From the NCBI GenBank assembly GCA_009840575.1, contig VXNO01000077.1, positions 1 through 34,215 on the forward strand: 34,215 nucleotides of DNA, read 5' to 3'. How positions within the stretch are numbered: the first letter of the stretch is position 1; each line of letters opens with the position of its first letter. The notes under the pieces are model-generated. The model ran no database searches. It saw only the letters and a list, made by a program, of their open reading frames with translations, and was not told the origin of the DNA. Source of the DNA: Chloroflexota bacterium. GTDB lineage: Bacteria > Chloroflexota > Anaerolineae > Aggregatilineales > Phototrophicaceae. Made by a program: the position numbers and the translations under genes. Shown in pieces: positions 1-34,215 of this stretch.

Positions 1-144
1 TCATTTTGATTGTCTCTTTGTTTTGTTGCGTGGTGGCGACTTTCTCCCGGCTTTTTTTTTATAAAAAGCCCTTATTACATTTTGGGGGCGCGTAGACACT
101 GACCCGGCGGGGAGGGGTTTGGGGTGGGGGCAACATAGTCATCA

Positions 145-2451
145 TCAGCTGACAATCACGCCATTGATGCGCTGCTCGGCGCTGTGGATATTCTCGATGA
201 ATAGCTGCGTCTCATCGATGATCTGGTGCGCATAATCTTCATCCAGGCGTGCCGGCACCTCGGCATGGCGCTTGAAGAGGTAGCGCGCGAACTTGCCTTT
301 GGCGAAGCGGTCATAGACCAGCTCGGTATCATAGAAGCGCTGGCGGAATTCATTAACGATGCGGTCGCTGTCGTCGCCGACATCCAGGTATTTGGTGCGC
401 ACCAGCGCTCGCGCTGCCAGCAGCATCGCGCGGTAGGCTCGCTCATCCGCGCGCCGAAAGTCGCCATCATCCAGCGCCAGCAGCGCCTCAAAATGCGTCG
501 ACTCGGCTTTGGATATCTCCATTGAAAAGAGCGAAACCACTTCGCCAGCGCATTCGCCGATGCCGATATCCTCAATCGTATACACCCGCGAATCGCCCCA
601 GTCACTGAAGAAAGCCGGGTTTTCTTCGAAGGTCGGCAACTGCATAAAGGGCTTCAGCATGGCTTTGATTTCCCTGCGCCCCAACTGCTTCACCCAGCTT
701 TGGAAGGGCTGGTCTTCGGCGCGCTCGGCGACGTAACGCTCGGTCAGCGCCGCCAGCGCCTCGGGCACCGCCTTGGCGGGGACAGCCCCGACCGCCAAGC
801 CATAGCTGCCGGCGTTCTGCTGCCACTGCCCGCCTAGCACGACCTGGAAATGCGGCAGTTTGTGGTTGCCGCTGCGCCGACTGTTGCCGAAGAAACCAAT
901 ATCCGCCACATGGTGCTGCCCACAGGAATTGAAGCAGCCGCTGACTTTGATTTTCAGCTCGCGCACGGCATCGGGCAACAAGTTGATGCGCTCGATCAAG
1001 CGCGTCCGCAGCTCAGCCGTTAAGCCACGCGAAGAAGCAATGCCCAGCTTGCAAGTATCGGTACCCGGGCAGGTGGTGATATCGACGATCGTGCCGGCAT
1101 GGGCATCACCCAAGCCGATTTCGCGCAGCTCACGGCAGAGCGCCGGCAGGTCGGCATCCGCCACCCAGCGGAAAACGATATTCTGCTCGACTGTGAGACG
1201 GATATTGTCGCCGACATATTTGCGCGCGGTATCCGCCAGCGCAAAAGCCTGCCGCGCGGTGAAATCACCCAGCGGCGTATGTAGGGTGACGACGCTGTAG
1301 CCGGGCTGCGCCTGGCGGTAGACATTGCTGCGATACCAGTCGGCGAAGCCATCGGGCAGCGGCGCGCCATTGAGCAGCAAGCCGGCTTTGGCTGGCGTAT
1401 AAACAAAGTCGTTCACATCGTCCAGGTAGGCGGTGTGGCGTGGATCATGCGGCAAGGTCTCCAGCTCAGCCTCGACCAGGCGACGGAATTCGTCAATGCC
1501 CAGCTTGGCGACCAGGAACTTGAGGCGGGCGCGGTTGCGGTTTTTCTTTTCGCCCAGGCGGGCAAAGACGCGCGCGATCGCCTGTGTCAAGGGCAGCAGC
1601 TCTTCGGGCTTGACGAACTCCGCCAGCGGCTTGGCTTGATGCGGGACTGTGCCCAAGCCGCCGCCGACATAGACTGTGAAGCCGCGCTGCAGCTCGCCAT
1701 TGACTTCGCGGCTTTGCGCCAGCAAGCCCAGGTCGTGCATTTTGACCAGCCCGCAGGCATGCCCCGCGCAGCCAGAAAATGCCACTTTGAACTTGCGCCC
1801 GAAATCTTGCACATCGTCATGCGCCAACAAGAATTGCGTCATGGCATCGGCATAGGGGCTGACATCAAATGCTTCGTCGTGGCAGACGCCTGCCAGCGAG
1901 CACGCGGTGATATTGCGCACGCTGTTGCCGCAAGCCTCTTGGGTGGTGATGCCCACCGCCGCCAGCCGCCGCATCAAATCGGGCGTATCGTCGATATGCA
2001 CATAATGCAACTGAATATCCTGGCGCGTGGTGATATGCAGGATGCCATCGGCGTATTCATCCGCCAGCTCCGCTAGTACTTCCAACTGCCGCGCGCTCAA
2101 ACCGCCATAAGGGATTTTGATGCGCTGCATGCCCGGCGCGTCCCACAAGGTATCGGGTCCCTTGACGATAGTCCCCGACGGATAGTCAAGCGCCTGGGTG
2201 CGCAGTCCATCGTGCCGTTGTCCATTGTCATAGCGCTGCCCATAGACGCCTTTGCGCAGGCGCGCCTCAGCAAAAACTTTCTCATCCATTTTGCCACCCT
2301 GGCGCAATGCCATCTGCGCTTCATAGGTGTCGATGAGCTTGGTCATTTCGGGCGGAATCTCATCTTTGAGCACTTCTTTCCAACTGGTCATTTTGCGTAA
2401 TTCCTTTCCATAATTTGCATAGCGTTGGGCGATAGCCAATCGTTCATTCAA
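145..2451 (-). CDS. sir: Ferredoxin-type nitrite/sulfite reductase (siroheme, 4Fe-4S) with an extra C-terminal helical (HEPN-like) region
   Basis: 768 aa ORF; siroheme/4Fe-4S ligand motifs CPGTDTCKLG and SGCFNSCGQH; last gene of a cysH-siroheme operon; start overlaps cobA stop by 4 nt region. Confidence 0.9.
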   Translation of the reverse strand: MNERLAIAQRYANYGKELRKMTSWKEVLKDEIPPEMTKLIDTYEAQMALRQGGKMDEKVFAEARLRKGVYGQRYDNGQRHDGLRTQALDYPSGTIVKGPDTLWDAPGMQRIKIPYGGLSARQLEVLAELADEYADGILHITTRQDIQLHYVHIDDTPDLMRRLAAVGITTQEACGNSVRNITACSLAGVCHDEAFDVSPYADAMTQFLLAHDDVQDFGRKFKVAFSGCAGHACGLVKMHDLGLLAQSREVNGELQRGFTVYVGGGLGTVPHQAKPLAEFVKPEELLPLTQAIARVFARLGEKKNRNRARLKFLVAKLGIDEFRRLVEAELETLPHDPRHTAYLDDVNDFVYTPAKAGLLLNGAPLPDGFADWYRSNVYRQAQPGYSVVTLHTPLGDFTARQAFALADTARKYVGDNIRLTVEQNIVFRWVADADLPALCRELREIGLGDAHAGTIVDITTCPGTDTCKLGIASSRGLTAELRTRLIERINLLPDAVRELKIKVSGCFNSCGQHHVADIGFFGNSRRSGNHKLPHFQVVLGGQWQQNAGSYGLAVGAVPAKAVPEALAALTERYVAERAEDQPFQSWVKQLGRREIKAMLKPFMQLPTFEENPAFFSDWGDSRVYTIEDIGIGECAGEVVSLFSMEISKAESTHFEALLALDDGDFRRADERAYRAMLLAARALVRTKYLDVGDDSDRIVNEFRQRFYDTELVYDRFAKGKFARYLFKRHAEVPARLDEDYAHQIIDETQLFIENIHSAEQRINGVIVS

Positions 2452-3212
2452 GCGATGTCTGCCAGTTGCGGCAGCAGGTCGACCCAGGCGATGCCCTCAT
2501 CGCGCAGGCGCACTACCTCGCCAAGCACAGTGATGGCGGGCGGGCGGATGGCGTTTTCGCGGGCGGCAGCGGCGATGTTCTCCAACCTGCCAGTGATTGT
2601 GCGCTGGCGGGCTGTCGCGCCCCATTCGATAACAGCGGCTGGCGTATCGCTGGGCATGCCAGCCAATAGCAGCTTGGCGGTGATATTGGGCAGTTGCTTC
2701 ACACCCATGAGGATCACGATCGTGCCGCCCAGCCGCGCCAATGCCGCATAATTGACGCTTCCGGCAATTTCGTGCCCGCTGAGCACGGTGAAGGCGCTGC
2801 TGATGTGGCGCTGAGTCAGAGGGATGCCGGCATAGGCGGGCACGGCAAAGGCGCTGGACACGCCGGGCACCACTTCAAAAGGGATGCCGCAGCGATGACA
2901 TTCAAGCGCTTCTTCGCCACCGCGCCCAAAGACAAAAGGGTCGCCGCCTTTCAGCCGCAGCACATCCCGCCCAGCCAGCGCGCGGTCGATGATGAGAGCA
3001 TTGATGGCGGCTTGCGAGAGGCGGTGGCGGCTCGGCGCTTTGCCAGCGTTGATCAGTTCGGCTTTTGGATGCGTTTCGTCCAGCAACTGGCGCGGAATCA
3101 GCCGGTCATAGATGACCACATCCGCACTCCGCAAGAGCCGCAGCCCCTTGCGCGTAATCAAGTCGGGGTCGCCAGGACCGGCCCCCACCAGGAAGACTCT
3201 GCCAATTGTCAT
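2448..3212 (-). CDS. cobA: Uroporphyrinogen-III C-methyltransferase (SUMT)
   Basis: VFLVGAGPGDPDLITRKGLRLLRSADVVIYD, LKGGDPFVFGRGGEE, VVPGVSSAFAVPAYAGIPLTQR; start set to the MTIGR Met, giving an ATGA overlap with the upstream gene. Confidence 0.95.
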   Translation of the reverse strand: MTIGRVFLVGAGPGDPDLITRKGLRLLRSADVVIYDRLIPRQLLDETHPKAELINAGKAPSRHRLSQAAINALIIDRALAGRDVLRLKGGDPFVFGRGGEEALECHRCGIPFEVVPGVSSAFAVPAYAGIPLTQRHISSAFTVLSGHEIAGSVNYAALARLGGTIVILMGVKQLPNITAKLLLAGMPSDTPAAVIEWGATARQRTITGRLENIAAAARENAIRPPAITVLGEVVRLRDEGIAWVDLLPQLADIA

Positions 3213-4531
3213 GCGCTCTCCTTTTCTTCGTTTTTGCGGGCATTGCTCAGCCACCAGTTGCAAGCCGCCCGACAAGGCATCTCGCGGTCCACGCCATGCC
3301 AGCTCGGCTGCCGCAGGCAAGCGCCACAGATTTCGTCGATTGCGCGTTGAATCACCGCCTGGGGCAGCCGCTCGATGGCTTTGAACATGCCGACTTGCCG
3401 CGCGCCAATTTCCGCCAGCGATTCGGTTGTTAGCGCGCCACGCCGCTGCGCCGACCAGTCGGACACCAAGCCGGGATAGACCGTCTCCAGCACAGCATGG
3501 GCATCAGCGGTCTGCGCCAGCGCCACATGCCAGCCGCCGGGCAAATCCAGGCGCGTCGGCAAGGGGTGAAAAGTCCCTGCGCGCAAGCGGGTTCGCAAAG
3601 CCGCTGGCGAGGAGAATGCCTGGCTGTCGCCGTTTTGGCTGTGCCAGACGCGCTCGCGGGTGAGGCGCAGCGGACCAAAGCGCAGCCGCTCGCCCTGCTC
3701 CAGCGCCGCCAACAAATCGCCCTGCCCCACCCTAGGGAAGCCATCCCATGCGCCACGACCTGTTCGCGCCTCGAAAGGCAGCCCGCTCGTCCGCGCCAGC
3801 GCCAGGATGACCTCGCAGATTGATGCGTCTGTGCCGACTGGCTCTGTGAAATGTACATATCGGTCTTGCACGCGCTCTCCGCCCGTATCGCCAGAGATGC
3901 CCAGCGCGTTCGGCAGATCCTGCCCGACATGGCTGCCTTCGGCGAAGAAATAAGGCAAGGCGATGATGTGCCTGGAGCGCGTGCGCCGGTAGATGCTGGG
4001 GATATCCGGCTGGTCATCCAGGTAGGCGTCTACAACCTCGGCAAAGCAGCCCTTGGCGGCGATGCGCTGTGCCTGGTGGCGGGTGGCATCGCGGCTGCGG
4101 GGGTTGCGGCGCGTGCCATGCCCGATGATAGCGGCGGCTGTCTGCGCAGGTGGCAGGTTACGCGCGCCTACCATGTCGCTCAAACGCTGATCGACGATGC
4201 CATCCAGCAGCGGATGCTGACCGACGGGCGCTGTGTAGTGGACGAGTTTGTCGCCGATGCGCGTTACTGCGCCGCTCAAGCCGATTTCAGCCGGGATGAC
4301 CTGGCGCGTGAAATAGCCATTGGCGGTGAAGAGTGGCACAATGGACACCTGGCGGGCTTCTAGCGTAGCCAAGACTTGCGAGAAAGCCGGCGGCTCCTTC
4401 CAAAAGCAGGCGCTGATCTCATCCGCCACGCCCATGCGCCGCAAGCGATCGACATATCCCCAGACGGTGCCGGCTGTGTTGGCGCTGATGTGCGAGCCAT
4501 GGCCCGCCAGCACGAGGGCGGTTGCGCTCAT
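3209..4531 (-). CDS. cbiX: Sirohydrochlorin chelatase-like protein (two CbiX-like repeats plus Cys-rich C-terminal 4Fe-4S-type region)
   Basis: LVLAGHGSHIS...; second GHGTRRNPRS repeat; C-terminal CGACLRQ...MPCRAACNWW cysteine cluster; located between cobA and precorrin-2 dehydrogenase genes. Confidence 0.8.
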   Translation of the reverse strand: MSATALVLAGHGSHISANTAGTVWGYVDRLRRMGVADEISACFWKEPPAFSQVLATLEARQVSIVPLFTANGYFTRQVIPAEIGLSGAVTRIGDKLVHYTAPVGQHPLLDGIVDQRLSDMVGARNLPPAQTAAAIIGHGTRRNPRSRDATRHQAQRIAAKGCFAEVVDAYLDDQPDIPSIYRRTRSRHIIALPYFFAEGSHVGQDLPNALGISGDTGGERVQDRYVHFTEPVGTDASICEVILALARTSGLPFEARTGRGAWDGFPRVGQGDLLAALEQGERLRFGPLRLTRERVWHSQNGDSQAFSSPAALRTRLRAGTFHPLPTRLDLPGGWHVALAQTADAHAVLETVYPGLVSDWSAQRRGALTTESLAEIGARQVGMFKAIERLPQAVIQRAIDEICGACLRQPSWHGVDREMPCRAACNWWLSNARKNEEKESA

Positions 4532-5178
4532 TCGGCTTTTGCCCCCTCGACGATGCGCTCAAAAACTTGGCGCGCTTGCTCTGCTCGCCCTTGCCGCAGC
4601 AAAGCCAGCACATTGGATGCCAGGATGCGCCGATAGAGTTCTTGCCGTTGTGGCTGGCTGTTGCCGACCTCGCCATCTGCGCGCAAGTCGCCCAGCCAGT
4701 CAGCCAGCGTCGCCCAGTCTTCCGCGCGCTCATCCGCCAGCCGCGCTTTGAGCATTTTTATGAGCGCTGGAGATTTGCCATGGCTGCTGAGCGCGATGGT
4801 CAATGGCGGCTGGTCAATCTGCGCCATGTTGCTGAAGTCGCTGCGCTGGCTGCTGCCATCGGAGACATTGCATAGCGCGCGGATGCGCTGGGCATCTTGC
4901 GCCACCATCTGGTTCACGCGCGGGTCGTCGGTCGCGGCGATGACTAACACCGGCATATCGCTATGAAAACTATCGCGCTGGTAGCTTTCGCGCCGCCACA
5001 GGACTTCGCCCGCCCCCGCCATCTCGATTAAGTCGTCAGTGGCTTGGGGGCTGATGAGCAAGATGCGCGCGCCGGCTTTGCGCAGTTGCCGCACTTTGCG
5101 AGCCGCCACCCGTCCGCCGCCAACCACAGCCACCGGTCGGTCTTGCAGGTGCAGCATGACTGGGTAGCCGCTAGCCAT
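4528..5178 (-). CDS. Precorrin-2 dehydrogenase/sirohydrochlorin ferrochelatase family protein (CysG N-terminal/Met8 type)
   Basis: MLHLQDRPVAVVGGGRVAARKVRQLRKAGARILLISPQ; ATDDPRVNQMVAQDA; ATGA overlap with the cbiX-like gene. Confidence 0.88.
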   Translation of the reverse strand: MASGYPVMLHLQDRPVAVVGGGRVAARKVRQLRKAGARILLISPQATDDLIEMAGAGEVLWRRESYQRDSFHSDMPVLVIAATDDPRVNQMVAQDAQRIRALCNVSDGSSQRSDFSNMAQIDQPPLTIALSSHGKSPALIKMLKARLADERAEDWATLADWLGDLRADGEVGNSQPQRQELYRRILASNVLALLRQGRAEQARQVFERIVEGAKAE

Positions 5179-5884
5179 GAATAGCTGCCTCAACTGGCTT
5201 GGGCAGGTGAATGCCGCATTCAGATTTGCTGTGGCGAGCCCAACGTCCCGCGCGGCTCCCGCCCGCCACAGGCGCCGCATGAGTGCAGGTCCAGCAGCCG
5301 ATGCTAGGATAGCCTTGGTCGTGCAGGGTGTTATACGGCAGTCCGCGCGCGTGGATACTTTCCCATACTTGCGCTTCTGTCCAATTGGCGAAAGGCGCGA
5401 ACTTGATCAGCCCACTGCGCCGGTCGCGGCTGACGATGGGGGTATGGGCGCGGCTGGGGGATTGGTCGCGCCGCAAGCCAGCTACCCAAGCCTTGAAACC
5501 GCTTAATGCCTCGCGCAGGGGAATGGTCTTGCGGATGTGGCAGCAGCGGTCGGGGTTGCGCTCCCACAAGCGGTCGCCATAATCGCGGGCTTGCTGCGCG
5601 AGTGTCTGCCTGGCTTTGACGCGCCGCAAATCCAGCCCGTAGCGCGCTTCCAGCTCCGCCATGAGCGCCAGCGTTTCGGGGAATATCAAGCCGGTATCAA
5701 GCGTGAGCACCGGCGTGCGCGGCGCGATTCGCTGCATCATGTCCAGCGTGAGGATGCCCGTGATCTGAAAACTGCTCACGATAGCCAGCGCGCCCCCGAA
5801 TAGCTCATGCGCGCGGCGCAAAATATCGTCGGGACTGGCGGATTCCAATTGTCGCGCCAGGTCTTGAATCTGTTCCTGTGTCAT
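5171..5884 (-). CDS. cysH: Phosphoadenylyl/adenylyl-sulfate reductase
   Basis: SSFQITGILTLDMM, PVLTLDTGLIFPETL, CCHIRKTIPL, SIGCWTCTHAA...SECGIH; the CC...CxxC pattern fits the 4Fe-4S (APS reductase-like) subgroup. Confidence 0.92.
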   Translation of the reverse strand: MTQEQIQDLARQLESASPDDILRRAHELFGGALAIVSSFQITGILTLDMMQRIAPRTPVLTLDTGLIFPETLALMAELEARYGLDLRRVKARQTLAQQARDYGDRLWERNPDRCCHIRKTIPLREALSGFKAWVAGLRRDQSPSRAHTPIVSRDRRSGLIKFAPFANWTEAQVWESIHARGLPYNTLHDQGYPSIGCWTCTHAAPVAGGSRAGRWARHSKSECGIHLPKPVEAAIHG

Positions 5885-5924
5885 CTCGTCTCCTGTAGGT
5901 TACTGCGGCTTGTTGTCCCCAAAC

Positions 5925-5954
5925 AAAAAGAGCGCCTCGGCTTATCCGAAGCGC
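5925..5954 (-). terminator. Intrinsic terminator T2 in the cysH leader
   Basis: Minus strand GCGCTTCGG-ATAAG-CCGAGGCGC (9 bp, one G-U) followed by TCTTTTTG, 40 nt before the cysH ATG. Confidence 0.85.
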
Positions 5955-6011
5955 CCTGTACATCGTGCAGGTCCTACCGGCAACATCGCGCTGCCAGCCT
6001 CGGATAAGCCG
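5938..6011 (-). promoter_or_regulatory. Antiterminator stem of the cysH-leader attenuator, mutually exclusive with T2
   Basis: 12-bp perfect inverted repeat CGGCTTATCCGA (6011-6000) / TCGGATAAGCCG (5949-5938); the 3' arm consumes part of the T2 5' arm, all of its loop and 3 nt of its 3' arm. Confidence 0.8.
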
Positions 6012-6063
6012 CCCCGGCGGGGGCACAGCAACAACACAGACAGGCTTGCGAAGGGAGAAACAT
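5974..6063 (-). CDS. Cysteine-rich leader peptide 2: MFLPSQACLCCCCAPAGAAYPRLAARCCR*
   Basis: AGGAG SD at 6069-6073 with 5-nt spacing to ATG; TGT CTG TGT TGT TGC TGT tract at 6025-6042; TAG at 5974-5976; 7 Cys in 29 aa; sits inside the attenuator. Confidence 0.75.
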   Translation of the reverse strand: MFLPSQACLCCCCAPAGAAYPRLAARCCR

Positions 6064-6101
6064 GGATGCTCCTGGCATTCCACTAGACGAGAAACTGACA
6101 A

Positions 6102-6131
6102 CAAAAAAGCCCCGCGCCATGCTGGGGCTTT
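6102..6131 (-). terminator. Intrinsic terminator T1, after leader peptide 1 and downstream of rho
   Basis: Minus strand AAAGCCCC-AGCATGGCGC-GGGGCTTTTTTG. Confidence 0.85.
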
Positions 6132-6162
6132 GTGATTTCGCTGCTATTGGGTCAAACGCGAC

Positions 6163-6264
6163 CTAGCGCGACGCCTCCGCACGACAGGCAAGTTCCGCCA
6201 GCCGACAACAACATGCTGCGGCGCAAAGAAAAACGGGGGCGAATTGCTGGGACTTTATGACCAT
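6163..6264 (-). CDS. Cysteine-rich, probably leaderless leader peptide 1: MVIKSQQFAPVFLCAAACCCRLAELACRAEASR*
   Basis: ATG 6 nt after a -10 element; TGC GCC GCA GCA TGT TGT TGT codons; TAG at 6163-6165; followed by T1. Confidence 0.65.
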   Translation of the reverse strand: MVIKSQQFAPVFLCAAACCCRLAELACRAEASR

Positions 6265-6270
6265 AACGGG

Positions 6271-6299
6271 AGCATAGCGGGGAGAAATGGACTTGTCAA
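6271..6299 (-). promoter_or_regulatory. Sigma70-type promoter for the cys leader/operon
   Basis: TTGACA (6294-6299) - 17 nt - TATGCT (6271-6276) on the minus strand; predicted +1 at the ATG at 6264. Confidence 0.75.
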
Positions 6300-6327
6300 G
6301 AGAGAATCTGTCGGCTTGCCCATGATA

Positions 6328-7599
6328 TTAACGGTAGCCGTTGCTGCCGCTCAAGCTGTTGAGGAAGCTCTGGTTGGTATCGTGCAGGCGGAAGCTCTGC
6401 AGCAGCATTTCTGTCGCGCCGACGATGCCTTCCGGTTGTTCCGCCAGGTGCGACCACATGCGCCGCATGGTATAGACGCGCTGCAACACATCGGGGCCCA
6501 GCAGCAGTTCTTCGCGCCGCGTGGAAGATTGCTCAATATCAAAGGCGGGGAAGATGCGCCGTTCTTGCAGTTTGCGGCTCAGGTGCAGTTCCATATTGCC
6601 CGTGCCTTTGAATTCTTCGTAGATGACATCGTCCATTTTGCTGCCGGTATTGACGAGGCAAGTGGCGACGATGGTGAGGCTGCCGCCTTCTTCGACGTTA
6701 CGCGCCGCGCCAAAGAAGCGCTTGGGCGGGTGGATAGCTTGCGGGTCCAAGCCGCCGGACAAGGTGCGGCCGCTGGTAGGCACGACCAGGTTATAGGCGC
6801 GCGCCAGCCGGGTTACGCTATCCAGCATCATCACCACATGGCGCTTGACCTCGACCAGCCGCTTCGCCCGTTCCAGCGCCATCTCCGCCACGCGCACATG
6901 GTGATGCACGGGGTCGTCAAATGTCGAGGCGATGACCTCGGCATCAACCGAGCGATCCATATCGGTTACTTCTTCCGGGCGCTCGCCGATCAGCGCGACC
7001 ATCAGGTGCACATTGGGGTAATTGGTGCTGATGGCGTTGGCGATATCTTTAAGCACAGTGGTTTTGCCGGCTTTGGGTGGCGAGACGATCAAGCCGCGTT
7101 GCCCAAAGCCGACCGGCGCGATGAGATTCAACATGCGCGTGGAGAAGATGCGCGGCGCTGTTTCCAGGTTGAAGCGCGCCTCGGGGAAGATAGGGGTCAG
7201 CCGTTCGAAGTTGGGGCGGTGGCGCACTTCACGCGGGTCCAACCCGTTGACGGCATCGACGCGCAGCAAGCCAAAATACCGTTCGCTGTCTTTGGGCGGG
7301 CGCACCTGGCCGATGACCATATCGCCCGTGCGCAGCTTGAGCCGGTCGATCTGCGAGGCGCTGACATAAATGTCGTTTTTGCCAGGCAGGTAGCCTTCGG
7401 CGCGCAGGAAGCCCATGCCATTTTCAGTAACCTCCAGCACGCCGCCGCGCAATTCGTTACCGCGTCGCTCCGCCTCTTGACGCAGCAAGCCAATAATCAG
7501 GTCTTGTTTTTTCAATCGGCTGAAACGGGGGACATTTCTTTGACGCGCCATGCTGCGCAATTCGGGCAAGGTCTTTGCTTCAAGTTTTCCAATGTTCAT
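6328..7599 (-). CDS. rho: Transcription termination factor Rho
   Basis: [27 protein letters not shown] Walker [39 protein letters not shown]; start at [14 protein letters not shown]. Confidence 0.97.
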
Positions 7600-7739
7600 G
7601 CAAATCATCCTGTGATAGTGAGGCGCGGCGGGGCTGGGTATAGTTGCCACGATTTTCTGATTGAATCCGGAGTAGGGTACGGCGGACTAGCGCTCCCGAC
7701 ATGGGCTGCGCAACGGGCGACAAGGTAGAGCAATGACCG

Positions 7740-7796
7740 CTACGGTATGTCGATAATGAAGCCGCTGGCAGGGGACAGAAAATGGGAGAACTGCAT
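7740..7796 (-). CDS. Possible short ORF in the rho leader: MQFSHFLSPASGFIIDIP*
   Basis: ATG about 3 nt downstream of the predicted +1 of the rho promoter; only positional support. Confidence 0.25.
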   Translation of the reverse strand: MQFSHFLSPASGFIIDIP

Positions 7797-7805
7797 TCCG
7801 CCTCG

Positions 7806-7834
7806 ACTATAGCATGAATTGTGGGCGGCGTCAA
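7806..7834 (-). promoter_or_regulatory. Promoter of rho
   Basis: TTGACG (7829-7834) - 17 nt - TATAGT (7806-7811) on the minus strand. Confidence 0.7.
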
Positions 7835-7872
7835 ATACTTCTTTGATGAATTTTATGCCATTCTTATGCTAG

Positions 7873-8173
7873 GGCAATTGCATCAAAATGAAGCTCTGTA
7901 AAAGGACTAAGGCCCCCGAACTTTTACCACCGAGTACACCGAGTAAATTGAGTACACCTAGATGTATAAAGATTTTGAGATGCCTTGACGAAAAATGGCA
8001 TGCGTTATTTGCGCCGAAAAAGAGGCGCATCGGCATCGGAAAGCGTCTTGCGGCGACTCATCAGCGCCACAACCGCACAAGGCGCAGCCATTTTCAGCAT
8101 GGCAATAAATAAACTCTCGATTTAATCCTTCAACTCGGTGTACTCGGTGGTAAAAAGATTTGACGCAATTGCC
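7873..8173. repeat. MITE-like nested inverted-repeat element of about 300 bp
   Basis: Outer ends GGCAATTGCATCAAA (7873-7887) / TTTGACGCAATTGCC (8159-8173), 14/15 complementary; inner perfect 22-bp inverted repeat TTTTACCACCGAGTACACCGAG (7922-7943) / CTCGGTGTACTCGGTGGTAAAA (8134-8155); 11-bp direct repeat TTATGCCATTC at 7853-7863 and 8177-8187. Confidence 0.65.
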
Positions 8174-8217
8174 TTGTTATGCCATTCGCTTCAGTTCTTT
8201 TTCATCGTGGTAAAATG

Positions 8218-8239
8218 TTTTGATGCGATTGCTCTGAGG
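8218..8239 (+). repeat. Related repeat end: TTTTGATGCGATTGCTCTGAGG
   Basis: Near-identical to 10212-10234 and related to the outer end at 8159-8173. Confidence 0.55.
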
Positions 8240-8246
8240 AGAAAAC

Positions 8247-9203
8247 ATGCCGCGCATCGTCATCATCGGCGCGTTGGTTTATGACCTGGTCTTTGCTGTG
8301 CCCGACTGGGTGCAGCCCAACCGCGCTGTGCATGCCAGCGGACTGACCATCTCGCCAGGCGGCAAGGGGCTGAACCAGGCGGCTGCGGCGAGTCGGCTGG
8401 GCGCGGACGCCGTGCGCTTGGTCGGCTGCGTTGGCGATGACATCTTTGGCGCGGACATGCTGGCTGCGCTGCGGCGGGCGGGCGTCGACACCGCGTTTAT
8501 CGATGTGCATGCTGATGCGCGCACCAGCATCGCCGCCATCATTGTGCGCAATAACCTGCCCGGCTTCGTCGGCGCGCCCGATGCCAGCCGCCGCGTCAGC
8601 CGAGCGCAAATCCGCGCGGCATTGGCTGACCTGCGCCCGGGCGATGTGCTGCTGGTCGGCTTTGAAGTGCCGCAGTCGCTGGTGGCTTATGCGCTGGGGC
8701 TGGGCAGAGCCGCTGGCGCAACAACGGTGGTCAATCCCGCGCCCTTCTTCACGCGCGATAAGTTTGCAATCAAGTATTTGTACCTGGTTGACTGGCTCAT
8801 CCCAAATGTGACCGAAGCCGAATTGCTCACAGGCGTCGAAGACCTTGCTGTCAGTGATTTTGCCGACATTCTGCGGGAGAAAGGGGTCGGCAATGTCATT
8901 ATTACTATGGGCGAGCATGGCAGTTTGCTTGTCGCCGAAAATGACTTTTACACACAAGATGCCTTCCCGGTCGAAGCGGTCGATACGACTGGCGCAAGCG
9001 ACGCCTTTGTAGGCGCGTTTTGCGCAAGCTTGGCGCAAGCGTGGACGCCCAGTCGCGCGCTGCAGTTCGCTTCGGCGGCGGCGGCGCTGGCTTGTACGAA
9101 GCCGGGCACCATGACCGCCCTGCCCGACCGCAGCGAAGTCGAAGCGCTGCTGGCAGGGGCGCAACTTGACCCGCCCGCGCGTGTTTTGGACTGTAGGCAA
9201 TGA
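8247..9203 (+). CDS. PfkB-family carbohydrate kinase (ribokinase-like)
   Basis: SPGGKGLNQAAAASRLGADAVRLVGCVGDDIFG; N-P-A-P; IPNVTEAELLTG; VDTTGASDAFVGAF. Confidence 0.9.
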   Translation: MPRIVIIGALVYDLVFAVPDWVQPNRAVHASGLTISPGGKGLNQAAAASRLGADAVRLVGCVGDDIFGADMLAALRRAGVDTAFIDVHADARTSIAAIIVRNNLPGFVGAPDASRRVSRAQIRAALADLRPGDVLLVGFEVPQSLVAYALGLGRAAGATTVVNPAPFFTRDKFAIKYLYLVDWLIPNVTEAELLTGVEDLAVSDFADILREKGVGNVIITMGEHGSLLVAENDFYTQDAFPVEAVDTTGASDAFVGAFCASLAQAWTPSRALQFASAAAALACTKPGTMTALPDRSEVEALLAGAQLDPPARVLDCRQ

Positions 9204-9805
9204 AGAACCCATTCGCCCGGCAGATCAATTATTCCGCGCTGGATGAGGCAGAGCTGGTCGCTTTGGCAAAGACCGACCGCGATGCCTTCGGCGAATTGTA
9301 CGAGAGATATTTGGACAAAATGTATAGCTATGTCTATTACCGCACCGGCAATAGCCATGATGCCGAAGATTTGACGGCGAAAGTCTTCTTACGCGCTTTT
9401 GCGCGCATCGGCAAGTATGTCGACCGCGGGCTGCCTTTCCAAGCCTGGCTCTACCGCATCGCGCATAACCTGGTCGCCAATTGGTACCGCGACCAAAGCC
9501 GGCGCAAAATCATCGCGCTGGAAGACTATCTGGGGCAAGATCTGCTAAGCGACGCGCCCGACGCACGGGCAGAGAGGCGCGACGAGCACGATGAGCTGCT
9601 GCGCGCCGTCCGCCGCCTGCCCGCCGAACGCCAGCAACTGCTAATTTTGAAGGTCGTCGAGGGACTGCCCAACCGCGAGATCGGCATCATCATGGGGCGC
9701 AGCGAAGGCGCGATCAAGTCGCTGTATCACCGCACCTTGCTGGCGCTGCGTGCCGAGCTAAGCGCCGAGCAAGCAAACACAAATGTGAAACGAACGAGTG
9801 GGTGA
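9200..9805 (+). CDS. ECF-type RNA polymerase sigma factor
   Basis: LVALAKTDRDAFGELYERYLDKMYSYVYYRTGNSHDAEDLTAKVFLRAF; region 4 LPAERQQLLILKVVEGLPNREIGIIMGRSEGAIKSLYHRTL. Confidence 0.92.
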   Translation: MKNPFARQINYSALDEAELVALAKTDRDAFGELYERYLDKMYSYVYYRTGNSHDAEDLTAKVFLRAFARIGKYVDRGLPFQAWLYRIAHNLVANWYRDQSRRKIIALEDYLGQDLLSDAPDARAERRDEHDELLRAVRRLPAERQQLLILKVVEGLPNREIGIIMGRSEGAIKSLYHRTLLALRAELSAEQANTNVKRTSG

Positions 9806-10143
9806 GCATGATGAATCCAAACCAGCCTGAAGCGCGCGAAAATAACTTGGCCGCCGCGGATGAACAGCCCGAAACAACAGCCGCCTTCGCTGAATTGACA
9901 AAAGCGCTGGAAGCCGCGTTGGTACCGCGAGAGCCGCGCGAAGCCTTCGCCAGGGAGTTGCGCGCGCAGATCCTGAACGAGCCAAATAGCGCGCCTGCTC
10001 GCCTGCGCAATTTGTCGCCACGTCTGCAATTCGCCGCGGCGCTGGCGCTGGTGGCTGGTTTTATGCTGCTGATGCTCCGTAGGCTGTTGGGCGGCAATAC
10101 GGGCGGCGAACTGGTGGAAGACAGCCTGCCTAGCTCTGCTTGA
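9802..10143 (+). CDS. Small single-TM protein coupled to the sigma gene (possible anti-sigma/regulatory partner)
   Basis: GTGA overlap with sigma stop; one hydrophobic segment LQFAAALALVAGFMLLMLRRLLGG; no zinc-binding HxxxCxxC motif seen. Confidence 0.6.
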   Translation: MSMMNPNQPEARENNLAAADEQPETTAAFAELTKALEAALVPREPREAFARELRAQILNEPNSAPARLRNLSPRLQFAAALALVAGFMLLMLRRLLGGNTGGELVEDSLPSSA

Positions 10144-10150
10144 GGCGCGC

Positions 10151-10234
10151 CTTTACCACGGAGGCACCGCCTCGCCCTTACAGCAATCCTCTGTGCCTAT
10201 GTGGCAAATAGTTTTTGATGCGATTGCCCTGAGG
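10151..10234. repeat. Truncated/degenerate copy of the 7.9-8.2 kb repeat family
   Basis: CTTTACCACGGAGGCACCG ... CTCTGTGCCTATGTGGCAAA ... TTTTTGATGCGATTGCCCTGAGG. Confidence 0.5.
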
Positions 10235-10303
10235 CACTAGGCGCGCCAACTTGATATGCTACAATCGCCGCGATAGCTGGCAAGAAAAGACTGCGGCGCG
10301 AAG

Positions 10304-11857
10304 ATGGCAGTAGCAAAGCAAATCTCGGCCCTGCGCGGCATGCGCGATGTCTTCGCCGCGGAATACGCCCACTCACGGGGGCTGCTGGAGGCGCTGGAGC
10401 AGCATCTGCGCCTGCATGCCTACGCCGCCATCGACCCGCCCCTGCTGGAAAATACTGAGCTGTACCTGCGCAAATCAGGTGAAGACATCGCCGCGCGCCT
10501 CTATGAATTCGACTTCAAGAGCCGCCGCCTTGCCCTGCGTCCCGAGCTGACGGCATCAGTCTTGCGCGCCTATGTCGAAGAGCTGCACGGCGAGCCGCTG
10601 CCATTGCGCCTGCGCTACAGCGGGCTTGTCTTCCGCTACGAAAAACCACAACTGCATCGCTATCGCCAATTCACCCTGGCGGGGGCGGAGCTGCTGGGCG
10701 CGCCAGCCGACTATGCCGATGCCGAGCTGCTGGCAATGGCTTGCGGCGGCTTGGAGAGCGTCGGCATCCACAACTATCGGCTGGTCATCGGTACATCCGC
10801 CCTGCTGGAAAACTTCTTGTCGTCTTTGGGCTTGCGCAAGCAGTTGCATAATTTCTTGCTGCGCAATATGGAGAATCTGCGCAAACAAGGCATGGACTAT
10901 GTAGTCGATTCCCTGCGCGCTGTCTTGCCCGGTTTCCAGCTTACCAGCCCCGATCGCGCCGAGGCGAAGGAGCAAGACAGCCAGCAGTTAATCCATGTCC
11001 TGCGCGAGATGACAGACGCGGAAGCGCATAGCGCCATCAGCCAATTTCTGCGCAGCTTGAACATCCACATCGACGCCAACCGCGCCGAAAGCCAGGTGAT
11101 CGACCGCCTGCTGCACAAAATCCGCGAAGACGAGCAAGCGCCCAAGCTGCGCACCGCGCTGGAGTTTATGACGCGGCTGAGCGAAATCGTCGGCGAACCA
11201 GATTACGCGTTGGCGGCGGCGGCGCAGCTATGCCAGGAGGTTGCGCTGGATGACAGCCCGCTCAAGCAGTTGGAAATCACATTGCGGCGGCTGGCGGAAA
11301 GTGGCGGGCTGAGTGGCGAGATTCAGTTGGACTTCGGCTTGAGCCGCGGCTTGCATTATTACACGGGCATGATCTTCGAGATTCATGGGCAGACGCGCGC
11401 TGGCGAGGCGATTCAACTTTGTGGCGGCGGTCGCTATGATAACCTGGTCAGTATATTGGGTGGCGAGCCAACGCCAGCGGCTGGTTTCGCCTGGGGCATT
11501 GAGCGCGTTGCCAGCGCCTCGCCTGCCCCAGCCGCCTCAGCGCAGGAGCGATTCGTCTGCGTCATCCCGGTTGCGGAAGCCGACTATGCAACATGCCAGG
11601 CTATCGCTGCCGACTTGCGGGCGCAGCAGCTCGTCGCCGAGGTCAGTATGGGCGGACGCAGCCTGCGGCGCAGCCTCAAACAAGCCGACCGGCGCGGCGC
11701 GAGCCTGGTCATCATCATCGGCGAGGCAGAGCGCGAAGAAAACAGCGCGGTTTTGCGGGATATGCGTGGCGGAGAGGAGCGGCGCGTGGCGATTGCCGCC
11801 CTGCCAGCGGCAGCTGCGGACATGCTGCGCCAGCAGGAGCGAGACCATGCCAGCTGA
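10304..11857 (+). CDS. hisZ: HisRS-family protein, ATP phosphoribosyltransferase regulatory subunit (HisZ-like) with C-terminal anticodon-binding-like domain
   Basis: RLALRPELTASVLRAYVEEL, GLVFRYEKPQLHRYRQFTLAGAELLG, SRGLHYYTGMIFEI, GGGRYDNL; directly upstream of hisG. Confidence 0.75.
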   Translation: MAVAKQISALRGMRDVFAAEYAHSRGLLEALEQHLRLHAYAAIDPPLLENTELYLRKSGEDIAARLYEFDFKSRRLALRPELTASVLRAYVEELHGEPLPLRLRYSGLVFRYEKPQLHRYRQFTLAGAELLGAPADYADAELLAMACGGLESVGIHNYRLVIGTSALLENFLSSLGLRKQLHNFLLRNMENLRKQGMDYVVDSLRAVLPGFQLTSPDRAEAKEQDSQQLIHVLREMTDAEAHSAISQFLRSLNIHIDANRAESQVIDRLLHKIREDEQAPKLRTALEFMTRLSEIVGEPDYALAAAAQLCQEVALDDSPLKQLEITLRRLAESGGLSGEIQLDFGLSRGLHYYTGMIFEIHGQTRAGEAIQLCGGGRYDNLVSILGGEPTPAAGFAWGIERVASASPAPAASAQERFVCVIPVAEADYATCQAIAADLRAQQLVAEVSMGGRSLRRSLKQADRRGASLVIIIGEAEREENSAVLRDMRGGEERRVAIAALPAAAADMLRQQERDHAS

Positions 11858-12878
11858 CAAGCTCATCATCGCGCTGCCCAGCAAAGGCAAACTTGGTGAC
11901 GATTCCGATAATTTCCTGGCGCGGGCTGGCTTGCCGGTCTACAAGCCCAACCGCCGCCAATACAGCGCCAGCATCCCCAGTCTGCCCGGAGTCGAAGTTG
12001 TCTACCAACGTCCGCGCGATATCCTCAGCAAGGTCAGCGAGGGGCGCGCCGATATTGGCATCACCGGCTTGGATATCGTCGCCGAGCACAGCCAAGACTC
12101 AGCCGATGTCATGGTGATCGACGAGCTGGGCTATGGACGCTGCGCCCTGCTGCTGGCGGTGCCCGATTCCTGGATTGATGTATCGTCCATGGCCGACCTG
12201 GCTGACCTCAGCCTGCGCCAGCAAGAGAGCGGCGCTCAGCTGCGCATCGCCACCAAATACAGCAACCTGACCAAGAGTTTTTTGTATCGCCAGGGGATTT
12301 CGCATTTCCTGCTGGTGCATGCCGAGGGTGCCTTGGAAGCCGCGCCGCGCATGGGTTATGCCGATTTAATCGCCGATATCAGCGAGACAGGCACGACCCT
12401 GCGCGAGAACCACCTGCGTCCGATTGTTGGCGGGGGGATCATCGACGCGCAAGCTGTGCTCATCGGCAATCGGCGTGCCTTGCGCGCCTCGGCGGACAAG
12501 CTGGAGACCCTGCGCGAGTTGATCGAGCGCATTGAGGCGCATCGGCGGGCGCGGCAATTTGTCTCGCTGCGCGCCAATATCGCCGGCGAGTCGATTGCGG
12601 ATGTGCAGGGTCGCATCCTGGCGAATCCGGCGCTCTGTGGCAGCAAGGGGCCAGGCGTGGTCGCCGTTGCCAGCCCGCCCGGCACGAGCCAAAGCTGGTT
12701 CGAAACCAACTTGCTGGTGCGCAGTGATCTCATCCACAAGACCATGCAGCACCTGCGCGCGCTGGGCGGCACAGACATCATCGTTACCCGCCCCGACTAT
12801 GTCTTTGATGCGCAATCCGCCACTTACAATCGCTTTGAGCACCTGCTGCAAGCGGACGAAAGGTTAAGCATATTGTGA
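11847..12878 (+). CDS. hisG: ATP phosphoribosyltransferase
   Basis: LIIALPSKGKL, ADIGITGLDIVAE, LRIATKYSNLTKSFLYRQGI, ADLIADISETGTTLRENHL; start at MPADKL, overlapping hisZ by 11 nt. Confidence 0.93.
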   Translation: MPADKLIIALPSKGKLGDDSDNFLARAGLPVYKPNRRQYSASIPSLPGVEVVYQRPRDILSKVSEGRADIGITGLDIVAEHSQDSADVMVIDELGYGRCALLLAVPDSWIDVSSMADLADLSLRQQESGAQLRIATKYSNLTKSFLYRQGISHFLLVHAEGALEAAPRMGYADLIADISETGTTLRENHLRPIVGGGIIDAQAVLIGNRRALRASADKLETLRELIERIEAHRRARQFVSLRANIAGESIADVQGRILANPALCGSKGPGVVAVASPPGTSQSWFETNLLVRSDLIHKTMQHLRALGGTDIIVTRPDYVFDAQSATYNRFEHLLQADERLSIL

Positions 12879-13714
12879 GCACAGTTGGCATCATCCATCC
12901 TGGCGCAATGGGCATTTCCATCGCGGCATCAGCGCAAGCGGCTGGGCATACCGTCTATTGGGCATCAGCCGAGCGCAGCGCCACCAGCCGACAACGCGCC
13001 ACGCAGCACAATCTGTTGGACGCGGAAACGGTGGCGCGCCTCTGCGAATGCTGTGATGTCATCCTCTGCGTTTGCCCGCCCCATGCCGCCGAGGCGGTCG
13101 CTGAGTCAGCGCTGGAGGCTGGCTTCACGGGGCTGTATTGCGATGGCAACGCCATCTCGCCAGAAAAAGCGCGACGCATCGGCGAGCGTATGAGAAGCGC
13201 GGGCTGCGACTTTGTAGACGGCGGCATCATCGGCCCGCCGGCTTGGGAGAAAGGCAGCACCCGCTTTTATCTGTCGGGGTCATCAGCTGCGCAAGTCGCG
13301 GCGCTCTTCATCGGCAGCGTGACCGAAGCCATCGACATCGGCGCTGAGGTGGGACGCGCATCAGCGTTGAAGATGGTCTTCGCCGCCCAGACCAAAGGCA
13401 CAACCGCGTTGCTATCGGCTGTGCAGGCGGCCGCGGAGGCGCTGGGCGTGCGTGGCGACTTGGATGGCGAATGGGCGCGGCGTCTGCCCGACGCAGCCGA
13501 GTCGCGCGCGCAGCCAGTGCGGTCAGTCACAGCAAAAGCCTGGCGCTTCACCGGCGAGATGCAAGAGATCGCCGCGACCTTTGCCGAGGCGGGCTTGCCA
13601 GATGGTTTTCACCTGGCTGCCTATGAGGTCTATCGGCGCATGGCGGGCTTCAAAGATGCCGAAGCGACACCGCCGCTGGAGGATGTGCTGGCGGCGCTGC
13701 TAGACGAGAACTAG
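12875..13714 (+). CDS. NAD(P)-binding oxidoreductase of the 6-phosphogluconate dehydrogenase-like, DUF1932 type
   Basis: VGIIHPGAMGISIAASAQAAGHTVYWAS; FVDGGIIGPPAWEKGSTRFYLSG; GTG start overlapping hisG stop (GTGA). Confidence 0.85.
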   Translation: MSTVGIIHPGAMGISIAASAQAAGHTVYWASAERSATSRQRATQHNLLDAETVARLCECCDVILCVCPPHAAEAVAESALEAGFTGLYCDGNAISPEKARRIGERMRSAGCDFVDGGIIGPPAWEKGSTRFYLSGSSAAQVAALFIGSVTEAIDIGAEVGRASALKMVFAAQTKGTTALLSAVQAAAEALGVRGDLDGEWARRLPDAAESRAQPVRSVTAKAWRFTGEMQEIAATFAEAGLPDGFHLAAYEVYRRMAGFKDAEATPPLEDVLAALLDEN

Positions 13715-14520
13715 ATGGCTTCAGCGAGCGCCGCAAGCAGTTCTGGCAAGCCCGCAAAGACATAGTCCGGCTGGATTTCGCTGGCGGAGAGGCTTTGAGG
13801 AGTTTCCACGCCTGTCATCACCAGCGCCGTCCGTATGCCCAGCGCTTTTGCCCCGGCAATATCGGTATTGATGCGGTCGCCGATCATCAAAGTAGCTTGT
13901 GGCGACGTCCCCAAAGTCCGCAAAGCCGCCTCAAACATGCCGCGGCGGGGCTTGCCGATGATGATGGGCGCGCGCCCGGAAGCCGCTTCCAGCAGCGCCA
14001 GGATACTGCCCGCGCCCGGCACCAGCCCCTCTGGCGAAGGGAAGGACGAATCAGGGTTCGTGCCGATGAAGTCCGCGCCGCCGCGGATCAACAGGGTCGC
14101 CGTGCGCAGCTTGCCATAGGTCAAGTCAAAGTCGATGCCACAGACGACCGCCACCGCCCCGCTTTCCACCAGCGAATAGCCAGCGCGAACGACCATCTGC
14201 TTCAAGCCATCGCCACCCACCACGAAGAGTTCGCTGCCCGGCGGATAGCGCGTCTGCAGGTAGCTGATTGTGGCGGTGCCGCTGGTTACGATATGCCGCT
14301 CCTGGAGGCCAGCGATGCCCAGCTTGGCCAGTTTCCGCACATAATCCGCCGGCGTATTGCGGCTGTTATTGGTGGCTAGCACAAAGTCCAGGTCGCGGGC
14401 GAAGAGCAGGTCAAAGAACTCGCCCAAGCCCGGCAGCGCAAACATTCCACGCCACAATACGCCATCCATGTCCGAGATGATTGCTTTGATGGGACCTCGC
14501 AATTTTCTATTCCTTTCCAT
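13711..14520 (-). CDS. HAD-superfamily (class IIA, NagD-like) phosphatase
   Basis: KAIISDMDGVLWRGMFALPG; FVLATNNSRNTPADYVRKLAKLGI; IIIGKPRRGMFEAALRTLG; MIGDRINTDIAGAKALGIRTALVMTGV. Confidence 0.92.
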   Translation of the reverse strand: MERNRKLRGPIKAIISDMDGVLWRGMFALPGLGEFFDLLFARDLDFVLATNNSRNTPADYVRKLAKLGIAGLQERHIVTSGTATISYLQTRYPPGSELFVVGGDGLKQMVVRAGYSLVESGAVAVVCGIDFDLTYGKLRTATLLIRGGADFIGTNPDSSFPSPEGLVPGAGSILALLEAASGRAPIIIGKPRRGMFEAALRTLGTSPQATLMIGDRINTDIAGAKALGIRTALVMTGVETPQSLSASEIQPDYVFAGLPELLAALAEAI

Positions 14521-14554
14521 GAGTCGGCAAAATCCGCGGCGCTTTACCCCGAAG

Positions 14555-15535
14555 TCATTTGAGTCGGTCGAGCGTGCCTTGCTCCAATGCCCATAAGGTC
14601 AATTGCTCTTGGGCTTGCAGCAGCTTGCTCAGGTTCGGGTAGCCGTTTTCGTATTCGCGCGACCATTCAGCCGCGAAATCGCCCCGGCGGATTTCTTCGA
14701 GAATCGCATCCATCAAGCCTTCCAGCTTCAATTCCTGAAAGCGCGGCAAGCGGCTGAAGATGCCATATTGCCCAGTCAGCGAGGACAGACGCAGCGCATG
14801 CAGCAAGCCATCCTGTGAGGCGCGGGAAAGGTAATCGGTGAACTCGCCGGAGAGTATCAAGTCCAGCATGACCGCTTCGGGCGGATAGCCTTGTTGCAGC
14901 AGCAGCGCCGCGGCCGTGGTCATCACATGCTGGAAAGCGGGCAGGATCGCCTGTTGCACAAAGAGGTCAAGCTGCGCCTCTTGCGCGGGGCTTACTTCGA
15001 TCGCGCCGGCGCGCAGGCTGCCCATCGCCATTGCCAGCGCCAACAAGCTGCCCAAGGTGGTGCCTGTGGCATCTTGCGCCACGCCGACGAAGCTATAAAA
15101 GCCGCTGCCCTCGAGATAGCGCGAGCGGACGGCTGCGCCAATCGTGCGCGGGGCGATCATGCCGACATCGACGAAAGGCGGCGGCTCCACATATCCAAAA
15201 GCGAGGTTGTAGCCACTGGCGAATACCAGCAGATGCCCGCGCTGAAGGTAGGGCGAGATGCGCTCCAGGTAGACTTCGGGCAGGACGACATTGGACAACA
15301 GCAGCAGCAAAATATGACAGCGCGGCACAACGCGCTCAATATCGCCGGGATCGAAGCCATCCTGGCGGGCGTGGTCACGAGTTTCGTCTTCGCGCAAGCC
15401 AATCATGACACGCACCCGCGAATCGCGCAGGTTCATTGCCAGCGACCGCCCCAGATTGCCATAGCCGATGATGCCGACGGTCTTGCCGCTGAGCAGGGAC
15501 AGGTTGGCGTCCGCTTCCCGGTAGATGGTTGTCAT
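14555..15535 (-). CDS. Ketol-acid reductoisomerase-like protein (divergent paralog)
   Basis: KTVGIIGYGNLGRSLAMNLRDSRVRVMIGLREDE...; MIAPRTIGAAVR; colinear with IlvC but active-site motifs altered. Confidence 0.7.
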   Translation of the reverse strand: MTTIYREADANLSLLSGKTVGIIGYGNLGRSLAMNLRDSRVRVMIGLREDETRDHARQDGFDPGDIERVVPRCHILLLLLSNVVLPEVYLERISPYLQRGHLLVFASGYNLAFGYVEPPPFVDVGMIAPRTIGAAVRSRYLEGSGFYSFVGVAQDATGTTLGSLLALAMAMGSLRAGAIEVSPAQEAQLDLFVQQAILPAFQHVMTTAAALLLQQGYPPEAVMLDLILSGEFTDYLSRASQDGLLHALRLSSLTGQYGIFSRLPRFQELKLEGLMDAILEEIRRGDFAAEWSREYENGYPNLSKLLQAQEQLTLWALEQGTLDRLK

Positions 15536-16407
15536 GCCTTCACCCGCGCCATCCCCAAGGTCTTTTGCCAGACGGGGTATTCCTTGCCATTGTGCAAGAA
15601 ACCAAAGCGCTGGTAGAGTCGCTGCGAACGGTGGTTGCTCGCTTGGGTGTTGACGGAGATGGCGCTGATGCCGCGCCGCAGCAAATCGCTCAGGAGTTCA
15701 TGCAGCAGCAGCGAAGCGACGCCCCGCCCTTGGTGTGCCGGGTGCACTGCCAAACGCGCCAGGTGGGCCGCTGCGTCATGCCGCGCGCAAAGCTGGTAGC
15801 CGACGACCGCGCCCCTGATGGTGGCAACTGTAGAAAAGGCGCAGGCTCGGTAGGCTTGCCACAATTCAGCGCGCTCAATCTGCCAGGGCGGCGCGAAAGC
15901 CAGCTTGTCGATCCCCGCCAACTGCGGCAAATCCTCGCTTTCAAGCGGACGCACAGCAGCTAGCGAGTCGCGGCGCGGCGGGAGGCGGCTGCCGATATGC
16001 TGCAGCATAACCAGGTCGTCGCGATACTGAAAACTCAGCTCGGCGAAATAAGCGGGCAGCCAATTTGCCAGCATTAAGCAAGCGATGCCCGCGTCAGCCG
16101 CGTCTTGACAAGCCGCTTCCGCCCGCGCCCACAATTGGCGCAGAATCAAGCGTGGCTTGCGCAGCTCGCCGATGCCCAGCAACCGCAGCCAGCGCCAGCC
16201 AGCCACCGACTGCGACAAGCCGATATAGCCCAGCAGCTCATTATCCGCAAAAGCCAGCCAGACCGCAGCGCTCTCATCCGCCAGCCAGTCGGGGATGCTC
16301 TGCCAGTCGAGGTGGGTGTGCGTCCAGCGGCTGCGATTCATCAAGTCCAACAAGGGGCGGCGGTGCTGGCGCGCATAAGGCGCAATCTGCAAGCGGGCTG
16401 CCGGCAT
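15532..16407 (-). CDS. GNAT-family N-acetyltransferase (C-terminal GNAT; N-terminal half possibly a degenerate second GNAT)
   Basis: LARLAVHPAHQGRGVASLLLHELLSDLLRRGISAISVNTQASNHRSQRLYQRFGF. Confidence 0.85.
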   Translation of the reverse strand: MPAARLQIAPYARQHRRPLLDLMNRSRWTHTHLDWQSIPDWLADESAAVWLAFADNELLGYIGLSQSVAGWRWLRLLGIGELRKPRLILRQLWARAEAACQDAADAGIACLMLANWLPAYFAELSFQYRDDLVMLQHIGSRLPPRRDSLAAVRPLESEDLPQLAGIDKLAFAPPWQIERAELWQAYRACAFSTVATIRGAVVGYQLCARHDAAAHLARLAVHPAHQGRGVASLLLHELLSDLLRRGISAISVNTQASNHRSQRLYQRFGFLHNGKEYPVWQKTLGMARVKA

Positions 16408-17828
16408 CAGCGCAGGTACTGCTGCCGCTCAAAATAGGGCGGCGCGGTGATTTTAAATGGCTTGTCAAAACGCGGGTCGAATATGCGCGAGTTGATGCGA
16501 TAGGCTGTCTGCGCCGCGAAGCCGCCTGTGGCTGGCGCGTCCGCAATCGGCAGTTGCGCCGAGGTGATGACTGTCGGCAGCTCGCGCAGAAAACGATAAT
16601 CGATAATCTGAAAGAGTTTCTCCATCGCCCAGGGCGTGGCGCTGGACAGGCTCAAGTCGTCAAGGATCAAGACCGGTGCGGCAGCGATTTTGCGGAACCG
16701 TTTGTCAAATTGCTCATTGTTTCGCGGGTCAAATGCCAGTCGCAAGCTATCCAGCAGGTCGGCGCAAGCCATGAAGGTCACATCATGGTTGCGCTCCGCC
16801 AGCGCCCGGGCGATGGCTGCCGCCAAGTGGGTCTTGCCGGTGCCGTGGTCGCCCAGCAAGCAGAACCAGCCGCGCGGCGCTTTCACCCAATTCTGCGCCC
16901 GCCTTTTGGCTTTTTCCAGGTTTTCGCGTTCGCTGCGCAGGCGACTCTCGGCGCGGAAGCTCTCGAAGGTCATGCGCGCGTAAAGCTGAAACGCGGCGGC
17001 TTGGGCGCGGCTCTTCTTGCGATAGTCGGGCGCGTGAATTCTGATGACAGCGCCTTGCGCCATGCGGCTGCCGATGCGCGGGTCGAGCTCATCGATGTCG
17101 GTATTGGTCGTTATCACGGTCGGCAACGCGCCGGCATGACGATGATTAAGCAGCTGAAAGAGCTTTTCTTTTGCCCAGTTGGTAGGGTTCTCGACGCCGA
17201 GGTCGTCCAGGACGAGCAGTGGGGCGCTGCGGATGCGGTAGAAGTAATCGTCGAATGAATTGTCGCCGCGTCCATCGATAGCGCCACGCAGCGCATCCAG
17301 CAGGTCGGGCGCGGTGAGAAAAACAGTTAATTCGCCAAATTGCTCCAGCCGATGATTGGCGATGGCGGCAGCCAAATGCGTTTTGCCACAGCCAACCGCT
17401 CCCGTAAATACAATCCAGCCCTGTGGCTTCGCCGCGAAATTTTGCGCCTGCTGTTTGGATTTGCGCAAGGCGCTGACGATGGCTTTCGTATAATTGTGGT
17501 TAAAATGCCGCGTCTGGAAAGTAGCGAATGTCATCGCCCGGTAGGCATCAAGGTTGCCAAAGCGCCGCAGCCGCTCGTGCATCGTGTAATCGGTTGCGAC
17601 CGGGTGGTTCGGGCAGCGCTGAAACTTGCCATAGCGGGGGTCATCCAGCGGTACATCGAAGGCGAAGACGCCTTTGCCAGCGCAGATTGGGCAGGGCGCG
17701 GCTGGGTCTTCTGGGTCCTGGCAAACATAGGCGAATGGGACTGTCACGCCCGCATCAGGAGTCGATGAAATTTTGCCATTTTCCCCTTTGGGCGCCCCGT
17801 TGTTGAGAGCCTCCTGAATCGCCTTCAT
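16407..17828 (-). CDS. DnaC/IstB-like AAA+ ATPase with two tandem ATPase modules (putative helicase loader)
   Basis: Two Walker A (GAVGCGKTHLAAAIA, GDHGTGKTHLAAAIA) and two Walker B (LLVLDDLG, VLILDDLS); N-terminal CPICAGKG...RCPNH knuckle; start MKAIQEALNNG preceded by AGGAAGGA. Confidence 0.85.
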   Translation of the reverse strand: MKAIQEALNNGAPKGENGKISSTPDAGVTVPFAYVCQDPEDPAAPCPICAGKGVFAFDVPLDDPRYGKFQRCPNHPVATDYTMHERLRRFGNLDAYRAMTFATFQTRHFNHNYTKAIVSALRKSKQQAQNFAAKPQGWIVFTGAVGCGKTHLAAAIANHRLEQFGELTVFLTAPDLLDALRGAIDGRGDNSFDDYFYRIRSAPLLVLDDLGVENPTNWAKEKLFQLLNHRHAGALPTVITTNTDIDELDPRIGSRMAQGAVIRIHAPDYRKKSRAQAAAFQLYARMTFESFRAESRLRSERENLEKAKRRAQNWVKAPRGWFCLLGDHGTGKTHLAAAIARALAERNHDVTFMACADLLDSLRLAFDPRNNEQFDKRFRKIAAAPVLILDDLSLSSATPWAMEKLFQIIDYRFLRELPTVITSAQLPIADAPATGGFAAQTAYRINSRIFDPRFDKPFKITAPPYFERQQYLR

Positions 17829-18429
17829 GGCTGCGTCCTTCCTGCTGCCAGTTTTCCAGCATCTTTTGCACATAACGCCAGTTACGGGCATTGCGTTGCG
17901 CGGCATAGCGCATGGCGTCTTCGATCCATTCGCGCGGGTAGGTACTCTCGGCATCGCCAATGGCTTCGGCAATCATCGGTGTCAGCGCGCCCAGGTTGTC
18001 TTCGTAGAGGGCATAGAGCGATGGTCGCGGTGGCAACGCTTCAATCTCGTCAGCCGCGGTGGGCTGCCATTCCCCTGCCTGGAGCTGCCGCTGCCAAACC
18101 CGCCCGTCGGCATCATTCCAGACGAAGAGCCGCCGCGCGCAGCCAGCGATAGCAACCTGCGCCTCCAGCAAGTTGCCGCGCGCCACCGCCCTGTGCAAGG
18201 CGTCAACCAAAGCAGCTTGCGTCCCCAGCGCGCGCATCAATACCTCATCAGCCAGCAATTCATCATAACCCAGATAGCGGTAGCAGCCTTCTTTTTGCTG
18301 CAGCAGCGCCAATATGCACAGCGCCAGTTTCAGCTCCGCCAAGTGGTCGATCTCCGCCAGCGCCGCAGCGAACTCCGCCGCCGGCAGCCGCAGCGCTTCC
18401 AGTTGCTGGCTGGTGTTGGAGCTGCTCAT
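17755..18429 (-). CDS. DnaD-domain replication protein
   Basis: LYALYEDNLGALTPMIAEAIGDAESTYPREWIEDAMRYAAQRNARNWRYVQKMLENWQQEG is DnaD C-terminal-domain-like; between dnaB and the dnaC-like gene. Confidence 0.82.
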   Translation of the reverse strand: MSSSNTSQQLEALRLPAAEFAAALAEIDHLAELKLALCILALLQQKEGCYRYLGYDELLADEVLMRALGTQAALVDALHRAVARGNLLEAQVAIAGCARRLFVWNDADGRVWQRQLQAGEWQPTAADEIEALPPRPSLYALYEDNLGALTPMIAEAIGDAESTYPREWIEDAMRYAAQRNARNWRYVQKMLENWQQEGRSHEGDSGGSQQRGAQRGKWQNFIDS

Positions 18430-18434
18430 GCAAT

Positions 18435-19796
18435 TCAATCCAAATCGCTCAAGTCAACGCGCTGGATATTAATATCCATGAATTTGGTGATGGTTTTTTC
18501 AAAATACAGCTGCACAGTGCCAGTGGGTCCATGTCGATGCTTGGACAGGATGATATCCGCCTGATTGGGGAATTCGGTCTCTTCATTATAGACTTCATCG
18601 CGATACAGGAACATGACGGCATCGGCGTCTTGTTCGATGCTACCGCTCTCGCGCAGGTCGGATAGCTGCGGGCGTTTGTCCTGGCGGTTTTCTACCGCGC
18701 GGGAAAGCTGGGCGGTGGAAAGCAGGGTTATATTCAGTTCGCGCGCCAGCTCTTTCAGGGAGCGGCTGATGTAGCTGATTTCTTGCACGCGGTTGTTTTC
18801 GTAGGCTCTGCCCGCGGACATCAACTGCATATAATCGACCATGACCATATCCAGCCCGTATTCGTGCTGCAAGCGCCGACACTTGGTGCGCATCTCGGTT
18901 GGGGTGATGGATGGCGTGTCGTCGATGAAGAGCGGCAGGTTAGATATGCGGCTGATGGCTTCGGTGAGGCGCGTCTGCTCGCCGGGGCTTATCGCGGCGC
19001 TGCGCAGTTGCTGGAGAGAGATGCCGGTTTCCATAGAAACAATACGCTGCACCAGTTGTTCGACGCCCATCTCCATAGTGAAAATAGCCACACGAGCGCC
19101 CAGCCGCGCCACATACAGCGCCACCGTCAGGATCCAACTGGTTTTGCCCATGCCGGGCCGCCCGGCAAAGACGATCAGATCCGACTTTTGGAAGCCGCCC
19201 AGCAAGCCGTCCAGCGCTCGGAAGCCGCTGGGCGTGCCCACCATGCCCGCGCCCAAAGACAGCAACCGTTCGAAGTCGTCATAAAAGTCGCTGGCGGCAT
19301 CCCACAAAGGCACGAACTCGCGCTTGAGCTGGGTGTTGCTCACCGCGAAGAGCGATTGCTCGGCATCGCTGATGACTTTGTCGATGGGCAATTCCTGGTC
19401 GAGGGCGATGGCGCGGATGCTGTCTGCGGCTTGCAGCAGGCGGCGTCTGGTCGCGGCGCGCGCCACCAGCTCGCCATAAATCTCGGCGTGCATGGCGGTG
19501 GGCGTATTGTTGACGAGGTTGGTAATGTAGGGCGGGCCACCGACCTCGTCCAACAGGTCGAGCGCTTCCAGCTCCCGCGCGAGGGTTACATTATCAATCG
19601 GCTCGCCGCGGTCATTGAGTCGGTTAAAAGCCTGCCAGATATATTCATTGCGCTTGATGAAGAAGTCTTCGGGATTCAGAAAAGCGGCGACGCTGAGGTA
19701 GGCTTTGGGATGCAGCAAAACAGCGCCCAACAAGGCTTCTTCCGCCTCTTGACTCATAGGCAGGTGCAGTTGCGCGGGTGGTGGCGGCTGATCCAT
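18435..19796 (-). CDS. dnaB: Replicative DNA helicase DnaB
   Basis: SQEAEEALLGAVLLHP; DLIVFAGRPGMGKTSWILTVALYVA; FTMEMGVEQLVQRI; LDMVMVDYMQLM; SDLRESGSIEQDADAVMFLYRDE. Confidence 0.97.
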   Translation of the reverse strand: MDQPPPPAQLHLPMSQEAEEALLGAVLLHPKAYLSVAAFLNPEDFFIKRNEYIWQAFNRLNDRGEPIDNVTLARELEALDLLDEVGGPPYITNLVNNTPTAMHAEIYGELVARAATRRRLLQAADSIRAIALDQELPIDKVISDAEQSLFAVSNTQLKREFVPLWDAASDFYDDFERLLSLGAGMVGTPSGFRALDGLLGGFQKSDLIVFAGRPGMGKTSWILTVALYVARLGARVAIFTMEMGVEQLVQRIVSMETGISLQQLRSAAISPGEQTRLTEAISRISNLPLFIDDTPSITPTEMRTKCRRLQHEYGLDMVMVDYMQLMSAGRAYENNRVQEISYISRSLKELARELNITLLSTAQLSRAVENRQDKRPQLSDLRESGSIEQDADAVMFLYRDEVYNEETEFPNQADIILSKHRHGPTGTVQLYFEKTITKFMDINIQRVDLSDLD

Positions 19797-19882
19797 ACGG
19801 TCATTTCCGCCTGGTTGGCTTAGCGCGCCAGCCTGCGAATCATCCAGGCGGCAAGGAGAACCAGGCAGCGGGGCGGCTGCGC

Positions 19883-20425
19883 CTAGTCGCCTTCCAGGTC
19901 TTCGAGGTTGAGGGTATCGACAAAGTCAGCGAAGGCGCTCAGCTTGCTTTCATCGACCTGCTCGGCATACTCGCTGGGCTCGTACATATCATCGGGCAAG
20001 CCCATGATTTCCGCTTCGACATTGCGCTCGGGCACAATACCGGCGTAATCCATGATCTCGCTAGCGACGAAAATCTTGGCATTCAGGCGCACAGCCAAGG
20101 CGATGGCGTCACTGGGGCGGGCGTCAATATCGATCTCTCTATCCGGCAGCGAAATGTTGATGAGCGCGAAATAGACCTCGCGGCGCAGCTTGTTGATATA
20201 GACATAATTCACGCGCCCACCCATCTCTTCGATCGTCGATTTGAGCAAATCATGGGTCAGCGGTCGTTCGCGCTCGATGCCCTGCAATTCAAATGTGATG
20301 GCTTCCGACTCGAACTGCCCAATCCAAATCGGCAGGTAGCGCTCTTCATCTACATCGCGCAAGACCACCAAGCGATGCTGCGACATCAAACTCACCTGTA
20401 CGCGATCCACCATCAATTCGATCAT
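19883..20425 (-). CDS. Bifunctional nuclease (BFN/DUF151) family protein
   Basis: LPIWIGQFESEAI...RPLTHDLLKSTIEEMGGRVNYVYINKLRREVYFALI...DIDARPSDAIALAVRLNAKIFVA. Confidence 0.93.
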   Translation of the reverse strand: MIELMVDRVQVSLMSQHRLVVLRDVDEERYLPIWIGQFESEAITFELQGIERERPLTHDLLKSTIEEMGGRVNYVYINKLRREVYFALINISLPDREIDIDARPSDAIALAVRLNAKIFVASEIMDYAGIVPERNVEAEIMGLPDDMYEPSEYAEQVDESKLSAFADFVDTLNLEDLEGD

Positions 20426-20461
20426 CTGCGCGCCACCTGACTCAAGCTCGTCTTTGCCTGG

Positions 20462-20490
20462 ATTATAACAAGTTCATTCACGTCATTCAA
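20462..20490 (-). promoter_or_regulatory. Promoter of the BFN gene
   Basis: TTGAAT (20485-20490) - 17 nt - TATAAT (20462-20467) on the minus strand. Confidence 0.7.
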
Positions 20491-20588
20491 GCAGCCCGAC
20501 GCGAAAACCAAGAACAGCGCATTACTTTCTTGATTCTACTTTTGCGTCTTTGTGGTTGCTTTGTTGCAGGACTTACCTGCGCTTACTT

Positions 20589-20611
20589 ATTACACAGAGG
20601 GCACAGAGAAA
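20589..20611. repeat. Short ACACAGAG-type intergenic repeat
   Basis: TTACACAGAGGGCACAGAGAAA; related in phrasing to 32741-32770. Confidence 0.4.
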
Positions 20612-20629
20612 GGCGCTATACTTCCGCCT

Positions 20630-21307
20630 ATGAATACCTCCCAAATGCGCGCGTTGCTTGCTTGTGGCGTGGCGCTGCTGCTGGCGGCTTGCGGCGCTTT
20701 GTCCGGCAACTCCAAGCCCGGCGCCGGTTTTCTTTATCAGGAACTGCTGCTGGACGAGCGTTTTGATAGCGGCGGAGCCTGGCGCAGTTATGCTGGCGGC
20801 GCGGAATTGTGGCTGGGCGTGGCGGAAGGCGCTTATCGCATTGACCTGCTCGGCAAACGTTATGCCTGGACGCAGCATGAGCAACTCACCAGCGATGTCG
20901 TCATCGAGGTGGCGGCGCGGCAGCTTTCCGCATACGCCCACAATGCCTATGGCGCGGCTTGTCGGCTCGACCCAGCCAATAGCGGGCGCGGCTATTATTT
21001 TCTCATCAGCGGCGATGGCTATGCCAGCATCCGCTGGAGCGACGGGCGCGCGCTGACGGCAATCGTGCCGGCTTTCCCCAGCCAGCACATCCAGCGAGGC
21101 CTGGCGCGCAACCACATCCGCGTTATTTGCAGCGGCGATTATTTGGCGCTCTGGGTGAACGGTGAATTTCTTGCCGAAGCGCGTGACCAGCGGGCGTCGC
21201 GGGGCGCGCTTGGCTTGGCGGGGGTGATGAATTACGCCGGGCAGCGGCTGACCGTAACGTTTGACGACCTGCGCGTCTGGCGGGCTGCTCTGGAGCATGG
21301 CGGCTAG
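20630..21307 (+). CDS. Lipoprotein with a concanavalin/LamG-like beta-sandwich domain (DUF1080-like)
   Basis: Lipobox-like LLLAACGAL at the N terminus; LDERFDSGGAW...GRGYYFLISGDGYASIRW...NHIRVICSGDYLALWVNGEFL. Confidence 0.6.
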   Translation: MNTSQMRALLACGVALLLAACGALSGNSKPGAGFLYQELLLDERFDSGGAWRSYAGGAELWLGVAEGAYRIDLLGKRYAWTQHEQLTSDVVIEVAARQLSAYAHNAYGAACRLDPANSGRGYYFLISGDGYASIRWSDGRALTAIVPAFPSQHIQRGLARNHIRVICSGDYLALWVNGEFLAEARDQRASRGALGLAGVMNYAGQRLTVTFDDLRVWRAALEHGG

Positions 21308-21370
21308 CGCATGAAACCAATCGCGCTGGCTTGCGTATAGACAGCAGGCAAACGCAGAACAAAGAACACA

Positions 21371-22210
21371 ATGGGACTCGAAGACACAATCGCTGAAGCC
21401 ATCATCATGGGCATGGACGAGCTGGCTGGCAATCCGCGGCGGGCGGTCGAAAGCGCCATGGACTGCGACTCGGCTTCCCAGTGGGTCAAGCAAGAGACGA
21501 CCAAACTGGCGCTGATTGGCGGCGCGGAGATGGTCGTGCCCGGCTTGCATGCCTTCACCATCCCGACCGGCATCAGCTACTTGCTGCACAAAATGGGTAG
21601 CATCAGCTGGGGCATCGGCGCGCTAAAAGGCGCTTATGTGATTGAAACGGAAGCCTATTCCGACCTACGCAATATCCTGGCGCTGTGGGCGAACGAAGGG
21701 CATTTTGATGCCGGCATCATTGAGCACCTGGCGGTATCGCTGGATGCGCTGGCTTGGACATTGAGCGAAGCCGGGCAAGCCGCCGTGCCTGCGCTGCTGG
21801 AATCGCCCGCCGATGCCACGACGGTGCGCACCTACCATATTTTACAGCGCCTGGCGGAGAGCCTGGTGGCGGGCGACGAGCGCGGTCATGCGGTGCTGAC
21901 GGCTATGCGCGGCGAAGCTGAGGCGGCTCGCTTGCTGGCGACTGGCAAAGAACATGTCCGGCATCTCAACTGCGAAGTCATGCTGACGCGGCCAATGGGG
22001 CGCAAGATCAGCCGCCGCCTGGCGTACAAGCTGGCTTCGCGGATCGGCGCTCGCATCCCGGCGCGCATGATTGTGGGCTTCTTGCCGGTGGCTGGCGCGG
22101 TCGCCAATGCCTTGATGAATGTGCAAACGATGCAGAGCATGGCCGAAGCCGCCGAGAAGTATTATGACCGCCGCCTGCGCCGCGAACACCTGCTGTCCGT
22201 CACAACCTGA
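21371..22210 (+). CDS. EcsC-like protein of unknown function
   Basis: PTGISYLLHKMGSISWGIGALKG...KISRRLAYKLASRIGARIPARMIVGFLPVAGAVANALMNVQTMQSMAEAAEKYYDRR resembles EcsC-family C-terminal pattern. Confidence 0.5.
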   Translation: MGLEDTIAEAIIMGMDELAGNPRRAVESAMDCDSASQWVKQETTKLALIGGAEMVVPGLHAFTIPTGISYLLHKMGSISWGIGALKGAYVIETEAYSDLRNILALWANEGHFDAGIIEHLAVSLDALAWTLSEAGQAAVPALLESPADATTVRTYHILQRLAESLVAGDERGHAVLTAMRGEAEAARLLATGKEHVRHLNCEVMLTRPMGRKISRRLAYKLASRIGARIPARMIVGFLPVAGAVANALMNVQTMQSMAEAAEKYYDRRLRREHLLSVTT

Positions 22211-23024
22211 CCTGAGGCTTGATTTCCAGCAAAATTGACTTGAGCGATTCCAGCTTGTCGTCGCTATCGAGGCAGCGCAGGGGCAGGGTCGCGCGCGGTC
22301 TTGCGGATGCTGGCAGCAGCGCTTGCCATTCGCGCAGGAGCTCGGCTGGCGCGTGATTTGCGTTTTTCGCCCAGCGCGTCAAGTTCAGTTGGATGGCTGG
22401 CTGTTTGCGGTAAGCCCAGACTGAGAACCAGGTTGCCCGCCGACCACCCACATTCAGCCGCGCATGGAAGCCGGGCCGCTGCCGCCCGCCGAACTCGACG
22501 GCATCGGCGTGCTGCTGGGCAAAAGCATATAAATCCTGCGCCACCAGCGCCGCGATATCGCCTTGGGGCAGTTGCGCCAAATAGGGGAAGAAGTTGCTTG
22601 CCAGCGGCGTTTCTGAGACAGCGCCCTGCGCATAGCCCGCCCCGCCTTCCGCCGACAGCGCTCGCAGCGAATCCAGCAGCTTGCTCATGCCCTGTGGCGC
22701 GCGCAGATCACAATACTGCAAGTTAATCAGGTGCAGCGGAATCAAGACATCGGCAACCAGCGCGACCAGCAGCGGCTTTTGTAGCTGAAAGGCATAGAGG
22801 CATTCACGTTTTACCCAAGCTGAGCCCGCGCTGGACTTCGACAAGATGACCAATACAGCGTGGCAGCGGGCGATGCCGGCTTCAATCTCGCAGAGCCACT
22901 CTGCGCCGCCGCGGATATTCTCGTAGTCGATCCAAATGCGCCAGTCGGCTTCACGCAGGCGCGTGACGATGGGCTCGATGAGGGCGTTGTCCTGGTTGCT
23001 ATGGCTGATGAAGATCGGCGGCAT
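22200..23024 (-). CDS. TIR-domain protein with an uncharacterised C-terminal domain
   Basis: PPIFISHSNQDNALIEPIVTRLREADWRIWIDYENIRGGAEWLCEIEAGIARCHAVLVILSKSSAGSAWVKRECLYA. Confidence 0.88.
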   Translation of the reverse strand: MPPIFISHSNQDNALIEPIVTRLREADWRIWIDYENIRGGAEWLCEIEAGIARCHAVLVILSKSSAGSAWVKRECLYAFQLQKPLLVALVADVLIPLHLINLQYCDLRAPQGMSKLLDSLRALSAEGGAGYAQGAVSETPLASNFFPYLAQLPQGDIAALVAQDLYAFAQQHADAVEFGGRQRPGFHARLNVGGRRATWFSVWAYRKQPAIQLNLTRWAKNANHAPAELLREWQALLPASARPRATLPLRCLDSDDKLESLKSILLEIKPQVRL

Positions 23025-23028
23025 GGGG

Positions 23029-24213
23029 CTAGCCGGCGCTGTAGCGTTTGATGACATCGCGCGCCACCACCATGCGATGCACTTCCGATGCGCCATCATA
23101 GATGCGGAAGGCGCGGGCTTTTTCATACCAGGTCGAAAGCGGCAAATCCCGCGAGATGCCGCGCCCGCCACAGATTTGCACACAGCGATCCAAAACGCGG
23201 CAGACGATCTCCGACACTTGCAGTTTGGCTATCGAGGTTTCGACGCGCGCTTGCTGACCCTCCGCCAATAACTGCGCCGCATCGTTGATGAGCAGCCTGC
23301 CTATTTTGAGCTCCATTGCCGAATCAGCCAGCATCCACTGCACCGACTGGTGGGAAGTCAGCTTTCCCCCAAAAGCCTCGCGCTGGCTGGCGTAGGCTGT
23401 AGCGATCTCCAGCGCGCGTTGAGCGATGCCCGTCCAGCGCATGCAATGCGTCAAGCGGGCGGGACCCAAACGCGCCTGCGCCAGCATAAAGCCTTGCCCG
23501 ACTTTGCCCAGGACCGCGTTGGCTGGCAAACGCAGGTCTTCATAAGCGACTTCGATATGCCCGCCGAAGTCTTTTGCGCCCATCACCGGCACATCGCGCA
23601 GGATGTTGATGCCCGGCGTAGCGCGCGGGGCAAGAAAAAGCGTGCAGCCTTGGTAAGGGTGCGCTTCCCAATCGGTGCGCGCCATGATGATGAAAAAGTC
23701 GGCGATTTCGCCATTGGTGGTCAGCCACTTGTGCCCGTTGATGCGCCAGGTATCGCCCTCAAGCCGGGCGCTGCTTTGGATCATGCGCGGGTCGCTGCCG
23801 GCACCGGGCGGCGGCTCGGTCATAGAAAAAGCCGAGAATGCCTCGCCCCGCGCCAGGGGGAGCAAAAATCGCTCGACCTGCTCGGCATTTGCCCAGCTGA
23901 GCAGCAGGTGCATATTGCCTTCGTCCGGCGCGGCGCAGCCCATTGCCAGCGGACCCAGCAGACTTCTGCCCGCCGCTTCGAAAACCGGCGCGATATCCTC
24001 GATATGCAAGCCCATCCCGCCCCATTCGGATGGCATGGTGGGTGCCCACAAGCCCGCCGCCTTTGCCCCCGCGCGCAACTCTTGCAGCTGCTCCATGCGC
24101 AAGTCAGCGCCGCTGCGCAGCAAGTCCGTTTCCAGCGGGATGACATAGTCATCAAGAAATTGTCGGATGCGGTGCACAATCGCCTCGACGGGGCGTGTCG
24201 GGTTGAAATCCAT
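23029..24213 (-). CDS. Acyl-CoA dehydrogenase
   Basis: AFSMTEPPPGAGSDPRMIQSSARLEGDTWRINGHKWLTTNGEIADFFIIMART; QVSEIVCRVLDRCVQICGGRGISRDLPLSTWYEKARAFRIYDGASEVHRMVVARDV. Confidence 0.95.
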   Translation of the reverse strand: MDFNPTRPVEAIVHRIRQFLDDYVIPLETDLLRSGADLRMEQLQELRAGAKAAGLWAPTMPSEWGGMGLHIEDIAPVFEAAGRSLLGPLAMGCAAPDEGNMHLLLSWANAEQVERFLLPLARGEAFSAFSMTEPPPGAGSDPRMIQSSARLEGDTWRINGHKWLTTNGEIADFFIIMARTDWEAHPYQGCTLFLAPRATPGINILRDVPVMGAKDFGGHIEVAYEDLRLPANAVLGKVGQGFMLAQARLGPARLTHCMRWTGIAQRALEIATAYASQREAFGGKLTSHQSVQWMLADSAMELKIGRLLINDAAQLLAEGQQARVETSIAKLQVSEIVCRVLDRCVQICGGRGISRDLPLSTWYEKARAFRIYDGASEVHRMVVARDVIKRYSAG

Positions 24214-24245
24214 GCCAAACTCCTGATGCGCGCGGACTGCCGGCG

Positions 24246-24251
24246 AGTATA
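24246..24251 (-). promoter_or_regulatory. -10 element (TATACT) for the acyl-CoA dehydrogenase gene
   Basis: TATACT on the minus strand upstream of an AGGAG SD and ATG at 24213; no clear -35 called. Confidence 0.4.
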
Positions 24252-24302
24252 GCACAGAGCATCGGCAGCAGTGTGAGCATGTGGTCGCGCAATGAACTAT
24301 GC

Positions 24303-24308
24303 TACAAT
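24303..24308 (+). promoter_or_regulatory. Extended -10 (TGcTACAAT) of a probably leaderless transcript
   Basis: TGCTACAAT followed by 6 nt and the ATG at 24315. Confidence 0.5.
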
Positions 24309-24314
24309 TGGCGC

Positions 24315-25238
24315 ATGCGCAATTTCATCATTGACACCGATACTGCCTCGGACGATGCCGTCGCTTTGGTCATGGCGCTGCGCCAGCCCGATATTGATGT
24401 CAAAGCCATCACGGTGGTGGCTGGCAATGTGCCGCTGGCGCAAGCGGTGCAGAACGCCTTGTATACAGTCGAATTGTGCGGCGCGGATGTGCCAGTGGTC
24501 GCCGGCTGCGAAAAACCATTGCTGCGCCCGCTGGAGACCGCGCAGGAGGTGCACGGCGATGATGGCATGGGCGATATCGGTTTGTCGCTGCAAGACCGCG
24601 CGCCGACGCGGGGACATGCCGCTGATACCCTGCGCAACATCATCCGCCAGCACGCCGGCGATATCACGCTGGTCACGCTAGGTCCTTTGACCAATGTGGC
24701 GCTGGCACTGCTATGCGAGCCTGAACTGGCGCGCTGTGTATCCGATTGTTACATCATGGGCGGCATAGGCAGCGGACATGGCAATATCACGCCGTTGGCT
24801 GAGTTCAACATCTGGGTCGACCCCGAAGCAGCCAAGATCGTCTTTGAATCGGGCTTGCCTATCCGCATGGTGGGCTGGGATATCAGTTGGAAGTACGCCA
24901 CTTTTGATGCCGCGCAAGCCAGCGAAATCCGCGCAATTGGAACGCCCCTGGCTGAATTTGTGGTCGATATCCAGGCGACCCTGACCGATTTTGCCATTGC
25001 CGAGACCGGCTTGAGCGGCTTCGACCTGCCCGACCCGATCACCATGGCGGCGGCGATTGAGCCCGGCATTGTGGACTTCCGGGATTGCCGCGTCGACATC
25101 ACGACTGGCGCTGGCTTGACGCGCGGCTTGACTGTGGTGGATGTGCTGGGCGTGACGGGCGCCCCGCCCCAAGTTAAAGTGGCGACGCGCGCCGACCGCG
25201 AGGCATTTGTCGCGATGCTGCGGCGCAGCGTGTCTTAA
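24315..25238 (+). CDS. Inosine-uridine preferring nucleoside hydrolase family protein
   Basis: NFIIDTDTASDDAVALVMAL; VHGDDGMGDIGL; ITLVTLGPLTNVALAL; YIMGGIGSGHGNITPLAEFNIWVDPEAA. Confidence 0.95.
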   Translation: MRNFIIDTDTASDDAVALVMALRQPDIDVKAITVVAGNVPLAQAVQNALYTVELCGADVPVVAGCEKPLLRPLETAQEVHGDDGMGDIGLSLQDRAPTRGHAADTLRNIIRQHAGDITLVTLGPLTNVALALLCEPELARCVSDCYIMGGIGSGHGNITPLAEFNIWVDPEAAKIVFESGLPIRMVGWDISWKYATFDAAQASEIRAIGTPLAEFVVDIQATLTDFAIAETGLSGFDLPDPITMAAAIEPGIVDFRDCRVDITTGAGLTRGLTVVDVLGVTGAPPQVKVATRADREAFVAMLRRSVS

Positions 25239-26440
25239 GACGATTCGTCCAGGCTGGTCGCGGAAAAGCCCACACCGGCATTGGGGATGAGCAGTTCATT
25301 GCCGGCGAAGATAAGCCGGGGATCGATATCCGGGTTGGCGGCGATGATATCCGCCACGCTGGCTTTATATTCCCGGGCGATGCTGTAGACGCTCTCGCCG
25401 CGCTCGACCACATGGTAGACATCGCCAGTCGGGCGACTAATCCGTTCTTCGGACCAACCATGGGCGCGCGAAAACAGATTGAATGCCGCCTGCGCCCGTT
25501 GTCCCCGCGCATACTCGGCTTCAGAAGCGGGCAGGGAGCCACTCCAAGCCAATGCGCTGGCTGCGCCATTCTCCGCCGGCGACAAAATGCCGATGGCGCT
25601 TTCGCCCTCAGGAATCCGTTGCCCATAAATGGTCGTCACTGCGCCGCGATGCACAGTCAAGCTGAGCGCGCCACGATGCTTTTGCTGAAAGCTGACCATG
25701 GAGTCAATATGAATGTCGACGCCGTTCACAGTCAGGTTCACCGGCACATCATCCGGCGTCTGCACAGCCACCAGGGGCTCGGCGCTGGCGCATTCGGGCA
25801 AGAGGCTGCTGGTCCTCAGCGAGAAGGAGCGCAGGGGATAGGGCTGCCCGATTGTGATGCGGGGCAGCGCGTCCATGGCTTGCAGGCGCTGCACCTTGTC
25901 CGCCTCGACCCAAGCCACCGCGCCATCCGAAACCACACGCAGCCAGCCGCTGTCGCTATCCCAGGCATCGACCAGCACAATGTCATCCTGGCGCAGGTCG
26001 CCCACTGGCTCGGGGATGATACCGGGCAAGCGGTATAGCTTCGCATCCGCAATAGCCGCTGTGCTCAAAGGCTCGCCGATGGGCATGACGGCGTCGGCGG
26101 CCACTTCGTTGATGATCTGCGCATCGCCGCCCAACAGAGCCAGCACGCCGGGACCAGCGTACGTCTGTGGCAGGTTGGCAGCCAGGCGGATTAGCGCCGC
26201 GCCCCAGTTTTGGTCTACTGCGTCATAGCCAGATGTAGCAATGCGCCTGGCGCGGACCAGCGAGGCGGCGTCGGTTTGCACGGGCGGGCTGACGATGCAC
26301 AGGCTGTCCCGTTCCAGCCCGAGGCACTGCTCCGCAACCGCAGCCAGCGCCCGCTGCACGACGTCTTCACAAGCGGATTCTTGCGCGGCTGTCAAAACAC
26401 ATGCCAGCAAAAACAGGGGGAAGAGCAGGGCCAATCTCAC
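25235..26440 (-). CDS. Secreted protein with SH3-like region and C-terminal LysM domain
   Basis: N-terminal signal MRLALLFPLFLLACVLTAAQ; YHVVERGESVYSIAREYKASVADIIAANPDIDPRLIFAGNELLIP. Confidence 0.85.
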   Translation of the reverse strand: MRLALLFPLFLLACVLTAAQESACEDVVQRALAAVAEQCLGLERDSLCIVSPPVQTDAASLVRARRIATSGYDAVDQNWGAALIRLAANLPQTYAGPGVLALLGGDAQIINEVAADAVMPIGEPLSTAAIADAKLYRLPGIIPEPVGDLRQDDIVLVDAWDSDSGWLRVVSDGAVAWVEADKVQRLQAMDALPRITIGQPYPLRSFSLRTSSLLPECASAEPLVAVQTPDDVPVNLTVNGVDIHIDSMVSFQQKHRGALSLTVHRGAVTTIYGQRIPEGESAIGILSPAENGAASALAWSGSLPASEAEYARGQRAQAAFNLFSRAHGWSEERISRPTGDVYHVVERGESVYSIAREYKASVADIIAANPDIDPRLIFAGNELLIPNAGVGFSATSLDESS

Positions 26441-26479
26441 CAGCGTCGCTTCCTGATTTCCGTAGGCGTAAACAGCTTG

Positions 26480-26491
26480 TATGCTAGCATA
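26480..26491. repeat. 12-bp perfect palindrome TATGCTAGCATA
   Basis: Lies immediately after the glnS stop and upstream of the LysM gene. Confidence 0.5.
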
Positions 26492-28213
26492 TCAGGGCTG
26501 GGTTTGCTTTGCCCGCCGCTGTTTTCTTCTGCGCCGCGGCTGCTTTTGCTGCTGCTTTTTCCATTGGTCGCGCAGGGTTACGATGCGGTTGAATACCGGG
26601 CGCTGGCTGGTCGAATCGGCATCAACAACGAAATACGCCAGCCGCTCAAACTGATAGCGCTCGCCGGGTTGCGCTGCCGCCAGGCTGGGCTCGACCAGCG
26701 CTGGAGCGACCACTTGCAGCGACTGCGGATTGATGAAGACGGTGAAATCCTGGTCGCGGTCGGCATCGGGATTTTCGACTGTGAAGAGCGTATCATAGAG
26801 GCGCGCTTCCGCCTCGATGGCATGATCCGCGGAGACCCAGTGTAGAGTCGCTTTGGGGCGGCGGCCATCGGGCGCGCTGCCACCGCGGGTTGCGGGGTCG
26901 TATGTGCAGCGCAGCTCAATCACCTCGCCGTTGCTGTCTTTGATGACCTCGCGGCAGGTGATGAAATAAGCATAGCGCAGGCGCACTTCACGCCCTGGTG
27001 CCAGGCGGAAGAACTTGCGCGGCGGGTCTTCCATAAAATCTTCGCGCTCGATGTACAGCGCCTTTGAGAAAGGCACCTTGCGCTTGCCGGCGCTGGCGTC
27101 TTCGGGGTTGTTGATGGCGTCCAACTCTTCGCTCTGGTCTTGCGGATAATTCTCAATCACCACCCGCAGTGGATTCAAGACCGCCATGACGCGGTTGGCG
27201 CGTTTGTTGAGGTCCTGGCGGATGTGGTACTCCAGCTTATGCAGCGCGACCACGCCCTTGACCTTGCCCACGCCGACCTCCGCGCAGAACTGGCGGATGG
27301 CTTCTGGCGTATAACCGCGGCGGCGCAAACCAGAAATAGTCGGCATGCGCGGGTCGTCCCAGCCCTGGACATAACCTTCTTGCACCAGGCGGATTAGCTT
27401 GCGTTTGCTGAGCACGGTGTGGCTCAGGTTCAAGCGCGCGAACTCGATCTGCTGCGGATGATAGATCTCGATATTGTCCAGGTACCAGTCATAAAGGGGA
27501 CGGTGGTCTTCGTATTCCAAGGTGCAGATGGAATGGGTGATGCCCTCCAGCGAATCCGACTGCCCATGCGCGAAGTCATACATGGGGTAGATGCGCCAGG
27601 TATCGCCCGTGCGTGGATGCGGCGTATTGATGATGCGATACATGACCGGGTCGCGCAGGTTGATGTTGCCGCTGCTCATGTCGATCTTGGCGCGCAGCAC
27701 CGCCTCGCCCGCCTGGAAGCCACCCGCGCGCATCTTCTCAAACAGCGCCAGGTTTTCTTCTACCGGTCGGTTGCGGTAGGGGCTTTCGATGCCCGGCGCT
27801 GTCAAGGTGCCGCGGTAAGCGCGGATCTCATCGGGGCTGAGCTCATCGACATAGGCGCGCCCGATGCGGATCAATTCCAGCGCCATTTCATACAGTTGTT
27901 CGAAATAATCAGAGGCGAAGAAAAGCCGATCGCCCCAGTCATAACCCAGCCAGCGCACATCGTCGATAATCGCATCGATATATTCCCGCTCTTCTTTGGC
28001 GGGGTTGGTATCGTCAAAGCGCAGGTTGCACAAGCCGCCATATTGCTGCGCGAGGCCAAAATTGAGGCAGATCGACTTGGCATGGCCGATGTGCAGGTAG
28101 CCATTGGGCTCGGGCGGGAAGCGCGTATGCACCCGCCCCTGGAAGCGGTCCATATCGATGTGCTCGTCGATAATCTCGGTGATGAAATTGCGCTTTGCCT
28201 CTACCTCGGGCAT
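26492..28213 (-). CDS. glnS: Glutaminyl-tRNA synthetase
   Basis: [62 protein letters not shown] (KMSKS-like); start at [10 protein letters not shown]. Confidence 0.95.
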
Positions 28214-28320
28214 GACGGCACCTCGCGTAGTCGCGGTTCCTGGCGGCGCAGTGTAGTCGAACATGGGCGCGCTTGTCCAGCCTGTCGCTTGATTGGGATT
28301 TCGCTGCGCCGCGCATTCAG

Positions 28321-28326
28321 TACAAT
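28321..28326 (+). promoter_or_regulatory. -10 element (TACAAT) of a probably leaderless transcript
   Basis: TACAAT followed by 6 nt and the ATG at 28333. Confidence 0.45.
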
Positions 28327-28332
28327 AGCGGC

Positions 28333-30510
28333 ATGTCGTCCCCACTGCGCTGGCTCATTCTGCTGGTCATCCTGCCGCTTGCCGTCCTGACACAGGCGCA
28401 TGGCTATGTGCTGCGCGCCATCCCCGCCGACCGCAGTACGTTGGAGCGCCCGCCAACCCGCTTGCAATACTGGTTCAGCGAGGCGCTGGAGCCGCGCTTC
28501 AGCGAGATCCACCTGCGCGACCAAAGCGGCGCCATCATCGCCAGCGGCGGCGTCGATGAGCGCAACCCGGCGCTGCTGACCATGCCGGCGCCAGCCGACT
28601 TGCCGGATGGCGCGTATATCGTTGAGCTGCGTCCGGCTTTTGCCAGCGATGGCCATGTCATCGCCGAGAGCCGCGTCTTCTTCGTAGGCGAGGCAGTCGG
28701 CGGCATCAGTGGGAGCGCCGCAGACGACCGCGCCATCCCCCTGGAAGTCTTTTGGCGGGCAGCGCTGAACCTGGCGAACTTCCTGTTCTTTGGCGCAGCC
28801 AGTTTGTATGCGCTGACGCTGCTGCCGGCTTGGGGCAATGCCCGCTACAGAGCCTACCTGCCCGAGCGAGTCATGCGTCGCCTGCGTGGCATTATCATGG
28901 GCGCGCTGCTGCTGGCAATAGCCGCCAATATGCTGGCGCTGCTGCAGCAAACGATGGTCTTCTTCAATACCAGCGCGGCGCAAGCGCTTGAACAGAACCT
29001 CTGGCAAGTCGTGCTGATTGGCTCGCGCTTCGGCGATGTCTGGGTCTTTCGCATGGTGCTGCTGCTTTTCAGCGGGGCGCTGCTCTTCGCGGCTGCTTAT
29101 TACCGTGAGCTTTTCCCCGGGCTGGCGCTGGGCATCTGGCGGGGATTGCCTTGGCTGGGCGCGCTTTTCATCGGCTTGAGCATGATCACCAGTCACGCGG
29201 CTGGTTCGCTGATCCTGCCCTGGCTGGCGATTGCGGTGGATTGGCTGCATGCGCTGGCGGCGGCATTTTGGCTGGGCGGCTTGCTGAGCCTGACAGCTAT
29301 CTTGCCGACGGCGCTGGGACCGCTGGATGCGCAAACGCGACGAGCCGCGCTGCGAGCCGTCTTGAGCCGCTTCTCGCGTATGGTTGCGCCGCTGGTTTTG
29401 CTGCTGCTGGTCAGCGGCTTGTACAACGCGCTCAACTTCTTTTTCTCGCCGAGCGACCTGGTCAGCAGTTACGGGCGCAGCTTGCTCATCAAGCTCTTGC
29501 TAGTCGCGCCGATATTGCTGCTGGGCGGCTGGCAGAGGCGGTCACTGCCAGCGGGAAGTCTCGCCAAGAGCCTGCCGATGCTGCGCCTGGAAGCGCTGCT
29601 GATGCTGGCGCTGCTGCTGACGGTCGCTTGGCTGAGCGCGACTCCATTGCCCGAACCCGCCATCCCGCAAGCCGAGGTGGCAGCGCCGCAAGCCAGCCAG
29701 CAAGTAGGCGATTACAGTATCAGCCTGGCTATCCTGCCCGGCGGACCCGGCGTCAACACAGTCGATATCGTCATCAAGCGCGCTGAGCAGCCTGTGGATG
29801 AGCTGACCTTGCATTTGCGGCTGGTCGCCCCTGAGCGAGACCGGCGCAGCGCCTGGCAGCTCGCCGAAGCGGTGGATGTCGGGCTGTATGTGGCGGTTGG
29901 GGATGACATCGACCGCGCAGGCAAGTGGTGGTCGCTGGTCAATATCACGGATGCGGACGGCGGGGTAACGCGCGCTGCCTTCGAATGGGAGATCAGCGCG
30001 GCAGCCGCAATTCAAGTGTCGCGCCCGCCCAACCCACTGCACCTGTTGAGCCTGCTGGGAATTGCCGGGCTGTTGGTCTATCTGGTCGCCCCGCTTGCGC
30101 GCCGGTTCATCGTAGCGCTGCAATTGACAGTCGCCAGCGCGCTCATTGCCCTGGCCGCAATTGGTATTTCTATGGCTGTCATGGTCGGTGGCGCGCTGAT
30201 GATCGCGCAGCGGCAGCAAGAATATGAACGCACCTTGAACCCGCCGCCTGCCGTCGTGAATAATGTGCTGCCTGATGCCGACTCACTGGCGCGCGGCAGG
30301 TCGCTATATGATGCCCATTGCGCCGCCTGGCAAGACCAGCCGCAGGACTTGGAAAGGTTGCTCAAGCGCCTTCCAAATGCCCGCGATGAGTTTCTCTATG
30401 CGGCTGCGCAGGATGGCTGGCGTGATTTACCCGCCTGCGCGGACGAGCTTACAGCAAGCCAGCGCTGGCATATCGTCAACTTCCTGCGCAGTAAAGAAAG
30501 GCGGGATTAG
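28333..30510 (+). CDS. CopC-CopD fusion protein with a C-terminal cytochrome c-like tail
   Basis: CopC-like [39 protein letters not shown]; multi-TM CopD-like region; C-terminal [16 protein letters not shown]. Confidence 0.8.
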
Positions 30511-32702
30511 CGCAAGAAAGCCGCGTGCAAGCCGCCGTCAACATTGATGATCTGTCCGGTCGTCTTGCTGAAGGCATCGCTGATGAGCAGGTAGGCGACC
30601 TCGGCTTGGTCGGACGGGTGGATGGCCGCCTTCGTCAAAGTGCGCTGGGCGTAGAAATTCGCCAGCCGTTCCCGCAATTTGGCAGTAGCTTCGTCTTGAG
30701 TGAATTCAATCGCGTATTTGCGCAGCGAGTTAATCACCCGTTCGCGCGGGAACATGCTGCTGCCGGCGACGACGGTCGCCGGCGCCAGTCCATTGACGCG
30801 CACCAGCGGCGCTAGCTCCAGCGCCAGCTCACGCACCAGGTGATTGGCGGCGGCTTTGCTGGTGTCATAAGCCAGGCTGCCGGCTTTGGGCACGACGCCA
30901 TTGACGCTTGTTGTCAAGATCAGCGCGCCCGACAAGCCTTGCGCCGCCCAGACTTCTCGCGCCGCCATCGCCACCAGGTAGCCGCCACGCACATTGACAT
31001 CAAAGGTCGCGCGCCATTGCTCGGCGGTGTTGCGTCCCTGTGCATCGGGCGTGATGAAAAGCCCCGCTGTTATGATGATGTCATCGACGCCGCCGTAAGC
31101 CAGGGTCGTCTGTCGCAGCAGGTCGGCGACGTTCTCGGCGCAAGCGATATCCACCGGCAGCGCCAGCGCGGGCCCGCAACTGGAGATGCCGCTGCCCGCC
31201 ACGCCGATGCCATGCCCATATTGCTCGGTTAATCTGTCGGCTGTTGCCTGCGCAGCCTGCGCGTTTACATCAGCGCAGACGACATGAGCGCCTTCGCTAG
31301 CGACCCGTTGCGCCGTTTCGACGCCGATGCCGCTGCCCGCGCCGACCACCAGGACAACTTTGCGCGCCAGCGATTTTTCCGGCGGCATGCGGCGCAGCTT
31401 GGCTTCTTCCAGCGCCCAGTATTCAATATCAAAAGCCTCTTGCCGCGGCAGCGCGACATACTCGCCGACCGCCTCCGCCCCGCGCATCACGGCGATTGCG
31501 CAAGTATAAAATTCGGCTGTCACGCGCGATTCGCTTTTGTTCTTGCCAAAGGCGACCACGCCCAGCCCGGGTATCAAAATGACTGTCGGGTTGGCATCGC
31601 GCATGGGCGGACTGTCCGGGCGCTGGCAGGCTTTATAGTAGGCGGCATAGTCGCGGCGATAGCGCAAGATGCCCGCTTCCAGCTTCGCCAGTAATGCCGC
31701 GCCGTCTTCCCGCTGGGGATGCCAATCGATAAACAGCGGCTTGATTTTTGTGCGCAAGAAGTGGTCGGGGCAGGATGTGCCTAACTCGGACAAGCGCGCC
31801 GCATCGACGCTGTTGACGAATGCCAGGGTGTCGGTGTCATGCTGCACGGTGGCGATGAAGCGGTTCTGCTGCGAGGCCAATCCACGCAGCCGCGGTAGAA
31901 TCTCGGCGAGCAGCTTGTTTCGTTCATTCGCTGGCGGGCTGCTGAATCTCGCGCCGCCGAAAGCCTCATCGCCCAAATCGCGCTCGTCCAGATAACGCGC
32001 CGCCATTTCTATCAGGGTCAGCGAAAGCTCGTAGCAGGTTTTGTCATCGTCCGCCCAGTTGATCAGCCCATGCCCGCCCAGCACGATGCCCACAATGCCT
32101 GGATTCGCGGCGATGCAATCGCGCAGCGCCAAGCCGAGATCAAAACCCGGGCGCTGCCAATCGACCCAAGCCACATAATCGCCATAGATCGCTCGCGTCA
32201 ATTCGCGCCCATTGCTGCTGGCGGCGATGGCGATGACGGCGTTGGGGTGGGTATGGTCGATATGCGCGGCGGGAATGAAGGCGTGCAAGGGCGTGTCGAT
32301 CGAGCTTGCGCGCGGGTTCAAGTTGAAGACACAATGCGGGTACATCGCCACCATCCGGTCTTCAATCGGCGTTTTGACGCCCTTGACCGCCGCCGCGTTG
32401 TAGACGGCTTCCAGCCGCATCAGCTTGTCCATATACAGCGAGGCGAAGTTCTCGCGCTGGGCAGTGCGCAGGTCGCCGCCCGAGCCCTTGACGAAGAGTG
32501 TCGGCACAACCTCGCCGGTCAGCGGATCGGTCTGCGGCAATTTGCTGGAGGTATTGCCGCCGCCGGTGTTGGCGATGCGCTGGTCGGCACCCAGCAGGTT
32601 GGAGCGATACACCAGCCGCTCCACCGAGTCCAGCGCGTCGGCATGGGCATCGTCCCACAGGTAATTGACATGGCGGTAATCGGCGCGGTCTAGCAGTTGC
32701 AT
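30507..32702 (-). CDS. rhaD: Bifunctional rhamnulose-1-phosphate aldolase/short-chain alcohol dehydrogenase
   Basis: N-terminal class II aldolase region (NTGGGNTSSKL, HTHPNAVIAIAAS); C-terminal SDR (VVLVVGAGSGIGVETAQRVASEGAHVVCAD, YDTSKAAANHLVRELALELA); next to rhaA. Confidence 0.93.
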   Translation of the reverse strand: MQLLDRADYRHVNYLWDDAHADALDSVERLVYRSNLLGADQRIANTGGGNTSSKLPQTDPLTGEVVPTLFVKGSGGDLRTAQRENFASLYMDKLMRLEAVYNAAAVKGVKTPIEDRMVAMYPHCVFNLNPRASSIDTPLHAFIPAAHIDHTHPNAVIAIAASSNGRELTRAIYGDYVAWVDWQRPGFDLGLALRDCIAANPGIVGIVLGGHGLINWADDDKTCYELSLTLIEMAARYLDERDLGDEAFGGARFSSPPANERNKLLAEILPRLRGLASQQNRFIATVQHDTDTLAFVNSVDAARLSELGTSCPDHFLRTKIKPLFIDWHPQREDGAALLAKLEAGILRYRRDYAAYYKACQRPDSPPMRDANPTVILIPGLGVVAFGKNKSESRVTAEFYTCAIAVMRGAEAVGEYVALPRQEAFDIEYWALEEAKLRRMPPEKSLARKVVLVVGAGSGIGVETAQRVASEGAHVVCADVNAQAAQATADRLTEQYGHGIGVAGSGISSCGPALALPVDIACAENVADLLRQTTLAYGGVDDIIITAGLFITPDAQGRNTAEQWRATFDVNVRGGYLVAMAAREVWAAQGLSGALILTTSVNGVVPKAGSLAYDTSKAAANHLVRELALELAPLVRVNGLAPATVVAGSSMFPRERVINSLRKYAIEFTQDEATAKLRERLANFYAQRTLTKAAIHPSDQAEVAYLLISDAFSKTTGQIINVDGGLHAAFLR

Positions 32703-32740
32703 GGCGTCTCCATTTGTAAGTAAGCTGATAAATCCATATT

Positions 32741-32770
32741 CACCACAGAGGCGCAGAGGTCACAGAGAAA
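32741..32770. repeat. Short CACAGAGG-type intergenic repeat
   Basis: CACCACAGAGGCGCAGAGGTCACAGAGAAA. Confidence 0.45.
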
Positions 32771-32800
32771 CAGTGTAGGGACGAGGCGATGATTCGACCG

Positions 32801-34075
32801 TTAACCACGCGCGGAAAGCACATTCTTCTCATATTCGCGGATCTCGTCCATAAAGGCCATGCCGACCGGCACGCCTTGTTGCGCGCAGTGATAGTCCCAG
32901 ACCGCGCCAAAGGGCAGCCCCTTGAGCTCTTCCAGCAGCGCCAGCCGCCCCGTGTAGTCACCAGCATTCTCATAGCCGCGCAGCAAATCGCGTGGCTCCA
33001 GCAGCGCCATCAGCAAAGCTCGCAGGGCATTGCGCGTGCCGATTGCCCAAGCGCCAATGCGGTTGATGCTGGCGTCGAAGAAGTCCAAGCCGATATGCAC
33101 GCGCTCCAAGGCGGCGCAGCGCACGATCTCCTGCATGATGGCTTGCAGGTCGTCGGTCAGCGTTACGACATGGTCGCTATCCCAGCGCACGCCACGGCTG
33201 ACATGCAACAAAATCTCCGGCACGTACAGCAGCGCCGAAGACAGCTTGTCGGCGATGGTCTCGGTGGGGTGGAAGTGCCCGGCGTCCAGGCAGAGCAAGA
33301 CTCCGCGCGTCGCCGCATAGCCCAGGTAAAACTCATGCGAGCCGACCACATAACTCTCCGAGCCCAAGCCGAAGAGCTTGCATTCCACCGCGTCCAGGTT
33401 GTGCGCGGGGTTCAAGTCTTTCTCAAATATGGCATCCAACGCAGCCAGCAGGCGCTGCCGCGGCGCGAGGCGATCGGCAGGAGTATCCTTGTAGCCATCG
33501 GGAATCCAGATATTGGTGATGCAGGGGCTGCCCAGCGCTTCGCCGATGCTAGCGCCGATTTCACGACAAGCGATGCAATGCGCGATCCAAAAATCACGGA
33601 TAGCGGCGTCGGCATGAGCCAGCGTGAAGCCGTCATCCGCCAGCTCGTGTGAAAACAGCGTGGGGTTGAAGTCGATGCCGTGGTCATGTTCACGCGCCCA
33701 ATCTACCCAGGAGGCAAAATGCTCAGGCAGCAGTTGATCGCGGGGGATTTTGCGCGGGCTATCCAGGTAGGAGGCGTGCAGGTTGAGGCGATGCTTGCCC
33801 GGGATCATGCTGTAGGCTTGGTCAAGGTCGGCGCGCAGCTCGTCGATATTGCGAGCCTTGCCGGGATAATTGCCCGTCGCCATGATGCCGCCGCTGAGCC
33901 CGCGCTCCGGGTCTTCAAAGCCCAGCACATCATCACCCTGCCAGCAATGCAGGCTGATAGGCGCTTGCGCCAGCGTATCCAGCGCGGCAGTGGTATCGAC
34001 TCCCAGCGCGGCATAACGCTCCTGCGCCAGCGCATAGGCGGATTGAATCTGTTTGTCTGATAGTTGAAAGTTCAT
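32801..34075 (-). CDS. rhaA: L-rhamnose isomerase (RhaA-like)
   Basis: [70 protein letters not shown]. Confidence 0.93.
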
Positions 34076-34103
34076 ATTGCTGTCCTTTGCGGGCGACTTA
34101 AAG

Positions 34104-34128
34104 CCCCTCCCTCGTCCTGAGGGAGGGG
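34104..34128. repeat. 10-bp stem hairpin within a CCCCTCCC/GGGAGGGGTTTGGGG repeat
   Basis: CCCCTCCCTC-GTCCT-GAGGGAGGGG; the GGGAGGGGTTTGGGG part recurs at about 109-124. Confidence 0.55.
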
Positions 34129-34215
34129 TTTGGGGCTGACTCTAATAAACATCTGACGAACCCGACGATCATACGCGTGTAGAACTCTGTGATCGCCGTA
34201 TCATTAAAAAAAAGT

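Follow-up and report, generated by a model that had tools for sequence, protein, structure and literature searches.

The cysH-siroheme-sulfite reductase operon studied here appears to be preceded by two consecutive ribosome-mediated transcription attenuators, both predicted to respond to Cys-tRNA; judging from sequence, we put the probability of this reading at about 0.9. The window, by which we mean the whole analyzed stretch of 34,215 nucleotides from an uncultured Chloroflexota bacterium, carries the operon on its minus strand, where rho ends at 6328 and cysH starts at 5884. The 443-nt gap between them holds, in minus-strand order, a promoter, a Cys-rich short ORF (sORF1), terminator 1, a Shine-Dalgarno sequence, a second Cys-rich short ORF (sORF2) and terminator 2, followed by cysH. 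The original prediction had named these elements, including an antiterminator paired with terminator 2 and the ATG of cysH, and each was found at the minus-strand position it had been given.

The first gene of the operon is cysH (5171..5884, with its ATG at 5884), which matches the PAPS_reduct family (PF01507, E=1.1e-47). It is followed on the same strand by a siroheme synthase N-terminal-type dehydrogenase (4528..5280; PF13241, E=1.5e-23, and PF14824), a CbiX-type chelatase with a C-terminal 4Fe-4S domain (3209..4531; PF01903 and PF18009), a tetrapyrrole methylase of the uroporphyrin-III methyltransferase type (2448..3320; PF00590) and a sulfite/nitrite reductase (145..2451; PF01077 and PF03460). 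The open frame of the dehydrogenase begins within cysH, and the real start of the gene is probably further downstream. These Pfam matches agree with the gene order originally read, cysH followed by siroheme genes and a sulfite/nitrite reductase, and the operon is predicted to convert sulfate to sulfide and to make the siroheme cofactor, supplying cysteine. The promoter, TTGACA-17-TATGCT, lies at 6271..6299 on the minus strand (-35 at 6299-6294, -10 at 6276-6271; predicted +1 at 6264), and TTGAC[AG]-17-TAnnnT was found at the equivalent alignment position in 30 of 32 loci of the genus.

Leader peptide 1, encoded by sORF1 (6163..6264, minus strand), is MVIKSQQFAPVFLCAAACCCRLAELACRAEASR, 33 amino acids with Cys at positions 14, 18, 19, 20 and 27. 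Its ATG falls exactly at the predicted +1, 7 nt past the -10 box, in all five species of the window's clade, so that leader 1 is probably leaderless there, whereas most other species of the genus are likely to start it 26-30 nt downstream of the predicted +1. The mode of initiation of sORF1 would then switch within one genus. Leader peptide 2 is preceded by a Shine-Dalgarno sequence, AGGAG, read from the sequence at 6069..6073; sORF2 (5974..6063, minus strand) encodes MFLPSQACLCCCCAPAGAAYPRLAARCCR, 29 amino acids with Cys at positions 8, 10-13, 27 and 28. The TGT-TGT-TG[TC] run of leader 1 encodes Cys in 32 of 32 species of the genus, with TGT in 95 of 96 codons. The last three codons of the leader 2 run are Cys in 32/32, 29/32 and 31/32 species, TGT and TGC interchanging, and the residues that flank the leader Cys codons vary freely across the genus. 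The leaders prefer the rarer Cys codon, possibly a slower one chosen for sensitivity: the ratio of TGT to TGC is 9:3 in the window leaders versus 7:32 in nine genes of the window (Fisher p = 5e-4), and 273 TGT versus 111 TGC when all leaders are taken together.

When the gap was shuffled with dinucleotide composition preserved, two units of Cys-rich sORF plus terminator appeared in 0 of 2000 sequences and one unit in 13 of 2000. Taken by itself, a run of Cys codons is weak evidence, since TGYTGYTGYTGY occurs 82 times in the genome from which the window comes; these matches are most likely CTG repeats in another frame. Among the 30 of these 82 matches that were examined, only the two window leaders combined a Cys-rich sORF with a terminator. 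What chance does not explain is the combination of elements. Far stronger evidence against chance than the shuffles is conservation: the tandem pair was present in 34/34 genomes of the genus. cysH itself is present in 33 of the 34, and both sORFs lie upstream of it in 32/32 aligned loci and at copy 1 of genome G033. The genus loci were checked for missing Cys runs and for frame shifts, and the attenuator reading survived this comparison. The pair's conservation throughout the genus, and its presence in several of the related genera described below, argue that the tandem is real.

Two genomes of the genus show departures from the common arrangement. In G023 (locus L142, G023:C94:5500-9500) we found no cysH match, and both leaders, MISTCHARCCC... 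and MFYPISRCCCACCCC..., are retained with their terminators before the siroheme genes, at about 1119-1433 of the locus; here the regulator has outlived the first gene of its operon. G033 carries a second copy of cysH (L034, G033:C35:655700-658500) that has no Cys leader or terminator upstream. In the same genome a RimK-like ATP-grasp gene (L144, G033:C25:82000-85500, minus strand) is preceded by a third Cys leader, MMFYSQTTALCCCCTAQNLWGY, and a terminator, which suggests a further locus under Cys attenuation.

The case for mutually exclusive pairings is strong in unit 2. Terminator 2, AGGGCGCTTCGG-ATAAG-CCGAGGCGCTCT plus a T run (5921..5957, minus strand, hairpin 5957-5929), has a stem that is paired in 97.6% of cells, and in several species the T run after it is poor (e.g. 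GCTCGTTGCTTT). The 5' arm of antiterminator 2, GGCTTATCCG (6001..6010), lies within sORF2 and reads GGGTTATCCG in most relatives; the 3' arm, CGGATAAGCC (5939..5948), is common to terminator 2, and in the window the two arms are exact reverse complements. Across 34 species, 97% of cells are paired, 4 of the 10 pairs show changes on both sides, and 0 of 500 shuffles reached the observed covariation score. Sliding the partner by one column reduced pairing to 63% or 45%, and native arms bound better than arms swapped between species (0/5000 permutations, relatedness being ignored). Gly/Ala/Asp/Val changes at the codon preceding TAT are mirrored in the non-coding arm, as is a change of TAT to TGT in L019; since these changes alter the peptide, it is the RNA pairing, and not the peptide, that is maintained. 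A 1:2 (anti-antiterminator) hairpin at 6011..6024 reads GCCCC-CGCC-GGGGC in the window and ACC.TGCC/GGCA.GGT elsewhere, the latter form consuming the start of the 5' arm of antiterminator 2. It is paired in 84% of cells, with 22 double-change cells and a covariation of 0.249 versus 0.088 in shuffled alignments (0/500), a signal that comes mainly from species outside the window's clade. A GGCTGG hairpin that had been assumed for unit 2 was unsupported by the alignment, and minimum-free-energy folding of whole leaders was uninformative (z about -1).

For unit 1, to which the original prediction had assigned no antiterminator, we propose one here. Terminator 1 is a putative intrinsic terminator, AAAGCCCC-loop-GGGGCTTTTTT (6103..6131, minus strand), and its GCCCC...GGGG stem followed by a T run was found in 34/34 genomes of the genus. 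Its loop is also kept, as ACGAC in most members of the genus; a terminator alone does not need this conservation, which fits an antiterminator formed by GTCGT-CGG-GGC, at the end of sORF1, and the terminator's 5' half. The proposed antiterminator 1 pairs GTCGTGCGGAGGC (6173..6185, within sORF1) with GCCCCAGCATGGC (6116..6128), which overlaps the 5' stem and loop of terminator 1. In 32 species 88% of its cells are paired, with zero double changes, so that conservation alone could account for the pairing. Native arms gave -17.05 kcal/mol versus -16.15 for arms swapped between species (1/5000 permutations, relatedness being ignored). Some of the species show covariation in a small hairpin that sequesters the GTCGT arm; a 1:2 hairpin in the same register is absent from about half of them, including the window's clade. 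Together, the conservation and the swap test, with no double changes, support unit 1 less strongly than unit 2, and we regard the evidence for mutually exclusive pairings in unit 1 as moderate. The sequence-testable features of a trp-type attenuator, namely a leader ORF, a terminator, an exclusive antiterminator and appropriate spacing, are all seen in both units, the antiterminator of unit 1 less strongly.

In the mechanism that we propose, a ribosome on the Cys-rich leader of each unit would trail the RNA polymerase. With charged Cys-tRNA at hand, the ribosome would pass the Cys codons and cover the 5' arm of the antiterminator, and the intrinsic terminator would form. When Cys-tRNA is short, the ribosome would stall on the Cys run and block the 1:2 hairpin, leaving the antiterminator arm free to capture the terminator's 5' half, so that transcription would continue. 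Since a transcript must clear terminator 1 and then terminator 2, readthrough would be roughly the product of both, and it is plausible that two units sharpen the response. Leader translation, the response to Cys, the efficiencies of termination and the multiplicative behavior of the two units are what we infer from these arrangements.

The mechanism was modeled with an assumed footprint and assumed kinetics of the ribosome, the downstream RNA being taken as free starting 13 nt past the A-site codon's first base. When the last Cys codon of the run occupied the A site, the antiterminator of the early transcript had a modeled probability of 0.88 in unit 1 and 0.99 in unit 2, versus 0.33 and 0.00 at the last modeled codon (normally the stop), a kind of comparison that carries a built-in length effect which shuffles control in part. 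Ribosome positions upstream of the Cys codons favored the 1:2 hairpin in the model, and downstream positions covered the arm; the antiterminator arm of unit 2 lies 18-24 nt past the last Cys. In the full-length transcript the model favored the terminator even at Cys codons (0.8 on average), with the lowest values there: 0.81 at the last Cys of unit 1 and 0.73 at the penultimate Cys codon position of unit 2. Because the terminator is the equilibrium favorite of the full transcript, the model relies on the antiterminator forming first.

The alternative that we take most seriously, while considering it unlikely, is that only unit 2 works, terminator 1 being a plain rho terminator or sORF1 a relic. 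The lack of double compensatory changes in antiterminator 1 would fit this, as would the position of terminator 1 about 200 nt past the rho stop, but the sORF1 run is Cys in 32/32 species, a promoter lies between rho and sORF1 in 30/32 loci, and the native arms of unit 1 outpair swapped ones. In many species, moreover, rho and cysH lie about 1300 nt apart, yet unit 1 still adjoins unit 2, with the leader near cysH; given the roughly 0.8 kb of extra sequence between rho and the leader in such species, we reject the reading of terminator 1 as rho's own terminator. It is considerably less probable that the leaders act without transcription termination, freeing the cysH start by translational attenuation as is reported for the polycysteine leaders of mycobacteria. 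The probably leaderless Cys-run sORF1 of the window's clade does resemble the mycobacterial leaderless sORFs, as these are cited in PMC9031893; against this, each unit ends in an intrinsic terminator whose T run is conserved in the genus, the alternative pairing partner in the units is the terminator stem, and neither of the structures tested includes the AGGAG region upstream of cysH.

We consider it very improbable that the sORFs encode functional Cys-rich peptides, for example metal- or thiol-binding ones, to which the terminators would be incidental. Clusters of the CCxxCCC type could bind metal, but the peptides of different genera are wholly different except for the Cys cluster, the conserved C-terminal part of leader 2 tracks RNA pairing, with compensated residue changes tolerated, and the leaders are always placed before cysH or siroheme genes. 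The same gene class is under riboswitch or T-box control in other phyla, which counts in favor of direct sensing, either of a sulfur compound or of tRNA, by a riboswitch or T-box; we regard such a sensor as the least credible of these explanations. No Rfam family scored above threshold over the leaders, including any riboswitch or T-box, and the sole low-stringency cis-regulatory match, over unit 1, was to Trp_leader (RF00513; 17.4 bits versus a gathering score of 41), itself a ribosome-mediated attenuator. Tandem Cys attenuation, as first read from the window, withstands every computational check that we could make, being supported by the conserved Cys codons, promoter, terminators and antiterminators, by compensatory changes and spacing, and by the retention of both leaders in G023 despite its loss of cysH.

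Beyond the genus, cysH was found in 86 of the 153 genomes of the same order. A search of 400 genomes of the phylum with a covariance model of unit 2 gave one match besides the window, in G172, which was rejected because only a terminator lies there, close to metK, and a Cys ORF is lacking. This model overlooks diverged units, which were located instead by reading the regions upstream of cysH. Other genera of the same family (G036, G605, G607, G614, G617, G637, G646, G647 and G649) have tandem Cys leaders, every leader having its own terminator, and so do G666 (family f7) and G602 (family f8), 11 pairs in all outside the genus; some MAGs have several per cent contamination, so the single f7 and f8 cases need care. 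A single Cys leader with a terminator was found in G042, G613, G655, G656, G664 and G665, and a candidate one in G496, from outside the order; many other cysH loci among the order's genomes had no Cys leader upstream. In G613 (L178) two terminators come in succession after the single Cys leader; this may be a tandem from which one leader ORF has been lost.

Leader peptides of different genera have only the Cys cluster in common. For 29 leaders from other genera, the modeled antiterminator probability was 0.76 at Cys codons versus 0.33 at the stop, and their duplexes were better than those of shuffled leaders, with a combined p of about 1e-9 over cases that are not independent. In G666 (L180) the two units are plainly copies of one another and share the same 20-nt terminator stem (score 54 versus <=7 in shuffles), and a trace of similarity between units 1 and 2 is left in the window (14.5 versus <=9.5). 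The duplicate units of G666 and the trace in the window suggest that the tandem arose by duplication. We lean, with less confidence than for the attenuators themselves, towards a fuller account: a same-signal tandem that arose by early duplication within one order of Chloroflexota, and was retained across genera, would check Cys-tRNA charging twice in a multiplicative manner, the first leader being leaderless and the second having a Shine-Dalgarno start in the window's clade.

Parts of this arrangement have parallels elsewhere. The attenuators of the trp, his and leu operons of Proteobacteria share with it a leader rich in regulatory codons, the 1:2, 2:3, 3:4 logic of pairing and an intrinsic terminator, and differ in that the codons here are Cys and the units are two in series. 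The uORFC-8-2 motif of Rhodobacterales cysS is a predicted Cys transcription attenuator that also has an upstream ORF with consecutive Cys codons, a terminator-like U run and proposed sensing of Cys-tRNA; it is a single unit with two Cys codons that controls the cysteinyl-tRNA synthetase in Alphaproteobacteria (PMC8632094), whereas the Chloroflexota units are in tandem, with longer Cys runs, before a sulfate-reduction operon. Leader peptides with Cys runs have been reported before the cys operons of Mycobacterium and P. acnes and before cbs of B. longum, with no terminators found (PMC1262725). The polycysteine leaderless sORFs of mycobacteria (Canestrari 2020) reportedly act by translational attenuation, as cited in PMC9031893 and PMC13236596. 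These actinobacterial leaders resemble ours in placing a Cys run before cysteine biosynthesis genes, and in the leaderless start that is also predicted for sORF1 of the window's clade, but they are single and no terminators were found with them, whereas both units of the Chloroflexota tandem have intrinsic ones. The mycobacterial precedent first invoked for the window is therefore looser than implied: Cys-run leaders are indeed known there, but in these sources they are reported as translational and without terminators.

Tandem attenuators are known for other signals. Salmonella mgtCBR has two leader ORFs, each with its own attenuator, for ATP-related and proline signals, and was called a singular example by its authors; its attenuators sense different signals, whereas both Chloroflexota units carry the same codon (PMC3641672). 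The macrolide attenuators of mefA/msrD form a 'double-lock', in which two same-signal leader attenuators on one gene suppress basal expression; they depend on antibiotic-induced arrest and belong to two separate leaders of a resistance operon (PMC10314930), as against amino-acid starvation and two adjacent units within one 400-nt leader in Chloroflexota. In the open-access literature that we searched, no report combined Chloroflexi, leader peptide, attenuation and cysteine. Single Cys leaders and tandems for other signals are thus already known, and what is added here is the predicted leaderless sORF1 of the window's clade, the preference for TGT and a tandem that recurs across one order.

These observations extend attenuation by amino-acid leader peptides, here as a tandem for one signal, to the sulfate assimilation of Chloroflexota. 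They also provide a sequence signature for spotting Cys attenuators where poly-Cys sORFs lack annotation. The alignment of 34 genomes supplies ready compensatory variants, and one transcript offers two leaders of the same kind, the first probably leaderless and the second with a Shine-Dalgarno start. For the cell, the tandem probably allows the supply of cysteine to be read twice before the enzymes are synthesized, and it would be a natural case in which to see the benefit of two identical sensors in series, namely a lower basal level and a steeper response.
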